Assembly: GCF_017565425.1 (NCBI RefSeq)
Contig: NZ_JAGEMK010000006.1
Location: 1-64,000, forward strand
Length of the DNA stretch: 64,000 bases
Direction of reading: 5' to 3'
Source of the DNA: Actinotalea soli
GTDB lineage: Bacteria; Actinomycetota; Actinomycetes; Actinomycetales; Cellulomonadaceae
How positions within the stretch are numbered: position 1 is the stretch's first letter; every line of letters starts with the position of its first letter. Below, piece by piece: positions 1 to 64,000 of this stretch. Below the pieces are notes generated by a model that saw only the letters and a list, made by a program, of their open reading frames with translations, had not been told where the DNA came from and made no database searches. The position numbers and the translations under genes were made by a program.

Positions 1-31
1 TCGATCGGGGTCACCATCTGACCCCGATCGA
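1..31. repeat. perfect hairpin repeat, GGGGTC family
   Basis: Two perfect 13-base inverted arms (1-13 and 19-31) enclose a 5-base loop. The arm core GATCGGGGTCA resembles the hairpin units at 1736-1950, so this looks like another copy of the same dispersed intergenic element. The window starts here, so the full extent is unknown. Confidence 0.7.
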
Positions 32-140
32 CCCCGTTGTCGCGCTACCGGCCGGACCGAGGCTCGAGCGCGTCGCGAGCGCCGACCATGCGGTCGTCCA
101 CAGGTCCGGAACGCCCCGGCATGACCCGGTTCAGCATTGC

Positions 141-146
141 TAGGGT
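141..146 (+). promoter_or_regulatory. -10 element of a leaderless promoter
   Basis: TAGGGT lies 8 bases before the ATG at 155, and no Shine-Dalgarno sequence lies between. This is the usual layout of a leaderless actinobacterial transcript. No convincing -35 was seen. Confidence 0.45.
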
Positions 147-154
147 CATCTGCC

Positions 155-757
155 ATGACTCAGGGGGCGGTCCGAGCACGCGTGCTGCGTGCAGCGGGAG
201 CAGCACTGGCGCTGGCACTCGTCGTGGGCTGCACCCCCGAGGAGCCCACCGCGCCACCGACGACGGCAGCCCCGACCACCGCAGCCCCGACGCCGAGCCC
301 CGAGCCGAGCGAGCCGGTCGCCGAGGCACCGACCCGGCCCGAGGCGATGGACAGCAGCGACGAGGCGGGAGCCGTCGCGGCGGCGGAGTACTTCATGGAG
401 CTGTTCGCGTACGTCCTGGCGACCGGGGACACCACCGACTGGAACGCCGTCACGGTTGAGAGCTGCATCCTGTGCACGAACGTCCGCGAGCGCGCGGAGA
501 CACTCCACGCGTCCGGCGGGATGCGTGGCGGCGGTGTCAGCGTCCACTCGAGCCAACTGATCGGCACCGACACCACGATCAACGCCCGCGCCGTCGAGGT
601 CGACTACACCTTCAGCGCTGGTGAAGAGCTCGACGCCTCAGGTGAGACGACCGAGGTACTCGCCGAGGAGTCCGGGACGGCTGTCCTGGACGTGAGCTTC
701 ACCGAGCAGGGCTGGGTGCTGCTCGAAGGAAGCGGCGGCCAGACGGAGGCGCCATGA
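155..757 (+). CDS. DUF6318 family lipoprotein
   Basis: Predicted secreted lipoprotein of 200 residues. A positively charged N-terminus and hydrophobic stretch end at a lipobox with Cys26 (VVGC). A Thr/Pro/Ala-rich linker (about 30-65) is followed by a compact domain (about 68-195) resembling DUF6318. That family is common in Micrococcales and has no known function. I chose ATG 155 over the in-frame TTG at 137 because a TAGGGT -10 box lies just upstream of 155. The stop overlaps the next gene by 4 bases (ATGA), so the two are translationally coupled and may act together at the cell surface. Confidence 0.7.
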   Translation: MTQGAVRARVLRAAGAALALALVVGCTPEEPTAPPTTAAPTTAAPTPSPEPSEPVAEAPTRPEAMDSSDEAGAVAAAEYFMELFAYVLATGDTTDWNAVTVESCILCTNVRERAETLHASGGMRGGGVSVHSSQLIGTDTTINARAVEVDYTFSAGEELDASGETTEVLAEESGTAVLDVSFTEQGWVLLEGSGGQTEAP

Positions 758-1650
758 GGCAGACGATCACCACTGGTGGACTCGCGCTCCTGCTCACAGC
801 AAGCCTCATCCCCAGCAGCGCGGTGCAGGCGGTCGTGCGCGCGTCGGGCGGTGGTTGGTGGGACGCTGAAGCGGTCGATGACTCCGTCGTCGTCGGACGA
901 CACGAACGGCAGGACTCAAGCACCGGCAGCGCAGCCACCGACCGACCGAGCGCGTCCGGCGCGCCAGCCCCCGAGTACCGCCGGATCCCGATCGGCTTCT
1001 GCATCGCCGAGGACTGGATGGACGGGACCCAGGCCTGCCTCGGTGACGACGGAGCGACGTACATCACGCCGGAGTGCGAGGACGGGTCCGACTACCTTCA
1101 GCCGCTGTTCACGCGCCCCGTCGACTCCTCGGGCGCAGCCTCGGGCGAGTGGGAGCAGGTCGACGAGGGCGGCTGCGCCGAGGACGCTGCTGCCGCCCAG
1201 GTCGTCGTCCTCACGGCGGAGCAGTTCCGTCGGCTGCCGTTGCAGGCCTCGGCCCCGGCGTTCCAGCCGGCCGACGGTCGCGGGCTGGTCGGGAAGGACC
1301 TGATCCTCATGACCAGCGCCGAGCCGCAGACCCTGACCACCGACGTCCTCGGCGTCCCCGTGACGGTACGCGCCACCCCCGTCGAGTTCACCTGGGACCT
1401 CGGGGACGGCTCGGCGCCGCTGACCACGACCGACGCCGGCCGGCCCTACCCCGACCACACCGTGGCCCAGGCCTACGCGCGGGAGGGCAGGTACGCCGTC
1501 ACCCTCACCACCACCTGGCAGGGCGAGTACCAGCTGGCCGGTGCCGGGGTGTGGCTCCCCGTCGCCGGGACCGCCACCACCACCTCGGCCCCGTTCCCGA
1601 CCGAGGCCGTCAGCGCCCGGTCCCAGCTGGTCGCCGACCCCCTCAACTGA
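754..1650 (+). CDS. secreted protein with PKD-like domain
   Basis: Predicted exported protein of 298 residues. A signal peptide spans about residues 1-25 (MRQTITTGGLALLLTASLIP). A low-complexity region follows, then a Cys-containing segment (about 85-150), then a C-terminal PKD-like beta-sandwich (about 205-290) marked by FTWDLGDGS and YAREGRYAVTLTTTW. PKD domains usually serve extracellular protein or carbohydrate contacts and are not catalytic. The start overlaps the upstream lipoprotein stop by 4 bases, which suggests a two-gene cell-envelope operon. The exact function is unknown. Confidence 0.7.
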   Translation: MRQTITTGGLALLLTASLIPSSAVQAVVRASGGGWWDAEAVDDSVVVGRHERQDSSTGSAATDRPSASGAPAPEYRRIPIGFCIAEDWMDGTQACLGDDGATYITPECEDGSDYLQPLFTRPVDSSGAASGEWEQVDEGGCAEDAAAAQVVVLTAEQFRRLPLQASAPAFQPADGRGLVGKDLILMTSAEPQTLTTDVLGVPVTVRATPVEFTWDLGDGSAPLTTTDAGRPYPDHTVAQAYAREGRYAVTLTTTWQGEYQLAGAGVWLPVAGTATTTSAPFPTEAVSARSQLVADPLN

Positions 1651-1735
1651 GCGGCCCCCTCGACTGAGCCGCCCCCCGCGCGTCGCCGACCCCCCGCACG
1701 GCCGCCGACCCCCGCGCCTGGCCGACCCCCCACAC

Positions 1736-1950
1736 GATCGGGGTCGATCTGGGTCACTATCCGACCCGTATCGACCCCGATCACGAGAGCCTGCTGGCCG
1801 CAATCCCGGGACCACGAGAACGGGGTCGATCTGGGTCACTATCCGACCCGTATCGACCCCGATCACGGGAGCCTGCTGGCCGCGGTCCCGGGACCACGAG
1901 AACGGGGTCGATCCAGGTCACCATGTGACCCTGATCGACCCCGGTCAGGA
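1736..1950. repeat. three tandem 82-bp units with nested inverted repeats
   Basis: Units begin at about 1740, 1822 and 1904, a constant 82-base period. Unit one has perfect 13-base arms (GATCGGGGTCGAT at 1736-1748 and its complement at 1770-1782) around a second inverted repeat, GGGTC (1751-1755) and GACCC (1763-1767). Unit two is nearly identical. Unit three is diverged and its loop resembles the hairpin at 1-31. The gap 1651-1974 between the converging genes otherwise holds no gene. A terminator role is possible, but the repetition suggests a dispersed repeat. Confidence 0.8.
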
Positions 1951-1974
1951 GAGCTGGCGCGCTGCGGCGGCGGG

Positions 1975-2745
1975 CTAGCGGGCCAGCCAGCCGCCGTCGA
2001 CGGCGAGCACCTGGCCGTGGACGTAGGCCGCCGCGGGCGAGGCGAGGAAGACGACGACGTTGCCCATGTCGTCCGGGGTGCCCCAGCGGCCCGCGGGGAT
2101 GCGGACCGAGAGCTGCTCGAGGCGCACCGGGTCGGCCAGCAGGGCCTCGTTCATGTCGGTGGCCATGTAGCCGGGGGCCACGGCGTTGACGTTGACGCCC
2201 TTGCCGGCCCACTCGTTGCACAGGGCCTTGGTCAGCTGCCCGACGGCACCCTTGCTCGCGGCGTAGGCAGGCACGGTGATGCCGCCCTGGAAGGTCAGCA
2301 GCGAGGCGAAGTTGATGACCTTGCCCTCGCCGCGCTCGATCATGGGCCGCCCGAAGATCTGGCACAGCTGGAACACCGAGCGCAGGTTGATGTCGAGCAC
2401 CGTGTCCCAGGAGTCCAGCGGGAAGTCGACCGCGGGGTGGCGGTCCTGGGTGCCGGCGTTGTTGACCAGGATGTCGACCTGGTGCTCGGCGAGCACCGCC
2501 TGCGCGGCCTGCGCCACGACCTCGCCGTCGGACAGGTCCACGGCCTGGAAGTGGACCCTCCGCCCGCGGGCCTCGGCGTGGGCGACCAGCTCGTCGCTCA
2601 GGCCCCCGCGGGCCATGACGACGACGTCGGCCCCGGCGTCGAGCAGGGCGGTCGAGACCCCGAGGCCCAGGCCCCGGGCGCCGCCGGTGACGACCGCGGT
2701 GCGGCCGGTGAGGTCGAAGGGCTGGGGGGCAGGCGTGGTGCTCAT
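1975..2745 (-). CDS. KduD-like SDR oxidoreductase
   Basis: Short-chain dehydrogenase of 256 residues, closest in style to 2-dehydro-3-deoxy-D-gluconate 5-dehydrogenase (KduD) and gluconate 5-dehydrogenase. These enzymes reduce 5-keto sugar acids with NAD(P)H. Visible are the nucleotide-binding TGGARGLG (20-27), a structural NNAG, and the catalytic YAASK (Tyr161, Lys165). It is the last gene of the nine-gene uronate operon and overlaps the alcohol dehydrogenase stop by 4 bases. GGAAAGG precedes the ATG. A second KduD-like SDR lies at 4791-5582, so the two may act on different ketoacids or epimers. The exact substrate is inferred from context. Confidence 0.8.
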   Translation of the reverse strand: MSTTPAPQPFDLTGRTAVVTGGARGLGLGVSTALLDAGADVVVMARGGLSDELVAHAEARGRRVHFQAVDLSDGEVVAQAAQAVLAEHQVDILVNNAGTQDRHPAVDFPLDSWDTVLDINLRSVFQLCQIFGRPMIERGEGKVINFASLLTFQGGITVPAYAASKGAVGQLTKALCNEWAGKGVNVNAVAPGYMATDMNEALLADPVRLEQLSVRIPAGRWGTPDDMGNVVVFLASPAAAYVHGQVLAVDGGWLAR

Positions 2746-3776
2746 GCGTCGGCCTTTCCGTCGAGGGGGGTGACCAGCACCTTGAGGCAGTCCTGGCCGG
2801 TGGTCGCGGCGTCGAAGGCCTCGCCGACCTGCGCGAGGTCGAAGGCCTTGGTCGGGAAGCGGTCCAGGCCCAGGTCCCCCGAGGCGATGAGCTCGATGGC
2901 CCGCGCCATGTCCGCCGAGGTGTACACGCGCACCCCGACCATCGACTGCTCCTTGAAGCACACCGCCTGCAGGTCGAGCGGGGTCGGCTGCTTGTACACG
3001 CCGACGACGACGATCCGCCCCAGCACCCGGGTGGCGGCCGTCAGCTCGGCGGCCACGCTCGGGTGGGCCGCGGAGTCGAAGGTGGTGTCGGCCCCCTCGC
3101 CGTCGGTCAGGTCGGCCAGGGTCTCGATCATGCTCGACCCGTCGGGCACGACGGTGAAGCCCATCCCCTCGGCCACCTCGCGGCGCCAGGCGCTCGGCTC
3201 GGTGATGACCACGGTGCCCGCGCCCTCGTGCCGGGCGACCAGGGCGGTCAGGACTCCGATGGGGCCGGCGCCGTAGACGGCCACGGTGTCCCCGCGCTCC
3301 ATGCCCGAGAGGGCCAGGGCGTGGACCGCGACGGCGAGGGGCTCGGCGAGGGTCGCCGTGCGGGGGTCCACACCCGCGGGCACCGCGTGCAGCACCTCGG
3401 GGGGCAGGGCCACGTACTCGGCCATCCCACCCGGGGCGTCGATCCCGTAGAGGCCGAGGCGACGGCAGACGTGCGCGTGACCGTCCCGGTATGCCTTGCA
3501 CTCGCCACAGCTGATCAGCGGCTCGACCGTCACGAGGCTGCCCGCCGCGGGGCCGCTCGACCCGGCCCGCTCGACCCAGCCGGACATCTCGTGCCCCATG
3601 ACCAGGGGCGCCTGGGCCCGCGGGTGCTTGCCGTGGAAGATCGACAGGTCGGTGCCGCAGATCCCGTTGTAGGCGATGCGGACCAGGGCCCACCCCTCGG
3701 GGACCTCGGGGGTCTCGATCTCACGGACCTCGACCTCGTCGGTCCCGGTCCACACCGCTGCCCTCATGGTGGTCAT
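2742..3776 (-). CDS. zinc-dependent medium-chain alcohol dehydrogenase
   Basis: MDR-family polyol or sugar-acid dehydrogenase of 344 residues, like sorbitol, idonate or threonine dehydrogenases. Catalytic zinc ligands are Cys40 (GICGTDL) and His62-Glu63 (MGHEMSG), and AVYGAGPIGVL is the NAD-binding glycine motif. The structural-zinc lobe has Cys90, Cys93 and Cys104, but the expected third Cys is Tyr96, so that site is incomplete. AGGAG precedes the chosen ATG at 3776; the ATG at 3767 is an alternative. It lies one base after the 2-hydroxyacid dehydrogenase stop and overlaps the next SDR. A role in oxidising or reducing a uronate-derived intermediate is inferred. Confidence 0.8.
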   Translation of the reverse strand: MTTMRAAVWTGTDEVEVREIETPEVPEGWALVRIAYNGICGTDLSIFHGKHPRAQAPLVMGHEMSGWVERAGSSGPAAGSLVTVEPLISCGECKAYRDGHAHVCRRLGLYGIDAPGGMAEYVALPPEVLHAVPAGVDPRTATLAEPLAVAVHALALSGMERGDTVAVYGAGPIGVLTALVARHEGAGTVVITEPSAWRREVAEGMGFTVVPDGSSMIETLADLTDGEGADTTFDSAAHPSVAAELTAATRVLGRIVVVGVYKQPTPLDLQAVCFKEQSMVGVRVYTSADMARAIELIASGDLGLDRFPTKAFDLAQVGEAFDAATTGQDCLKVLVTPLDGKADA

Positions 3777-3777
3777 C

Positions 3778-4791
3778 TCACGCTCCTGTTCGGACGGCGA
3801 CCGGCGCGCAGGTCGCGTTGCGCCCCGGCGCGCCGAGCACCTCGGGGTTGACGATGTTGCGAGGGGCACGGCCGGCGACCACGTCGATCACGTTGGCGAC
3901 GGTGCGGCGCTTGAGCTCGTCGTACGACTCCTCGGTGTACCAGGCCAGGTGCGGGGTGAGGACCACCGAGTCGAAGGTCGTCAGCGGGTGGTCCGGCGGC
4001 AGGGGCTCCTGCTCGTGCACGTCGATGGCCGCGGCCCGGATGCTGCCCGCGGCCAGGGCGTCGACCAGGGCCGGGGTGTCCACGACGCCGCCGCGGCTGG
4101 TGTTGACCAGGATCGCGTCGGTGCGCATGCGCGCGAGCTCGGCCGCGCCGATCATCCCGCGGGTCCCCTCGGTCAGGGGCGTGTGCAGCGACACCACCTG
4201 GGACCGCTCGAGCAGCTCGTCTAGGGAGACCGAGGCGAACCCGTGGAAGGTCGCCGCCCCGGGCTCGGCCGCGACGTCGTACCCGATCACCTCGTAGCCC
4301 AGGCCGGCGGCCTTGCGGGCGGTCGCGGTGCCGATGAGGCCCATGCCGACCACGCCGAACACGCGGTCCCGCGTCTGGTAGAGCGGCCGCACGACGGCGA
4401 GGTCGAAGGACCCCGCCCGCACGCCACGGTCGAGCCGCGGGATGCCCCGGGCGGCAGCCAGGGCCATGCCCACGGCGTGGTCCGAGACCGCCTCGGTCCC
4501 GTAGTCGGGCACGTTGCAGACCGCGATGCCCCGCTCGGTCGCGGCGGCGACGTCGACCGAGTCGACCCCGACGCCGTAGCGGCCGATGGCCCGCAGCGCC
4601 GGCAGGGCGTCCATCACCTCGGCGGTGATCTGCGCGTACTGCACGAGGACGCCCTCAGCCCCGGCCGCGTTCTCGACCAGCTCGGTCGCGTCGCGGGACT
4701 GGGTCAGCACCAGCTCGGCCCCGGCGAGACCGGTCACCTCGTGCTCGGCGTCGAAGGAGTCGTGGTCGCACTCGGTGATGACGATGCGCAT
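3778..4791 (-). CDS. D-2-hydroxyacid dehydrogenase (CtBP-like)
   Basis: NAD-dependent D-isomer 2-hydroxyacid dehydrogenase of 337 residues. The nucleotide-binding motif is GMGLIG in the middle of the chain. The family's catalytic Arg, Glu and His appear in NTSRGGVVD, HEQEP and LTPHLAWYTEE. The ATG shares one base with the stop of the upstream SDR (TGATG), and the stop sits immediately before the alcohol dehydrogenase start. Translational coupling is therefore likely throughout this part of the operon. Members of this family reduce or oxidise 2-keto acids; the substrate cannot be read from the sequence. Confidence 0.8.
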   Translation of the reverse strand: MRIVITECDHDSFDAEHEVTGLAGAELVLTQSRDATELVENAAGAEGVLVQYAQITAEVMDALPALRAIGRYGVGVDSVDVAAATERGIAVCNVPDYGTEAVSDHAVGMALAAARGIPRLDRGVRAGSFDLAVVRPLYQTRDRVFGVVGMGLIGTATARKAAGLGYEVIGYDVAAEPGAATFHGFASVSLDELLERSQVVSLHTPLTEGTRGMIGAAELARMRTDAILVNTSRGGVVDTPALVDALAAGSIRAAAIDVHEQEPLPPDHPLTTFDSVVLTPHLAWYTEESYDELKRRTVANVIDVVAGRAPRNIVNPEVLGAPGRNATCAPVAVRTGA

Positions 4792-5582
4792 CAGCGAGCC
4801 AGCCAGCCGCCGTCGACCGGCAGCACGACGCCGTGCACGTAGTCCGCGGCGTGGCTCGACAGGAACAGGACGGCGCCGGCGATGTCCGAGGCCTCGGCCC
4901 AGCGCCCGGCGGGGATGCGGTCCAGGATCGCCTTGCTGCGCGCGGGGTCCTGACGCAGGTCGTGGGTGTTGGCGGTCGCGACGTAGCCGGGGGCCACGGC
5001 GTTGACGTTGACCCCGTGCTGGGCCCACTCGTTGGCCAGGGCCCGGGTGAGCCCGGCGATCGCGGACTTCGAGGAGGTGTAGCCGGGCACGTTGATGCCT
5101 CCCTGGAAGCTCAGCATCGAGGCGGTGTTGACGATGCGCCCCGAGCCGCGCTCGATCATGGTGCGGCCGACCTCGCGCGAGAGCACCCACGCGGTGCGCA
5201 GGTTGACGTCCAGCACGTGGTCGAAGTCCTCGTCGGAGTGCTGGGCGGCCGGGGTGCGGCGGATCGTCCCGCCGTTGTTGACCAGGATGTCCACGCCGCG
5301 CCCGGCGAGCTCAGCCGCGAGCTCCGCCACCTGAGCCCGGTCGGAGAAGTCGCACTTGATCGGGGTGAAGCTCCGGCCCTGGGCCTCGACGGCCCGACGG
5401 GTGGGGCTGTCACCCTCCTCGATGTCATAGCTGACGCCGATGACGTCGGCCCCGGCGGTCGCGAGGGTCTCGGCGATCGCGAGTCCGATGCCCTGGCTCG
5501 CGCCGGTCACGACGGCGAGCTTGCCCTCGAGGCTGAGGAGCTGCTCGGCGAAGGCTGCGGGGGTGGTCGGGCTGTTCGTCAT
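4791..5582 (-). CDS. kduD: KduD-type 2-deoxy-D-gluconate/ketogluconate dehydrogenase
   Basis: SDR of 263 residues. TGASQGIG (26-33) binds the nucleotide, Tyr168 and Lys172 (YTSSK) are catalytic, and the usual NNAG reads NNGG. Downstream of kduI, the expected role is reduction of 2,5-diketo-3-deoxygluconate to 2-keto-3-deoxygluconate, the last step before KDG kinase. It shares the closing PVDGGWLAR with the SDR at 1975-2745, so the two are probably paralogues from a local duplication. The stop overlaps the 2-hydroxyacid dehydrogenase start by one base. Which of the two is the true KduD is uncertain. Confidence 0.75.
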   Translation of the reverse strand: MTNSPTTPAAFAEQLLSLEGKLAVVTGASQGIGLAIAETLATAGADVIGVSYDIEEGDSPTRRAVEAQGRSFTPIKCDFSDRAQVAELAAELAGRGVDILVNNGGTIRRTPAAQHSDEDFDHVLDVNLRTAWVLSREVGRTMIERGSGRIVNTASMLSFQGGINVPGYTSSKSAIAGLTRALANEWAQHGVNVNAVAPGYVATANTHDLRQDPARSKAILDRIPAGRWAEASDIAGAVLFLSSHAADYVHGVVLPVDGGWLAR

Positions 5583-5652
5583 CGTGGTGCTCTCTCGATC
5601 GGGTCGGTGCGGACCGGCGGTCCGGTGGGGGTCGTGCTGGTCGGTGTCCGCG

Positions 5653-6483
5653 TCAGGGGACGTACCCCAGGGCGGTGGAGATGCGGTCCGCGGTGCGGGT
5701 GGCTGCCTCGTGCATGGCCTCGACCTGCTCGAGGGTGTGCTCGAGGGTGATGGTCGAGATGCTCAGGCCGTACTTGACCGTGCCGGTGTGGTCTCGGATG
5801 GGAGCCGCGACGCAGGCCACGCCGGGCACGTTCTCCTCACGGTCCAGGGAGTAGCCGCAGCGACGGACCTGCTCGATCTCGGCGCGCAGCTCCTCGATGG
5901 TGGTGAGGGTGTGCTCGGTGCGTCGCGGCAGGCCGGCGCGGACCACGAAGCGCTCGAGCTCGTCGTCGGTGTAGCCCGCCAGGACGGCCTTGCCGATGCC
6001 CGAGGAGTGCATCGGGATCGCGTGGCCGACCCGTGAGGGCATCTGGTACGGCTTGTCGGAGTCCGAGCGGATCAGGTAGATGATCTCGTCGCCGTTGGCC
6101 GCACCCACGTGGATCGTGCAGTGCACCTCCTCGACGAGCTCGTCGACGTAGGGCTGGGCGATCGCCGAGATGTCGATCCGCTGCAGGGCGCGCCCGGCCA
6201 GGGCCAGGATCTGCGGTCCGGGCAGGTACGTGCCGTCCTGCGCGAGGCTGACGAACCCTCGGGCCACCAGGGTGCTGATGATCCGGTGGGTGGTGGCCTT
6301 CGCGAGCCCCGTCGCCGCGACGACGTCGGTGAACCGGGGGTGGGCGAGGGCGGCCTCGAGGACGAGCAGGGTCTTCTCGCTCGCGTTCGCGGTGGTGGGG
6401 ACGGCCTCGACGTCGGCCATGCGCACGACTCCGTCCGGCTCGGTCTCACGCCCGGGCGCGGTCCGTACGCTCTCGCTCGTCAT
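5653..6483 (-). CDS. IclR family transcriptional regulator
   Basis: Regulator of 276 residues with an N-terminal winged helix-turn-helix (about 35-90; FTDVVAATGLAKATTHRIIS) and the C-terminal IclR effector-binding domain. Several IclR members (KdgR) respond to 2-keto-3-deoxygluconate, which fits a position between kduI and kduD. Its gene lies inside the operon, 45 bases after kduI, so it is probably autoregulated. The paired palindromes at 10495-10519 in front of dctP are its most likely operator. Repressor or activator status cannot be told. Confidence 0.85.
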   Translation of the reverse strand: MTSESVRTAPGRETEPDGVVRMADVEAVPTTANASEKTLLVLEAALAHPRFTDVVAATGLAKATTHRIISTLVARGFVSLAQDGTYLPGPQILALAGRALQRIDISAIAQPYVDELVEEVHCTIHVGAANGDEIIYLIRSDSDKPYQMPSRVGHAIPMHSSGIGKAVLAGYTDDELERFVVRAGLPRRTEHTLTTIEELRAEIEQVRRCGYSLDREENVPGVACVAAPIRDHTGTVKYGLSISTITLEHTLEQVEAMHEAATRTADRISTALGYVP

Positions 6484-6528
6484 GGTTCTCGCCTGTCCGT
6501 CGGTCGGTGGGTGGATGACCAGCGTGGC

Positions 6529-7368
6529 TCATCGCATCTCGGTGATGGGGAACCCGTCCATGTCGTCGAAGGACTGGTTCTCCCCCGCCATCGCCCACAC
6601 GAAGCTGTAGGAGGCGGTGCCGACCCCCGAGTGGACCGACCAGCTCGGGGAGATGATCGCCTCCTCGTCGGCGACGACCATGTGCCGCGTCTCGTCCGGC
6701 CGTCCGAGGATGTGGATGACCCGGGCCTCCTCCGGGAGGCCGAAGTAGAGGTACGCCTCCATCCGACGGTCGTGGGTGTGGGCGGGCATGGTGTTCCACA
6801 TGCTCCCGGGGTGCAGCGTGGTCACCCCCATGACGACCTGGCAGCTGCGCACGCCGTTCTCGTGGATGTACTGGTTGAGGGTGCGGCGGTTCGAGGTCAG
6901 CGGGTCGCCGAGCTCACGCACGGTGCCGGTGCCGGCCTCGACGAGGGTCGTCGGGTAGGCGGTGTGCGCCGGCGCCGAGACCAGGTAGAACCGGGCCGGG
7001 CCCTGCTCGCCCGAGGGGTCGGCCGAGCTGAAGGTCACCGCACGGGCACCACGGCCCACGTACAGACAGGAGGCGTGCCCGACGTCGTAGCTCGTGCCGT
7101 CCACCGTGATGGTCCCGGCGCCGCCGACGTTGACGATGCCCGCCTCGCGGTGCTCGAAGAAGAACTCCGAGCGGATCTCGGGGAAGGTCGGCAGCGTGAC
7201 GGTGGTGCCCACCGGCCGGACCCCGGCCAGCACGACGCGGTCGTGGTGGGTGTAGACGGCGCGCGCCTCGTCGTCGGCGAAGAGGCCGGGGACGAGGTAC
7301 CGGCGTCGCAGCTCAGCCGTGTCCATCCCGGGGATCTGCTCGGGGCTGGTGGCGTAACGCTGTTCCAT
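6529..7368 (-). CDS. kduI: 5-dehydro-4-deoxy-D-glucuronate isomerase
   Basis: KduI of 279 residues, full length for the family. It interconverts 5-keto-4-deoxyuronate, the spontaneous product of unsaturated galacturonate, and 2,5-diketo-3-deoxygluconate. Zinc-binding residues lie in PAHTHDRRMEAYLYF, with a further His near the C-terminus. ATG 7368 begins the conserved MEQRYATSPEQ; in-frame codons upstream fall in the hairpin spacer and were rejected. It lies between the TRAP transporter and the IclR gene. This is the clearest marker that the operon handles pectin or glycosaminoglycan breakdown products. Confidence 0.93.
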   Translation of the reverse strand: MEQRYATSPEQIPGMDTAELRRRYLVPGLFADDEARAVYTHHDRVVLAGVRPVGTTVTLPTFPEIRSEFFFEHREAGIVNVGGAGTITVDGTSYDVGHASCLYVGRGARAVTFSSADPSGEQGPARFYLVSAPAHTAYPTTLVEAGTGTVRELGDPLTSNRRTLNQYIHENGVRSCQVVMGVTTLHPGSMWNTMPAHTHDRRMEAYLYFGLPEEARVIHILGRPDETRHMVVADEEAIISPSWSVHSGVGTASYSFVWAMAGENQSFDDMDGFPITEMR

Positions 7369-7409
7369 GGTGGGCCTTTCGGAGAGCGGGTCTGGCGGGA
7401 GGAGGTGGT

Positions 7410-7453
7410 CCACCGGACCGGCGGCGCGCGGGGGGCAGCCGCCGGCCCGGTGG
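7410..7453 (-). promoter_or_regulatory. intercistronic stem-loop between dctM and kduI
   Basis: Arms 7410-7425 and 7438-7453 pair over 16 bases with one mismatch around a 12-base loop. It fills the only sizeable gap in this part of the operon. It may stabilise the transporter mRNA or attenuate the enzyme genes. Confidence 0.5.
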
Positions 7454-7455
7454 GA

Positions 7456-8766
7456 TCAGGGGGTGACCAGCTGGAGGGTGGTCGGCAGCCACATCGACAG
7501 GGCGGGCGTGAAGATCACCATCACGAGCAGGGCGACCAGGGCGACGAAGAACGGCATGAGCCGCCGCACGACGTCCTCGATGCCGAGCCCGGCGACCTTG
7601 GCCCCGACGAAGAGGATCGGCCCGACGGGGGGCGTGATGGTCCCGACCGAGAGGGCGAAGACCATCATGATCCCGAAGTGCACGGGGTGGATCCCGAAGG
7701 CCGCGACGATCGGCAGGAAGATCGGCGTGAAGATCAGCACCGCCGGCGTCGGGTCCATGAAGAGCCCGACGACGAGCAGCACGGCCGCGATGAGGACCAG
7801 CAGGACGACCGGGTTCTCCGAGATCGTGAACATGGCCTCGGAGACCATCGCCGGGATCTGCGCGAAGGACATGACGAAGCCCATGATCGAGGAGACCCCG
7901 ATGAGGAACATCACCACCGAGGTGGTCCGGGCGGCGTCCATGAGGATGCGCGGGAGGTCCCGCACCTTGATGGACTTGTAGATCGCCGAGAGGACCAGCG
8001 AGTAGATCACCGCGATGTTCGAGGCCTCGGTCGGGGTGAAGATGCCCCGCAGGATGCCGCCGATCACCACGACGATGAGCAGCAGGGCCGGCACCGCGAC
8101 GAGGATCGTCTTGGCCCCCTCGGTGAAGCTGATCCGCTCGGTCATCTTGAGCTCGGGACGCTTGCGGGCGTAGAGGAACACGATGATCATGCAGGCGGCC
8201 GCCCAGAGCAGACCCGGGACGTAGCCGGCCACGAAGAGCGCCGCGATCGAAGCTCCCGAGACGAGCGAGTAGACGATCATCAGGTTGCTCGGCGGGATGA
8301 GCATCCCCGCGGGGGCCGAGGCGATGTTGGTCGCCGCGGCGAACCCGCGGTTGTACCCCTCCTTGGCCTGGATGGGTCCCATCGTCGAGCCGATGGCTGC
8401 GGCGGCCGCGACCCCCGAGCCGCTCACCGCGCCGAAGAGGGCGTTGGCCGCGACGTTGGTCTGGGCGAGGGACCCGGGGGTCCGGCCGACCATGACCTTG
8501 GCCGCGTTGATCAGGCGGAGGGCTATGCCTCCGTTGTTCATGATCACGCCCGCGAGGACGAAGAACGGGATGGCCAGCAGCGGGAAGGAGTTGATCCCCC
8601 GGAAGATCTGCTGGGCCGAGGTCAGGACGCCGTTCTCGACGCCGAGGATGACGAAGAGCGCGGTCAGGGACGAGAGCCCGACGGCGATGCTGATCGGCGC
8701 GCCGATCACCAGGAAGATCGCGATGCCCGCGACCAGGATGAGCGCTGCGAGTGCTGCTGGATCCAT
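7456..8766 (-). CDS. dctM: TRAP transporter large permease (DctM family)
   Basis: Integral membrane protein of 436 residues, the usual size, with about 12 hydrophobic segments. It is the sodium-driven transport channel of a tripartite ATP-independent periplasmic system. Characteristic stretches are PLLAIPFFVLAG, GAVSGSGVAAAAAIG, SAPAGMLIPPSN and GTITPPVGPILFVG. It follows dctQ by 14 bases and precedes kduI. With that enzyme next door the likely cargo is a uronate or unsaturated oligouronide derivative; this is inferred. Confidence 0.93.
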   Translation of the reverse strand: MDPAALAALILVAGIAIFLVIGAPISIAVGLSSLTALFVILGVENGVLTSAQQIFRGINSFPLLAIPFFVLAGVIMNNGGIALRLINAAKVMVGRTPGSLAQTNVAANALFGAVSGSGVAAAAAIGSTMGPIQAKEGYNRGFAAATNIASAPAGMLIPPSNLMIVYSLVSGASIAALFVAGYVPGLLWAAACMIIVFLYARKRPELKMTERISFTEGAKTILVAVPALLLIVVVIGGILRGIFTPTEASNIAVIYSLVLSAIYKSIKVRDLPRILMDAARTTSVVMFLIGVSSIMGFVMSFAQIPAMVSEAMFTISENPVVLLVLIAAVLLVVGLFMDPTPAVLIFTPIFLPIVAAFGIHPVHFGIMMVFALSVGTITPPVGPILFVGAKVAGLGIEDVVRRLMPFFVALVALLVMVIFTPALSMWLPTTLQLVTP

Positions 8767-8780
8767 GGGTCAGCGCTCCT

Positions 8781-9284
8781 TCACAGGACGTCCGGCTCGG
8801 CGGCCTCGACCGGGCGCTCGGCGCCCGTCAGGATCCGAACCAGGTGGTAGACGGTGTAGAAGGCGATGAGCACGCCCGAGATCGGCAGCGCCAGGTAGAG
8901 CGGGCCGACGTTGACCGGCAGGCCGGTCAGGTTCTGCGCCCAGGCGAGGTCGACCACGCTCAGGCCGCCCCAGATGAGCGCCAGCACCGCGAAGGTGAGG
9001 ATCGCGAGCTGCACGATCACCATGAGCACGGTCTGGACGCCCCGCGGGAGCTTGCGCACCGCGACGTCGACCGCGATGTGCCCTCGCTCCCCGAAGACGA
9101 GCGCCGCCCCGAAGAGGCCCAGCCAGATGAACAGGTACTTGGCGAGCTCCTCGGACCAGCCGCTGGGCTGGTTGAGGACCTGCCGGGCGAAGACCTGCCA
9201 CGCGACGTCGATCACGAGCACCGCGAACAGGGTCACGCACACCCACGTCAGGACGCGGTCGAGCGCATTCTTTGCTGCAGTCAT
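8781..9284 (-). CDS. dctQ: TRAP transporter small permease (DctQ family)
   Basis: Small four-helix membrane protein of 167 residues that pairs with DctM. The motif QPSGWSEELAKYLFIWLGLFG is typical of DctQ. It lies 31 bases after dctP and 14 before dctM, the standard gene order. The C-terminal tail is acidic and probably cytoplasmic. Confidence 0.92.
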   Translation of the reverse strand: MTAAKNALDRVLTWVCVTLFAVLVIDVAWQVFARQVLNQPSGWSEELAKYLFIWLGLFGAALVFGERGHIAVDVAVRKLPRGVQTVLMVIVQLAILTFAVLALIWGGLSVVDLAWAQNLTGLPVNVGPLYLALPISGVLIAFYTVYHLVRILTGAERPVEAAEPDVL

Positions 9285-9315
9285 GGGATGGGCCTCTTCG
9301 GGACGGGCGCGGCGA

Positions 9316-10371
9316 TCAGGAGGCTGCGGCGCGGACCTGGTCGTAGATGGTCTGCGTCACCTCGTTGTCGATCTTCTCCTCGGTGAGCGGAGCGATGACC
9401 TCGGTGAAGGCCTCGACGTCGACCTCGTTGAACTGCGCGCCCTCGGCCTCAGCGGCCTCCTTGGCCTCGGAGACCTGCTCCTCCCAGAGCTCGGCCTCGT
9501 GCTCGATGGCCTCGGCGAGCAGGCCCTCGAAGACCTCCTGGTGCTCGGGGGTCATGCCCTCCCAGACGCTGGGGTTGATGATCAGGTAGTCCGGGAACAT
9601 GAGGTGCCGGGTGTAGCTGTAGTACGGCGCGACCTCGTGCTGCTTGAGGTTGTAGTAGATGAGCTCGTTGTTCTCGCCACCCTCGAGCAGGCCGGACTGC
9701 ATGGCCGTGTAGACCTCGCCCTGGCCCATCGGGGTGCCGGTACCGCCCATGAGGCTGAGCATCTCGATGTTGGTGTCGGACTCGATGACGCGGATCTTCA
9801 TGCCCGCGAGGTCCTCGGGGGTGTTGATCGGCTTCTCGGTGTTGTAGACGGACCGGATGCCGCCGTGGAAGGCGCCGAGCACCTTGATGCTCTGGTCCTC
9901 GAGGGAGGAGTACAGGTCCTCGACGATCTCGGGGTCGTTGGTGACCTGCCGCTGGTGGTCCTGCGAGTCGAAGACGAACGGCAGGTTGAACACCACGAAG
10001 TCGGGGTTGAAGTTCTCGAGCAGCGGGCCGCCGACGTACGCCATCTCGAGCGTGCCGGCCTGCATCAGCTCGATCGTCTCGCGCTGGGCGCCGAGGGTCT
10101 CGTTCGGGAAGACCTCGATGTCGTACGCACCGTCGGTGGCCTCGAAGAGCTTGTCGCCCAGCTCGTCGAGCACGATGTACTGCGGGTGGGACTCGGGCTG
10201 GTTGAACGCCGCCTTCATGACGAGGGTGTCGGCGTTCGCCTCGACCTCCGTGGTGGTGTCGCCACCGTTCTCGCTCTCCCCGGGGGAGGTCGTGCCTGCG
10301 CTGCACGCGGCGAGGGCCAGGGCGGATGCCCCGACCAGCGCGGTGATCGAAACGGCCTTGTTTCGCCTCAT
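9316..10371 (-). CDS. dctP: TRAP transporter substrate-binding lipoprotein (DctP family)
   Basis: Extracytoplasmic solute receptor of 351 residues. The lipobox at Cys23 (LALAACSAG) anchors it to the outer face of the membrane, as expected in a Gram-positive. Motifs VFNLPFVFDSQ, LEMAYVGGPL and the GMKIRVIES segment are DctP-like; the Arg of that segment normally grips the ligand carboxylate. It is the first gene of the nine-gene minus-strand operon. The promoter and candidate IclR operators lie in the 241 bases shared with the divergent DUF4862 gene. Confidence 0.92.
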   Translation of the reverse strand: MRRNKAVSITALVGASALALAACSAGTTSPGESENGGDTTTEVEANADTLVMKAAFNQPESHPQYIVLDELGDKLFEATDGAYDIEVFPNETLGAQRETIELMQAGTLEMAYVGGPLLENFNPDFVVFNLPFVFDSQDHQRQVTNDPEIVEDLYSSLEDQSIKVLGAFHGGIRSVYNTEKPINTPEDLAGMKIRVIESDTNIEMLSLMGGTGTPMGQGEVYTAMQSGLLEGGENNELIYYNLKQHEVAPYYSYTRHLMFPDYLIINPSVWEGMTPEHQEVFEGLLAEAIEHEAELWEEQVSEAKEAAEAEGAQFNEVDVEAFTEVIAPLTEEKIDNEVTQTIYDQVRAAAS

Positions 10372-10494
10372 GTTGACTCCTTCGTCGGCTCACGGGGGAT
10401 GTGAGCGGGCTGTGCCCGCAGACGGTGTGCACGTCCGCGGTGTGTCCGGAGCTGCCGCCGTGGTCTCGCTGACCGCGATGTCAGTGCCGAAGAT

Positions 10495-10519
10495 GGAACT
10501 AAGTTCCGACCTGCGGAAC
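10495..10519. promoter_or_regulatory. overlapping palindromes, likely IclR operator
   Basis: GGAACTAAGTTCC (10495-10507) overlaps GTTCCGACCTGCGGAAC (10503-10519), sharing the central GTTCC. Six-base arms with a five-base spacer match the form of many IclR-family operators. A perfect palindrome GGCCCTAGGGCC follows at 10549-10560. The block lies between dctP and the DUF4862 gene, so both could be controlled by the IclR protein encoded at 5653-6483. Binding is inferred. Confidence 0.55.
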
Positions 10520-10612
10520 ACTAGCCCGCCTGGTGGAACCTGACAACAGGCCCTAGGGCCTAGGCCCGGATCGATACGGTTCCGAGACCAGCCCCGCCCC
10601 CTCGGAGGAACG

Positions 10613-11572
10613 ATGACGATCGACGAGGCCCCTGCCCCGCGCCCCCTGCCCCTGCTCGGCACCTACGCCATGGCCCCCGGCGACCCTGCCGAGGAGGCCG
10701 AGCTCTACGCCGCCGTCCGCGACCTGCCGATCGCCGGGCTCGAGGCCCCGCTCCTGCCCGAGGACCACGGCCTGCTGTCCCCCGCGTGGCGCGAGCGCAA
10801 CCTCGACCCGGCGTGGGACCTGCTGGTGACCTGCATCCCCACCGTCATGCACCGGCTCGGCGACGGCGACCGCTACGGTCTGGCCTCGACCGACCACGCC
10901 GCGCGTGAGGCCGCCCTCGCCGACGTCGCCCGCGCCCGCGACCTGGCCAGGACCCTCGCCGAGGAGCAGGGCCGGCCCGTGGTCACGGGCATCCAGGTGC
11001 ACAGCGCCCCCGGGCCGGGGCGTGGGTCCCTCGACAGCCTGCGCCGCTCGCTCACGACCCTCGCCGGGTGGGACCTCGCCGGCGCGCGCCTCCTGCTCGA
11101 GCACTGCGACGCGCGGGTCGAGGGGCAGGACGCCGCCAAGGGCTTCCTGACCCTCGACGAGGAGATCGCGACCCTCGAGGCCCTCGGGCCCGACGCCAGG
11201 ATCGGCCTGAGCATCAACTGGGGTCGCTCAGCCATCGAGGGACGCTCGGCGCAGACCCCGGTCGACCACGCCCGGGCAGCCCGCGACGCCCGCCTGCTGG
11301 GAGCCCTGGTCCTCTCGGGGGCGGCCGACACCGAGACGGCCTGGGGCCCGGCCTGGTCGGACGCGCACATCCCACCCCGAGGCCCGCACCCGGCGCTCGC
11401 GCGCTCCTCGGGGTCGCTGCTCGACGTCGAGCAGGTGCGCCGCACCCTGGTCGCCGCAGGCCCGGTGCCCGTCGCGGTCAAGGTCGCGGTGCGCCCGAGC
11501 ACGGCCACCGTCGACGAGCGCGTCGCGGTCGCCCGGGCCAGCCTCGCCCTGCTCGAGGACGCCCGGGGCTGA
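10613..11572 (+). CDS. DUF4862 family protein
   Basis: Cytosolic protein of 319 residues resembling DUF4862, an uncharacterised actinobacterial family. GGAGG precedes the ATG. The pattern LLGTYAMAP near the N-terminus, LEAPLLPE, a VHSAPG segment, LLLEHCDA and GLSINWGRS suggest a TIM-barrel fold related to sugar isomerases or AP-endonuclease-2-like enzymes; that fold is my inference. It is divergent from the TRAP/kduI operon and shares its palindromic control region, so an enzymatic role in uronate use is plausible. The family assignment is moderate. Confidence 0.6.
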   Translation: MTIDEAPAPRPLPLLGTYAMAPGDPAEEAELYAAVRDLPIAGLEAPLLPEDHGLLSPAWRERNLDPAWDLLVTCIPTVMHRLGDGDRYGLASTDHAAREAALADVARARDLARTLAEEQGRPVVTGIQVHSAPGPGRGSLDSLRRSLTTLAGWDLAGARLLLEHCDARVEGQDAAKGFLTLDEEIATLEALGPDARIGLSINWGRSAIEGRSAQTPVDHARAARDARLLGALVLSGAADTETAWGPAWSDAHIPPRGPHPALARSSGSLLDVEQVRRTLVAAGPVPVAVKVAVRPSTATVDERVAVARASLALLEDARG

Positions 11573-11590
11573 CCGTCTGGGCCTGAACCG

Positions 11591-12646
11591 TCAGAGCAGC
11601 TCGGCGGCGTCGACCAGGTTGCGCAGCGGCTCACCGTCGAGCAGGCGTGAGGCGTTCTCGGCCGTGAGCTCGGCGATCCGGCGGTCCTCGTGCGGGCTGA
11701 GCGCCGCGGTGTGCGGGCTGAGCAGCACGTTCGGCAGGGTCCACAACGGGCTCGCCGCGGGCAGCGGCTCGACGGCCGTCACGTCGAGGGCCGCGAAGCC
11801 GACGGGGCCCTCGACGAGGGCGGCGACCAGGGCCTCCTCGTCGATCACGGTGCCGCGCCCGACGTTGACGACGGTCGCCCCGGCGGGCAGGCGGTCCAGG
11901 ACGGTCGCGTCCACGAGCCCGGTGGTCGCCGGGGCTCCCGGGAGGGTCACGACGAGGGCGTCGACCTCGGGGGCCACAGCCGCGAGCTCGTCCAGCCCGA
12001 CGGTCCGCTGCACCCCCTCGGCCTCGACGGGGCTGCGGTTCGCGCCGATCACCGTCGCACCGAGGGCCGCGGCGAGCCGTGCCGTCTCCCGCCCGATGCT
12101 GCCGAGACCGACCACCAGGACCGTCTGCTCGTGGATCTGGCCCATGGCCCAGCGGCCCGGCCACTCACCCCGCGACCGCAGCTCGAGCAGCCGCGGCAGG
12201 GTCTTGGCCCCGGCGAGGAGCCCGAAGACCGCGAACTCGGCCAGCGTCCGGGCGTGCACGCCGGCCGAGGTGGTGAACCGCACGCGCGCGAGGTGCTCGG
12301 CCGCGATCCCCGCGGCCGCGACCTGGGACGCGCCGCCGGCCGCCATGGTCTGGACCCAGCGCAGCCGCGGGTTGGCCGCGACCGTCCGGGCGAGGGCCTC
12401 GGGCGAGACGTCGGGGATGCCGTAGAGGGCGTCGGCCGTGTCGAGCAGGTCCTCGAAGGCCGCCTGCTGGTCTGCGGTGCGCCGCCAGGACGGATCCCCG
12501 CCGTGGTCACCGGGGTGCCGCATCGGCGGCAGCAGGCTGTGGTCCCGCACCAGCTGCACGCGCGGCTCGATCTCCTCGAGCCGACGGCACAGCTCCTCCT
12601 CGAGCGGTGTGGCGAGCACCATGCGCAACCGGTCCGTGCCTGCCAT
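11591..12646 (-). CDS. D-2-hydroxyacid dehydrogenase
   Basis: NAD-dependent D-2-hydroxyacid dehydrogenase of 351 residues. GLGSIG is the nucleotide-binding motif, VNVGRGTVID carries the catalytic Arg, and LSPHTAALSPHED the catalytic His. It converges on the DUF4862 gene with 18 bases between stops, and is divergent from the beta-hydroxyacid dehydrogenase at 12762 across a short tandem repeat. Glyoxylate/hydroxypyruvate reductase-type chemistry is likely; the substrate is unknown. Confidence 0.8.
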   Translation of the reverse strand: MAGTDRLRMVLATPLEEELCRRLEEIEPRVQLVRDHSLLPPMRHPGDHGGDPSWRRTADQQAAFEDLLDTADALYGIPDVSPEALARTVAANPRLRWVQTMAAGGASQVAAAGIAAEHLARVRFTTSAGVHARTLAEFAVFGLLAGAKTLPRLLELRSRGEWPGRWAMGQIHEQTVLVVGLGSIGRETARLAAALGATVIGANRSPVEAEGVQRTVGLDELAAVAPEVDALVVTLPGAPATTGLVDATVLDRLPAGATVVNVGRGTVIDEEALVAALVEGPVGFAALDVTAVEPLPAASPLWTLPNVLLSPHTAALSPHEDRRIAELTAENASRLLDGEPLRNLVDAAELL

Positions 12647-12675
12647 GCGAGCCTCCTGGTGGGGTACGTGCCCTG

Positions 12676-12726
12676 GTCGGGTCCTGCGGTGGGTCGGGTC
12701 CTGCGGTGGGTCGGATCCTGCGGTGG
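12676..12726. repeat. three tandem 17-bp repeats in a divergent promoter region
   Basis: The unit GTCGGGTCCTGCGGTGG occurs at 12676, 12693 and 12710, with one change in the third copy, followed by a degenerate fourth. It lies between two divergent dehydrogenase genes. Iterated sites for a regulator or replication slippage are both possible. Confidence 0.7.
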
Positions 12727-12749
12727 GTCAGGCCTGCGGGGGCCGAGGC

Positions 12750-12755
12750 TACGCT
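12750..12755 (+). promoter_or_regulatory. -10 element of a leaderless promoter
   Basis: TACGCT ends six bases before the ATG at 12762, and there is no Shine-Dalgarno sequence. This spacing marks a leaderless start and supports that start codon. Confidence 0.45.
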
Positions 12756-12761
12756 GCGGCC

Positions 12762-13658
12762 ATGTCCTCCACCCTCCCGCAGATCGGGTTCATCGGCCTG
12801 GGGGTCATGGGCGCCCCGATGGCCCGCCACCTCCTGACCGCCGGCTTCCCGCTGCACGTCACCGCCCGCCGGCCCGCCTCGGCCGAGCCCTTGCTCGAGG
12901 CCGGGGCCACCTGGCACGGCACCCCGCGCGAGCTCGCCGCGGTGACCGACGTCGTGGTCCTCATGGTGCCCGACCTGCCCGACGTCGAGGCCCTGCTGGA
13001 CGGTCCGGACGGCCTCGTGGCGGGGGTCGTGCGTCCGCTCCTCGTGGTGGTCAGCTCGACCGTCTCGGCCGACGGCCTGCGGCGGCTCGACGCGCGGCTG
13101 CGGACCGAGACGGGTGAGCTCGCCCGGCTCGTGGACGCCCCGGTGAGCGGCGGCGAGGAGGGCGCTCAGGCCGGGACCCTGTCGATCATGGTGGGTGGCG
13201 CCGAGGAGGACGTCGCCCTGGCGCTGCCCGTGCTGGCGGCCGCCGGCACCCCCGTGCCGCTGGGCCCGCTGGGGGCCGGGCAGGTCGCCAAGGCCTGCAA
13301 CCAGATGATCGTCGCGGCCACCGTCCTGGCCCTGGGCGAGGCCTCGGTGCTGGCCGAGCGCGCGGGGATCGACGTCGGCGCGATGCTCGACCTGCTCGGT
13401 GGGGGCTACGCGGGCAGCCGCCTGCTCGAGGTCAAGAAGCACCGCTTCGCGACCCACGACCACAGCCCCTCGGGCCCCGCCCGGTTCATGGTCAAGGACC
13501 TGGGCTTCGCGGTCGACGAGCTGCGCCGCACGGGCACGGCCTCCCCGCAGACCGACGTCGTGCGGCAGGTCTTCACCGACCTCACCGCCGCGGGGCTGGG
13601 GGACCAGGACACCGCCGTCGTGCAGGCCTACCTCGAGGGGCTCGAGCGGGGCGACTGA
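12762..13658 (+). CDS. beta-hydroxyacid dehydrogenase (GarR/3-hydroxyisobutyrate type)
   Basis: NAD(P)-dependent oxidoreductase of 298 residues in the 6-phosphogluconate/3-hydroxyisobutyrate dehydrogenase superfamily. GFIGLGVMGAPMA binds the nucleotide, DAPVSGGEEGAQAGTL is the substrate-binding signature, and the catalytic Lys is in GAGQVAKACNQM. Tartronate semialdehyde reductase (GarR) belongs here and would suit sugar-acid breakdown, but other substrates are possible. The ATG is chosen from its leaderless -10 box; in-frame codons upstream would read through the 17-bp repeats. Confidence 0.82.
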   Translation: MSSTLPQIGFIGLGVMGAPMARHLLTAGFPLHVTARRPASAEPLLEAGATWHGTPRELAAVTDVVVLMVPDLPDVEALLDGPDGLVAGVVRPLLVVVSSTVSADGLRRLDARLRTETGELARLVDAPVSGGEEGAQAGTLSIMVGGAEEDVALALPVLAAAGTPVPLGPLGAGQVAKACNQMIVAATVLALGEASVLAERAGIDVGAMLDLLGGGYAGSRLLEVKKHRFATHDHSPSGPARFMVKDLGFAVDELRRTGTASPQTDVVRQVFTDLTAAGLGDQDTAVVQAYLEGLERGD

Positions 13659-13710
13659 GCCGCCCGCAGAGGTCTCATGGAAGGTTCCGCACCGCCAGGA
13701 CGGGAAGCCC

Positions 13711-13716
13711 TACCCT
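13711..13716 (+). promoter_or_regulatory. -10 element of a leaderless promoter
   Basis: TACCCT lies seven bases before the GTG at 13724, with no ribosome-binding sequence between. It supports the GTG start of the LacI gene. Confidence 0.4.
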
Positions 13717-13723
13717 GAGGGTT

Positions 13724-14908
13724 GTGCCTCCCACCGACCTCGCCGACCCCGGAGCCGACGCCCCCGTGCCCCCGACGGCGCCGACCACGGGCGCCGACCT
13801 CCCGGTGCCCGAGGGCTCGGGCGTGGTCGAGGACGCCGCCGCCGCGGTCTCCTCCGACGAGCGGCGCCGCGGTCGCTCCCCCGGTGGTCCGGTCACGCTG
13901 AGCCAGGTGGCCCGCGAGGCCGGGGTCTCCCTCGCGACGGCCTCGCGCGCGATCAACGGCAGCGCCAACCGCACCGTCCGGGCCGATCTGCGCGAGCGGG
14001 TGCTCGCCGCGGCCGAGAGGCTCCGCTACTCCCCCGACGCGAACGCCCAGGCCATGGCCCGAGGGCGCACCACCTCTCTCGGGCTGATCCTGCACGACAT
14101 CGCCGACCCGTACTTCTCCTCGATCGCGGCCGGGGTGGGCCTCGCGGCCGAGCGGGCCGACCTCGCCCTGACCCTGGCGAGCACCCAGCACGACCCGACG
14201 CGTGAGCCGCGGTTCGTCGACGTGCTGACCCGGCAACGGGCCCGCGCGATCATCGTGGCCGGCGGCCGCCGCGACGACGACGAGACCAACGACGCGATGC
14301 GCACGGCCCTGGCGAACTTCCGTCACTCGGGCGGCTCGGTCGCGCTGATCGGCCAGCCCCTGCTCGACGTCGACACCGTCGTCATCGCGAACCACAGCGG
14401 CGCGGCAGCCCTCGCCCGGGCCCTGCACGCGCACGGCTACCGGCGGTTCGGGGTGCTGGGCGGGCCGACCGACCACCTCACCGCCCGTGACCGGCTGACC
14501 GGCTTCCGCGAGGCCCTCGAGGAGCTCGGCTGCCCCCTCGCCGAGGAGGCCGTCGCCTCGTGCGCCTTCACCCGTGACGGTGGCTACGACGGGATGACCC
14601 GCCTGCTGCGCGACGGGCCGCCGGTGGACGTGGTCTTCGCGGTCAACGACGTCATGGCGGTCGGCGCCATGGCCGCGGCCCGTGACCTGGGGGTGCGCGT
14701 CCCCCGGGACGTCGGCGTCGCGGGCTTCGACGACATCGTCACCCTGCGGGACATCACCCCGGCCCTGACCACGGTGCGGGTGCCGCTGGTCGACGTCGGC
14801 ATCGCGGCCACCGAGCTCGCCCTCGCGGCCCCCGCCACGGAGCCCCGCCTGGTGCACGTCGAGGGCACCGTGGTGCTGCGCGAGTCCACCCCGCCGCGCC
14901 GGCCCTGA
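13724..14908 (+). CDS. LacI family transcriptional regulator
   Basis: DNA-binding regulator of 394 residues, longer than the usual 330-340 because of an acidic, Pro/Ala-rich N-terminal extension of about 55 residues. The helix-turn-helix (about 58-80) reads VTLSQVAREAGVSLATASRAI. The sugar-binding core follows (LGLILHDIADPYFSSIAAG to GVAGFDDI). It is downstream of a hydroxyacid dehydrogenase and converges on the Gfo/Idh/MocA gene of the ABC transporter operon. That operon is a reasonable target through the site at 19993. If the extension is not translated, a start nearer 13895 is possible. Confidence 0.85.
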   Translation: MPPTDLADPGADAPVPPTAPTTGADLPVPEGSGVVEDAAAAVSSDERRRGRSPGGPVTLSQVAREAGVSLATASRAINGSANRTVRADLRERVLAAAERLRYSPDANAQAMARGRTTSLGLILHDIADPYFSSIAAGVGLAAERADLALTLASTQHDPTREPRFVDVLTRQRARAIIVAGGRRDDDETNDAMRTALANFRHSGGSVALIGQPLLDVDTVVIANHSGAAALARALHAHGYRRFGVLGGPTDHLTARDRLTGFREALEELGCPLAEEAVASCAFTRDGGYDGMTRLLRDGPPVDVVFAVNDVMAVGAMAAARDLGVRVPRDVGVAGFDDIVTLRDITPALTTVRVPLVDVGIAATELALAAPATEPRLVHVEGTVVLRESTPPRRP

Positions 14909-14970
14909 GGGCCGCTCCGCGACCGGGGGCCGTCACACCCTGACCTGCTGGGCCCGCCCCGCCGTCCCGC

Positions 14971-16323
14971 TCAGGTGAGGCCGAGGCGCAGGTCGGCGGT
15001 CCGCACGGGCAGGCCGGTCTCGAGGGAGGTGTTCCCCGCGATCCCGACCACGACCGAGCGCACGCCGTCGAGCAGGCCTGCTGCTCGGCCGAGGGGGTCG
15101 TGCTCGACCCCGCGGAAGAGGTCGTGCAGCATGCGGTCGTCCCCGCCGCCGTGGGCCCCGGGGCCCTCAGGGATGGGGACCGTGCGGGCCTTGCCCCAGT
15201 GCTGCTGCACCACGAGCCGCTGGGCGCGGGGCCGGACCGGGGCCTCGTCCTCCTCGGGGACGTCGACCACGCTCGGGTCGATCACGAGTCTGCCGTCCTT
15301 GCCCACCAGGACCGCCCCGCGCTCGACGACCTCGAGCTCGGCCCGTCCGGCGGTGCCGTTGACCGACACCCGGTACCCCTCCCAGGGGCTGTGGGCGTTG
15401 AGGGAGTAGGTCAGGGTCGCCCCACGGGCGTAGTCGACCAGCACCGAGAGGTTGTCCTCGATGGTGATCCCCGCGGTGAAGACGTCCTTGTCGCGCAGGT
15501 AGCCGTCGTGCTCCTCGGCGTCGAGGTAGAGGCTGGTCAGCCGCGGGTCCTCGCGCAGGTCGAGCAGGAAGGGGTCCTTGCTGCGCCCGTTGCGACCGGT
15601 GCCGCGCGCGGGTCGCCGGATCAGGCCGCGCCGTCGGGCGTTGGCCTGGCCGTAGAAGCGCAGCGCGCCGCTCGCGTAGACCCGGGACGGCAGGTCGCCG
15701 AGCCACCAGTTGACCAGGTCGAAGTGGTGCGAGGCCTTGTGCACCAGCAGCCCGCCGGAGAGGTCCTTGCGGCGGTGCCACCGGCGGAAGTAGTCCGCGC
15801 CGTGCATCGTGTCCAGCACCCACTCGAAGTGCACCGAGGTCACCTCGCCGATCTCCCCCGAGGCGATGACCTCCTTGAGCGCGGCGTTGCGCGGGGAGTA
15901 CCGGTAGTTGAAGGTCAGGACGGCGTCACGCCCGGTGCGCTCGGCCGCGTCCACGATGCGCCGGGTCCCCGCGAGGTCGATGGTCATGGGCTTCTCGAGG
16001 ACGACGTCGGCCCCGGCCTCCATGGCCCGGGCGACCACCTCGGCGTGGGTGTGGTCGGGGCTGGTCACCACGACGGTGTCGACGTCCTCGACCTCGACCA
16101 TCTTCTCGAGGTCGTCGGGCTCATACCGGGCCGGGAGGGTGGTCAGACCGGCGGACCGGACCAGGCCGTCGTAGTAGTCCATCCGTGCCGGGTTGGGCTC
16201 GCACCAGGCCACGATCTCGCCGACCTCGGCGTGCGGGCCCAGCAGCGCCTCGACGTACATCTGCGACCGGTGCCCGGTGCCGACGACGGCGTAGCGCCGT
16301 CGTCCCTGCGAGCTGTCACCCAC
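14971..16323 (-). CDS. Gfo/Idh/MocA family oxidoreductase
   Basis: NAD(P)-dependent sugar dehydrogenase of 450 residues. The N-terminal Rossmann domain carries AVVGTGHRSQM and the family hallmark VVLEKPMT. A C-terminal alpha/beta domain follows, with NYRYSPRN and LLVHKASHHFDLVNWWLGD, whose His residues commonly form the active site. GTG 16323 is preferred over an upstream ATG, which would translate the G/C homopolymer tract. AGGAG precedes the GTG. It is the last gene of the ABC transporter operon and probably oxidises the imported sugar; the substrate is unknown. Confidence 0.82.
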   Translation of the reverse strand: MGDSSQGRRRYAVVGTGHRSQMYVEALLGPHAEVGEIVAWCEPNPARMDYYDGLVRSAGLTTLPARYEPDDLEKMVEVEDVDTVVVTSPDHTHAEVVARAMEAGADVVLEKPMTIDLAGTRRIVDAAERTGRDAVLTFNYRYSPRNAALKEVIASGEIGEVTSVHFEWVLDTMHGADYFRRWHRRKDLSGGLLVHKASHHFDLVNWWLGDLPSRVYASGALRFYGQANARRRGLIRRPARGTGRNGRSKDPFLLDLREDPRLTSLYLDAEEHDGYLRDKDVFTAGITIEDNLSVLVDYARGATLTYSLNAHSPWEGYRVSVNGTAGRAELEVVERGAVLVGKDGRLVIDPSVVDVPEEDEAPVRPRAQRLVVQQHWGKARTVPIPEGPGAHGGGDDRMLHDLFRGVEHDPLGRAAGLLDGVRSVVVGIAGNTSLETGLPVRTADLRLGLT

Positions 16324-16355
16324 GCGCGTGCTCCTCGTCCTTCGAAAGCGGGAGT

Positions 16356-16393
16356 GGGGGGGGGGCGCCCGCGGGGGGGCCCCCCCCCCCCCC
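16356..16393. repeat. G/C homopolymer tract
   Basis: A run of ten G (16356-16365) is followed by seven G (16373-16379) and fourteen C (16380-16393), with GCGCCCGC-type sequence between the G runs. It can fold into a very stable hairpin. Such long runs are also where assemblies miscount, so the exact length is doubtful. It lies between the sugar-binding protein gene and the Gfo/Idh/MocA gene. Confidence 0.75.
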
Positions 16394-16402
16394 ACCGCTG
16401 GG

Positions 16403-16440
16403 GTCGCTGATCGACCGAGGCTCGGTGGCCGGTCAGCGAC
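16403..16440 (-). terminator. stem-loop after the sugar-binding protein gene
   Basis: Outer arms GTCGCTGA (16403-16410) and TCAGCGAC (16433-16440) enclose inner arms ACCGAG and CTCGGT with a one-base loop. There is no T-tract. The position just past the stop at 16450 suits a partial terminator or an mRNA stabiliser that raises binding-protein expression over the downstream gene. Confidence 0.5.
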
Positions 16441-16449
16441 GGCTGGGGG

Positions 16450-17805
16450 TCACTGACCGGTGGCGGTCTCGACCTCGTTGATGAACTGCTCGGCGGCCTC
16501 CTGCGGGCTCAGCCGGTCGAACAGCACCTCGGCGTTGATGCGCCGGGTGATCTCGGCGACCTCGCCGGCGCCCACGGGGGGCACGGGCAGACCGTCGACG
16601 ATCTCGTCCTCGAGGTCGGCCAGGAAGTCGGCCGCCTGCTGGTCGATCTCGGAGAACTGGTCCTGGACCGCGGCACGCACCTCGGTGTTGGCCGGCAGAC
16701 CACGGTCGGAGAGCATCAGCTCGGCGGCCTCCTCGCTGTTGAGGAGGTAGTCGATCAGCGTCGCGGCGGCCTCGGGGTACTGCGAGTTGGCCGACATCGA
16801 GTAGAACATCGCCGGCTTGAAGTACATGCCGGTGCGCTCGTACTGCGACTCCCCCGGGTGGCGCAGCAGGGTGATGTCGCGGCCTGCCGCGTTGCTCACG
16901 GCCTCGAGCTGGTTGGTCCAGAAGAAGGCCATCGCCCCGGAGTTGGTGCCCACGAGCGACTGCTCGGGACCGCCCGCGTCGACCTCGATGGTCTCCGAGG
17001 CCGAGGGCGTGCCGCCCTGGTCGCGCAGCTGCAACGAGATCTCCCACCACTCGGCGAGGGTGTCCGCGCTGAAGCCGAGCGAGCCGTCCTCGTTGTAGAG
17101 GTTCTCGCCCCGCTGGCGGGCGAAGATGGCGAAGCCGGGCTCGTTGAACCCGTAGTCCTGCGCGCCGAACACGCCGTCCTCGGTGTTGGCCGAGATCTCG
17201 CTGGCGATCTCGACGTAGTCCTCCCAGGTCCACGTCTCGTCGTCGGGCATCTCGACGCCCGCATCGGCGAAGATCTGCTCGTCGGCGAGGATCGCGTAGG
17301 CGTTCACGCCGGTGGGGATGCCGTACTGGCCGCCGTCCGTCTGGCCCGCCTCGATGATCGAGTCGTCGATGCTGGACAGGTCGATGGTGCCGGAGAACTC
17401 GTTGAGGTCGGCCAGCACGTTGCGGCTCGCGTAGTCGCGCAGGTAGCGCTCCTCCTGGGTGATGACGTCGGGGGTGTCCCCCGCGGCGACCGTCGTCGCG
17501 AGCTTGTCCCAGTAGCCGTTCCAGTCGGTGAAGTCGCTGACCACGGTGATGTCCGGGTGCTCCTCCATGAAGTTGTCGAGGATCTCCTGGGTGACCTCGT
17601 GCCGGGTGTCCGAGCCCCACCAGGCGAAGCGGATGGTGGCCTCGCCCTCGGCGGCGGGGGCCTCGTCGCCGTCGTCGTTGCTGGCTCCGGGGACGCCGCT
17701 GTCACCCGAGCAGGCGGTGAGCGCGAGCCCGGCAGCGGCGACGAGGGCCGCCATGCGCATGCCGCGGCGCCGGCCCGGGGTCTGGGTACGGGTGTGGTGG
17801 GACAT
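16450..17805 (-). CDS. ABC sugar transporter substrate-binding lipoprotein
   Basis: Extracellular solute-binding protein family 1, 451 residues. The signal peptide ends at lipobox Cys32 (LALTACSGD). The mature part begins with IRFAWWGSDTRHEVTQEILDNF, typical of carbohydrate-binding proteins, and has aromatic-rich segments such as NDFTDWNGYWDKL-like positions near residues 85-100. GAGGAG precedes the ATG; longer in-frame extensions upstream overlap the spacer and were rejected. It follows two permease genes. No ATPase gene is present, so a shared MsiK-type ATPase probably powers the system, as is usual in actinobacteria. Confidence 0.9.
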   Translation of the reverse strand: MSHHTRTQTPGRRRGMRMAALVAAAGLALTACSGDSGVPGASNDDGDEAPAAEGEATIRFAWWGSDTRHEVTQEILDNFMEEHPDITVVSDFTDWNGYWDKLATTVAAGDTPDVITQEERYLRDYASRNVLADLNEFSGTIDLSSIDDSIIEAGQTDGGQYGIPTGVNAYAILADEQIFADAGVEMPDDETWTWEDYVEIASEISANTEDGVFGAQDYGFNEPGFAIFARQRGENLYNEDGSLGFSADTLAEWWEISLQLRDQGGTPSASETIEVDAGGPEQSLVGTNSGAMAFFWTNQLEAVSNAAGRDITLLRHPGESQYERTGMYFKPAMFYSMSANSQYPEAAATLIDYLLNSEEAAELMLSDRGLPANTEVRAAVQDQFSEIDQQAADFLADLEDEIVDGLPVPPVGAGEVAEITRRINAEVLFDRLSPQEAAEQFINEVETATGQ

Positions 17806-17888
17806 CGTGCTCCTCGGTGGTTGTGGTGCGGCGCTCGATGGTGGGTCGAGCGGTCCTGCGGTGCTGTCCTGCGGTGTGCGGCGCCGGG

Positions 17889-18911
17889 CTACTTGATGCC
17901 TGTCGTCGCGATGCCCTTGACCAGGTACTTCTGGCCGAAGAGGAAGACGAGGAAGATCGGGATGAGGGACACGATGGACATCGCGAACAGCGACCCCCAC
18001 GAGCTCTCACCGGTGGAGTCGACGAAGGTCCGCAGAGCCACCGGGACGGTGTACATGTCCGGGTTGGTCAGGAAGATCAGCTGGCTGAAGAAGTCGTTCC
18101 AGGTCCAGATGAAGGTGAAGATCGCCGTCGTCGCCAGGGCCGGGGTGGCCAGCGGCAGCATGATCCGGAAGAAGATCCGGGCGTGCCCCGCGCCGTCGAT
18201 GCGTGCGGCCTCGTCGAGCTCCTTGGGGATGCCGCGGAAGAACTGCACCATCAGGAAGATGAAGAAGGCGTCCGTGGCGAGCAGCTTGGGCACGATCAAC
18301 GGCAGGAACGTGTTGATCCACTCGAGCTGGGAGAACAGGATGTACTGCGGCACGATCACCACGTGGATCGGCAGCATGATCGACATCAGCATGATGGCGA
18401 ACCAGATCGGCCGGCCCTTGAACTTCAGCCGGGCGAAGGCGTAGGCCGCGAGCGAGCAGCTCATGAGGTTCCCGAGCACCGAGCCGAGAACGATGATGAA
18501 CGAGTTCAGCAGGTAGTGGCTGAACGGGTGCAGCAGCGCGTTCCAGCCGACCGTGTAGTTGCTCAGGTCGAGCTCGGTCGGCAGCAGCGACGGGTCGCGG
18601 AAGATGAGCGCGTTGGGCTTGATCGAGCTCGAGAGCATCCACAGCAGCGGGTAGAGCATCACGAAACCGAAGCCGATGAGGCCGGCGTGCTTGAGAAGGC
18701 TGCGCACCCGGGACCCTGCGGTGCGCCGGTGCTTGCGCAGCGGCGGTCGCTCGTCGGTGCTGAAGGCCACGGCGGGTACTGGCAGGGTGCCGGCGCCCCC
18801 GGAGGCCGCACCGGCCTGGGACTGCGGGCCGGGAGGGACGGCCTCGGTGACCGACGCGTCGCGGGCGGGGTTCTCGCGGGGTGTGCTCACCGCGTCCTGG
18901 CGCTCAGTCAT
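17889..18911 (-). CDS. ABC sugar transporter permease (MalG type)
   Basis: Inner-membrane permease of 340 residues with about six transmembrane segments after a hydrophilic N-terminal tail of about 70 residues. The EAA loop that docks the ATPase reads LDEAARIDGAGHARIFFRIMLP. The start overlaps the upstream permease by 8 bases, and it precedes the binding-protein gene by 83 bases. It belongs to the CUT1 carbohydrate-uptake class; the cargo is probably a uronate-containing saccharide, judged only by neighbours. Confidence 0.9.
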   Translation of the reverse strand: MTERQDAVSTPRENPARDASVTEAVPPGPQSQAGAASGGAGTLPVPAVAFSTDERPPLRKHRRTAGSRVRSLLKHAGLIGFGFVMLYPLLWMLSSSIKPNALIFRDPSLLPTELDLSNYTVGWNALLHPFSHYLLNSFIIVLGSVLGNLMSCSLAAYAFARLKFKGRPIWFAIMLMSIMLPIHVVIVPQYILFSQLEWINTFLPLIVPKLLATDAFFIFLMVQFFRGIPKELDEAARIDGAGHARIFFRIMLPLATPALATTAIFTFIWTWNDFFSQLIFLTNPDMYTVPVALRTFVDSTGESSWGSLFAMSIVSLIPIFLVFLFGQKYLVKGIATTGIK

Positions 18912-19845
18912 TGTAGAAGACCCAGTACTTGGAGAAGAAGAAGTTGGCGGCCGTGAGGGCGGCGATGATGACCAGCAGCAGCCAGGCCATCGCCGAGGCG
19001 TAGCCCATGTCGAAGCTGCGGAACCCGTTCTGGTACAGGTACAGCGTGTAGAACAGCGTCGAGTCCGCTGGTCCGCCTCCCCCGCCGCTGACGACGAAGG
19101 CCTGGGTGAAGGCCTGGAACGCGCCGATCACCTGCAGGACGAGGTTGAAGAAGATGATCGGGGTGAGCAGCGGGAGGGTGATGCTGACGAACTTGCGCAC
19201 CCGGCCTGCGCCGTCGATCGAGGACGCCTCGTAGTACATCTCGGGGATCTGCCGCAGACCGGCCAGGAAGATGATCATCGGTGCCCCGAAGGTCCACACG
19301 TTGAGGATCATCAGGGTGCCGAGGGCGTAGTCCGGGTGGGAGACCCAGCCCTGCCCCTGGATGCCGAAGATGCCCAGCACCTGGTTGACCAGCCCGTTGG
19401 TGCCGAAGATCTGGCGCCACAGGATCGCGATCGCGACGCTGCCGCCCAGCAGGGAGGGCAGGTAGTAGACCGACCGGTAGATGGCCAACCCACGGAGCCC
19501 TCGGTCGAGCACCATCGCCAGGCCGAGGGCCGCGGCAAGCTGCAGCGGCACCGAGACGAAGACGTAGGTGAAGGTCACCACGAGGGAGTTGTGCAGCCGC
19601 GGGTCGTCGAGCATCCGGACGTAGTTCTCGATGCCGATCCAGCTGGGCGCCTCGAGCAGGCTGTAGTCCGTGAAGCTCAGGTACAGCGAGGCGAGGAGCG
19701 GCCCGGCCGTGATGAGGCCCAGGCCGATGAACCAGGGGGCGAGGAAGAAGATCGCCGCCTTGTTGTCGCCCCGCTCGCTCGGGCTCAGGGTGTCCTTGGC
19801 GCCCTTGGTCTTGCGGAGGGCTGCGAGCTCACCGAGAGCGGACAC
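18904..19845 (-). CDS. ABC sugar transporter permease (MalF/UgpA type)
   Basis: Inner-membrane permease of 313 residues, first gene of the transporter operon. It has about six transmembrane segments and the EAA motif YYEASSIDGAGRVRKFVSITLP. The Gly-rich stretch VVSGGGGGPADST and the LYLYQNGF motif are typical of CUT1 permeases. The control region upstream is shared with the divergent Gfo-PmoA fusion gene and contains a LacI-type operator at 19993-20008. Confidence 0.9.
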   Translation of the reverse strand: MSALGELAALRKTKGAKDTLSPSERGDNKAAIFFLAPWFIGLGLITAGPLLASLYLSFTDYSLLEAPSWIGIENYVRMLDDPRLHNSLVVTFTYVFVSVPLQLAAALGLAMVLDRGLRGLAIYRSVYYLPSLLGGSVAIAILWRQIFGTNGLVNQVLGIFGIQGQGWVSHPDYALGTLMILNVWTFGAPMIIFLAGLRQIPEMYYEASSIDGAGRVRKFVSITLPLLTPIIFFNLVLQVIGAFQAFTQAFVVSGGGGGPADSTLFYTLYLYQNGFRSFDMGYASAMAWLLLVIIAALTAANFFFSKYWVFYND

Positions 19846-19992
19846 GAGTCACCCCCGTGCGGATCTGGGAGGCCGTCGCGAGCGGGCTCGCGCTGGGCCG
19901 GACGTCGGTCATGCACACTCCTCGGTGATCGCCCTTGATGGACCGAGCTGGTACTGCCGTGGGCTGACGCTACATCACGTCTGCCGCGAAGG

Positions 19993-20008
19993 TGGAAAGC
20001 GTTATCCA
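19993..20008. promoter_or_regulatory. LacI-type operator in the divergent control region
   Basis: TGGAAAGCGTTATCCA pairs in 6 of 8 positions around a central CpG, the classic LacI-family layout. It sits between the ABC transporter operon and the Gfo-PmoA/uxaA operon and could control both. Related sites occur at 28819-28834 and 37852-37867. The rest of 19846-20108 holds no gene. Confidence 0.6.
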
Positions 20009-20108
20009 TCTTCTGATACAACTTTGGTACCAGCCCTCAGAACGTGATGTCAACCACACTCGAGCCAGGTCGGCACCCCCGGCAGGCCGCGACGGAGCGG
20101 AGCAGGAC

Positions 20109-22403
20109 GTGACCCCGAGCCCCTCGGACCAGGCCACCCAGGCCACCCCAGCAGGGCCGCCACCTGCGCAGACGCTCGACCGGGACAGTCTGCGGGCCCC
20201 CGGCGGCCCCGACGGCGCGGGCCCCGCGGTGGCCCTCGTCGGGGTCCATGGGCACGGCAGGTCACATCTCGGCAACATCTGGCGCCTGCACCGCGCGGGA
20301 GCCCTGCGGCTCGTCGGACTGGTCGACCTCACCCCGCTCGACGAGGCCGGCCCCTGGCCCCCCGAGGTCACCTCCGCCGAGGACCGCGCGGCCCTCCTGG
20401 CGACCCCCTGGACCGAGGACGTCGACGCCATGCTCGCCGAGGCCCGGCCGGACGTCGTCGTCATCTGCACCCCCATCCACACCCACGCAGACCTCGCCGC
20501 GCGAGCCCTGCGCGCCGGGGCCGACGTCCTGCTCGAGAAGCCCACCACCGCCTCCCTCGCCGAGTTCGACGAGCTGCTCGACGTCGAGCAGGAGACGGGC
20601 CGGGTGGTCCAGGTGGGGTTCCAGACCTTCGGCTCGACGGCCCTGTCGATCGTCCACGAGCTGGTCGCCGACGGGCTGATCGGCGAGGTCACCGGCGTCG
20701 GCGCGACCGGGACGTGGGTGCGGTCCCTGGACTACTGGACCCGGTCGCGGTGGACGGGCCGTCGCCAGCTCGAGGGCCGGCCCGTGGTCGACGGCGTCAC
20801 GACGAACCCCCTCGCCCACGCGGTCGCCACGGCCCTGCACCTGGCCGACGCCCGCACCACCGAGGACGTCGTCGAGGTCGAGCTCGACCAGTACCGCGCC
20901 AACGACGTCGAGGTCGACGACACGACCGCCGTGCGCATCACGACGGCCACCGGGCTCCGGGTGACCCTGGGCCTGACCCTGTGCGCCCCCGAGCACACCC
21001 AGCCGCGGGTGATCGTCCAGGGCACCACGGGCCGGGCGATCCTCGACTACTACGCCGACACCGTGACGGTGACCCGGCCCGACGAGGCCTCGGGGTCGCC
21101 CGCGGGACGCAGCCACACCCTGCAGGGATCGCGCACCACCCTGCTCGAGGACCTCCTCGCGCACCGCTCCGAGGGCACCCCGCTGCTGAGCCCCCTCGCG
21201 GGGACCGGCGCCTTCATGCGGGTGCTCGACGCGGTCCGGGCCGCACCCGACCCGCTGCCGATCGGCCCCGAGCACGTCACCTCGGTGACCGACGAGCTCG
21301 GCACCCACCTCGTGGTCGACGGCGTCGCCACCTGGTGCGCCCGCGTGGCGACCGAGCACCGCACCTTCGCCGAGCTGGGCGCCCCCTGGGCCGCGACCCC
21401 CGGATCGTCCAGGTCGACGCCTGCCGCGCCGCGGCCGGTCAAGATCCCGCCGTGGTCCGAGGCCCCGACGTGGCGCGAGCACGGGGACCTGCTGCGCGTC
21501 GAGATCGCGGGCACCGAGGTGGCGCGGTACGTCGACGGCAGCGGCAGCCCCGACTTCGACTCCCCGCGCCCCCACCTGCACCCCGTCCGCACGCCGGGCG
21601 GCACGGTCGTGACCGATGCCGCGCCGCTGGACCACACCTGGCACCTGGGCCTCGCCGTGGGCGTGCAGGACGTCGCGGGGGCCAACCTGTGGGGCGGGCG
21701 CACCTACCTGCGCGGTGCCGGCTACACGTGGCGCCGCGACCACGGGCGCATCGTGCACCAGGAGTGGGTGCGGCGGGCGCCGGGCTCGGTCAGCCACCGG
21801 CTCCTCTGGGCCGGGCCCGACGGCCAGACCCTGCTCGAGGAGGTCCGCGACCTCGCATGGTCACCGCTCGACGCCGGCTCGTGGCGGCTCGACCTCGCCT
21901 TCCACCTGAACCTCCCCGAAGGGGTCGAGGAGCCCGTCGAGCTCGGCAGCCCCGGGTCCCACGGCCGCGACCAGGGCGGGTACGGCGGGCTCTTCTGGCG
22001 CGTCGCCCCCTGCGAGGGCATCGACCTGCGCACCCCGGCGGCCCGTGGCGAGGCAGCCGTGCACGGCACCCGCCCCGCCGACGGCGCGCGCTGGCTCGCC
22101 TGGAGCGCGACCGCCTCGGCCGCGGGAGGGGACGGCGCGGCGGACCGCGGGGCCGAGGGCGCGCAGGACTTCACGATCGCCGTCCTCCCGGCAGACGAGC
22201 AGACCGCCCAGGACCCGTGGTTCGTGCGGGCGGCGGACTACCCGGGCCTGGGCTCGGCCCTCGCCTGGGACGCCCCGGTCGAGGTCGGCGCTGCGGGGCT
22301 CTCCCGATCCTTCACGATCCTCGTGGCCGACGGCCGGTGGGAGGATGGGCGCGTCGAGGCGGCGCTCCAGGACATGACGCACCGACGGAAGGACGCCCGA
22401 TGA
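20109..22403 (+). CDS. Gfo/Idh/MocA oxidoreductase fused to a PmoA-like (DUF6807) domain
   Basis: Two-domain protein of 764 residues. The N-terminal half (about 40-400) is a Gfo/Idh/MocA dehydrogenase with the Rossmann motif VALVGVHGHGRSH and the hallmark DVLLEKPTT. The C-terminal part (about 445-750) resembles the PmoA/DUF6807 family, with LHPVRTPGGTVVTD, DHTWHLGLAVGV and GGYGGLFWR. PmoA-like domains are annotated from methane-oxidation loci, but their biochemical role is unclear and many sit in sugar loci. GTG 20109 follows GGAGCAGG; longer upstream readings would cross the operator. The stop overlaps uxaA by 4 bases. Confidence 0.75.
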   Translation: MTPSPSDQATQATPAGPPPAQTLDRDSLRAPGGPDGAGPAVALVGVHGHGRSHLGNIWRLHRAGALRLVGLVDLTPLDEAGPWPPEVTSAEDRAALLATPWTEDVDAMLAEARPDVVVICTPIHTHADLAARALRAGADVLLEKPTTASLAEFDELLDVEQETGRVVQVGFQTFGSTALSIVHELVADGLIGEVTGVGATGTWVRSLDYWTRSRWTGRRQLEGRPVVDGVTTNPLAHAVATALHLADARTTEDVVEVELDQYRANDVEVDDTTAVRITTATGLRVTLGLTLCAPEHTQPRVIVQGTTGRAILDYYADTVTVTRPDEASGSPAGRSHTLQGSRTTLLEDLLAHRSEGTPLLSPLAGTGAFMRVLDAVRAAPDPLPIGPEHVTSVTDELGTHLVVDGVATWCARVATEHRTFAELGAPWAATPGSSRSTPAAPRPVKIPPWSEAPTWREHGDLLRVEIAGTEVARYVDGSGSPDFDSPRPHLHPVRTPGGTVVTDAAPLDHTWHLGLAVGVQDVAGANLWGGRTYLRGAGYTWRRDHGRIVHQEWVRRAPGSVSHRLLWAGPDGQTLLEEVRDLAWSPLDAGSWRLDLAFHLNLPEGVEEPVELGSPGSHGRDQGGYGGLFWRVAPCEGIDLRTPAARGEAAVHGTRPADGARWLAWSATASAAGGDGAADRGAEGAQDFTIAVLPADEQTAQDPWFVRAADYPGLGSALAWDAPVEVGAAGLSRSFTILVADGRWEDGRVEAALQDMTHRRKDAR

Positions 22404-23953
22404 CCACCGTGACCCTCGACCTCGCCGAGTGCACGCTCCTGCTGCGCGCCGAGGACCACGTGGCCGTGGCGACCCGGGACCTGCAGTCCGGCACCGTGCT
22501 GCGCGCCCCCGACCACGCGGGCGGTGAGCTCACCGTGACCCAGAGCGTGCCGCGCGGCCACAAGCTCGCGGTACGAGGGGTCGGCGTCGGGCAGCCGGTG
22601 CGCAAGTACGGGCAGTCCATCGGCCGCGCGACCGTGGCGATCTCCCCCGGGGACCACGTGCACACCCACAACCTGGGCATGGACGAGGTCGACCAGGACT
22701 ACGAGTTCGGCACCGCGCGGGTGAGCCCGACGGCCCCCGTGGGCCCTCGCCCGACCTTCCAGGGGTACCGCCGCGCCGACGGCCGGGTCGGCACCCGCAA
22801 CTACGTCGCGATCCTCACCTCGGTCAACTGCTCGGCGAGCTCGGCCAAGCTCATCGCCGACCAGTTCCGCGGACCGGTGCTCGAGGCCTTCCCGCACGTA
22901 GACGGCGTCGTGGCCCTGACCCACACCAGCGGCTGCGGCATGGTGCCGACCTCGGAGGGCGGGCAGATGCTGCTGCGCACCCTGCGCGGCTACGCGAGCC
23001 ACCCCAACGTCGTGGGCCTGCTGGTGCTGGGGCTCGGTTGCGAGATGATCCAGGTCGACCAGGTGCTCGACGGCCTCGAGCTCTCCCCCGACACCCTCGT
23101 CGAGCAGCTCACCATCCAGGAGACCGGCGGCATCCGACGGACCGTGCGGGCCGGGGTCGACGCCATCCAGAAGATGCTCCCCGAGATCGACGCGCTGCGG
23201 CGCGAGGAGTGCGACGTCAGCGAGCTGGTGCTGGGTCTCAACTGCGGCGGCTCGGACGGGTACTCGGGGATCACCGCCAACCCGGCCCTGGGCCACGCCT
23301 CGGACCTGCTCGTGGCCTACGGTGCACGCTCGGTGCTGGCCGAGACCCCCGAGGTGTACGGGGCCGAGCACCTGCTGACCCGGCGGGCTGTGGCCCCCGA
23401 GGTCGGCCAGCGGCTGCTCGACCGGATCGCCTGGTGGCGGGACTACGCCGTCGCCGGCGGGGGCACCCTGGACAACAACCCGTCCCCGGGCAACAAGGCC
23501 GGCGGGCTCACCACCATCCTCGAGAAGTCCCTGGGGGCGGTGGCGAAGGCGGGCGCGGCCGAGCTCTCGGCGGTCTACCACTACGCCGAGCCGATCAGCT
23601 CGCCCGGGCTGGGCTTCATGGACACCCCCGGCTACGACCCCGTCTCGGTGACCGGCCTGGTCGCGGGCGGCGCGAACGTCGTCGTCTTCACCACCGGCCG
23701 CGGCTCGGTGCTCGGCTGCAAGCCCAGCCCGTCGATCAAGGTCGCGACCAACACCGAGATGTACCTGCGCATGGCCGAGGACATGGACCTCAACGCCGGG
23801 CGGATCGTCGACGGCACCGCGACCCTCGAGCAGGTCGGGGAGGAGATCTTCGCCAAGATCCTCGCGGTCGCCTCGGGGGAGACCACCGTGAGCGAGGAGC
23901 TCGACCTCGGGCAGGACGAGTTCATCCCCTGGCAGCTGGGCACCGTGACCTGA
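22400..23953 (+). CDS. uxaA: altronate dehydratase, UxaA family
   Basis: UxaA-type dehydratase of 517 residues carrying both the N-terminal SAF-like domain (about 8-95) and the large catalytic domain, as in full-length altronate dehydratases. It removes water from D-altronate to give 2-keto-3-deoxygluconate. Seen are GYRRADGRVGTRNYVAI, conserved Cys in TSVNCSAS, THTSGCGM and GLNCGGSDG, and NPSPGNKAGGLTTILEKSLG. Galactarate dehydratase (GarD) is a relative, but uxaC nearby favours altronate. It overlaps the fusion gene by an ATGA and converges on a SnoaL-like gene. Confidence 0.88.
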   Translation: MTTVTLDLAECTLLLRAEDHVAVATRDLQSGTVLRAPDHAGGELTVTQSVPRGHKLAVRGVGVGQPVRKYGQSIGRATVAISPGDHVHTHNLGMDEVDQDYEFGTARVSPTAPVGPRPTFQGYRRADGRVGTRNYVAILTSVNCSASSAKLIADQFRGPVLEAFPHVDGVVALTHTSGCGMVPTSEGGQMLLRTLRGYASHPNVVGLLVLGLGCEMIQVDQVLDGLELSPDTLVEQLTIQETGGIRRTVRAGVDAIQKMLPEIDALRREECDVSELVLGLNCGGSDGYSGITANPALGHASDLLVAYGARSVLAETPEVYGAEHLLTRRAVAPEVGQRLLDRIAWWRDYAVAGGGTLDNNPSPGNKAGGLTTILEKSLGAVAKAGAAELSAVYHYAEPISSPGLGFMDTPGYDPVSVTGLVAGGANVVVFTTGRGSVLGCKPSPSIKVATNTEMYLRMAEDMDLNAGRIVDGTATLEQVGEEIFAKILAVASGETTVSEELDLGQDEFIPWQLGTVT

Positions 23954-24021
23954 GGAGCAGGAGCGACCTCCGCCCGCCCCGGCCGGTGGCGGGCGGCGAC
24001 GGGGACGGACGGCGGTGAGCC

Positions 24022-24384
24022 TCAGCCGAGGGTGACCGTCCCGACCCAGTACTCGACGATCCGGCCGTCGCGCACCCGCACGAGGTCGTTGCCGGCGAAA
24101 CGGACGGCCCCCTCGGGCGAGGCGCCCGAGCCGATCCAGCGCCCCGCGACGAGGTCCCCCTCGACCACCGGGCCGACGGCCAGGGCAAAGGTCAGGTCGG
24201 TGAACATCTGCTGGGTCTGCGCGACGACCTCGGCGAGCTCGGCCGGCCCGCGGACGGTGCGGTCGGGCCAGTAGCCGGCGAAGTCCTCGGTGACGAGCTC
24301 ATGGGCGGCCTCGGGGGTGCCGTTCCACAGCTCCTCGAGCCACCGACGGTAGAGAGCGTGGGAGTGCGACGTCGCCTCAGCCAT
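24022..24384 (-). CDS. SnoaL-like ester cyclase family protein
   Basis: Small NTF2-fold protein of 120 residues. WNGTPEAAHELVTEDFAGYWP and FAGNDLVRVRDGRIVEYWV are typical of SnoaL-like polyketide cyclase/ester cyclase proteins, which bind small ligands in a cone-shaped pocket. Members occur in many unrelated loci and the role here is unknown. It converges on uxaA and precedes no obvious operon partner. No clear ribosome-binding site lies before the ATG. Confidence 0.7.
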   Translation of the reverse strand: MAEATSHSHALYRRWLEELWNGTPEAAHELVTEDFAGYWPDRTVRGPAELAEVVAQTQQMFTDLTFALAVGPVVEGDLVAGRWIGSGASPEGAVRFAGNDLVRVRDGRIVEYWVGTVTLG

Positions 24385-24469
24385 GGTCCGAGCCCATCAC
24401 GGACCGGCAGCGTCGACAAGCCCCCGCCGCCCTCTCGTCGTCGGTCCCCTCGGCGAGCCCCGTGGCAGC

Positions 24470-25912
24470 TCAGCGCAGGGCCGGGTAGGCCTGCTGCGGC
24501 AGGCGGTACGCGAGGTCGACAGCGGTCTCGGCGGCCTCGTCGAGGTCGAGGCGGTGCTCGGCGACCAGGCGGGCGAGGAAGCCGGCGTCGACCCGGCGGG
24601 CGAGGTCGTGACGGGCCGGGATCGAGAAGAAGGCCCGTGTGTCGTCGACGAACCCGGTGGTGTTGTAGAACCCCGCGGTGTCGGTGACCATCTCGCGGAA
24701 CCGGCGCATGCCGTCGGGGGTGTCGAGGAACCACCAGGGCGCCCCGAGCTTCATCGCGGGGTACACCCCGGCCAGGGGGGCGAGCTCGCGCGAGTAGATC
24801 GTCTCGTCGACGGTGAAGACGATGAAGCGCAGGTCGGGGTGGTGGCCGAAGGCCTCGAGCAGGGGCCTCAGGCTGCGGCTGAACTCGGTCGAGACCGGGA
24901 TGTCGTAGCCGACGTCGGGGCCGCGCTGGGTGAGCACCTGGGGGTCGTGGTTGCGCAGCACGCCGGGGTGCAGCTGCATGGTCAAGCCGTCCTCGGTGGA
25001 CATCCGCGCCATCTCGAACAGCATGTGGCCGCTGAAGGCTGTCGCCTCGGCCGTGGTCACCTCGCCGCGCAGGGCCGCAGCGAAGATCCGTCCGGCGTCC
25101 TCGGCGCTGAGCGGGGTGGTGTCGGCGGCGAGGTGGCCGTGGTCGGTGGCCCGGGCACCGGCGGCGAGGAAGGCTCGGCGGCGCGCCTCGAGGGCACGGA
25201 GGTAGCCGTCGTAGGAGTCGACGGCGAGGTCGGCCCGCTCGGCGAGGAGGGCGACGTCCGCGGCCCAGGTCGGGGCGTCGAGGTGCAGGAGCGCGTCGGG
25301 GCGGAAGGTCGGGACGATGCGCTCGCCCCAGCCCCGCTCGGCCAGGGCCCCGTGGTCCGCGAGGGTCGCCGTGGCGGGGTCGGTGGTGGCGAGGATCTCC
25401 ATGCCGAGGCTGTCGACGAGGGCCAGCGGCCGGAACTCGGGGGTGGCGAGCCGCTCGGTGATCGCGTCGTAGAGGCGGTCGGCGGAGTCGGCCGAGGGCC
25501 GCTCGGTCACCCCGAAGACCTCGACGAAGACGTGCTCGAGCCAGAACCGCGTCGGCGTGCCGCGGTACAGGTGCCAGTGCTCGCAGAAGGTCCGCCAGAT
25601 GGCACGGGGATCGGCCTCGACCGGGCCGCCGTCGCGGCGCGGCACGCCCAGGGAGTCGTGCGGGACCCCCTGGGAGACGATCATGCGGACGAGGTAGTGG
25701 TCCGGCACGACGAAGACCTCCGCCGGGTCGCCGAAGGGCTGGTCGGCGTTGAGCATGGCGGCGTCGACATGGCCGTGCATCGAGACGATGGGCAGGTCCC
25801 GGGTGCTCGAGTAGATCGAGCGTGCGAGGTCCCGCGTGGTGGGGTCGGCCGGCAGCGCGCGGTCCGGGTGCAGCCGCCAGGGCCCGCCCGTAGGGCTCGT
25901 CGACGATGACAT
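24470..25912 (-). CDS. uxaC: glucuronate/galacturonate isomerase
   Basis: Uronate isomerase of 480 residues, normal length, of the amidohydrolase fold. It converts D-galacturonate to tagaturonate or D-glucuronate to fructuronate. Typical motifs are SMHGHVDAAML near the N-terminus, RFWLEHVFVEVFG, MQLHPGVLRNHD, FIVFTVDETIYSREL and NTTGFVDDTRAFFSIPARHD. AGGAGG precedes the ATG; upstream in-frame codons would extend into the control region. It is divergent from the lacI at 26110. With the reductase at 27180 and uxaA it completes the isomerase-reductase-dehydratase route to KDG. Confidence 0.93.
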   Translation of the reverse strand: MSSSTSPTGGPWRLHPDRALPADPTTRDLARSIYSSTRDLPIVSMHGHVDAAMLNADQPFGDPAEVFVVPDHYLVRMIVSQGVPHDSLGVPRRDGGPVEADPRAIWRTFCEHWHLYRGTPTRFWLEHVFVEVFGVTERPSADSADRLYDAITERLATPEFRPLALVDSLGMEILATTDPATATLADHGALAERGWGERIVPTFRPDALLHLDAPTWAADVALLAERADLAVDSYDGYLRALEARRRAFLAAGARATDHGHLAADTTPLSAEDAGRIFAAALRGEVTTAEATAFSGHMLFEMARMSTEDGLTMQLHPGVLRNHDPQVLTQRGPDVGYDIPVSTEFSRSLRPLLEAFGHHPDLRFIVFTVDETIYSRELAPLAGVYPAMKLGAPWWFLDTPDGMRRFREMVTDTAGFYNTTGFVDDTRAFFSIPARHDLARRVDAGFLARLVAEHRLDLDEAAETAVDLAYRLPQQAYPALR

Positions 25913-25924
25913 GAGGCCTCCTGG

Positions 25925-26060
25925 TGAAACGCGATGAAACGATCTCGTCCGCAGCCATCCTGCCTTCCGCGGCGGAAACCGCACAAGCCCACGAGGAGAT
26001 TCCAATCGCGGGCCGGCGGGCGTGAGATCTCGTGGCCCCTTGATGCAACAGGATGAAACG
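25925..26060. promoter_or_regulatory. TGAAACG repeats between uxaC and lacI
   Basis: TGAAACG occurs at 25925, 25935 and 26054 in the 197-base gap between divergent uxaC and lacI. The first two are ten bases apart, one helical turn. They could be half-sites for the adjacent LacI protein. Confidence 0.35.
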
Positions 26061-26109
26061 TGGTGCACTGCTCCCACCCCGCCTCAGCGATGTGGAAGGA
26101 CCCACCCCC

Positions 26110-27183
26110 ATGGCCACGCTGCGTGATGTCGCTCGGGCGGCCGGGGTCTCCCCGGCCACGGCCTCCCGTGCCCTCGCGACCCCTGACCGGGTCTCCGCCG
26201 ACCGTCGGGACCGGGTGGCCCGGGCCGCTGCCGAGCTCGGCTACCGCGCCCCGCGCACCGAGCACGCCGCAGAGGGCCGCCGGCTCGGGGTGATCGTCCC
26301 GGACCTGCAGAACCCGTTCTTCTCCGGCATCGTCAAGGGGGTCCAGCACCGGGCGCGCTCGGCCGGGATGGCCGTCCTCGTCGCCGACTCCGACGAGGAC
26401 CCGCACCTCGAGACCGAGCTCGTCGCCCAGATGGGTCCCCAGGTCGACGGGATCGTGCTCTGCTCGCCACGGATGTCCGACCAGGCCCTCGCCACCTTGC
26501 CCACGAACCCCGAGATCGTCCTGGTCAACCGGGAGTCCGAGCACCTGCGCTCGGTCATCATCGACAACGACGACGGGATCCGGCAGGCGGTCCGTCACCT
26601 GCACGCCCTCGGGCACCGGCGCATCGCCTACGCAGGGGGCCAGTGGGGCTCGTGGTCGGACCGCGAGCGCCGACGTGCCCTCGAGATCGCGGCGCACGAC
26701 CTGCCCGAGGTCGAGCTCGTCCAGCTCGGGCACTTCCCCATGGTCTTCGCGGGTGGTGTCGCCGCGGCGGACCTGGTCTCGGCCAGCGGGGCGACCGCCG
26801 TCGTCGCGCACAACGACCTCATCGCCCTGGGCATCCTCGACCGGCTGCGCTCGCGCGGGGTCGACGTCCCCGGCCAGGTCTCCGTGGTCGGCTTCGACGA
26901 CGTCCCGACGGCCACCCACGTCTCGCCCACCCTGACGACCGTCGCCGTGCCCCTGCGCCAGCTGGGCCGCACCGCCGTCGAGCTGCTCCTCGAGGCCGAG
27001 ACCAGCGTCGGGGCCGGACCGGCCACCGACCGGGGCGAGCCAGACCTCGAGCCCGAGGGGGTGCTCGTCGTCCCGGTCTCCCTCGTGGTGCGGGACTCGA
27101 CCACGGTCACGGCACCCCGCGAGCGTCACCGCCCCGGTCACGGCCCCACCGACCCGACCGCCGCCAGCCCTGGAGCACCATGA
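26110..27183 (+). CDS. LacI family regulator of uronate genes
   Basis: Regulator of 357 residues. The helix-turn-helix is at the very N-terminus (MATLRDVARAAGVSPATASRAL), which fixes the ATG at 26110 rather than an earlier in-frame ATG at 26053. The effector domain runs from LGVIVPDLQNPFFSGIVKGV to VSVVGFDDVPTATHVSPTLTTV. It is divergent from uxaC and overlaps the downstream reductase gene by 4 bases, so it is a local regulator that responds to a uronate or a pathway intermediate (inferred). A Pro/Thr-rich tail of about 25 residues follows the core. Confidence 0.87.
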   Translation: MATLRDVARAAGVSPATASRALATPDRVSADRRDRVARAAAELGYRAPRTEHAAEGRRLGVIVPDLQNPFFSGIVKGVQHRARSAGMAVLVADSDEDPHLETELVAQMGPQVDGIVLCSPRMSDQALATLPTNPEIVLVNRESEHLRSVIIDNDDGIRQAVRHLHALGHRRIAYAGGQWGSWSDRERRRALEIAAHDLPEVELVQLGHFPMVFAGGVAAADLVSASGATAVVAHNDLIALGILDRLRSRGVDVPGQVSVVGFDDVPTATHVSPTLTTVAVPLRQLGRTAVELLLEAETSVGAGPATDRGEPDLEPEGVLVVPVSLVVRDSTTVTAPRERHRPGHGPTDPTAASPGAP

Positions 27184-28700
27184 GCGCCCCCCGCCTGTCC
27201 CTGCGCACCCTCGCCGAGCACCCGCCGCAGCGCGCCGAGGTGCGCGGCCCCGCCGTCGACCCCGCGCGCACCGGGATCGGGATCGTGCACCTGGGGGTCG
27301 GGGCCTTCCACCGCGCCCACCAGGCCGTGTTCACCGAGGACGCCGCGGCGGCCACCGGCGAGGAGGGCTGGGGCATCCTCGGGGTCACCCAGCGCAGCCC
27401 GCGGGTGGCCGAGCAGCTGGGCCCCCAGGACGGTCTGTACTCGGTGCTGACCAAGGGGCGCGACCACACCTCGCTGCGGGTCGTCGGCTCGATGCGTGGG
27501 GCGGCCTTCCTGCAGGCCGAGGCCTCGCTCGTGCTCGACACCATCGCGGCGCCCACCACCCACGTGGTGAGCTCGACCGTCTCGGAGAAGGGGTACCGGC
27601 GCACGTCGTCGGGCCGGCCCGACCTGGAGGACCCGGACCTCGCGACCGACCTCGACGTGCTGCGCCGCGAGCTCGGGGCCCGGGGCACGGGCAGCACCGG
27701 CGGCTGGGAGCTGCCCGACGCCGCCCGCACGCCGATCGGTGCCCTGGCCCGGGGGCTGGCCCGCCGGTTCTCCCGGCACGGGGCCCCGCTGACCGTGGTG
27801 TGCTGCGACAACATGACGGACAACGGGCGGGTCGTGGCCCTGCTGCTCGACGGGGTGCTGAGCGCGGTGGGGTCGGACGCCGCCCCGCTGCGCGCCTGGG
27901 TGGCGACCTCGGTCCGGTTCCCGGTGACGATGGTCGACCGCATCACCCCCGCGACCACCGACGCGCACCGCGCCGAGGCCACCGCCCTGCTCGGGCTCGA
28001 GGACCACGCGCTCGTGGTGGCCGAGCCGTTCAGCCAGTGGGTGATCGAGGACGACTTCGCCGGCCCGCGTCCCGCCTGGGAGCGCGCGGGGGCGAGGATC
28101 ACGGCCGACGTCGCACCCTGGGAGCAGGCCAAGCTGCGCATGCTCAACGGCGCCCACTCGGCGATCGCGTACCTGGGCGCCCTGCGCGGGCACGCCATGA
28201 TCGACGAGGCGGTGCTCGACCCCGAGGTCGACGCCGTGGCACGGCGCCTCATGGACGAGGAGGTCACCCCGACGCTCACCCCGCCCGAGGGCCTCGACCT
28301 GGCCGCCTACCGCGAGGAGATCCTCGAGCGCTTCGCCAACCCGAGCACCGGCTACACGACCCTGCAGGTGGCCGGGGACGGGTCGCAGAAGCTGCCCATC
28401 CGGATCCTCGCGACCGCGGCCGACCGGCTCGAGGCCGGCTCGGTGCCGGTCGCCGCGGCACGGACGATGGCGGCGTGGATGGTCTTCGTCGCCCGGGGAC
28501 GCGACCGCACCGGCCGCGAGCTCAGGCTCGACGACCCCCTGGCCGATCGGCTCCGGGCGGCGGCCGAGGGGGACGACTCCGGGCTCGCCGACCGGATGCT
28601 CGAGGTCGAGCAGGTCGTCCCCGCCACGGTGCGTGAGCACGACGGGTTCCGCGCCGAGGTGCGGACCGGCGTGCAGGACCTGCTGCGGCTCGTCGGCTGA
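27180..28700 (+). CDS. tagaturonate/fructuronate reductase (mannitol dehydrogenase family)
   Basis: Polyol-specific long-chain dehydrogenase of 506 residues. The N-terminal Rossmann domain carries IVHLGVGAFHRAHQAVF, and the active-site signature KLRMLNGAHSAIAYLG holds the catalytic Lys and the Asn/His pair. UxuB, UxaB and mannitol dehydrogenase share this fold. Because the cluster has altronate dehydratase and no mannonate dehydratase, reduction of tagaturonate to altronate is the better fit, though the sequence alone looks UxuB-like. It is coupled to lacI by an ATGA overlap. Confidence 0.82.
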   Translation: MSAPRLSLRTLAEHPPQRAEVRGPAVDPARTGIGIVHLGVGAFHRAHQAVFTEDAAAATGEEGWGILGVTQRSPRVAEQLGPQDGLYSVLTKGRDHTSLRVVGSMRGAAFLQAEASLVLDTIAAPTTHVVSSTVSEKGYRRTSSGRPDLEDPDLATDLDVLRRELGARGTGSTGGWELPDAARTPIGALARGLARRFSRHGAPLTVVCCDNMTDNGRVVALLLDGVLSAVGSDAAPLRAWVATSVRFPVTMVDRITPATTDAHRAEATALLGLEDHALVVAEPFSQWVIEDDFAGPRPAWERAGARITADVAPWEQAKLRMLNGAHSAIAYLGALRGHAMIDEAVLDPEVDAVARRLMDEEVTPTLTPPEGLDLAAYREEILERFANPSTGYTTLQVAGDGSQKLPIRILATAADRLEAGSVPVAAARTMAAWMVFVARGRDRTGRELRLDDPLADRLRAAAEGDDSGLADRMLEVEQVVPATVREHDGFRAEVRTGVQDLLRLVG

Positions 28701-28786
28701 CGGCGGGCCGGGCGGCCGCGGACGCCTGGCGGGGCGTTCCGGACGCCTGGCGGGGCGGCCGCTGACCGCAGGAGGCGCTCGTCTGC

Positions 28787-28834
28787 TTGACGCGGAGCAG
28801 GGTCGCTCCCTAGTCTGCGGGAAAGCGCATTCCC
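28787..28834 (+). promoter_or_regulatory. promoter with overlapping LacI-type operator
   Basis: TTGACG (28787-28792), an 18-base spacer and TAGTCT (28811-28816) form a good sigma-70-type promoter. The palindrome GGGAAAGCGCATTCCC (28819-28834; 7 of 8 pairs, central CpG) covers the expected start point, so a bound LacI protein would block initiation. The target is the gene pair at 28891-31049. Upstream, a 17-base direct repeat (28720-28736 and 28741-28757) lies just after the reductase stop. Confidence 0.65.
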
Positions 28835-28890
28835 ACCCGCGCGCCAGAGCCCACAGCGGCCGCCAGGCGGCACGACGTTTCGGAGACACC

Positions 28891-30048
28891 ATGACGGTCC
28901 TGCGCATCGCGATGAACGGCATCACCGGGCGGATGGGGTACCGCCAGCACCTGCTCCGCTCGATCCTGCCGATCCGCGAGGCCGGGGGCGTCGAGCTCCC
29001 CGACGGCACGCGCCTGCAGGTCGAGCCCGTCCTGGTGGGACGCCGCGAGGCAGCGGTCCGCGAGATCGCCGAGCGCCACGGCATCGAGCACTGGACCACC
29101 GACGCGGAGAGCGTGCTGACCGACCCCAGCATCGACGTCTACTTCGACGCCCAGGTCACCTCCCGCCGGGCCGCCGCGCTGACCGCCGCGATGAAGGCCG
29201 GCAAGCACATCTACACCGAGAAGCCCACGGCCGAGACGCTCGAGGAGGCCGTCGAGCTCGCCCGCATCGCCCGCGACTCCGGCGTCACGGCCGGCGTCGT
29301 GCACGACAAGCTCTACCTGCCGGGCCTGGTCAAGCTCCGCCGTCTAGTGGACGAAGGCTTCTTCGGCCGCATCCTGTCCCTGCGCGGCGAGTTCGGCTAC
29401 TGGGTCTTCGAGGGGGAGGTCCAGGAGGCCCAGCGGCCCAGCTGGAACTACCGCAAGGAGGACGGCGGCGGCATGACCGTCGACATGTTCTGCCACTGGA
29501 ACTACGTGCTCGAGGGCATCCTCGGCGACGTCAAGAGCGTCATCGCCAAGACCGCGACCCACATCCCCACCCGGTGGGACGAGCAGGGCACGCCGTACGC
29601 GGCCACGGCCGACGACGCCTCCTACGGCATCTTCGAGATCGAGACCCCCGCCGGTGACCCGGTCATCGCCCAGATCAACTCCTCGTGGGCGGTGCGCGTC
29701 TACCGCGACGAGCTCGTCGAGTTCCAGGTCGACGGCACCCACGGCTCGGCCGTGGCGGGGCTCACCAAGTGCGTGGCCCAGCAGCGCGCCCACACCCCCA
29801 AGCCCGTGTGGAACCCCGACCTGCCCGTCACCGAGTCCTTCCGCGACCAGTGGTCCGAGGTGCCCGCCAACGCCGAGCTCGACAACGGCTTCAAGCTGCA
29901 GTGGGAGGAGTTCCTGCGCGACGTCGCCGCGAAGCGCGAGCACCGCTTCGGCCTGCTGTCGGCCGCGCGCGGCGTCCAGCTCGCCGAGCTGGGCCTGCAG
30001 TCCTCGGCCGAGGGCCGCCGTCTCGAGATCCCCACGATCTCGCTGTGA
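28891..30048 (+). CDS. Gfo/Idh/MocA family oxidoreductase
   Basis: Predicted NAD(P)-dependent dehydrogenase of 385 residues. The N-terminal Rossmann motif is unusual (IAMNGITGRMGYRQHLLRSI), but IYTEKPTAETLEEAVELA is the family hallmark. The catalytic-domain motifs are VVHDKLYLPGLVKLR and GGGMTVDMFCHWNYV. GGAG precedes the ATG. The stop overlaps the TIM-barrel isomerase by a GTGA, so the pair is co-translated. Such dehydrogenase/isomerase pairs act in inositol and 3-keto-sugar catabolism; the substrate here is unknown. Expression is probably LacI-controlled through 28819-28834. Confidence 0.82.
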   Translation: MTVLRIAMNGITGRMGYRQHLLRSILPIREAGGVELPDGTRLQVEPVLVGRREAAVREIAERHGIEHWTTDAESVLTDPSIDVYFDAQVTSRRAAALTAAMKAGKHIYTEKPTAETLEEAVELARIARDSGVTAGVVHDKLYLPGLVKLRRLVDEGFFGRILSLRGEFGYWVFEGEVQEAQRPSWNYRKEDGGGMTVDMFCHWNYVLEGILGDVKSVIAKTATHIPTRWDEQGTPYAATADDASYGIFEIETPAGDPVIAQINSSWAVRVYRDELVEFQVDGTHGSAVAGLTKCVAQQRAHTPKPVWNPDLPVTESFRDQWSEVPANAELDNGFKLQWEEFLRDVAAKREHRFGLLSAARGVQLAELGLQSSAEGRRLEIPTISL

Positions 30049-31049
30049 GCGCCGGGGTGCCCGGAGACGCCGCGGCGGCTGCCGAGACGTCGTCGGGCGG
30101 GGCCGGGGACCTGGCGCGACTGTCCCTCAACACCGCGACCACCAAGGGCTGGACCCTGCGCGAGGCGGTCGAGGGGGCGGCTCGTGCCGGGCTGCCCGCG
30201 GTGGGGCTGTGGCGGGACCGGGTCGCCGAGGCCGGGCTCGAGGAGTCGGCCCGGATCGTCCGCGAGGCCGGGCTGCGGGTCTCCTCGCTGTGCCGCGGGG
30301 GCTTCCTCACGGCCGCCGACGACGCCGGCATCGATGCCGCGCTCCAGGACAACCGCGCCGCGATCATCGAGGCCGCGACCCTGGGCACGAGCGAGCTGGT
30401 CTTCGTCGTCGGCGGGCTGCCTGCGGCCTCCACCTTCGGCGGGGCGGCGCTCCCGTACCCGGCGGACCGGGCTGCGGACGGCGAGGCGTCGACCTCGAGC
30501 GAGGCGGGCCGCGCCGTCGTCCCCGGGGCTGACCCGGCACGGGACCTGGTGGCCTCGCGGCAGCGGGTGGCCGACCGGATCGGCGAGCTCGTGCCCGTGG
30601 CTCAGGAGCACGGCGTGCGGATCGTCCTCGAGCCCCTCCACCCCATGTTCGCGGCCGACCGCGCCGTCATCTCGACCCTCGGCCAGGCCCTCGACCTCGC
30701 CGCACCGTTCCCGGCCGAGACCGTCGGCGTCGTGGTCGACACCTACCACGTGTGGTGGGACCCCGAGCTCGAGCGGCAGATCACCCGGGCCGGGGCCGAG
30801 GGCCGGATCGCCGGCTACCAGACCTGCGACTTCCTGCTCCCCTTCGCCGCCGACCCGCTGCTCTCCCGCGGGCACGTCGGCGACGGCTACGTCGACTTCG
30901 CGACCATCACGAGGTGGGTCACCGCCGCCGGGTACACCGGCGACGTCGAGGTCGAGATCTTCAACCAGACCATCTGGGACACCCCCGGCGACCAGACCCT
31001 CGCCACCATGGCCGCCCGCCACCGAACCCACGTCCTCCCACACCTCTAG
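30045..31049 (+). CDS. sugar phosphate isomerase/epimerase (TIM barrel)
   Basis: AP-endonuclease-2-like xylose-isomerase-type TIM barrel of 334 residues. Candidate metal ligands are Glu in IVLEPLHPM, Asp in VVVDTYHVWWD, and the Glu in VEVEIFN. An insertion of about 40 residues near 130-170 is Ala/Asp-rich and probably a loop. The GTG start overlaps the upstream dehydrogenase stop by 4 bases. Its partner makes a role as ketose epimerase, 2-keto-inositol dehydratase-like enzyme or 3-keto-glycoside lyase plausible; none can be proven from the sequence. Confidence 0.78.
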   Translation: MSAGVPGDAAAAAETSSGGAGDLARLSLNTATTKGWTLREAVEGAARAGLPAVGLWRDRVAEAGLEESARIVREAGLRVSSLCRGGFLTAADDAGIDAALQDNRAAIIEAATLGTSELVFVVGGLPAASTFGGAALPYPADRAADGEASTSSEAGRAVVPGADPARDLVASRQRVADRIGELVPVAQEHGVRIVLEPLHPMFAADRAVISTLGQALDLAAPFPAETVGVVVDTYHVWWDPELERQITRAGAEGRIAGYQTCDFLLPFAADPLLSRGHVGDGYVDFATITRWVTAAGYTGDVEVEIFNQTIWDTPGDQTLATMAARHRTHVLPHL

Positions 31050-31087
31050 CCCCCGCGCGCCAAGTCCCCGCATCCCCCCCCCCCGTC

Positions 31088-31144
31088 GAGATGTCACTTC
31101 TTGCCGGATAGGGCTCCCGGCGTTCCGCCAAGGATCGACATCTC
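31088..31144. repeat. palindromic repeat, copy 1 (left of the DUF559 gene)
   Basis: Imperfect hairpin whose outer arms are GAGATGTC (31088-31095) and GACATCTC (31137-31144). Continuing arm sequence CACTTCTTG and CCGCCAAG matches copy 2 at 32235-32295, and both copies are followed by AACGGC. It lies between the isomerase stop and the DUF559 start. Confidence 0.75.
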
Positions 31145-31269
31145 AACGGCCGGGTGACGCGCAAGGGCAGAGGTGGGGGCTGGTTCCCCAGGTCGTCGGG
31201 CCACGGGATCGTCCCCAGGCGAGCGGTCCGCAGGGTGGCCGGGGCGCGCCGGTCCGGGACGGTGGAGCC

Positions 31270-32175
31270 GTGGCCCGTCGACCGGCAGCACTGCCCGATG
31301 CCCTCGTCGGGCGTCCCTTCACGCGTCGGGACGCCCGCGAGCTGGGCGTCGGCGACGACCGCTTGCGTCGTCGCGACCTGATCGCACCCTTCACCGGCGT
31401 GCGCGACACCACCCAGGACGCTGACCTGGGGCAGCACTGTCTCGCCGCCCTGTGCGCGCTCCCACCGGGGAGCGTCCTCTCGCACACGACGGCGCTTCGG
31501 CTGTACGGCGTCCCGCTCCCGTGGCACCTCGAGCGCGACACCTCCGTCCACGTGCACCTCCCACCCGGCGCGGGCAGGGTCCGGCATCGCGGCATCACCG
31601 TCCACCACCGCGCTGAGCCACTCCCTGCGGACCGGCTCGGCCCGCTCCCGGTGGTGCCCCCGTCGCAGGCATGGTGCGACGCCGCCACCCTCGTCGGGGG
31701 TGATGACCTGGTGGTGGTCGGCGACGGCCTGCTGCGCAGGAAGAGCCCACCGACCTCCCTCGACGCTATGGCCGATCACGTGAGGAGACTCCCGCCCAGG
31801 ACGCGGGGCCGACGTCGGCTCCTGCAAGCCCTGCCCCTGCTGCGGGCACGGACCGACTCTCCGATGGAGACCCGGACCCGACTCGCCCTGGTGCAGGCGG
31901 GGCTCCCGTGCCCACTCGTCAACGAGCTCGTCCGGGACGCCCGCGGCGACGTGGTCGCGATGCCAGACCTCCTGTACTCCCACGCCAGGCTCGCGATCGA
32001 GTACGACGGGGATGTCCACCGCACGGACCCGACGCTCTGGCGCAGGGACGTCGAGCGTCGCGAGATGCTCCAAGACCTCGGCTACCTGGTGCTCGTGGTC
32101 ACCGCGGACGTGATTCGGTTCGACCCCGACATCATCGTCCGACGCGTCCGCAACGCCCTCCGCACCCGCACCTGA
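31270..32175 (+). CDS. DUF559 domain endonuclease-like protein with AbiEi-like N-terminus
   Basis: Protein of 301 residues. The N-terminal part (about 15-60) looks like the winged-helix start of AbiEi/type IV antitoxin-like proteins (FTRRDARELGVGDDRLRRRDLI). A middle domain has SHTTALRLYGVPLP. The C-terminal DUF559 domain (about 215-300) is a Vsr/PD-(D/E)XK-type nuclease fold with Asp233 (MPDLL), Glu244 (AIEYDGDVHRTD) and DVERREMLQDLGY. GTG 31270 follows GGTGGAG. No partner toxin or methylase gene is adjacent. The gene is bracketed by two copies of one palindromic repeat, which suggests it moves or acts with them. Confidence 0.75.
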   Translation: MARRPAALPDALVGRPFTRRDARELGVGDDRLRRRDLIAPFTGVRDTTQDADLGQHCLAALCALPPGSVLSHTTALRLYGVPLPWHLERDTSVHVHLPPGAGRVRHRGITVHHRAEPLPADRLGPLPVVPPSQAWCDAATLVGGDDLVVVGDGLLRRKSPPTSLDAMADHVRRLPPRTRGRRRLLQALPLLRARTDSPMETRTRLALVQAGLPCPLVNELVRDARGDVVAMPDLLYSHARLAIEYDGDVHRTDPTLWRRDVERREMLQDLGYLVLVVTADVIRFDPDIIVRRVRNALRTRT

Positions 32176-32234
32176 GCAGGACCCACCCACGCCCCACCTC
32201 CCCCGCCCCCCGTCCCGTAGCGCGCCACCCACCC

Positions 32235-32295
32235 TTGAGATGTCACTTCTTGGCGGATACGCCCCGCGCAGGACCGCCAAGAAGCGACATCTCAA
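32235..32295. repeat. palindromic repeat, copy 2 (right of the DUF559 gene)
   Basis: Arms 32235-32256 and 32274-32295 pair over 22 bases with one mismatch around a 17-base loop. The start TTGAGATGTCACTTCTTG and end GACATCTCAACGG are shared with copy 1. It lies between converging genes, so it could also terminate both transcripts. Confidence 0.82.
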
Positions 32296-32339
32296 CGGCT
32301 CTTCGTCCGACGACTCCTCCCTGGCGGGCGGGTGGGCTC

Positions 32340-33101
32340 TCAGGCGGCGAGAGCCTCGCGGAGGTAGGCGATGTCGTCGGCCTGGGTGTCGGTGGGGGTC
32401 TCGACGACGGCGTCGCAGCCGGCCTCACGGACCACGTGGGCGATGAGCTCGGGAGGGATGGTGCCCGCGGTGAAGCCGGCGTGCCGGTCGCGGCTCGAGC
32501 CGGCCTCGTCCCGCGAGCCGTTGGCGTGCACCAGGTCGATGCGGCCCGTGATGGCGCGCACCCGGTCGACGATGGTCTCGAGGTCCTCCCCCGCGGCCCA
32601 CGCGTGGCAGGTGTCGAGGCAGAAGCCGACCTCGTACTCGCCGATCGCGTCCCAGAGCATCGCGATGCGGTCGAGGGTGCGCGCGCAGGCGTTCTCCCCG
32701 CCGGCCGTGTTCTCGACGAGCACCGGGACCGGGAAGGTGGCGCGCTCGAACATCTTGCGCCAGTTGTCCATGCCGGTGGCGATGTCGTCCCCGTCCCCCA
32801 CGTGGCCACCGTGGACGATCAGCCCGCGGCCACCGAGCGCGGCCGCGGCGGACGCGTGCTCGGCGACCATCTTGCGACTGGGGATGCGCACCTTGTTGTT
32901 CGTGGTCGCCACGTTCACCAGGTACGGGGCGTGGGCGTAGAGCCCGAGCCCCGAGGCCATGAGGGCGTCGGCGTCCTCGCGCGGCACCGGCTTCTTCCAG
33001 CCCTGGGGGTTCGCGAGGAAGATCTGGACGGCCTCGGCCCCGACGGCGGCCGCCGCCGTCACCGGGTCGTCGTCGCGGACGTGCGCTCCGATCAGCACCA
33101 T
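32340..33101 (-). CDS. nfo: deoxyribonuclease IV (apurinic endonuclease)
   Basis: AP endonuclease family 2, 253 residues, slightly shorter than E. coli Nfo. It cleaves DNA at abasic sites in base-excision repair and needs three metal ions. Metal-ligand motifs are all present: YAHAPYLVNVA, LIVHGGHVGDG, VLVENTAGGENA, CLDTCHAWAAGEDL, and DLVHANGSRDEAGSSRDRH. It is the last gene of a minus-strand run of sugar-type genes, 31 bases after the cupin. A TACCGT box at 33108-33113 (minus strand), six bases before its ATG, could give it a separate leaderless promoter. Confidence 0.88.
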   Translation of the reverse strand: MVLIGAHVRDDDPVTAAAAVGAEAVQIFLANPQGWKKPVPREDADALMASGLGLYAHAPYLVNVATTNNKVRIPSRKMVAEHASAAAALGGRGLIVHGGHVGDGDDIATGMDNWRKMFERATFPVPVLVENTAGGENACARTLDRIAMLWDAIGEYEVGFCLDTCHAWAAGEDLETIVDRVRAITGRIDLVHANGSRDEAGSSRDRHAGFTAGTIPPELIAHVVREAGCDAVVETPTDTQADDIAYLREALAA

Positions 33102-33107
33102 GGCCCC

Positions 33108-33113
33108 ACGGTA
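33108..33113 (-). promoter_or_regulatory. -10 element before the endonuclease IV gene
   Basis: On the minus strand TACCGT is followed by six bases and the ATG at 33101, without a Shine-Dalgarno sequence. This fits a leaderless start inside the operon. Confidence 0.35.
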
Positions 33114-33132
33114 CCCACGCCGGCCCGCGGCC

Positions 33133-33474
33133 TCAGCGCTCCTCGAGGTTCTCCTGCAGGATCCGCGGCGAGGCGTGGATGCAGATCATCTCCAGCCGGT
33201 CCTCGCCCACGTTGAGGAACTTGTGCGGGGTCTCGGGCGGGACGACGGCGATGTCCCCTGGCCCGGCGAGGGTGTCGACGCCGTCGGCCGTGATCCGCAC
33301 CGCACCGGCCCGCACCACCCAGGTCTCGGAGTACGGGTGCTTGTGCAGGACGGGACCGCCCCCGGGCGGGGTGTCGACGAGGAAGAACGAGACCCCCGAC
33401 CCGTACCCCTCTCCCTCGAAGAGGGCGGTGCGCCCGCTGGCCGGGAGCTCGGCGGACCTGACCACGGTGAGCAT
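33133..33474 (-). CDS. small cupin protein, possibly KdgF-like
   Basis: Single-domain cupin of 113 residues. Metal-binding cupin motifs are visible as HKHPYSETWVV with two His and a Glu, and PPETPHKFLNVG with the final His. KdgF, which opens the ring of unsaturated uronates, has this size and fold, and the wider locus makes that role attractive, but many small cupins have other functions. The start is uncertain: GGAG is only one base from ATG 33474, and a GTG at 33495 is an alternative. Confidence 0.65.
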   Translation of the reverse strand: MLTVVRSAELPASGRTALFEGEGYGSGVSFFLVDTPPGGGPVLHKHPYSETWVVRAGAVRITADGVDTLAGPGDIAVVPPETPHKFLNVGEDRLEMICIHASPRILQENLEER

Positions 33475-33547
33475 GCTCCGATGCTCGCCCACCACGGGCC
33501 CCGCCGTCGAGCGCCCACCTCGCAGGGGCGGTCTCCGACGAACAGGT

Positions 33548-34726
33548 TCAGACCAGTCGGGGCAGCAGCGCGGCGAACCGTTCGCCCATGAGCTTCTGGC
33601 CGCGGGCCTCGGGGTGCAGCAGGTCGGGCATCGGCAGCGCCTCCCAGTCCTCCCAGCCGTAGAGCTCGCGCCCGTCGAGGTACCGCAGGTGCTCGTCCCC
33701 CGCGGCCCGACGACGGTCGACGACGGCGGCCAGCACCTCGCGGATCACGCCGAGGCTGAGCTTGTCGGCGGCCAGCTCCTCGGGGCGCCCGAGGGTGCGG
33801 AACACGGGGGCCTCCGGGGGCGAGGCGGGGTCGATCTCGGTGGGTCCGGGGCAGTCCTCGACCATGGGGCACAGGATCGGGGAGACGACGACGATCGGCG
33901 TGTCCGGGTGGCCCTCGCGGATGGTGTCGAGGAACCCCTCGACGGCGGGGCGGAAGGCGCGTCGTCGCAGGCAGTCGCGGTTGACCACGTTGATGCCGAG
34001 CTTGAGGGTGATGAGGTCGGCGGGCTGGTCGCGGATGGTCCGTGCGACGAAGGGGTCGAGCACGGCGTTGCCGGAGAACCCGAGGTTCACCAGGTCCAGC
34101 CCGGCGGTCCGGGCCGCGACCACGGGCCAGGTGCCGGTCGGGGAGTCGGCGTTGCCGCCGTGGCTGATCGAGCTGCCGTGGTGCACCCAGCGCGCGGCGC
34201 CCTGCTCCCCGGCCGACGGCGTCACGGGGGCGTCGGCCCGGAGCGCGACCAGGCAGGTGATCTCGTTGTAGGGCAGCCAGATCTCGACCTCGGCGTCCCG
34301 CCCGGGGAGCTGGTCGAAGACCACGGTCGCGAGCGGCCCGTCGTCGGCGGTCGCCGTCCCGCGGCGGAAGTCGAGGCGGTACGTGCCGTGCTCGGACGCG
34401 GTCGACCGGCCCATGAGCAGGCCGTCGACCAGCAGGTCGTAGGGGGCGGCGAGCGGCACGGGCCCGTCGAGGCCGTCCGGGGGACGGTTCGCCGAGACGG
34501 TGCGCAGGGCGCGGACGTCGAGCTCGACCCGATGGGCCGCCGTCCGGAAGACCAGGCGCACCCCGGCAGGCTGCTGCTCGCACATCGCGATGAAGTCGTC
34601 GGGCATCTGGGCGCGCGCCCCGGCCGGGAGCCGGTGCAGCACGAGACCCTCCGTCGTCGGCTCGACCTCGATGGCACCCGCGATGCGCACCGGTCCGCCG
34701 ACCAGCGGGACGTCCACGAGACTCAT
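33548..34726 (-). CDS. SGNH/GDSL hydrolase
   Basis: Esterase-like protein of 392 residues. The C-terminal SGNH domain (about 170-390) has block I WVHHGSSISHGG with the nucleophile Ser, block II GFSGNAVLD, block III LKLGINVVN and block V DLLHPEARG with the catalytic Asp and His. The N-terminal 165 residues form a beta-rich domain of the type found in carbohydrate esterases. No signal peptide is seen, so it should act in the cytosol, for example removing acetyl groups from imported sugars. It lies 64 bases after the flavoprotein gene. Confidence 0.8.
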   Translation of the reverse strand: MSLVDVPLVGGPVRIAGAIEVEPTTEGLVLHRLPAGARAQMPDDFIAMCEQQPAGVRLVFRTAAHRVELDVRALRTVSANRPPDGLDGPVPLAAPYDLLVDGLLMGRSTASEHGTYRLDFRRGTATADDGPLATVVFDQLPGRDAEVEIWLPYNEITCLVALRADAPVTPSAGEQGAARWVHHGSSISHGGNADSPTGTWPVVAARTAGLDLVNLGFSGNAVLDPFVARTIRDQPADLITLKLGINVVNRDCLRRRAFRPAVEGFLDTIREGHPDTPIVVVSPILCPMVEDCPGPTEIDPASPPEAPVFRTLGRPEELAADKLSLGVIREVLAAVVDRRRAAGDEHLRYLDGRELYGWEDWEALPMPDLLHPEARGQKLMGERFAALLPRLV

Positions 34727-34790
34727 GGGTGCTCCTTGTCCTGAGACTGGCCCACGCCGCGCGGGGCCCGGCCCACGGTGGAGGGCGCGC

Positions 34791-36914
34791 TCAGTAGATG
34801 TTGCGGTGCTCGCGGAACTCGCGCCAGACGTTCTCGAAGAAGTCGTCGTCCTCGGGGATCGGTCGGCGCGGGCGCCACCGGAACAGGGGACGCCCGGCGG
34901 GGTCCTCGGCGGTGCGAGGCTCGGGCTCGGACCACCCCTCGGGCAGCCCGTCGCCGGGGCTGCGGGTGCCGCCGGGCAGCCACGCCGCCTCCTGGATCTC
35001 CTCGTCGAGGGCCCCGCGGTCGAGGGTGAAGCGGAACAGCTCGGGCAGGTCGAGCTCGGTCTCGGCGTCGGGCCCGTATCCCACCTGGGGCAGGGATCCC
35101 TCGGGGTCGGTGTAGAGGACCGAACCGCGGGACTGGCCGCCGTGGGCCACGTAGTCGGCCATGGCCGAGAGGTAGACGTAGGCCGTGGTGAGGATGTCGC
35201 GGACCAGGAAGGTGCGGTTGACCGCGCGCCGCGAGCCGGCGTCGGCCGTGACGAGGTCCTCGTAGCGGGTGAGCCAGTCGTGGACCTCGACCAGGGCCTC
35301 GTGGATCGAGTGGGGGGATCGCACCGGACCGGCCTTGGCGCTCATGAGGACGCCGACGTCGCGCAGCAGGTCGCCGGTGTTGTCCGGCACCCCGGCCGCG
35401 GCGCGCTCAGTGGCCTTGGTGACGAGGTCCAGGGCCCCGGCGAGCACCGGGTCGGCCGCGGCGGTGAACTCCTCGGTCGAGGCCGGGTCGTCGGTGCGGC
35501 GGGTCGCGATGAACTGGGCGGCGCGCGTGGCACCGACCTGGCCGCTGTTGAGGGCCGCCCCACCGGGACGGTAGACGCCGTGGGCGCCGCCGGCCTCGCC
35601 CACGGGGAAGAACCCGCCGACGTTGGACTGCCACCAGGTGTCCACGAGCAGACCGCCGTTGTTGTGCTGGGCGCACACGTCGATCTCGAGCATCTCCTTC
35701 TCGAGGTCCACGTAGGGATTCTTGTCGAGGTAGAACTGGTAGGCGGGCTCGTTCATGCGCCGCAGCCGCTCGATGGGGGTTCCGAAGAGGACGCCGGCCC
35801 GCTCGAGGTAGTCGTGGGCCTCGGGGGACAGCGCGCTCGCATCCAGCTCGGGCTGCACCGGGTTGGTGCGGAAGTCGAGGAACACCCGCCGGCCGCGCAG
35901 CACGGTCTCGCGGTAGACGAGCAGGTCGATCAGCGAGGAGCCGTCGAGGGCCTTCCGGATGTCGAAGGGCCACTGGTACCCCTTGAGGAAGACCATCGAG
36001 AGCATGCGCCCGTAGTCGGGGATGGCCTCGGGGAGGAACTCGCGCTCGTCGTTGCCGTCGGCGTCAGTCGAGACGAAGCGCGGCAGCACCTGCATGTAGG
36101 TGCCCGAGACGTTCCAGCGGGGCTTGATCGAGGCCAGGCCGAACTGCCACTCGGTGAGGTTCTTGCCGTGGACGCCAGCGCGGTAGGCGGCCCCCGAGGC
36201 ACCCCACTGCCCGTTGGGGAACACGCGCGTGGCGTAGATGCCCGCCGGCCCGCCGGTCGCGTAGACGATGTTGGTGCAGCGGAACAGCAGGTAGGGCGAC
36301 TCGGCGCCGTCGTGCGGGACGTCGGTGCGCAGCACGAGCAGCCCGGTCACCTCGGTGCCGCCGTCGGGCCCGGCAGAGGGGCGGGTGATGATGTCGACCA
36401 CGCGGCACTCGTCGTAGATGCGGGTGCCGTTGCGGTGCACCTTCTTCTCGAGCTGCTCGACCATGCTGCGGCTCGTGTACGGACCCACAGACGTGGCCCG
36501 ACGGCGCGGGTCGTGGTCGGTCTTGTAGCCGATGAACTCGCCGTAGCGGTTCTGCGGGAAGGGCACGCCCAGGTCGCACAGGTGCAGGAAGGTACGGGCC
36601 GAGAGAGCGGCCTCGGCCAGGGCGTTGTCCCCGTCCATCGCCCCGCCGGAGAAGAGGGTCTCGGCCATCTCCCGCACCGAGTCGCCGTCTCCCCCGGAGA
36701 GGGTCAGCTTGTAGTAGGTCTGCTTGTCCGAGCCTGCGTTGCGGCTGGCCCCCGCGTTGACCTTGTCCGCGACCATGACGACGTCCTCCTGGCCGAACTC
36801 CCACAGCCGGTCGGCGGCGCAGAACCCGGCCGAGCCGGTGCCGACCACCACGGTGTTGGCGGTCACGACGGGCACCTCGCGCCCGGCGATCCGGAGCACC
36901 TCGGGGTCAGTCAT
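34791..36914 (-). CDS. FAD-binding oxidoreductase (fumarate reductase/SdhA-like)
   Basis: Flavoprotein of 707 residues. The N-terminal dinucleotide-binding motif is TVVVGTGSAGFCAADRL. Conserved flavoprotein segments are NIVYATGGPAGIYA, a central AQHNNGGLLVDTWW and FFPVGEAGGAHGVYRPGGAALNSGQVGA, which binds the FAD. The layout follows succinate dehydrogenase/adenylylsulfate reductase flavoproteins, but the chain is about 100 residues longer. No iron-sulfur or membrane partner is encoded nearby. Together with the SDR and esterase it probably acts on a sugar-derived acid or lactone; the substrate is unknown. Confidence 0.78.
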   Translation of the reverse strand: MTDPEVLRIAGREVPVVTANTVVVGTGSAGFCAADRLWEFGQEDVVMVADKVNAGASRNAGSDKQTYYKLTLSGGDGDSVREMAETLFSGGAMDGDNALAEAALSARTFLHLCDLGVPFPQNRYGEFIGYKTDHDPRRRATSVGPYTSRSMVEQLEKKVHRNGTRIYDECRVVDIITRPSAGPDGGTEVTGLLVLRTDVPHDGAESPYLLFRCTNIVYATGGPAGIYATRVFPNGQWGASGAAYRAGVHGKNLTEWQFGLASIKPRWNVSGTYMQVLPRFVSTDADGNDEREFLPEAIPDYGRMLSMVFLKGYQWPFDIRKALDGSSLIDLLVYRETVLRGRRVFLDFRTNPVQPELDASALSPEAHDYLERAGVLFGTPIERLRRMNEPAYQFYLDKNPYVDLEKEMLEIDVCAQHNNGGLLVDTWWQSNVGGFFPVGEAGGAHGVYRPGGAALNSGQVGATRAAQFIATRRTDDPASTEEFTAAADPVLAGALDLVTKATERAAAGVPDNTGDLLRDVGVLMSAKAGPVRSPHSIHEALVEVHDWLTRYEDLVTADAGSRRAVNRTFLVRDILTTAYVYLSAMADYVAHGGQSRGSVLYTDPEGSLPQVGYGPDAETELDLPELFRFTLDRGALDEEIQEAAWLPGGTRSPGDGLPEGWSEPEPRTAEDPAGRPLFRWRPRRPIPEDDDFFENVWREFREHRNIY

Positions 36915-36979
36915 CGGTCGGCTCCTTCGGGTCGGAGGGTACGGCGCAGGGGGTAGGGCGCAGGGGTACGGCGGGGCGG

Positions 36980-37774
36980 TCAGAGCCGTGGGATGTGCAT
37001 GCCGCCGTCGACGTGGAACACCTCGCCGGTCGAGTAGGGCGTCTGCCCGGTGGCGAGGATCGAGACGGCCCCCGCGACGTCGGCCGGGCGACCCCAGCGG
37101 GCGATCGGCGCCAGGCCGTCGGCGAGCAGGGCGTCGTACTTGCTGGTCACGCCCGCGGTCATGTCGGTGGCGATGACGCCGGGGCGCACCTCGTAGACGA
37201 CGATCCCCTCGGGGGCCAGGCGTGCGGCGAAGAGCTGGGTCGCCATGCCGACACCCGCCTTCGAGATGCAGTAGTCGCCCCGGTTGGTCGAGACGGCGGT
37301 GGCCGAGATCGACGAGACGTTGATGATCGTCGCGACGGGCGTCTCGGGGGGCTCGGGCAGGGCAGCCAGGTCGCCGCGCAGGGCCAGGACGCGGTTGGCG
37401 AAGGTCTGGGTGAGGAAGTACGGGCCGCGCAGGTTGATGCCGAGCACCCGGTCGAAGCTCTCGGGAGTGGCCTCGAGCAGGTCGGCACGGACCGAGGGCG
37501 CGACGCCGGCGTTGTTGACCAGGAGGTCGAGCCGGCCCCACGCGTCGACGGCGTCGGCCACGTAGCGCTCGTGGTCCTCGGGCTCGGCCACCGACCCGCG
37601 GACATACCGCACACGATCGTCGCTGCCTGCGAGCTCACGGAGCTCGGTGAGCACCTCGGTCGGCTCCTCACGCGTGGCGAGGATCGAGACGGCGAAGCCG
37701 TCGGTGAGCAGACGGCGGGAGATGCCGAGACCGATGCCCCGGTTGCCGCCGGTGACCAGTGCCACGGGTGTCAT
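36980..37774 (-). CDS. SDR family oxidoreductase (FabG-like)
   Basis: Short-chain dehydrogenase of 264 residues with TGGNRGIG near the N-terminus, NNAGVAP, catalytic Ser in INVSSISA and the Tyr/Lys of YCISK. Ketoacyl reductase is the default annotation for this group, but its operon points to a ketosugar or sugar acid. It is the first gene of the 32340-37774 run. The LacI-type site at 37852-37867 lies about 80 bases upstream, which suggests sugar-responsive control of the whole run. Confidence 0.82.
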   Translation of the reverse strand: MTPVALVTGGNRGIGLGISRRLLTDGFAVSILATREEPTEVLTELRELAGSDDRVRYVRGSVAEPEDHERYVADAVDAWGRLDLLVNNAGVAPSVRADLLEATPESFDRVLGINLRGPYFLTQTFANRVLALRGDLAALPEPPETPVATIINVSSISATAVSTNRGDYCISKAGVGMATQLFAARLAPEGIVVYEVRPGVIATDMTAGVTSKYDALLADGLAPIARWGRPADVAGAVSILATGQTPYSTGEVFHVDGGMHIPRL

Positions 37775-37851
37775 CGAGTGCGTTCCTCACGTCGAGCGGG
37801 GTCGGCGGGTCGGCGCCGACGGTCCTGATCCTGGCATGGGGAAGGAGCTTC

Positions 37852-37867
37852 GGGCAAGCGCTTTCCA
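37852..37867. promoter_or_regulatory. LacI-type operator upstream of the SDR operon
   Basis: Read on the minus strand the site is TGGAAAGCGCTTGCCC, with 6 of 8 pairs around a central CpG. Its TGGAAAGCG half is identical to the site at 19993. It sits about 80 bases before the SDR start. Confidence 0.6.
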
Positions 37868-37873
37868 TCGCAT

Positions 37874-37989
37874 CCAATCTCGTGTCAGAACCTGGGGTAC
37901 CCAGAGCACCCCCTCGTTCTGACACGAGATTGGTGCACTCTCGCGTCAGAGCGTGGGGGTGCCAGAGGTATCCGAGGTTCTGACACGAG
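37874..37989. repeat. two adjacent hairpin repeats between divergent genes
   Basis: The first has perfect 18-base arms (37874-37891 and 37916-37933; left arm CCAATCTCGTGTCAGAAC) and a 24-base loop. The second (about 37938-37989) is an imperfect version with arms starting CTCGCGTCAGA and ending TTCTGACACGAG. They lie between the SDR operon and recQ, which run apart, so termination is unlikely. They probably belong to a dispersed palindromic repeat family. Confidence 0.8.
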
Positions 37990-38040
37990 GACGGGCCCTC
38001 GGGATCTGTGGACAGCCCCGGCCCCGTCACCCCGGCCTCG

Positions 38041-38046
38041 TAGGGT
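38041..38046 (+). promoter_or_regulatory. -10 element of the recQ leaderless promoter
   Basis: TAGGGT is followed by six bases and the GTG at 38053, with no Shine-Dalgarno sequence. It supports this GTG as the recQ start. Confidence 0.45.
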
Positions 38047-38052
38047 GGCGGG

Positions 38053-40097
<2,045 letters not shown>

Positions 40098-40098
<1 letters not shown>

Positions 40099-41063
40099 TG
40101 GGGGCGGTCACCTCAGCCCTCGGGACCATGGCGGCGATCGCCGTCGTCGGCTGGCTCATCGGCCGCGCACGGCTGCTCGGGGCGGGGGCCGAGCAGGTGC
40201 TGGCGCGGACGGTCTTCGCGATCGCCGCGCCGTCCCTGCTCATGGTGACCATCGCGCACGCAGACCTGGGCCTGCTGCTCTCGCGGCTCGCAGTGGTCAC
40301 GGCGATCAGCACGTCGGTGGTGGTGCTGATCGCGGCGCTCGTGGTGCGGTTCGGGTTCCGACGCTCGGCGGGCGAGACGACGGTCGTGACCCTCGCCGCC
40401 TCCTACGTCAACGCCGGCAACCTCGGCATCCCCATCGCGGTCTACCTGCTGGGGGACGCCGTCGCCGTCGTCCCGACGCTGCTCTTCCAGCTGCTGGTGC
40501 TCGCCCCTGTGGCCTTCGCCGTGCTCGACGCGCGACCCGGCGGCACGGACACCCGCACCCCGGCCGACGACGGGACGGCGCCCGTCCCCGCGCTGACCCG
40601 CGCCCGGGGCGTGGCCGCCCGGACCCTGCGCAACCCGATCATCATCGGCGCCCTGACCGGTGTGCTCCTCACCCTGCTGCCGTGGGACCTGCCCGAGGTC
40701 GTGTACGAGCCCTTCCGCCTCATCGGCGCCGCCGCGGCCCCCCTCGCGCTGCTGACCTTCGGCATGTCCCTCGCGGTGCCACGCAAGGAGGCCGCGAGCG
40801 CCCCGGCCCGCGAGCTCGCCCTGGTCATCGCCCTGCGCAGCGTGCTGCACCCAGCCCTGGCCGCGGGGCTCGGACTGCTGCTGGGTCTCGAAGGCACCGC
40901 CTTGCTCGCCGTGGTGACGATGGCCGCCCTACCGACCGCGCAGAACGTGCTGGTCTACGCCCTGCAGTACGGCCGCGGCCAAGCCGTCGCCCGCGACGCC
41001 GGCCTCTGGACGACACTGCTCGCCATGCCCGTGATGCTCGTGATCGCGGCGGTGCTGGGGTGA
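40098..41063 (+). CDS. AEC family (auxin efflux carrier-like) transporter
   Basis: Membrane protein of 321 residues with about ten transmembrane segments in two five-helix halves, typical of AEC/MleP-type carriers of small organic acids. Conserved segments include VNAGNLGIPIAVYLLGD and AALPTAQNVLVYALQYG. A hydrophilic loop of about 30 residues (150-180) separates the halves. The ATG shares one base with the recQ stop, so translation is coupled although the functions are unrelated. The substrate is unknown. Confidence 0.85.
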
Positions 41064-41179
41064 CACCCTCCGGGGCCGACTCGATGGCGCATCCACCCGG
41101 GACCGCGCGACGTCAGCCCTCGACGCCACGGCATAGCGCACCGCTAGCCTCAGGGCACGCGTCCAGGGAGGTCGGAGCC

Positions 41180-41671
41180 GTGCCCGCATCGAGAGGCGAC
41201 AGCCACGAGCACTCGCTCGTGGTCACCGTCGGCGGCGCCATCGCCCTGCTGACCATCGCTGGCTGCACCCAGACCCCAGACTCACCATCCGAGCCGACAA
41301 CCCCTGAAGCAGTCCAGGAGTCCCCGGCCCCCGCGACCCTCGAGCGGCAACCGCTGTGTGCGGAGTTCCCCGCGAGCGGGTCGGGCGACGGGCCGGACTT
41401 CGAAGGCTGGTGGAACTCCACGCCAGCGGACGCGGATGGCAAAGTCATCCACGACCCCGAGCGGTGGCCCACCCAGCTCCGAGACCACCCCCGTGTGGCG
41501 GTTGTCCGGACCGACCCTCTCGAGGTGATCTCGACCTGGGACCGCGTCGTCTGCGGTCCCGACGAGACCTTCGCGCCGGACCCGTCTGTCGACTGGACGG
41601 CCGACGGGATCGTCCTCGTCGACATGGACACCGGCGAGACTCTCGACACCTTCGACGGAGCTCTCGAGTAG
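41180..41671 (+). CDS. putative small lipoprotein
   Basis: Predicted lipoprotein of 163 residues. A hydrophobic segment (VVTVGGAIALLTIAGC) ends at lipobox Cys29, followed by a Pro/Ser/Thr/Glu-rich linker and a small domain with two Cys (LCAEFP and VVCGPD) that could form a disulfide. I do not recognise the family. GTG 41180 is chosen for GGGAGGTCGGAG upstream; longer in-frame starts would bury the signal peptide. Confidence 0.6.
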   Translation: MPASRGDSHEHSLVVTVGGAIALLTIAGCTQTPDSPSEPTTPEAVQESPAPATLERQPLCAEFPASGSGDGPDFEGWWNSTPADADGKVIHDPERWPTQLRDHPRVAVVRTDPLEVISTWDRVVCGPDETFAPDPSVDWTADGIVLVDMDTGETLDTFDGALE

Positions 41672-41716
41672 CGCACGCGTCTCGCGCGAACAGGCCAGCC
41701 GCAGGCCCCGCTCCGC

Positions 41717-41739
41717 TAATAATGCGCATCATCCCGTTG
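41717..41739. promoter_or_regulatory. LacI-type operator upstream of the secreted hydrolase
   Basis: The core ATAATGCGCATCAT (41719-41732) pairs in 6 of 7 positions around a central CpG. Apart from two single-base differences it matches 60024-60046, upstream of the lacI at 60112. It lies about 94 bases before the hydrolase ATG. Confidence 0.6.
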
Positions 41740-41832
41740 ACCCGCTGACCCGTGGCTCCGAAGACTGCGTGAGCCGGGCCCGCCCGGTGTCCGGCGACGA
41801 CGACGTCCCGGACCACCACGACGGAGGTCACC

Positions 41833-43845
41833 GTGATCCCTCAACGCCGAGGACGACGCACCGCCCGCCTCAGCACCATCCTTGCCCTGGTCCTCATCGC
41901 CCCGCTCGCCACCGCCGGCACTGCCACCGCGGCGCCGTCGTCAGGCGGGGAGGCCACGACGCCGCAGGCGAACGAGGAGCTGGCCGCAGCCCAGCAGGCG
42001 CCAGCGCTCCCCCAGTTCGCCTTCGCGGGTCAGGTCATCGACAAGGAGGAGATGATCTACAACCCGACCGACGAGTTCATCTTCCCGAGCATCTTCCACG
42101 CGGGTGAGCACCTCGCCGACCCGCTGGGCGAGTGGTACCTGTACTACGCCCCGCACGACGCCCCCGGCGGCATCTCCCTGATGTACTCCGACTCCCTCGA
42201 CGGCCCGTGGACCGAGTACGAGGCCAACCCGCTGATCAGCAACGAGTGGCCGCCGTACTACAACCGCGTCTCGCACGTCTCCTCCCCCGACGCGGTCTGG
42301 GACGAGGCGAACGACCAGATGCTGCTGTACTTCCACGGCGAGAACTCGACGAGCCGCTGGGCCACCTCGACCGACGGCCTGACCTTCGACGACTCCGGGG
42401 TCGCGGTCACCAACGCCGACGGCGGCGCGGGAACGACCGAGAGCTCCTACGCGCGGGTCTTCGAGCACCCCGACGCGGACTCCCCGTACCGGTGGGCGAT
42501 GTTCTACATGCAGAACCGCACCGACGACATCCGGCGCATCAAGATGGCCGAGTCGGTCGACGGCAAGGACTGGGACGTGCGGCCCGAGCCCGTCGTCGTG
42601 CCGAACGCCGAGACAGGTCGCAACGTCTCGGGTGGCAACCTGCTCACCTGGGAGGGGCAGAACTACGTCGTCTACCACGGCTCCTCGGGCGTCTCCTACG
42701 CGCGCGCCATCGACCCGGCCGTTACCGAGGTCGGCCCCCAGCAGGTGCTGCACCGCTCCTCAGGCGTCGGGGACGACGTCGGCCGGGTGGCGGCCCCCGA
42801 GGTGGTCACCGACGGCGAAGAGACCTACCTCTTCTACGAGTCCGGCGACCGGCTGGGCGCAACCATCGCCTACGCGACCCGCGTCGAGCCCACCCCGCCC
42901 GACCCCGACCCGCTGCGCGAGCAGTGCAGCGGCGTGGCCTCCGACGAGTTCGACGGCACCACCCTCGACGCCGACCTGTGGCGCGTGGTCAACCCCGAGG
43001 GCGCCCGCCACGAGCTCACCGACGGCACCCTGACCATCCCGACCTACGCGACCGGCGTGGCCGGCGCGCCCTTCCCCGTGCAGGACGTCCCCGAGGGCGC
43101 GTGGGAGGTCACCACCCAGGTCGACGTCGACCCGACGGCCCGGTTCCAGCAGGCCGGGCTCATCCTGCACCGATCGGGCAACACCTACGCCAAGCTCGAC
43201 TACAGCTACGGCACCAACGGCCTGCGCTTCAGCTACATCTGGCGCCAGGAGGGCTCGGAGCGCAACGCCTCGATCGACACCCCGCCCGTCCCCGAGGGCA
43301 CCGGCACCACGGTGTGGCTGCGCCTGACCAGCGACGGCACCGACGTGCGAGCCGCGGCTTCGACCGACGGGCAGGACTTCGCGCCCGTCGGCCGACCGGT
43401 CCCGCTCGCCGACCTCGCCCCCACCGGGATCGGCGTCTCGGCGCTGCGCGGCGCGACGGCGGCCCCGGAGATCACCGCGACCTTCGACTGGTTCCGGTGG
43501 ACCCCCACGGCCGTCGAGGCCGAGGCGTGCGCCGCCCCGCAGGTCGCCGACTGGGAGGCTGGCGTGGACTACGACGACGGCGATCAGGTCCGGCACGGCG
43601 GCAGCACGTGGACCGCTCTGTGGTGGACGCGGGACCAGCAGCCTGGTTCGAGCGCCTACGGCCCGTGGACCGAGGTCGGCACGACGACGGCCTGCGGCAC
43701 GGCCTGGACCGCGAGCGCCATCCACGTGGACGGCGACGTCGTCGTGCACGACGGGCACCGTTGGGAGGCCGCCTGGTGGACGCGCAACGAGGAGCCGGGG
43801 GCCTCGCCCTGGGGTCCCTGGCAGGACCTGGGCGCCTGCGCCTGA
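41833..43845 (+). CDS. secreted multidomain glycoside-hydrolase-like protein
   Basis: Exported protein of 670 residues. A signal peptide (about 1-33) is followed by a five-bladed beta-propeller-like region (about 50-355; EFIFPSIFHAG, EWYLYYAPHDAPGGISLMYSD, VSSPDAVWDE, SYARVFEHPD) of the GH43/GH117/GH130-type fold. Next are a DUF1349-like beta-sandwich (about 365-560) and two C-terminal CBM5/12-like modules (about 570-615 and 619-670; each with WWTR and a closing GPW). It should bind and cut an extracellular polysaccharide. The family and substrate are uncertain. A decayed piece of the second CBM recurs at 44996-45053. Confidence 0.75.
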   Translation: MIPQRRGRRTARLSTILALVLIAPLATAGTATAAPSSGGEATTPQANEELAAAQQAPALPQFAFAGQVIDKEEMIYNPTDEFIFPSIFHAGEHLADPLGEWYLYYAPHDAPGGISLMYSDSLDGPWTEYEANPLISNEWPPYYNRVSHVSSPDAVWDEANDQMLLYFHGENSTSRWATSTDGLTFDDSGVAVTNADGGAGTTESSYARVFEHPDADSPYRWAMFYMQNRTDDIRRIKMAESVDGKDWDVRPEPVVVPNAETGRNVSGGNLLTWEGQNYVVYHGSSGVSYARAIDPAVTEVGPQQVLHRSSGVGDDVGRVAAPEVVTDGEETYLFYESGDRLGATIAYATRVEPTPPDPDPLREQCSGVASDEFDGTTLDADLWRVVNPEGARHELTDGTLTIPTYATGVAGAPFPVQDVPEGAWEVTTQVDVDPTARFQQAGLILHRSGNTYAKLDYSYGTNGLRFSYIWRQEGSERNASIDTPPVPEGTGTTVWLRLTSDGTDVRAAASTDGQDFAPVGRPVPLADLAPTGIGVSALRGATAAPEITATFDWFRWTPTAVEAEACAAPQVADWEAGVDYDDGDQVRHGGSTWTALWWTRDQQPGSSAYGPWTEVGTTTACGTAWTASAIHVDGDVVVHDGHRWEAAWWTRNEEPGASPWGPWQDLGACA

Positions 43846-43869
43846 GGTAGGTGCCCGTCTGCCCCACCC

Positions 43870-43919
43870 CCGCCGGGTGCTCGAGCCCAGGTCCGATGGC
43901 CTGGTCGAGCACCCGGCGG
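43870..43919 (+). terminator. strong hairpin terminator after the hydrolase gene
   Basis: Perfect 15-base arms (43870-43884 and 43905-43919; CCGCCGGGTGCTCGA) enclose an inner CCAGG/CCTGG stem. It starts 25 bases after the stop. There is no T-tract, as usual in high-GC actinobacteria. Confidence 0.75.
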
Positions 43920-43921
43920 GC

Positions 43922-43927
43922 TACGGT
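43922..43927 (+). promoter_or_regulatory. -10 element of a leaderless promoter
   Basis: TACGGT lies six bases before the ATG at 43934, directly after the terminator hairpin, with no Shine-Dalgarno sequence. Confidence 0.45.
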
Positions 43928-43933
43928 GCGCGG

Positions 43934-44371
43934 ATGAGCAACCTGAACGTCGTCGGCGACCGTGACGCGTGGCGCTGCTGGCTGTGCGACGAGCCGGTCG
44001 ACCCTGAGGCGTCGGTCAACTCCGACCGCGGCCCGAGCGTCGACCTCGGCGTCACCAAGTCCAAGAAGGCCGCCGCGGGCGCCGAGCGGCTCGCGCACCG
44101 CGCGTGCAACACCCGCCGAGGGGCGGTCAAGCCGGTGGTGCCGTGGTCGCCCGAGCTCTTCGTCGTCGACCCCGCACCGATCGTGGGGACCGTCGAGCGC
44201 CTCGGCCTCAAGGGCGGGCGTGAGGTGGTGGCGCGCTGCCCGAGCCGTGCGGACGCCGACCTCGCCGCTGCGTGGCTGGTCGATCGGCTATCGCGCTTCG
44301 CCCCCGACCTGGCCGTCACGACGCAGGTCGAGTCGGGTGGTGGGCAGTTCCTGGTGGTGCTGCGCGCCTGA
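43934..44371 (+). CDS. small HNH-like zinc-site protein
   Basis: Protein of 145 residues. The N-terminal half has WRCWLCDEPVDPE and AHRACNTRRG, two Cys pairs/His arranged like the zinc ribbon and His-Asn of HNH endonucleases, although a clear catalytic His is not certain. The C-terminal half (about 75-145) is a small alpha/beta domain without a recognised signature. The ATG is supported by a leaderless -10 box. It may be a nuclease-derived housekeeping protein of actinobacteria; the function is unknown. Confidence 0.6.
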   Translation: MSNLNVVGDRDAWRCWLCDEPVDPEASVNSDRGPSVDLGVTKSKKAAAGAERLAHRACNTRRGAVKPVVPWSPELFVVDPAPIVGTVERLGLKGGREVVARCPSRADADLAAAWLVDRLSRFAPDLAVTTQVESGGGQFLVVLRA

Positions 44372-44509
44372 CGACCCACGAGCGACTTCCCTACGAGGCG
44401 TGGGGGGAGGCAGCAAGCGGTTCGACCTGGCGACGCAGCGCTGGGTGCGTGGGCCACCGGCCGATGGGTCGACCTCTCCGCAGGGCCGTGGTTGCCGGTG
44501 CCCGTCGGG

Positions 44510-44847
44510 GGGGACGTGATCGGTTCGTCGTGGGCGGCTACGGCGTCGTCGCGACGCGGATGGTCGGGGTCGGACGGCGTTGACTGCTGCTCGGGCAGGG
44601 GCTCCGGGGCGGTGAGCACCTCCCGTCGTCGAGCGCGCCAGGTGTCGATGCGGGGCGTTGGCGAGCACGCGGGCGCGGGTACGCGAGGGGCATACCGCGA
44701 CGTGCCGTGCCCCCGGCGGGATAGCGCTGGGTCAGCTCCGCCGCGCGGGTAGTCGTCACCGCACAGCAACCGCGCCGTCCGGATCAGGTCTCCACCGCAC
44801 TCGACGACGAACTCTGTGAACTCGACGTCCCAGTCAGCCGCGGGCAC
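44510..44847 (-). pseudogene. decayed SigE-family sigma factor gene
   Basis: The N-terminal segment FTEFVVECGGDLIRTARLLCGDDYP matches region 2 of SigE-family sigma factors, and IDTWRARRREVLT plus DDAVAAHDE match the following helices. Between them the homology jumps frame: LTQRYP and RVLANAPHRH appear in the other two minus frames. Region 4 is missing. The gene has therefore suffered at least two frameshifts and truncation. The surrounding 44372-45166 holds no intact gene. Confidence 0.65.
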
Positions 44848-44995
44848 CTCGACAGGCAGGTCCTCGGCTGGCCTCAGGCTCTCGCATCACCTGATCGGAG
44901 GAGTCAACGCTCTGCGCCGCGACCAGGAGGATGCCACCCAGATCGCGGTCGGCACGAGGCACGAGATTCGCCTCCCCTCGCAGATCACGCGGCCG

Positions 44996-45053
44996 GACCG
45001 CGAGCGCCATCCCCGTGGTCGGCGACGTCGCCGTGCACGACAGACACGGCTAG
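44996..45053 (+). pseudogene. fragment of a CBM5/12-module gene
   Basis: About 58 bases resemble 43707-43764, the second carbohydrate-binding module of the secreted hydrolase (shared run GACCGCGAGCGCCATCC). The similarity ends in a premature stop, and weaker similarity extends upstream to about 44941. It is a remnant of a duplicated hydrolase 3' end. Confidence 0.6.
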
Positions 45054-45124
45054 GCCCCCCGGGGAGGAGCGCGATGCGCTCATCTCCCGCCTCATCACAT
45101 TTCGGTAGGCCATCTGGTCCTTAG

Positions 45125-45150
45125 AGGTGAGGCGCACTCCTGCCTCACCT
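45125..45150. promoter_or_regulatory. perfect 9-bp inverted repeat before the CrtC-like gene
   Basis: AGGTGAGGC (45125-45133) and GCCTCACCT (45142-45150) enclose eight bases and end 16 bases before the ATG at 45167. An operator or a 5' mRNA hairpin over the ribosome-binding region is likely. Related GTGAGGT arms occur at 49043 and 50658. Confidence 0.5.
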
Positions 45151-45166
45151 ATGCGAAGGGGCACCC

Positions 45167-46324
45167 ATGAGCGTCGAAGAGGCGTCCAACTGGACTACCG
45201 ACCATGGCCCGGGCACTCCACATCGTGCGGGCATCGCGCACCGCGACGAGGACTTCCGGCGCCTCGGGATCGAGCGCGAGCGGGTCGCCGGGTGGGAGGA
45301 CGGCGCGCGGACCGATGGGCGTCGGGGGACGTACGAGTGGTGGTACTTCGACGCACACTTGGATGACGGGGCCAAGCTCGTCGTCATCTTCATGACGAAG
45401 GACCTCTCGGCCCCGAACACGCGACTGAGTCCGCAGATGCGTCTCAACCTCGACCTACCCGACGGGCGCAGCTACGAGATCATCAAGGACTTCCCGGCCG
45501 CCTCGTTCTCCGCCTCGGCCGCGAGGGCCGACGTGGTCCTAGGTGGCAACACGTTCGCGGGCGACCTGTCGCACTACGCGATCCACGTGGACGTCGACGG
45601 CATCACGGTGGACCTCATGCTCGACGCAGAGGTGGAGCCTTGGCGCCCTCATACCGGCTACCTCGTCTTCGGGCGCAAGCGTGACCTGGAGTTCGCCTGG
45701 CTCCCATCGGTGCCCCAAGGCAGGGTCCGCGGCAGCTACGAGGTCGACGGCGCCCGCACCGAGGTCACCGGCGTCGGCTACCACGATCACAACTGGGGCA
45801 ACGTCGGGATGATCTCAGTCATCAACGACTGGTACTGGGCACGCGGCCAGGCCGGACCGTACTCGGTGATCGCTTCGTACATCACGGCCCACAAGAGGTA
45901 CGGGTACGAACCGATCCCCATCTTCATGCTGGCGAGGAACGGCCGCATCGTCGCCGACGACGCCGCTCACGTGAACTTCTCGGCCTCCGAGATCCGCACC
46001 GACCCCAAGACAGGCAAACCCGTCGCGACCGTGACGACCTACACCTACGACGACGGAACCGACCGGTACACCGTCACTTTCACGAGGCGCCGCGACCTGG
46101 TGGCGAACACGTTCGTGGAGCAGATGCGCGGTTGGCGCAAGGCCGCTGCGCGCCTGGTCGGGTTCGACGGCGCCTACCTCCGGTTCATCGGTGAACTCAG
46201 CATCGAGAGGCAGGCGACGGACGGATACGTGCTGGAGACCTATACCGACGAGGCGATCTGGGAGCTCATGTACTTCGGCCACGCCCGCCAGGCGGGCACC
46301 GCGAACGGAAGTAACGAGTCATGA
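45167..46324 (+). CDS. CrtC/AttH-like lipocalin-domain protein
   Basis: Protein of 385 residues of the CrtC (carotenoid 1,2-hydratase)/AttH lipocalin-like superfamily, recognised by the N-terminal YEWWYFDAHLDDGAKLVVIF and the central GVGYHDHNWGN. Two beta-barrel domains are expected. No carotenoid genes are near, so hydration or modification of another lipid-like substrate is more likely. No signal peptide is seen. It is followed after 16 bases by a flavoprotein gene, suggesting an operon. Base composition is visibly less GC-extreme than in the sugar loci. Confidence 0.7.
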   Translation: MSVEEASNWTTDHGPGTPHRAGIAHRDEDFRRLGIERERVAGWEDGARTDGRRGTYEWWYFDAHLDDGAKLVVIFMTKDLSAPNTRLSPQMRLNLDLPDGRSYEIIKDFPAASFSASAARADVVLGGNTFAGDLSHYAIHVDVDGITVDLMLDAEVEPWRPHTGYLVFGRKRDLEFAWLPSVPQGRVRGSYEVDGARTEVTGVGYHDHNWGNVGMISVINDWYWARGQAGPYSVIASYITAHKRYGYEPIPIFMLARNGRIVADDAAHVNFSASEIRTDPKTGKPVATVTTYTYDDGTDRYTVTFTRRRDLVANTFVEQMRGWRKAAARLVGFDGAYLRFIGELSIERQATDGYVLETYTDEAIWELMYFGHARQAGTANGSNES

Positions 46325-46340
46325 CCACGGAGAGCAGCAG

Positions 46341-48071
46341 ATGAACATCACCGAACGTCGCATCTCGACCACCGTGCTCGTGATCGGCACGGGCGGGTCG
46401 GGCCTGCGCGCCGCGATCGAGCTCGCCGAACAGGGAGTGAGCGTCCTGGCGGTCGGCAAACGCTCCCGCGTGGACGCGCACACCTCTCTGGCCGCTGGCG
46501 GCATCAACGCCGCTCTTGGCACCATCGATCCTGCGGACTCCTGGCAGCAGCACGCAGCCGACACGATCAAGGAGAGCTACGGTCTGGCCAACCCGCACAC
46601 CGTCCAGATCGTCACGAAGGGCGCCGCCCGGGGCATCGCCGACCTGGCACGATACGGAATGGCCTTCGCCCGCGAAGACGACGGGCGCATCTCTCAGCGG
46701 TTCTTCGGCGCGCACACCTATCGTCGCACCGCATTCGCAGGCGACTACACCGGCCTGGCGATCCAGCGCTCCCTCGTGACCCGCGCGACGCGGTTGGACA
46801 TCCCGATCCTTGACTCGCTCTACATCACCCGCCTCCTCGTGCGCGACGGCGTCGTTTTCGGTGCGTACGGGTTCGACGTGACCGATGGGATGCCGCATCT
46901 GATCCACGCCGATGCCGTGATCCTCGCCGCGGGCGGCCACACCCGCATCTGGCGTCGCACGTCATCGCGCCGTGACGAGAACACCGGCGACTCGTTCCGG
47001 CTCGCGGTCGAGGCCGGCGCCCGCCTGCGCGACCCCGAGCTGGTTCAGTTCCACCCCTCGGGCATCCTTGAGCCGGAGAGTGCCGCAGGCACGCTGGTGT
47101 CCGAGGCGGCGCGCGGCGAGGGAGGGATCCTGCGCAACGCGCGCGGCGATCGCTTCATGAAGCACTACGACTCGGAGCGGATGGAGCTGTCCACCAGGGA
47201 CCGGGTGTCCCTCGCCGCCTACACCGAGATCAAAGAGGGGCGGGGGACAGACAAGGGCGGCGTCTGGCTCGACGTCTCCCACCTACCTCGCAAGACGATC
47301 CTGACGCGGCTGCCGCGCGTCTACCAGACGCTGCTGGACCTGCAGATGCTCGACATCACTGCTGAGCCGATCGAGATCGCTCCCACCGCCCACTACTCCA
47401 TGGGAGGAGTGTGGGTCCGACCCGAGGACCACAGCACCGACGTCGCGGGCCTGTTTGCGATCGGTGAGGCATCCTCCGGCCTGCACGGCGCGAATCGACT
47501 CGGTGGAAACTCGCTGATCGAGCTGTTGGTGTTCGGCCGGGTCGTGGGACGAGCGGCCGCAGAGTACTCAGCGGGCCTGGACGCGCAGCGCCGTTCGCGC
47601 GACGCCGAGGAGCAGGCGCGTCACGAGTTCAGGGAGCTGCTGGCAGCCGACGGCCCCGAGAGTGTGCGCAGGCTGCAGCGCGCGGTCCGGAACACGATGA
47701 CCGCCCATGCCGGGGTGGTTCGCGACGAGACCGGCCTGCTGACCGGGTTGCGAGAGTTGGACGAGATCACCGAGCGCACCGATAGCGTCGGCACCCATCC
47801 CGACATCGCCGGCTTCGGCGATGTCGCGCATGCCTTCGACCTCAAGGCTTCCCTGATGGCCGCGCGCGCCACGATCGAGGCGGCCCTCGAACGCCGCGAG
47901 AGCCGCGGATGCCACAACCGCAGCGACTACCCCGACCTGGACCCGGCTCTACAGGTGAACCTGGTCTGGTCCCCCACCACGGGTGTCGTGCACGAGGAGA
48001 TCCCGTCGGTGCCGGGCGAGATTGCCAAGCTCATGGTCGACGTCTCCGCAGACGGCAAGCTGGTCGAGTAG
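46341..48071 (+). CDS. fumarate reductase/succinate dehydrogenase-type flavoprotein
   Basis: FAD-binding protein of 576 residues. LVIGTGGSGLRAAIELAEQG binds the dinucleotide. Other SdhA/FrdA/L-aspartate-oxidase hallmarks are the glycine-rich SLAAGGINAALG, LVQFHPSG, SEAARGEGGILRNARG, HYSMGGVWV and GEASSGLHGANRLGGNSL. The C-terminal helical domain is present. No iron-sulfur subunit or membrane anchor follows, so it may be a soluble fumarate reductase or NadB-like oxidase. GGAG precedes ATG 46341. It probably shares a transcript with the CrtC-like gene. Confidence 0.82.
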   Translation: MNITERRISTTVLVIGTGGSGLRAAIELAEQGVSVLAVGKRSRVDAHTSLAAGGINAALGTIDPADSWQQHAADTIKESYGLANPHTVQIVTKGAARGIADLARYGMAFAREDDGRISQRFFGAHTYRRTAFAGDYTGLAIQRSLVTRATRLDIPILDSLYITRLLVRDGVVFGAYGFDVTDGMPHLIHADAVILAAGGHTRIWRRTSSRRDENTGDSFRLAVEAGARLRDPELVQFHPSGILEPESAAGTLVSEAARGEGGILRNARGDRFMKHYDSERMELSTRDRVSLAAYTEIKEGRGTDKGGVWLDVSHLPRKTILTRLPRVYQTLLDLQMLDITAEPIEIAPTAHYSMGGVWVRPEDHSTDVAGLFAIGEASSGLHGANRLGGNSLIELLVFGRVVGRAAAEYSAGLDAQRRSRDAEEQARHEFRELLAADGPESVRRLQRAVRNTMTAHAGVVRDETGLLTGLRELDEITERTDSVGTHPDIAGFGDVAHAFDLKASLMAARATIEAALERRESRGCHNRSDYPDLDPALQVNLVWSPTTGVVHEEIPSVPGEIAKLMVDVSADGKLVE

Positions 48072-48093
48072 TCGGCGGGCCGCCTGCAGACGC

Positions 48094-48996
48094 TCAGTTC
48101 CACAACGTGAGCTTGTACGGGTTCATCATCATGCGCACGTCGACGACGACGCCCTGCGCCACGTCCAGGGTGACGATGCCGTAGATCCGACCGTCCTCCC
48201 ACAGTGCGAAGCCTGTCCCATCCGGCGTCTCCTGCTCGATGACGGTGGAGCCCGGCCGCTTGTGCAGCGCCCCCACGAGGAACCGAGCAACCTTCTCGCG
48301 GCCGAAAACGGGGTTGCGTGCCGCGGTGACCACGCCACCGCCGTCCGAACGCAGCACCACGTCCGGGTCGAGCATGGAGACCAGCCCGGCGATGTCACCT
48401 GCGCGAGCTGCCGCAGAGAACGCCTTGACCACCTCTTCGTGCTCGGCATGCGTCGAACGCCGGCCGCGGCTGCGTTGCACGCGCCGTCGCGCCGACACTG
48501 CCAGCTGGCGACACGCGGCGGCGGAGCGGCCGACGATCTTGGCGATCTCATCAAACGGCATCGCGAACACGTCGTGCAGCACGAAAGCAACACGCTCGGC
48601 GGGCGTCATCGACTCCAGGACGACGAGGAGAGCACTACTGACCGACTCGTCGAGCGTCACGCGATCAAGAGGATCCCCGGCCCCTTCCGACGGGGTCGCG
48701 AACGCCAGCGGTGGGACGGGCTCCGGCAACCAGGGCCCCACATAGACCTCGCGACGGTGATGCGCGGAAGCGAGGACGTTCAGGCAGATCCTGCTCGCCG
48801 CCTTCGTGAGCCACGCGCGAGGAACCTCGATGGCGGCACGCTCCTGGTCACTCATCCGGTACCAGCGGATGTAGGTCTCCTGCACGGCGTCCTCGGCATC
48901 GGCGACCGTGCCCAGCATGCGAAACGCCAACGACACCAGGTGACGGCGTTCGCCGAGCACGTCGTCCTGGCCGCTGTCCTCCGGGGTGATTGCCAT
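48094..48996 (-). CDS. ECF41-type RNA polymerase sigma factor with SnoaL domain
   Basis: Sigma factor of 300 residues. Region 2 (about 18-85; LVSLAFRMLGTVADAEDAVQETYIRWYR) and region 4 (about 115-170; ALLVVLESMTPAERVAFVLHDVFAMPFDEIAKIVG) are followed by a C-terminal SnoaL-like domain, which in this group acts as a built-in control module. The ECF41 signatures SDGGG and a variant NPYKL (usually NPDKL) are visible. GGAGGG precedes ATG 48996. The epimerase and carboxymuconolactone decarboxylase next door are the standard ECF41 target types, so this is a self-contained regulon. Confidence 0.88.
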   Translation of the reverse strand: MAITPEDSGQDDVLGERRHLVSLAFRMLGTVADAEDAVQETYIRWYRMSDQERAAIEVPRAWLTKAASRICLNVLASAHHRREVYVGPWLPEPVPPLAFATPSEGAGDPLDRVTLDESVSSALLVVLESMTPAERVAFVLHDVFAMPFDEIAKIVGRSAAACRQLAVSARRRVQRSRGRRSTHAEHEEVVKAFSAAARAGDIAGLVSMLDPDVVLRSDGGGVVTAARNPVFGREKVARFLVGALHKRPGSTVIEQETPDGTGFALWEDGRIYGIVTLDVAQGVVVDVRMMMNPYKLTLWN

Positions 48997-49042
48997 GTCG
49001 CACCCTCCGCTCCTCACTAGTAGACCGGGAGGACGAGCCGAA

Positions 49043-49061
49043 TGTGAGGTGACGGCTCACA
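49043..49061. promoter_or_regulatory. TGTGAG inverted repeat in the ECF41/epimerase control region
   Basis: TGTGAG (49043-49048) and CTCACA (49056-49061) enclose GTGACGG. TGACGG-type hexamers recur downstream (TTGACGG twice, ATGACGG). The site lies between the divergent sigma factor and epimerase genes and may contain their promoters. Confidence 0.4.
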
Positions 49062-49234
49062 GTTGACGGCGCTGCGTGGTCTTGACGGGTATGACGGCAA
49101 CACCCGACCGGAGATCGCTCGCATCGCCGCGGGCTCCAGCGAGCAGTACGCCACCTACGGCGGCCCCGCCCGACCGAGGGAGACGACGCAACGGAGGTCC
49201 CGGTGGCCACGGCTCCTGATCTCGAGGAAGGTTC

Positions 49235-50086
49235 ATGAGAGTACTCATCGTCGGTGGGTCCGGTGTCGTCGGGAGCCGCCTCATCCCTCCTCTGGTCGCG
49301 GATGGTCACCAGGTGGTGGCCACCACCCGTCGAGAGCGGAACGCCTCGTTCCTCCGCGAGCTCGGTGCTACGGGTGTCACGGTCGATGTGTTTGACGCGC
49401 CGCACACCGAAGCGGTCGTCCGCGACACCGCCCCTGATCTGATCGTGGATCAGCTGACAGATCTCAGCGACTTCGACTTCGAGGCCAACGCCCGGCTGCG
49501 GCGGGCGGGGACTGCCAACCTCGTCGCCGCGGCGCAGGCCGCCGGCGTTGAGCGCATCATCGCTCAGAGCATCGCCTGGGCGTACGAGCCCGGCGACACC
49601 CCCGCTCTCGAGACCGATCCGCTCATCGAGGACACGGCCGTTGCCGTGATGGAAGCGCACGTGCGCCGCATGCCTCGCAGCACGATCCTCCGATACGGAC
49701 GGTTCTACGGACCGGGCACCTGGTACGCAGACGGTGGCCGCGTCGCCAACGCGGCGACTGCCGGGCTGCTCCTAGCCACGCCGGCCATCGCCTCGTTCGT
49801 ACACATCGACGATGTCATCACCGCGACGGTGGCGGCGATCGACTGGCCCGACGGCGTCTACAACATCGTCGACGGTGATCCGGCCCCGGCAGAGGTATGG
49901 ATGCCGGTCCTCGCGCGCGGTATCGGAGCACCGACTCCCCGGCCTGTGCCGCTGCCCACCCACCAGGCGCTCGGCAGGCCCGTGTCCAACACCAAGGCCC
50001 GTGCGCTCGGCTGGGTGCCGGCGTACCCGTCGTGGCGAGATGGCTTCCCGGGCGCTGACGGTGACCATCGCCGCGACTCCCGGTAG
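49235..50086 (+). CDS. NAD-dependent epimerase/dehydratase family protein
   Basis: Extended SDR-like protein of 283 residues. [16 protein letters not shown] binds NAD(P). The usual YxxxK of sugar epimerases is not obvious: the region after IAQSIAWAYEPG lacks a clear Tyr-x3-Lys, so it may be an atypical reductase. FVHIDDVITA and VYNIVDGDP are typical of the family. It is divergent from the ECF41 sigma factor and belongs to the group of oxidoreductases and epimerases commonly controlled by ECF41. GAGGAAGG precedes the ATG. Confidence 0.8.
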   Translation: MRVLIVGGSGVVGSRLIPPLVADGHQVVATTRRERNASFLRELGATGVTVDVFDAPHTEAVVRDTAPDLIVDQLTDLSDFDFEANARLRRAGTANLVAAAQAAGVERIIAQSIAWAYEPGDTPALETDPLIEDTAVAVMEAHVRRMPRSTILRYGRFYGPGTWYADGGRVANAATAGLLLATPAIASFVHIDDVITATVAAIDWPDGVYNIVDGDPAPAEVWMPVLARGIGAPTPRPVPLPTHQALGRPVSNTKARALGWVPAYPSWRDGFPGADGDHRRDSR

Positions 50087-50113
50087 GTCGCGCAAGGCAG
50101 GACGCCGAACGCC

Positions 50114-50563
50114 TCACGCCCCCACCGGGAAGTGGCTGGAGACTGCGATCCGATTCAACGCGTTCATCGCGATCGCCACCCAGGTGATCGCCGAGATCTG
50201 TCGCTCGGTGAGAACATCCACATCGGCCGCCTCTCGCGCAGGCGCCGGGGCGCGATCACTGATCAGCGTCACCTTCTCGACGATCAGCAGGGCCGCTCGC
50301 TCCTGCGGGGTGAAGTACTGCGACTCCCACCAGGCGGCAAGCACGGCAAGACGCTCAGGCGTCTCCCCGAGCGCTGCGGCGTCCCGTGTGTGGGAGCGGA
50401 GGCAGTAGGCGCACCCGTTGATCTGCGACGCGCGGATCTTCACCAGTTCGACGAGTCGTGGATCGAGCCCCTCCTCGCCGGCCGTCGATGCGGCGTCCTC
50501 GCCGAGGTCCGTCATCGCCTTGTACACCTTGGGATGCACCTTGCCGATGTTCACGTGGGCCAT
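50114..50563 (-). CDS. carboxymuconolactone decarboxylase/AhpD-like protein
   Basis: Protein of 149 residues of the AhpD-like alkylhydroperoxidase superfamily. The redox motif Cys51-x2-Cys54 followed by His58 (NGCAYCLRSH) is intact, which favours peroxidase activity over ring-opening decarboxylase chemistry. It converges on the epimerase gene. As a typical ECF41 target it probably serves an oxidative or metabolite-stress response. A short ribosome-binding sequence (GAGAGGTAG, minus strand) lies before the ATG. Confidence 0.85.
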   Translation of the reverse strand: MAHVNIGKVHPKVYKAMTDLGEDAASTAGEEGLDPRLVELVKIRASQINGCAYCLRSHTRDAAALGETPERLAVLAAWWESQYFTPQERAALLIVEKVTLISDRAPAPAREAADVDVLTERQISAITWVAIAMNALNRIAVSSHFPVGA

Positions 50564-50657
50564 CTGCAGCTACCTCTCCTACGGGCACTTGCTCTGTGCC
50601 CTCCCTGGGCTGCGGTAGTCCCGCTCCCGACGATGTGACCGCGCGTCGCGGGTGAAC

Positions 50658-50691
50658 GTGAGGTCCGAGCCGGAGGGGGCAGCGACCTCAC
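50658..50691. promoter_or_regulatory. GTGAGGTC inverted repeat
   Basis: GTGAGGTC (50658-50665) and GACCTCAC (50684-50691) are perfect 8-base arms around 18 bases. It lies between the divergent AhpD-like gene and the 2-oxoacid dehydrogenase operon. The arms echo those at 45125 and 49043. Confidence 0.45.
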
Positions 50692-50797
50692 ATCTGAGCC
50701 AGCCACCAGGTCCTTGTAGATGAAGGGCGACGGCGACCACCGCACGACCCCGGTGCCCGAGGCCGACCAGCTCGGGGACGAACAGAGAGGCTGTCCC

Positions 50798-51895
50798 ATG
50801 TCCGCACGACCGAAGACGCCCCGCCCCCCCAAGTCCGCGGCGCCCTGCAAGGACGAGGACATCGCCCTCGCCTTCTACCGCCAGATGGTGCTGATCAGGA
50901 GGTTCGAGGAGCGCGCGGCCCGCGGCTACGCGGAGGCGAAGATCGGCGGCTACTGCCACCTGAACCTCGGCGAGGAGGCGACCGTCGTCGGTCTCATGGC
51001 GGCGCTCCAACCCGACGACTACGTGTACGCCAGCTATCGCGACCACGGCTACGCGCTGGCACGCGGCATCTCCCCCGAACGCGTGATGGCGGAGCTCTAC
51101 GGCCGAACCGACGGTGTCTCGAAGGGGTGGGGCGGGTCCATGCACCTGTTCGACGTCGACGCACGCCTCATGGGCGGCTACGGCATCGTCGGCGGGCAGG
51201 TCCCGCTGGCCACGGGCGCTGCGCTCGCGGTCGCCCACCGCGGCGGTGCGGAGGCCGTGCTCTGCCAGATGGGCGACGGCACGACGAACATCGGCGCGTT
51301 CCACGAGTCGCTCAACCTGGCCTCCCTGTGGGACCTGCCCATCGTCTTCGTCGTCAGCAACAACGGACTCGGCATGGGCACGACAGTCGAGGGCTCCTCC
51401 GCCGAACCCGACCTGTTCAAGCGCGCCTCGGCATACCGCATGGCGTCCGAGCGTGTCGACGGAAACGACCCGGTCGCCGTGCACGCCGCCGCCCTCCGTG
51501 CGCTGACGCACGCGCGTTCAGGGAAGCCCTTCCTCCTCGAGACGGTCACCGAGCGTCTGAAGGGCCACTCCGTGGTCGACCCCGCCGGGTACCGCACCCG
51601 CGAGCAGAAGGCACAGCTGCTCGCGGGCGACGCGCTCTCCGCCTACGCCGCGCGTCTCACCGAGCGCGCGATCCTCACCGACGATGCGACCCGAGAGATC
51701 GACGAGGCGGCCATGGCCGCCGTCGACGCCTCCGTGCGATTCGCTGACGCCAGCGCGCACCCGGCGACATCGACGCTCTTCGACTACACCTACGCGACCG
51801 CGGTCCCGAACGACTCCCGTCGACTGCCTGGACAGCCCCTGTTTCCAGCAGCCGCAAGACCTGGCGAGACCATGAGCGAGAAGGCGCCGGCATGA
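50798..51895 (+). CDS. thiamine-dependent 2-oxoacid/acetoin dehydrogenase E1 alpha
   Basis: E1 alpha subunit of 365 residues. The thiamine-diphosphate motif runs from MGDGTTNIGAFHESLNLA to FVVSNN, and YRDHGYALARG and KGWGGSMHLFD are typical of acetoin (AcoA) and pyruvate (PdhA) enzymes. The complex decarboxylates a 2-oxoacid or cleaves acetoin and passes the acyl group to lipoyl-E2. ATG 50798 follows GAGAGG; an earlier in-frame ATG at 50720 would add an unconserved tail. It overlaps E1 beta by 4 bases. Whether the substrate is pyruvate, acetoin or a branched-chain keto acid cannot be settled. Confidence 0.87.
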   Translation: MSARPKTPRPPKSAAPCKDEDIALAFYRQMVLIRRFEERAARGYAEAKIGGYCHLNLGEEATVVGLMAALQPDDYVYASYRDHGYALARGISPERVMAELYGRTDGVSKGWGGSMHLFDVDARLMGGYGIVGGQVPLATGAALAVAHRGGAEAVLCQMGDGTTNIGAFHESLNLASLWDLPIVFVVSNNGLGMGTTVEGSSAEPDLFKRASAYRMASERVDGNDPVAVHAAALRALTHARSGKPFLLETVTERLKGHSVVDPAGYRTREQKAQLLAGDALSAYAARLTERAILTDDATREIDEAAMAAVDASVRFADASAHPATSTLFDYTYATAVPNDSRRLPGQPLFPAAARPGETMSEKAPA

Positions 51896-52884
51896 CCGTC
51901 ATCAGCTATCGCCAAGCCCTGCACGACGCGTTGCGCGAGGAGATGCAGCGAGACGCCGACGTGCTCCTCATCGGCGAGGAGATCGGGCGGTTCGAGGGCT
52001 CGTACAAGATCACCGCCGGGATGCTCGAAGAGTTCGGCCCGCGCCGCGTACGCGACACCCCGATCGCTGAGGAGGGCTTCACCGGCGCGGCGATCGGCGC
52101 CGCCATGGTGGGTCTGCGACCGGTCGTGGAGATCATGACCATCAACTTCTCGCTGCTCGCGATCGATCAGATCGTCAACCACGCCGCCAAGATCTACGGC
52201 ATGTTCGGCGGCCAGGCGCGCGTGCCTCTTGTCATCCGCACCCCCGGAGGTGGTGGCCAGCAGCTCGGTGCGACCCACTCCCAGAACATCGAGCTCTACT
52301 ACGCGTTCGTCCCCGGCATGAAGGTGGTCGCACCGTCGACACCGGCAGACGCGAAAGCGCTGATGCTCGCCGCGATCAGAGACGACGACCCGGTGCTCGT
52401 GCTCGAGAACCTCGCCCTCTACAACACCACCGGCGAGGTCCCGGACGTCGTCGAGCCAGCTGAGATCGGACGTGCCGCAGTCGTCCGCACCGGCAGCGAC
52501 ATCACCGTCATCGGGTACTCGCGGATGGCTGTGATCGCCCGGGAGGCGGCCGAGGTGCTCGCCCGCGAGGGAATCGATGTCGAGGTGATCGACCTGCGGA
52601 GCCTCCGTCCCCTCGACCGCGTCACGATCGTCACATCGGTGAAGAAGACGAGCTGCGCCGTCGTCCTGGAGGACGACTGGCTGACGTACGGGATCGGCGC
52701 CGAAATCGCCGCAACCATCTCCGACGGCGCCTTCGACTGGCTGGATGCTCCCGTGCGACGGGTCGCCATGGCTGAGGTTCCGATGCCCTACGCCAAGTCG
52801 CTCGAGATGGCCGCGCTGCCTTCCCTGGCCGATGCGATTGGCGCCATCCGAGCAACCCTCGACGCCCGCGCGCGTCGAGCCTGA
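51892..52884 (+). CDS. 2-oxoacid/acetoin dehydrogenase E1 beta
   Basis: E1 beta subunit of 330 residues, full length. Typical segments are LLIGEEIGRFEGSYKITAGM, DTPIAEEGFTGAAIGAAMVGLRPVVEIMTINF, PGGGGQQLGATHSQNIE and VVLEDDWLTYGIGAEIAA. The glutamate in AEEGF corresponds to the catalytic Glu that activates thiamine diphosphate. Its start overlaps E1 alpha (ATGA), and E2 follows after 11 bases, so the complex is made from one message. Confidence 0.9.
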   Translation: MTVISYRQALHDALREEMQRDADVLLIGEEIGRFEGSYKITAGMLEEFGPRRVRDTPIAEEGFTGAAIGAAMVGLRPVVEIMTINFSLLAIDQIVNHAAKIYGMFGGQARVPLVIRTPGGGGQQLGATHSQNIELYYAFVPGMKVVAPSTPADAKALMLAAIRDDDPVLVLENLALYNTTGEVPDVVEPAEIGRAAVVRTGSDITVIGYSRMAVIAREAAEVLAREGIDVEVIDLRSLRPLDRVTIVTSVKKTSCAVVLEDDWLTYGIGAEIAATISDGAFDWLDAPVRRVAMAEVPMPYAKSLEMAALPSLADAIGAIRATLDARARRA

Positions 52885-52895
52885 AAGGCACGCTC

Positions 52896-54137
52896 ATGAT
52901 CGACATCCTCATGCCCCGCCTCTCCGACACCATGACGGAAGGCACGATCGCCGCCTGGCACAAGAAGCCCGGCGACCCCGTGAAGGCCGGCGAGATCCTC
53001 GTCGAGGTCGAGACCGACAAGGCACTCATGGAGCAGGAGGCCTACGACGCCGGGACCCTCGTCGAGATCCTGGTCGCTGAGGGCGAGCAGGTTGAGATCG
53101 GCACCCCGATCGCCCGGCTGGACGACGGGATCGATCACGCTGTCGGCACCGAGGGTCCGACACCGCCGGCGGCAGCCGAGGCCGCTCGAGCCCCGGCCCG
53201 CAACGCTCCGGATACGACGCCCCGCCGGGTCTTCACCACCCCGCTCGTCCGGCGGATGGCCCGAGAGAAGCAGATCGACCTCTCGACCGTCACAGGCACC
53301 GGGCCGGGTGGCCGCATCGTCCGCGCGGACCTGGCAGCGGCCATCGTCTCCCCTGCCAACGCACCAGAAGAGGACGCACCGGTTCACCTTCACGCACCGG
53401 CCGTCGCGCCGACCCCTCCCACGGAGGGTGCAGAGGATGACCGTGCGCCGCGACGCATCCCGTTCGACAGCATCCGCCACGCCGTGGCCTCACGCCTGAC
53501 CGAGACCGCGACCATCCCGACGTTCACGGTCACCGTCTCTGCAGACGTCGGCGCCCTGGTCGACCTACGACAGCACATCAACACGGCGAATGCGGACACC
53601 GGGGTCAAGGTCAGCATGAACGACCTCGTCGTCCGGGCCGCGGCCACAGCGCTGCGCGCCCACCCCGGCGTCAACGCCTCGTACGAGCCGGCAGGACGAG
53701 GGGCGACGCTGCTCCACGACCGGGTGCACATCGGGATAGCGGTCGCCTCGCCCGCCGGACTCGTCGTACCGGTGATCCGCGATGCGGATCGAGCATCGGT
53801 GACGACCATCGCCGACGCCGCGCGCGACCTGGTCACCCGCGCCACCGAACGTCGACTCGACGCCCGCGACATGAGCGGTGGCACGTTCACGGTCAGCAAC
53901 CTCGGAATGTTCGGTGTCGACCACTTCACCGCCATCATCAACCCCCCTCAGGGCGCGATCCTCGCCGTCGGCGGTGTCCGCGAGGAACTTGCGCTCATCG
54001 ACGGCGAGCCGACCTCCCGCCGGATGATGAGCGTCACGCTCACCTCTGACCATCGCATCATCGACGGAGCAGGCGCCGCACGGTACCTCGCCACGCTGGT
54101 GCAGCTGCTCGAGAACCCCCTTCGCGTCCTCAGCTGA
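52896..54137 (+). CDS. dihydrolipoamide acyltransferase (E2)
   Basis: E2 component of 413 residues with the normal three domains. The lipoyl domain (about 1-78) carries the modified Lys42 in ETDKAL. A Pro/Ala linker leads to the peripheral subunit-binding domain (about 110-145; TPLVRRMAREKQIDLSTVTGTGPGGRI). The catalytic core (about 185-413) has His386 and Asp390 in DHRIIDG. It accepts the acyl group from E1 and transfers it to CoA. The binding domain for E3 is intact, yet no dihydrolipoamide dehydrogenase gene is in the window, so a chromosomal E3 must serve it. Confidence 0.92.
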   Translation: MIDILMPRLSDTMTEGTIAAWHKKPGDPVKAGEILVEVETDKALMEQEAYDAGTLVEILVAEGEQVEIGTPIARLDDGIDHAVGTEGPTPPAAAEAARAPARNAPDTTPRRVFTTPLVRRMAREKQIDLSTVTGTGPGGRIVRADLAAAIVSPANAPEEDAPVHLHAPAVAPTPPTEGAEDDRAPRRIPFDSIRHAVASRLTETATIPTFTVTVSADVGALVDLRQHINTANADTGVKVSMNDLVVRAAATALRAHPGVNASYEPAGRGATLLHDRVHIGIAVASPAGLVVPVIRDADRASVTTIADAARDLVTRATERRLDARDMSGGTFTVSNLGMFGVDHFTAIINPPQGAILAVGGVREELALIDGEPTSRRMMSVTLTSDHRIIDGAGAARYLATLVQLLENPLRVLS

Positions 54138-54204
54138 CGACAGCGAAGAGCTTCGACACTCCCCTACCCCCGATCGTTCCCGCGTGTCACGAAAGGACAT
54201 CTCC

Positions 54205-54801
54205 ATGACCACCTACGACGTCGGCGTCATCGTCGGCAGCATCTCCTCGACCTCCATCAACCGGCGCCTTGCGCGGGCACTGACCGCGCTCGCGCCTCAG
54301 GCCGGGCTCCGCCTCACCGACATCCCGATCGGCAACCTGCCGATGTACTCCGCAGATCACGACTCCGCGATTCCCTCCGAAGCCGCGGAGTTCAAGCGAG
54401 CGATAGAAGCATCCGACGCGATCATCGTCGTCACGCCTGAGTACAACCGCTCGGTCCCGGGCGTTCTCAAGAACGCCCTCGACACCGCCAGCCGCCCGTG
54501 GGGCGACAACAGCTTCGCCGGGAAGCCCACCGCCGTGATCGGTGTGTCGGTCGGAGTCATCGGCACCGCGGCCGCACAGCAGCATCTCCGCAACATCCTG
54601 GGCTTCCTGGCCTCCCCCACGCTCACGCAGCCCGAGGCCTACCTTCAGATCCGCGAGGGACTCATCACAGACGACGGCATCGTCACCGACGAGGGGACCG
54701 CGGACTTCCTGATGAGCTGGCTCATGGCCGCGCACGAGCACTTCGACAGGGCTCGACCAGCCGTCGAGGCCATCCCGTCCGTCACGGGGTCAGCTGCGTG
54801 A
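54205..54801 (+). CDS. NADPH-dependent FMN reductase
   Basis: Flavodoxin-fold protein of 198 residues. VGSISSTSINRRLA contacts the FMN phosphate, and VTPEYNRSVPGVLKNALDTAS is the signature of NAD(P)H:quinone/FMN reductases. AAAGGA precedes ATG 54205. It lies 67 bases after E2 and in front of the NADH dehydrogenase, so it may pass NAD(P)H electrons to a quinone or flavin within the same redox module; this is inferred. Confidence 0.85.
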   Translation: MTTYDVGVIVGSISSTSINRRLARALTALAPQAGLRLTDIPIGNLPMYSADHDSAIPSEAAEFKRAIEASDAIIVVTPEYNRSVPGVLKNALDTASRPWGDNSFAGKPTAVIGVSVGVIGTAAAQQHLRNILGFLASPTLTQPEAYLQIREGLITDDGIVTDEGTADFLMSWLMAAHEHFDRARPAVEAIPSVTGSAA

Positions 54802-54884
54802 GTACGTGACACCGCCTGCGGCGGCGGAAGGTGCCGCCGGAGGGCATCGGGAGCACTGACCTCATAGAGCACGTGGAGGATGCC

Positions 54885-56279
54885 ATGCGGATACTCATCA
54901 TCGGCGGCGGGTACACAGGGTTCTACACGGCATGGCGGCTAGAGAAGCGGCTGCATCCGCGTGAGGCGGAGGTCACTGTCGTCGACCCTCGCGGTTACAT
55001 GACCTACCAACCGTTCCTTCCGGAGGTCATGGCGGGGTCGGTCGAGGCACGTCACGCGATCGTCTCCCTGCGCAGCCACCTGCGGCGCACCCGCATCATC
55101 GCCGGACACGCGACCTCGATCGACCACGCCCACCGGACAGTCACGGTCCACACGGGCGACACGGCACCTCAGGCCATCGAGTACGACATCCTCGTCGTCA
55201 CTGCGGGCGCGGTGACACGCACGTTGCCGATCCCAGGGCTCGCCGAGCAAGCCATCGGGCTCAAGCAGGTCGAGGAGGCCGTCTGGATCCGCGACCGGCT
55301 GCTGACCGCGTTCGATGAGGCTGCTGCGCTCCCCTCGGGTCCTGCACGGACCCGTGCGCTGACCGTCACCGTCGTCGGTGGGGGCTTCACCGGAGTCGAG
55401 GCGTTCGGGGAGCTGCTCTCGCTGGCCACCTCGCTCCTCCGTTCGTATCCCGAGATTGCCTTCTCGGACCTTTCGTTCCACCTGATCGAGGCCCAAGCAC
55501 GGATCCTGCCCGAGGTGACCGACGGTCCCGGGCGCTGGGTCGTGCGCCACCTGGAGCAACGCGGCGCGCACATCCACACCGAGTCACAGGTCACCTCCGT
55601 ACGAGGCGGGCACATCGAGCTGGCTGCCGGGGAGACTTTTGACACCAACCTCCTGATCTGGGCCGTCGGCAACGGGAGCAACCCCGTGATCGCCCGGCAC
55701 ACCGACCTGCCCGTCGACGACCGTGGGCTGCTGCGCGTTCGCGCGGACCTACGTGTCGGGACCGACGCGGCACTCGTGCCGGACGCGTGGGGTGCCGGGG
55801 ACAATGCCGCCGTCCCCGACCTCAGCTCCGCCGCTCCCGGCGCCCTGACCGTACCGAACGCCCAGCACGCCGTCCGGCAGGGCAAGCATCTGGCTGACAA
55901 CCTCGTCGCGCACCTGCGCGGCAAGGCGGTGCGCCCCTACAGCCACCGCAGCCTCGGCACCGTCGCGACGCTCGGCATGCACGAAGGCGTGTTCCAGTAC
56001 CGTCGGTTGATCATCAAGGGCCTGGTGGCATGGTTGATGCACCGCGGCTACCACGTCCTGGCCATCCCCACCTGGGAGCGCAAGCTGCGCGTGCTCCTCG
56101 TCTGGCTGAGCGCCGCTCTCTTCGGACGGGACATCGTCGCCCTACGCGGCGTGGAGGAACCTCGTGCAGCCTTCCTGGCGGCAGGCGACCCCGACGTGCT
56201 CCGGTCGCGGCACAAGCACATCGGGGCCGAGACGGATGCCGGTGAGCATGAGCTGAGCGGGGCCGACCGTGCCCGTTGA
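54885..56279 (+). CDS. type II NADH dehydrogenase (NDH-2)
   Basis: FAD-dependent NADH:quinone oxidoreductase of 464 residues without proton pumping. LIIGGGYTGFYTAWRLEK binds FAD, VTVVGGGFTGVEAFGEL binds NADH, and DAWGAGDNAAVPD is the second FAD contact. The C-terminal stretch IIKGLVAWLMHRGYHVLAIP and LRVLLVWLSAALFGRD would anchor it to the membrane face. GGAGG precedes ATG 54885. It overlaps the cytochrome b gene by 11 bases. It could reoxidise the NADH made by the E1-E2 complex and feed quinone next to that cytochrome. Confidence 0.9.
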   Translation: MRILIIGGGYTGFYTAWRLEKRLHPREAEVTVVDPRGYMTYQPFLPEVMAGSVEARHAIVSLRSHLRRTRIIAGHATSIDHAHRTVTVHTGDTAPQAIEYDILVVTAGAVTRTLPIPGLAEQAIGLKQVEEAVWIRDRLLTAFDEAAALPSGPARTRALTVTVVGGGFTGVEAFGELLSLATSLLRSYPEIAFSDLSFHLIEAQARILPEVTDGPGRWVVRHLEQRGAHIHTESQVTSVRGGHIELAAGETFDTNLLIWAVGNGSNPVIARHTDLPVDDRGLLRVRADLRVGTDAALVPDAWGAGDNAAVPDLSSAAPGALTVPNAQHAVRQGKHLADNLVAHLRGKAVRPYSHRSLGTVATLGMHEGVFQYRRLIIKGLVAWLMHRGYHVLAIPTWERKLRVLLVWLSAALFGRDIVALRGVEEPRAAFLAAGDPDVLRSRHKHIGAETDAGEHELSGADRAR

Positions 56280-57879
56280 CCGCCGCCCCCGCGTGACCGC
56301 ACGCCACCGCGCGAAGGCCTTCGTCGTGCAGGCCGAGGGGAGACTCAGCCGGACGCTCGGGCAGCGGCGTGTACACCTGCACTGGGCGAACCTGTTCGGC
56401 GTCATGGCGGTCGCGTCCATGCTGGTCCTTGCGTTCACCGGCATCCTGCTGGCATTCACCTACACCCCGTCCAGCGAGATGGTCACCTACGACGGCCCGT
56501 ATGCGCCCCTTGTCGGGGCCGAGGTCAGCGCGGCCTTCGACTCCACGATGGACATTTCTTTCGCCCAGATCGGCGGGATGCTCATCCGCCAGACCCACCA
56601 CTGGGCAGCGCTTCTCATGCCAGCCGCGATGGTCCTGCAGATCCTGGCCCTCTTCTTCACCGGTGGGTTCCGCCGGCCCCGGCGTGCGGGCTGGGTGCTG
56701 CTGACGCTGGCATTCCTCACCGTCCTTCTGGCCGGCTGGAGCGGATACGCCCTGCCCGACGACATGCTGTCGGGCACCGGGCTGCGCATCGTCGAAGGTG
56801 TCGTGCTCGGGATCCCCGTGATCGGGACCCGGCTCGTGTCCTGGATGTTCGGCGGTCGGTTCCCCGGCGAGATCGTGGAGCACCTCTACCCGGTCCACGT
56901 CCTGATCGCCCCGACCCTGGTCGTCCTGCTGCTCCTGACCCGAGGCTGGCTCGCATACCGGCACGGGTCGCCGGGGCCCGCTGGCACGGGAACACCTGTC
57001 CAGGCGTCGCTCGGACTACGGCTGTGGCCCGACGCCGCAATGCGCGCAGTCGGGCTGACTGCGATCACCAGCAGCGTGCTGGTACTGCTCGGCGCCACCT
57101 CCACGATCAATCCCATCTGGACCTACGGGCCCACCTCCGCCGGGAACGTCGGCGCGGGCAGCCAACCCGACTGGTACATGGGGTTCCTCGACGGCGCTTT
57201 GCGTCTCGTCCCAGCGGGATGGGAGACCGAATGGTTCGGCTGGACATGGACCTTCGCCATCCTCGCCCCGCTCGCCGTCGTCGGCGTCTATTTCGTTCTG
57301 GTCATCGCCTACCCGTTCGTCGAGTCATGGGTCACGAACGACAGCGCCGAGCACCACGTGCTTGACCGGCCGAGGAACGTCCCTGTCCGCACCGGCATCG
57401 GCGTCGCAGGCGCGCTCTTCTACGGAATCCTGTGGGCCGCGGCGGGCTCCGATGTCCTTGCGACGACCTTCAGCATCAGCTTCGAGGCGATCATCACGAC
57501 GCTGCAGGTGGCGCTGGTCGTCGGCCCACCCCTCGCGTTCGGCATCACGCGCCGGATCGGCATCGGGCTCCAGCGCCGAGACCGCAAGGTCCTTCTGCAC
57601 GGGCACGAGACCGGCCGGATCGTGCGGACGCCGAACGGTGGTTACGTCGAGACCCATCAGCCGATCACCGCTGGCGAGCGCGTCCGCCTGGCGGTGACCC
57701 CGGCCCCCATCCCGCCAGCCCGACCAGACCAGGACGGCCGCTTGACCCACAGAGAGCGGCTCCGTGGGGTCCTTGCGAGGCAGTTCGAGGATGGGCACGT
57801 CGCGATCGCACGACCCGATGCAGAACAGGCACCAACCCGAGGCCAGCTATCCGCGCGAGACCATCCACAACCCAGATGA
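56269..57879 (+). CDS. divergent QcrB-like cytochrome b lacking heme bH ligands
   Basis: Membrane protein of 536 residues, a paralogue of cytochrome b from the actinobacterial bc complex, with about nine transmembrane helices. The quinol-site motif PDWY is kept. Helix B has the first heme His (QTHHWAALL), but the second, 14 residues on, is Gln (MVLQILALF). Helix D keeps the first His (YPVHVLIAP), but positions 14 and 15 on are Thr and Arg. So heme bL could bind while heme bH could not. No Rieske or cytochrome c gene is adjacent. The GTG start overlaps NDH-2, pointing to a joint function. Confidence 0.83.
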   Translation: MPVDRRPRVTARHRAKAFVVQAEGRLSRTLGQRRVHLHWANLFGVMAVASMLVLAFTGILLAFTYTPSSEMVTYDGPYAPLVGAEVSAAFDSTMDISFAQIGGMLIRQTHHWAALLMPAAMVLQILALFFTGGFRRPRRAGWVLLTLAFLTVLLAGWSGYALPDDMLSGTGLRIVEGVVLGIPVIGTRLVSWMFGGRFPGEIVEHLYPVHVLIAPTLVVLLLLTRGWLAYRHGSPGPAGTGTPVQASLGLRLWPDAAMRAVGLTAITSSVLVLLGATSTINPIWTYGPTSAGNVGAGSQPDWYMGFLDGALRLVPAGWETEWFGWTWTFAILAPLAVVGVYFVLVIAYPFVESWVTNDSAEHHVLDRPRNVPVRTGIGVAGALFYGILWAAAGSDVLATTFSISFEAIITTLQVALVVGPPLAFGITRRIGIGLQRRDRKVLLHGHETGRIVRTPNGGYVETHQPITAGERVRLAVTPAPIPPARPDQDGRLTHRERLRGVLARQFEDGHVAIARPDAEQAPTRGQLSARDHPQPR

Positions 57880-58097
57880 CCGACGACACTCTCAAGGGGC
57901 CCTCTCGCGTCCAACCGCATCCATCGGTTGATGCGTACGAGCACCACCCGCCAGCCACGGATCGGGCAGCAGCGCGCACCTCAGCGGCGACAACGCTTGG
58001 TCCTCTCGTCCAGACGCTCGAGCTCTTCGACGCCCTGCCCGAGCAACCCTCGCATCTCTCACGGACGGGCAACCGCCTGCCGGGCGGGTCGCGCTAG
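57876..58097 (+). CDS. small hypothetical protein coupled to the cytochrome b gene
   Basis: Reading frame of 73 residues whose ATG overlaps the cytochrome b stop (ATGA), the arrangement seen for real coupled genes in this window. The sequence is polar, without a membrane segment or recognised motif; the stretch LGPLVQTLELFDALPEQP may be helical. It could be an accessory subunit or a chance frame. Confidence 0.4.
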   Translation: MTDDTLKGPSRVQPHPSVDAYEHHPPATDRAAARTSAATTLGPLVQTLELFDALPEQPSHLSRTGNRLPGGSR

Positions 58098-58130
58098 ACG
58101 ACTCGACCCTGCCGGCACGGACCCGGCACC

Positions 58131-59030
58131 ATGGTGAGCGTGATGATCCAGCCAGGCTTGTGCGCCTTCCCGTTGACGCCGATGAGGGACGAGTCGGTCG
58201 ACGACGCGGCACTGGCGACGCTGGTGTCGAGGCTCGTGGCAGGGGGCGTCGACTCGGTGGGCGTCCTCGGGTCGACCGGCGTCTGCGCCTACTTGTCTCG
58301 CGACGAACGCCGGGCCGCCATCGATGCCGCTGTCAGCGCAGCCGGTGAGATGCCGGTGATCGCTGGGGTCGGTGCGCTGCGGACCCGAGATGTCCTGACG
58401 TACGTCGAGGACGCGCAGGCAGCTGGCGCCTCGGCGCTGCTGGTGGCGCCGGTCTCGTACCACCGGCTGCGCCAGGAGGAGGTGTTCGGTCTCTACGCCG
58501 ATGTCGCGTCGAGCTCGTCGGTCCCGGTCGTGGTGTACGAGAACCCCTCGACGACGGCTTTCACCTTCACCGACGAGCTGTACGCACGCATCGCGCAGCT
58601 ACCCAGCATCGCCGGCGTGAAGATCCCCCCACCGGCCCCGGGGACCGCGGCCGACCGCGTGGCTCACCTCCGCGAGCTCCTGCCGGCGGACGCGACCATC
58701 GGAGTCAGCGGCGACTGGGCGGCTGCGGAAGCCCTGACGAGCGGCTGCCACGCCTGGTACTCGGTCCTCGCTGGACTCTTCCCCCGGACCGCACGCGCGC
58801 TCGCCGACGCTGCGGCGGCAGGTGACGCCGATGCAGCCCACCAGCACTCGTCGACCCTTGATCCGATCTGGTCGCTCTTCAAGGAGCACGGGAGCCTGCG
58901 GGTCATGGCGGCGGCGGCCGAGGCGCTCGGACTCGTCGACGCGCCCTGCCTGCCCCGGCCGCTGCTCGCCCTCGATGAGCACTACCGCCCGGCGGTCGAG
59001 GACGCGCTCCGTCGGACCGGCTTGATCTAG
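58131..59030 (+). CDS. dihydrodipicolinate synthase family protein
   Basis: Class I aldolase-type TIM barrel of 299 residues (DapA/NanA/KdgD family). The Schiff-base Lys is in IAGVKIPPP, the catalytic Tyr in VVVYENPST, and the GVLGSTGVCAYLS loop stands where DapA has GTTGE. These changes suggest cleavage or dehydration of a sugar acid, such as 2-keto-3-deoxy compounds, more than lysine synthesis. The start is ambiguous: ATG 58131 and ATG 58143 are both in frame. It does not clearly belong to the upstream redox operon. Confidence 0.82.
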   Translation: MVSVMIQPGLCAFPLTPMRDESVDDAALATLVSRLVAGGVDSVGVLGSTGVCAYLSRDERRAAIDAAVSAAGEMPVIAGVGALRTRDVLTYVEDAQAAGASALLVAPVSYHRLRQEEVFGLYADVASSSSVPVVVYENPSTTAFTFTDELYARIAQLPSIAGVKIPPPAPGTAADRVAHLRELLPADATIGVSGDWAAAEALTSGCHAWYSVLAGLFPRTARALADAAAAGDADAAHQHSSTLDPIWSLFKEHGSLRVMAAAAEALGLVDAPCLPRPLLALDEHYRPAVEDALRRTGLI

Positions 59031-59129
59031 CGGGGAGTGCGGTCGGTAGCACGGGCGATGTCGTGGCACCCGCCCGCATCCGGGTGATTGACCTGGTCAG
59101 CCGACGGCCCCGCACGTCACCCTGAGGGG

Positions 59130-59525
59130 ATGAAGCAGCGGCGCACGCCCTCGTTCGCGCAGATCGTCGAGGAGGCGAAGCGAGCTCCGCGCCCGCCGGC
59201 CGAGCCCGCTGACGACGGGTCACGGCTCACCGACCCCGCGGGACGCACCTGGCACGAGGTCGAGGCACCGATCAGCCCTGAACGAGCCCGGCAGCTCGTC
59301 TCCGACGGGGCCGCCCTGGCGTGGGATGACTGCGGAAGCCGAGGCTACGGCGGACCGGTCGAGTGGCTGACCACCAGTGAGGCCGTAGCTCTGGCGGCGG
59401 AAGGGCTCCCCGTCCTCCGCACGAAGCGAGACCGCGCATCGGAGCTCAGCGTGTGGGGGACGGAGGACGGGGCGTCGATGGTGCTGGCGACCAGGTCGGT
59501 CCGCTGGGGTCGTCGCCTGGCATGA
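59130..59525 (+). CDS. hypothetical protein
   Basis: Protein of 131 residues that I do not recognise. A basic N-terminus (MKQRRTPSFAQIVEEAKRAPRPP) leads to a conserved-looking alpha/beta segment (DPAGRTWHEVEAPISPERARQLVSDGAALAWDDCGSRG-type region, residues about 45-85) and a C-terminal VWGTEDGASMVLATRSVRWG. There is no signal peptide. TGAGGGG lies directly before the ATG. Codon use matches the flanking genes, so it is probably real. Confidence 0.55.
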   Translation: MKQRRTPSFAQIVEEAKRAPRPPAEPADDGSRLTDPAGRTWHEVEAPISPERARQLVSDGAALAWDDCGSRGYGGPVEWLTTSEAVALAAEGLPVLRTKRDRASELSVWGTEDGASMVLATRSVRWGRRLA

Positions 59526-59575
59526 CATCGAGCCGCCACCGCCACGAGCGAGGCAGCTCGTGCCATGCTCGCGCG

Positions 59576-59908
59576 ATGGACCAGGTCTACGTCTTCGAGG
59601 TCGAGGATGCTGACGCAGCAGCGTGGCGCTCGGAGATCGCTGTGCTGGCCACCACGGCCGCCGAAGCACACCGGCGGATCCGGGCCGCGGGCCTCCACAA
59701 GAAGCAGATCCACCGGGATGGACGTCCCGCCCGGGTGCTCGCCGTCGCCGAGCTCCCCGGTGTCGTGGACTCCCCGAGCGGCTTCATGCGACGCCGGGAC
59801 GACGACGGCGGGTGGACCGCCTGGGAGCAGGTGGCCGCCGGGACGCCGCTCAGCTGGCGCGTGAGTGGCCAGGCCACGGTGCGGACGCGCGGGAGCGGTC
59901 ACCGGTAG
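59576..59908 (+). CDS. hypothetical protein
   Basis: Protein of 110 residues with no recognised family. It starts YVFEVEDADAAAWRSEIAVL and contains TTAAEAHRRIRAAGLHKKQI, suggesting a small alpha/beta fold. It follows the other hypothetical gene by 50 bases on the same strand. The start is chosen where coding character begins; no strong ribosome-binding site is present. Confidence 0.5.
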   Translation: MDQVYVFEVEDADAAAWRSEIAVLATTAAEAHRRIRAAGLHKKQIHRDGRPARVLAVAELPGVVDSPSGFMRRRDDDGGWTAWEQVAAGTPLSWRVSGQATVRTRGSGHR

Positions 59909-59955
59909 AGGCACCAGACCTCGCGAGTGCCCGGCCCGGCCGCCCCTCGAGCGTC

Positions 59956-60043
59956 GGGATTATGCGCACGAGCGCCGCTCCCAGCCACCATCCACGCGCC
60001 TGAGCGCCCTCGGCCAGGCCCGATAATAATGCGCATAATCCCC
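59956..60043. promoter_or_regulatory. paired LacI-type operators before lacI
   Basis: GGGATTATGCGC (59956-59967) and GCGCATAATCCC (60031-60042) form an inverted pair. The right-hand site has the 14-base core ATAATGCGCATAAT (60026-60039; 6 of 7 pairs, central CpG). The left-hand site keeps one half. Centres are 67 bases apart. Autoregulation by the LacI protein at 60112, perhaps through looping, is likely. No gene lies in 59909-60111. Confidence 0.6.
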
Positions 60044-60111
60044 TTGTTCCCCTGCTCCACGCCCGGGCAGACTCGCGGTCACGTCAAGGACGACGGATCG
60101 AGGAGGATCAC

Positions 60112-61212
60112 ATGCCCAGGCGCCGCATCACCCAGGCCGACGTCGCCGCGATGGCCGGGGTCAGCCAGGCCACGGTCTCCTTCGTCCTGAACGACCGGCT
60201 GCCCGCGGGAGTGCACATCTCCGCCGAGACCCGGCAGCGCGTGCTCGACGCGATCCGGATCACCGGGTACTCGGCCAACCCGGTCGCCCAGCGGCTCGCG
60301 GGGGGCCGCAACCAGATCATCGGCGTCTTCACCTACGAGGCGACCTTCCCGGGCGGGGGCCGCGACTTCTACGGCCCGTTCCTGGTGGGCATCGAGCACG
60401 CCGCCGAGCAGCTCGGCATCGACATCCTGCTGTTCACCAGCGCCCGGGTGGTCGACGGACGACGCCGGCTCACCCGCGACGGGTGGCAGCGGCTCGGGAT
60501 CGCCGACGGGTGCCTGCTGCTGGGCCAGCACGAGGACCGCAGCGAGCTCCAGCACCTGCTCGACACCAACTACCCCTTCGCCTTCATCGGCAAGCGGACG
60601 AGCGAGGGCGGCCGCCTGCCCTACGTCGGGGCGGACTACGTGGCCGCCACCCGGCACGCCGTCGAGCGGCTGATCGCCCTGGGCCACCAGCGCATCGGCT
60701 ACGTCGGCGAGCTCGGCACCGACCAGCCCACCCTCGACCGCCTCGACGGCTACCGCAGCACCATGCACGACGCCGGGCTCAGCTCACGCCTGGTCACCGA
60801 GGAGGACCCTGCCGCCACGGCGGCGGCCGCCGTCGACCAGGGGCTCACTGCCCTGGTGGTCGCCCCCGAGCGCGACGCCGAGGAGCTCTACGACGCGCTG
60901 CTGCTGCGCGGCCTGACCGTCCCGGGCGACGTCTCGCTGCTCCTGCTCGGCCAGCCGCAGCGCCGGTTGCGCCGCCCGCAGGAGTGGTCCGGCTTCGCCA
61001 TCCCCCGCGAGGAGATGGGCGCCCGCGCCCTGCAGCTGCTCTCCCGCCTCATCGCGAACCAGGACCTGCCCGAGCAGGACCAGCACCAGCTCCTGGACTG
61101 CGCCGTCGTCGAGGGCAGGACCGTCGCCCCGCCCCGGGACCGGACGGCCCCCGGGGATGACGCCGCCCTCGCCCCGGGCGCTCCGCAGTCCCGCGCCCAG
61201 ACCACCCCCTGA
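60112..61212 (+). CDS. LacI family transcriptional regulator
   Basis: Regulator of 366 residues. The N-terminal helix-turn-helix is ITQADVAAMAGVSQATVSFVLN, and the effector-binding core runs from IIGVFTYEATFPG to VSLLLLGQP. GGAGGATC precedes the ATG. It is followed by an FAD oxidoreductase and an ABC sugar-binding protein, its likely local targets. The core palindrome upstream is repeated before the secreted hydrolase at 41833, so that gene may belong to its regulon too. The effector is unknown. Confidence 0.87.
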   Translation: MPRRRITQADVAAMAGVSQATVSFVLNDRLPAGVHISAETRQRVLDAIRITGYSANPVAQRLAGGRNQIIGVFTYEATFPGGGRDFYGPFLVGIEHAAEQLGIDILLFTSARVVDGRRRLTRDGWQRLGIADGCLLLGQHEDRSELQHLLDTNYPFAFIGKRTSEGGRLPYVGADYVAATRHAVERLIALGHQRIGYVGELGTDQPTLDRLDGYRSTMHDAGLSSRLVTEEDPAATAAAAVDQGLTALVVAPERDAEELYDALLLRGLTVPGDVSLLLLGQPQRRLRRPQEWSGFAIPREEMGARALQLLSRLIANQDLPEQDQHQLLDCAVVEGRTVAPPRDRTAPGDDAALAPGAPQSRAQTTP

Positions 61213-61243
61213 CCACCCGCGCTCGACAGAACGGACAGCCACC

Positions 61244-62875
61244 GTGCCCAGCACCACCCCCACCGACGTCGCCACCGACGTCCTCGTCGTCGGCGCAGGC
61301 CTCGGCGGTGTCGCCGCAGCCCTCGCGGCGGCCGACCGCGGTGCCCGCGTCGTCCTGACCGAGGAGTTCCCGTGGATCGGCGGCCAGCTCACCTCGCAGG
61401 CCGTGCCGCCCGACGAGCACCCCTGGGTCGAGGACTTCGGCGTCACGGCCCGGTACCGCGCCCTGCGTGAGGGGATCCGCGACGTGTACCGCCGTCGCTA
61501 CCCGCTGACCGAGCAGGCGCGGGCCCGCACCGACCTCAACCCCGGCGCCGGCTGGGTGTCCAAGCTGTGCCACGAGCCGCGGGTCGCCGTCGGGGTCCTG
61601 GAGGAGATGCTCGCGCCGTGGCGGGCCGCCGGGCGCATCACCCTGCTCGAGCAGGTGCGTCCGGTCGCCGCCCGCACCGAGGGCGACGTCGTCCGCTCGG
61701 TGACCCTCGAGTCCGTCGTCGACGGCTCCCGCACCACGGTCACCGCCCCCTACGTGCTGGACGCGACCGAGACCGGGGAGCTGCTCCCCTTGACCGGCAC
61801 CGAGTACGTCACCGGCTTCGAGTCCGCGGCCACCACCGGGGAGCCGAGCGCCCCTGACGTCGCCCAGCCGGACAACGTCCAGGCGCTCAGCGTGTGCTTC
61901 GTCCTGGAGCACGCCGAGGGCGACCACACCATCGACCGGCCCGAGCGGTACGACTTCTGGCGGTCCTTCACCCCGGGGCCCTGGAACGGCAAGCCGATGC
62001 TCTCCTGGCACGCCCCCAACCCCCGCACCCTGGAGATGGACGTCCGCTCCTTCACCCCCAACCCGGGGGACGACGCCCTCGCGGTCGAGGCCGACCAGTC
62101 CCGCAACCCCGGGGACGGCAACCTGTGGACCTTCCGGCGCATCCTCGCGCGGGACCTCTACGCCCCCGGGACGTTCCCGAGCGACCTGTGCCTGGTCAAC
62201 TGGCCGAGCATCGACTACTTCCTCGAGCACGTGCTCGACGTGCCCCGCGAGGTCGAGCTCGAACGGATCGACGACGCCAAGCAGCTCAGCCTCTCGATGC
62301 TGTACTGGATGCAGACCGAGGCCCCGCGGGCCGACGGCGGCACGGGGTTCCCGGGCCTGCGCCTGCGGCCCGACGTCATGGGCACCGCCGACGGCCTCGC
62401 CCAGGCGCCCTACCACCGCGAGTCCCGCCGCATCCGGGCGCTGACCACGGTGACCGAGAACGACGTCTCCTACGCGGTGCGCGGCGACCGTGGCGCGACC
62501 CGCTACGAGGACAGCGTCGGCATCGGGATGTACCGCATCGACCTGCACCCCTCGACCGGGGGCGACACGTACATCGACGTGCCCTCGACCCCCTTCGAGA
62601 TCCCCCTCGGGGCGCTCATCCCCGAGCGCACCACCAACCTGCTCGCCGCGAACAAGAACATCGGCACCACGCACATCACCAACGGGTGCTACCGCCTGCA
62701 CCCGGTGGAGTGGAACATCGGCGAGGCCGCCGGGCACCTCGCCGCGTACTGCCTCGAGCGGGGCGCGCAGCCCCGCGACGTGCGGGCCAAGCCCGAGCTC
62801 CTCGCCGAGCTGCAGGAGGAGCTCACCGCCGCCGGGGTCGAGCTGCACTGGCCCGCCGGAGCCCACCCCTACTGA
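61244..62875 (+). CDS. FAD-dependent oxidoreductase (FAD_oxidored type)
   Basis: Flavoprotein of 543 residues. VLVVGAGLGGVAAALAAADRG binds FAD, and EEFPWIGGQLTSQAVPPDEH is typical of the FAD_oxidored group found with carbohydrate-active genes. Further family stretches are YVLDATETGELLPLTG, GIGMYRIDLHP and HITNGCYRLHPVEWNIGEAAG. No signal peptide is seen. GTG 61244 lies 31 bases after the lacI stop. In sugar loci such proteins are thought to oxidise a sugar or its derivative, but the reaction is not established. Confidence 0.78.
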   Translation: MPSTTPTDVATDVLVVGAGLGGVAAALAAADRGARVVLTEEFPWIGGQLTSQAVPPDEHPWVEDFGVTARYRALREGIRDVYRRRYPLTEQARARTDLNPGAGWVSKLCHEPRVAVGVLEEMLAPWRAAGRITLLEQVRPVAARTEGDVVRSVTLESVVDGSRTTVTAPYVLDATETGELLPLTGTEYVTGFESAATTGEPSAPDVAQPDNVQALSVCFVLEHAEGDHTIDRPERYDFWRSFTPGPWNGKPMLSWHAPNPRTLEMDVRSFTPNPGDDALAVEADQSRNPGDGNLWTFRRILARDLYAPGTFPSDLCLVNWPSIDYFLEHVLDVPREVELERIDDAKQLSLSMLYWMQTEAPRADGGTGFPGLRLRPDVMGTADGLAQAPYHRESRRIRALTTVTENDVSYAVRGDRGATRYEDSVGIGMYRIDLHPSTGGDTYIDVPSTPFEIPLGALIPERTTNLLAANKNIGTTHITNGCYRLHPVEWNIGEAAGHLAAYCLERGAQPRDVRAKPELLAELQEELTAAGVELHWPAGAHPY

Positions 62876-62953
62876 CCGCACCCACACCCGACCGCACGGC
62901 CTGCCGCACGCACCGCCCACCCGCTCGACCTATCACAGTTCGAAGGAGCACTG

Positions 62954-64000
62954 ATGATCCCCCTCACCCGACGATGCGGCCTCGCCGCTGGGCTCGCCGC
63001 CGTCACCGCCGTCGGCCTCACGGCCTGCGGGTCCGGCGACCAGGAGGTCGCGGGCGAGCCCGAGGCCCCCGCCGAGCCCGTCTCCCTCACCATGACCGTC
63101 TGGACCGCCGACGAGGGCCAGCTGGCCATGTTCCAGTCGATCGCCGACGCCTACGTCGCCGAGAACCCCGACCTCGTGGCCGAGGTGTCCTTCGAGGCCA
63201 TCCCCTTCGAGGACTACACGACCTCGCTGACCACCCGCCTGGCCGGGGGCAACGCACCGGATCTGGCGTGGATCCTCGAGAGCTACGCCCCGGAGTTCGT
63301 GCAGAGCGGCGCCCTGGTGGACGTGGGCCCGACCCTGCAGGCCGCCGACGGGTACGACTACGACGACCTGCTCGACTCCTCCCTGTCCCTGTGGCAGCAG
63401 GACGACGGCCTGTTCGCCTACCCGTTCTCGAACAGCCCCTTCGCGATGTTCGTCAACACCGACCAGATCGAGGCAGCCGGCCAGCCCTCCCCCGCCGACC
63501 TGGTCGCCGCGGACGAGTGGACCTACGAGGCCGCCCGCGAGATCGCCGCGGCCACCGCCGAGGAGTCCGGCAAGCAGGGCCTGGTGGTCCGCGACTTCGA
63601 GTACCAGGTGTGGGAGAACCTCTCCACGATCTGGGAGGGCTGGGGCGCCGCGCCGTGGAGCGAGGACGGCACCCAGTGCACCTTCACCGACCCCGAGATG
63701 GTCGAGGCGATGACCTGGATCCACGACGCGACCTTCGTCGACGGCGCCCTGCCCGGCCCGGGTACCACGGCCGACTTCTTCGCCGGGGACGCCGCGATGA
63801 CCATCACGCAGATCTCGCGGGCCTCCTCCCTCGACGAGAGCTTCGGCTGGGACGTGGTGCCGCTGCCGGCAGGGCCCGAGGGGCGCCAGAACGTCATCGG
63901 CCAGGCCGGGATCGGCGTCTTCGCGCAGGCGGAGAACCCCGACGTCGCCGCGGACTTCCTCGCCTGGTTCACCAACCCGGAGAACGCCGAGCAGCTCGCG
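62954..64000 (+). CDS. ABC sugar transporter substrate-binding lipoprotein (partial)
   Basis: Solute-binding protein family 1, cut by the window end after 349 codons. The signal peptide ends at lipobox Cys25 (VGLTACGSG). The mature start LTMTVWTADEGQLAMFQSIADAY and later GGNAPDLAWI and AYPFSNSPFAMFVN are typical of carbohydrate-binding receptors. GAAGGAG precedes the ATG. Permease genes probably follow beyond the window. It lies 78 bases after the FAD oxidoreductase, in the lacI-led cluster. Confidence 0.88.
   Translation, partial: MIPLTRRCGLAAGLAAVTAVGLTACGSGDQEVAGEPEAPAEPVSLTMTVWTADEGQLAMFQSIADAYVAENPDLVAEVSFEAIPFEDYTTSLTTRLAGGNAPDLAWILESYAPEFVQSGALVDVGPTLQAADGYDYDDLLDSSLSLWQQDDGLFAYPFSNSPFAMFVNTDQIEAAGQPSPADLVAADEWTYEAAREIAAATAEESGKQGLVVRDFEYQVWENLSTIWEGWGAAPWSEDGTQCTFTDPEMVEAMTWIHDATFVDGALPGPGTTADFFAGDAAMTITQISRASSLDESFGWDVVPLPAGPEGRQNVIGQAGIGVFAQAENPDVAADFLAWFTNPENAEQLA

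Follow-up and report, generated by a model that had tools for sequence, protein, structure and literature searches.

A QcrB-type cytochrome b gene without heme bH ligands, overlapping an NDH-2 gene, in Actinotalea soli

The Q cycle depends on two membrane-spanning hemes. The closest described systems to the cytochrome b considered here are the QcrB subunits of the bcc-aa3 chain (Corynebacterium glutamicum, 7q21_B; Mycobacterium smegmatis, 7rh5_E), and residue numbers such as Glu38, Gly138, Tyr153, Lys253 and Pro294 are those of C. glutamicum QcrB. Roles of Qi- and Qo-site residues follow the published C. glutamicum structure (PMC8795186), according to which Glu38 of the Qi site bonds the bound menaquinone, Lys253 belongs to the proton entry at the Qi side, a menaquinone is present at the Qc site 12.6 Å from heme bL, and QcrA is held in the supercomplex through a large interface. 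For the bc1 complex, PMC4330944 describes laboratory bH knock-outs in which bL is loaded without bH and electrons are exchanged from bL to bL; the two bL hemes lie 14 Å apart edge to edge, the exchange was shown with variants carrying the Rhodobacter substitution H212N, and an engineered bH knock-out was left with residual turnover only. Cytochrome b6 of the b6f complex keeps both bis-His hemes and in addition carries heme ci (general background; PMC9162462), neither of which was found in the protein described below.

The window analysed was a stretch of 64,000 nucleotides from A. soli (contig NZ_JAGEMK010000006.1, positions 1 to 64,000). A QcrB-type cytochrome b gene without heme bH ligands, referred to below as the stripped form, was identified at 56269-57879 (+ strand) from its reading frame, Pfam and phmmer matches, and alignment. 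The frame opens with GTG and translates into 536 aa, with matches to the Pfam families Cytochrom_B_N_2 (2.3e-37) and Cytochrome_B (8.9e-18). The best solved match by phmmer was C. glutamicum QcrB (7q21_B, E 1.3e-108), with the same fold family as 7q21_B and 7rh5_E over residues 36-470, and the next-best solved relatives were of the b6f type (7r0w_I, E 1e-21); the 15-residue spacing of helix D in cytochrome b6 is shared with the parent family of the stripped form. The alignment to 7q21_B was free of gaps in helices B, C and D, and had one single-residue gap in the loop that precedes helix D; homology to actinobacterial QcrB extended across the whole cytochrome b core. Judged by these alignments, the product is a paralogue of actinobacterial QcrB. 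Against the NCBIfam model NF050120, with a cut-off of 500 bits, the window protein scored 498.5 bits, four stripped relatives scored 505.0, 501.1, 498.9 and 481.3, and the ordinary A. soli QcrB scored 771.1; the cut-off thus splits the stripped group, so that public names will be inconsistent. An AlphaFold model of the protein, built from a nine-row alignment, had a mean pLDDT of 36.5 and was set aside.

Helix B of the window protein reads HHWAALLMPAAMVLQ, with His110 (56596-56598, +) followed 14 residues later by Gln124 (56638-56640, +), and helix D reads HVLIAPTLVVLLLLTR, with His210 (56896-56898, +), Thr224 at +14 and Arg225 (56941-56943, +) at +15. At the equivalent places the genome's ordinary QcrB has HHWAALLFMAAIVTH in helix B and HILLIPGLILALIGLH in helix D. 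Alignment to QcrB and to the group rows placed His110 and His210 at the kept heme bL ligands, and Gln124 and Arg225 at the positions of the two heme bH His residues. The earlier note on this DNA had read both helices in the same way, and its assignments (His and Gln in helix B; His, Thr and Arg in helix D) were reproduced in the alignment to 7q21_B.

Relatives were collected by a scan of named genomes, with eight hits sharing 67-78% identity (from Promicromonospora, Pseudactinotalea, Myceligenerans, Antribacter and Isoptericola), and by profile searches. In the same family these searches detected 22 copies, distributed over 21 of 200 genomes, and they added eight carrier genomes among 396 of the order and one among 394 of the class. 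No further group member was present among the matches listed for 296 genomes of the phylum, and none above 60% identity in the plasmid search. Within the genus, one of 19 genomes carries the stripped form and the other 18 have ordinary QcrB only (43-48% identity). In Promicromonospora the stripped form seems to be almost universal. The total came to 31 stripped copies in 30 genomes, with Gln and Arg at both bH places in all 31. Seven of the order-level carriers are, by sequence, probably Microbacteriaceae, as the ordinary QcrB of their family shares about 70-81% identity with the one in a Microbacterium record. For counting, 30 distinct rows were used, the partial copy L033/L053 (Gln and Arg present) and near-identical duplicates being left out; these rows are 48-91% identical to one another and 34-53% identical to ordinary QcrB. 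The stripped group was chosen by score and motif and then tested by a tree of 76 rows, in which 29 stripped rows formed one group (branch support 100/100; the 30th row, L155, was outside the tree, L054 and others carried a long-branch warning, and the midpoint root served for drawing only). Nine close pairs of the stripped cytochrome b gave dN/dS values of 0.21-0.33, which indicates that the protein is kept by selection; the values are somewhat higher than those of ordinary QcrB (median 0.165, 35 pairs), so the constraint is present but weaker. No relevant paper on a cytochrome b without bH was found in the literature search, the scope of which was papers outside subscription.

The His/Gln/His/Arg pattern was found in 30/30 distinct stripped relatives (Gln124 and Arg225 in every row) and four His residues in 74/74 ordinary QcrB rows, a count that is partly by construction, the ordinary set being the rows left after removal of the stripped group and of seven rows of a second lineage, without the fragments L021 and L023 and the distant L024 and L025. 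Within the membrane part, the stripped group conserves no His residues other than 110, 111 and 210, and a look through the group rows for newly conserved His, Met or Lys there, as replacement heme ligands, found none. Shifted bH ligands were ruled out, since membrane His residues other than these three are not conserved in the group, and a sequencing error at the Gln codon was ruled out by the Gln common to 30/30 relatives. Between its two ligand positions, helix B carries a group-specific proline, Pro118 (56620-56622, +). The absence of both heme bH ligands, which the earlier note had claimed from one sequence, is a fixed feature of the group; heme bH is predicted to be absent from the stripped cytochrome b and heme bL to be present.

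The changes extend beyond the ligands to the rest of the inner half. Val45 (56401-56403, +) replaces the Qi-site Glu38 (Val in 30/30, against Glu in 74/74 ordinary rows), the Lys253 equivalent is Arg in 29/30 and Leu in 1/30, and Leu145 (56701-56703, +) replaces Gly138 of helix C on the bH side (Leu in 30/30, against Gly in 74/74), so that neither residue of the QcrB Qi site, Glu38 or Lys253, was found in the group. Compared with QcrB of the bcc-aa3 complexes, the stripped form thus has the bH ligands, Glu38, Lys253 and the helix-C Gly changed, and has in common with it the bL ligands, the Qo motif, the Qo proton-exit residues and the C-terminal domain. The Qo site, at which quinol is oxidised, retains PDWY, as the earlier note had stated; the motif occupies residues 300-303 (57166-57177, +) and is kept in the group alignment. 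The equivalents of Tyr153, Pro294, Asp295, Tyr297 and Arg306 are unchanged in 30/30 rows. Of the proton-exit positions, Asp302 is Asp in 30/30 and Asp387 is retained in 29 rows, the remaining row having a gap. Positions conserved in QcrB (at least 90% in the 74 ordinary rows) were retained in the stripped group at 58/81 places in the outer half and at 16/46 in the inner half (p 7.4e-5, with boundaries placed by ligand positions and not by coordinates); the contrast held without the two ligand positions (p 2.4e-4) and with boundary shifts of up to four residues (p 4e-3 to 5e-6). As far as conservation tells, the inner (cytoplasmic) bH/Qi half is lost and the outer bL/Qo half is intact. Because loss of the bH ligands is fixed in the whole group and accompanied by loss of Qi-site residues, a Q cycle inside the subunit is very unlikely, as had been suggested at the outset. 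The stripped cytochrome b is a QcrB descendant, yet should not be called QcrB in function, since two defining features of a Q-cycle cytochrome b, bis-His ligation of two hemes and the Qi site, are both wanting.

A second QcrB-like lineage of seven rows (L073, L074, L075, L124, L092, L126 and L127) grouped apart from the stripped group and fell on the same side of the tree as ordinary QcrB. In these rows Ile, Val or Tyr replaces the bH His of helix D (7/7), Gln replaces that of helix B in 3/7, the Qi Glu has become His (four) or Gln (three), and the Qo Pro-Asp is Ala-Leu (7/7); in four rows helix A has gained a His where Glu38 would stand. No NDH-2 gene was adjacent to the second-lineage genes in the seven stretches. 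On these residues, the lineage is read as a cytochrome b stripped in another way and more deeply, with the Qo motif lost too.

Directly upstream in the window, an NDH-2-type flavoprotein (NADH:quinone oxidoreductase) gene was identified at 54885-56279 (+) by an FAD/NAD fold (Pfam Pyr_redox_2, E 2.4e-37) and a match to a solved NDH-2 over 16-426 (phmmer, 9mqy_A, E 1e-30). The frame is open from GTG 54831; the start is likely to be ATG 54885, which lies behind a purine-rich stretch. The translation contains an AQxA-RQ-type segment, which we take to be an NDH-2 motif. The protein is distinct from the other NDH-2 encoded elsewhere in the genome (48% identical). Its stop codon overlaps the start of the cytochrome b gene by 11 bases (56269-56279, +; GTG N5 TGA), and the same 11-base overlap, [AG]TG N5 TGA, was identical in all 19 NDH-2/cytochrome b pairs read, which points to coupled translation. 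One genome, G024, carries two copies of the pair (L094 and L107). NDH-2 lies directly upstream of the stripped cytochrome b in 21/30 loci and is not adjacent in 9/30, the G102 copy, at a contig end, being outside the count. The overlap described in the earlier note was thus recovered, and its proposal that the cytochrome b works with NDH-2 stands in part: adjacency and the constant overlap speak for it, and the nine loci without NDH-2 show that the partner is frequent and not obligatory. NDH-2 acts at the cytoplasmic face and heme bL lies near the outer face, which makes direct electron transfer from NDH-2 to the cytochrome b improbable, and any connection between the two would have to run through quinol.

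The remaining neighbours were scanned as well. Unlike QcrB of the bcc-aa3 complexes, the stripped form is encoded outside the qcrCAB cluster, with NDH-2 upstream in most loci. Among nine neighbouring proteins between 49235 and 59027 no Rieske protein or cytochrome c was found, in agreement with what had been noted from the window alone, and no QcrA or QcrC match was found beside the stripped cytochrome b in any locus stretch searched, so that the adjacency to qcrC and qcrA seen for actinobacterial qcrB is missing. No acceptor gene recurred beside it; of the neighbours common to four or more loci, NDH-2 was the sole frequent one. Genes for E1 alpha, E1 beta and E2 of a pyruvate-dehydrogenase-like complex lie at 50720-54137 (+), followed by an FMN reductase gene (54184-54801), with no E3 gene among the scanned neighbours; the pyruvate-dehydrogenase-like genes were ruled out as partners, as they were not found beside relatives. 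The region 48097-50563 holds an ECF-type sigma gene, which also matches SnoaL weakly, together with one epimerase-like and one AhpD-like gene. A related ECF-type sigma gene was present within the fetched stretches of 11 loci, and a gene clustering with a member of Pfam NPP1 (assignment from the L112 member) near the pair in ten (L099, L100, L101, L103, L104, L106, L107, L109, L111 and L112); both were set aside, their distance varying or their occurrence being confined to one genus.

A complete qcrCAB set, which the earlier note had proposed to look for, was found elsewhere in the genome on contig C11, where the ordinary QcrB stands in a ctaE-qcrC-qcrA-qcrB run (names by homology and reading). 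QcrA gave one full-length match and QcrC one match per genome in 10 genomes, 8 of them carriers; the A. soli genome has five Rieske-domain places, four besides QcrA.

The reading that we tentatively favour, at somewhat less than even chances, is that the stripped cytochrome b is a menaquinol oxidation subunit with heme bL only and without a Qi site, which makes no Q cycle, borrows the QcrA and QcrC of the cell and serves a bypass matched to NDH-2. NDH-2 encoded upstream would make menaquinol from NADH, and the menaquinol would be oxidised at the Qo site of the stripped cytochrome b. The first electron would pass to a Rieske cluster, most likely that of the single QcrA of the cell, and from there through QcrC to the oxidase. 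The second would pass to bL and then be handed on near the outer face, since it cannot reach the inner side where heme bH is absent; its exits might be the bL of the other protomer, a menaquinone at the Qc site or a return to the Rieske side, and it too would finally reach the Rieske side. As no electron would cross from bL to bH, menaquinol oxidation would not be held back by the membrane potential, and the outcome would be a non-electrogenic bypass of complex III paired with the non-electrogenic NDH-2. The assembly with QcrA and QcrC, what becomes of the second electron, and the physiological role in such a bypass are inferred.

By analogy, the stripped cytochrome b would most likely work like a bH knock-out and be a natural counterpart of the laboratory ones. 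As in H212N of Rhodobacter (PMC4330944), bL and Qo are kept and the bH/Qi path is removed; H212N was made in the laboratory as one exchange in one helix, with two-heme neighbours, whereas in the stripped form both ligands, the pocket and the Qi site are changed and the protein is kept by selection. The bypass reading is weakened by the nine loci without NDH-2 and by the poor turnover reported for bH knock-outs (PMC4330944). Borrowing of QcrA is not obviously possible, because no Rieske or cytochrome c gene is adjacent and QcrA is tightly packed in the C. glutamicum complex (PMC8795186); another Rieske partner is conceivable, given the four further Rieske-domain places in the genome. The wider claim, that NDH-2 and a Qi-less, bL-only cytochrome b together form a natural non-electrogenic complex III, an NADH-to-Rieske module that would be an uncoupled branch of the bcc-aa3 chain, is possible and rather doubtful.

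Rather unlikely is a mixed dimer with ordinary QcrB, having two Qo sites, two bL hemes, one bH and one Qi site, in which electrons would pass from bL to bL and the Q cycle would be tuned, not replaced. Such a dimer is consistent with the conserved outer half, the site of bL and Qo, with the single QcrA/QcrC set in the eight carriers checked and with cross-inactivated dimers that were functional in Rhodobacter (PMC4330944), but it leaves the linked NDH-2 unexplained, and at 34-53% identity to ordinary QcrB the dimer face may not match.

The NDH-2 linkage, with adjacency in 21/30 loci and a constant overlap in 19 pairs, and the concentration of changes at the cytoplasmic side would be accounted for if the inner face anchored NDH-2 and channelled menaquinone, with bL and Qo used for quinol release or regulation and not for respiration through QcrA. 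We regard this as unlikely: the residues for proton exit along the Rieske-facing Qo path (Asp302, Arg306 and Asp387) are conserved, which suggests real quinol oxidation, and NDH-2 is not adjacent in 9/30 loci. Conservation of the Rieske-side Qo residues likewise argues against a Rieske-free quinol oxidase passing electrons from bL to an outer acceptor, or a redox sensor of the quinone pool, as does the lack of a recurrent acceptor gene among the neighbours; with bL and Qo kept and no dedicated Rieske or cytochrome c gene adjacent, such a function is conceivable and quite unlikely.

That the protein holds two hemes after all, the second on unusual ligands or on one heme-facing residue, would be compatible with the sequence if Gln, Arg, Tyr or Met were the ligands, but it is highly improbable given that no His, Met or Lys has become newly conserved in the membrane part, that the helix-C Gly beside the heme has become Leu and that helix B has gained Pro118. 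A decaying gene copy or a sequencing error is hardly credible: the gene is a spare copy in a genome with a complete qcrCAB and two of the 22 family-search matches were listed with one internal stop, but both are open across the aligned region in the named records L029 and L030, the substitutions are identical in 30/30 relatives, and dN/dS is 0.21-0.33.

With the bL-only menaquinol oxidation subunit as the favoured reading, a clade that lacks bH and Qi and has a Qo site under selection shows that the outer half of cytochrome b can be useful alone. It offers a natural system for the study of Qo without bH, in which bifurcation, superoxide leak, or passage of both electrons into the Rieske chain without control by the membrane potential may be addressed. 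It is also a warning that genes named as the cytochrome b subunit of a bc complex need not make a Q cycle.
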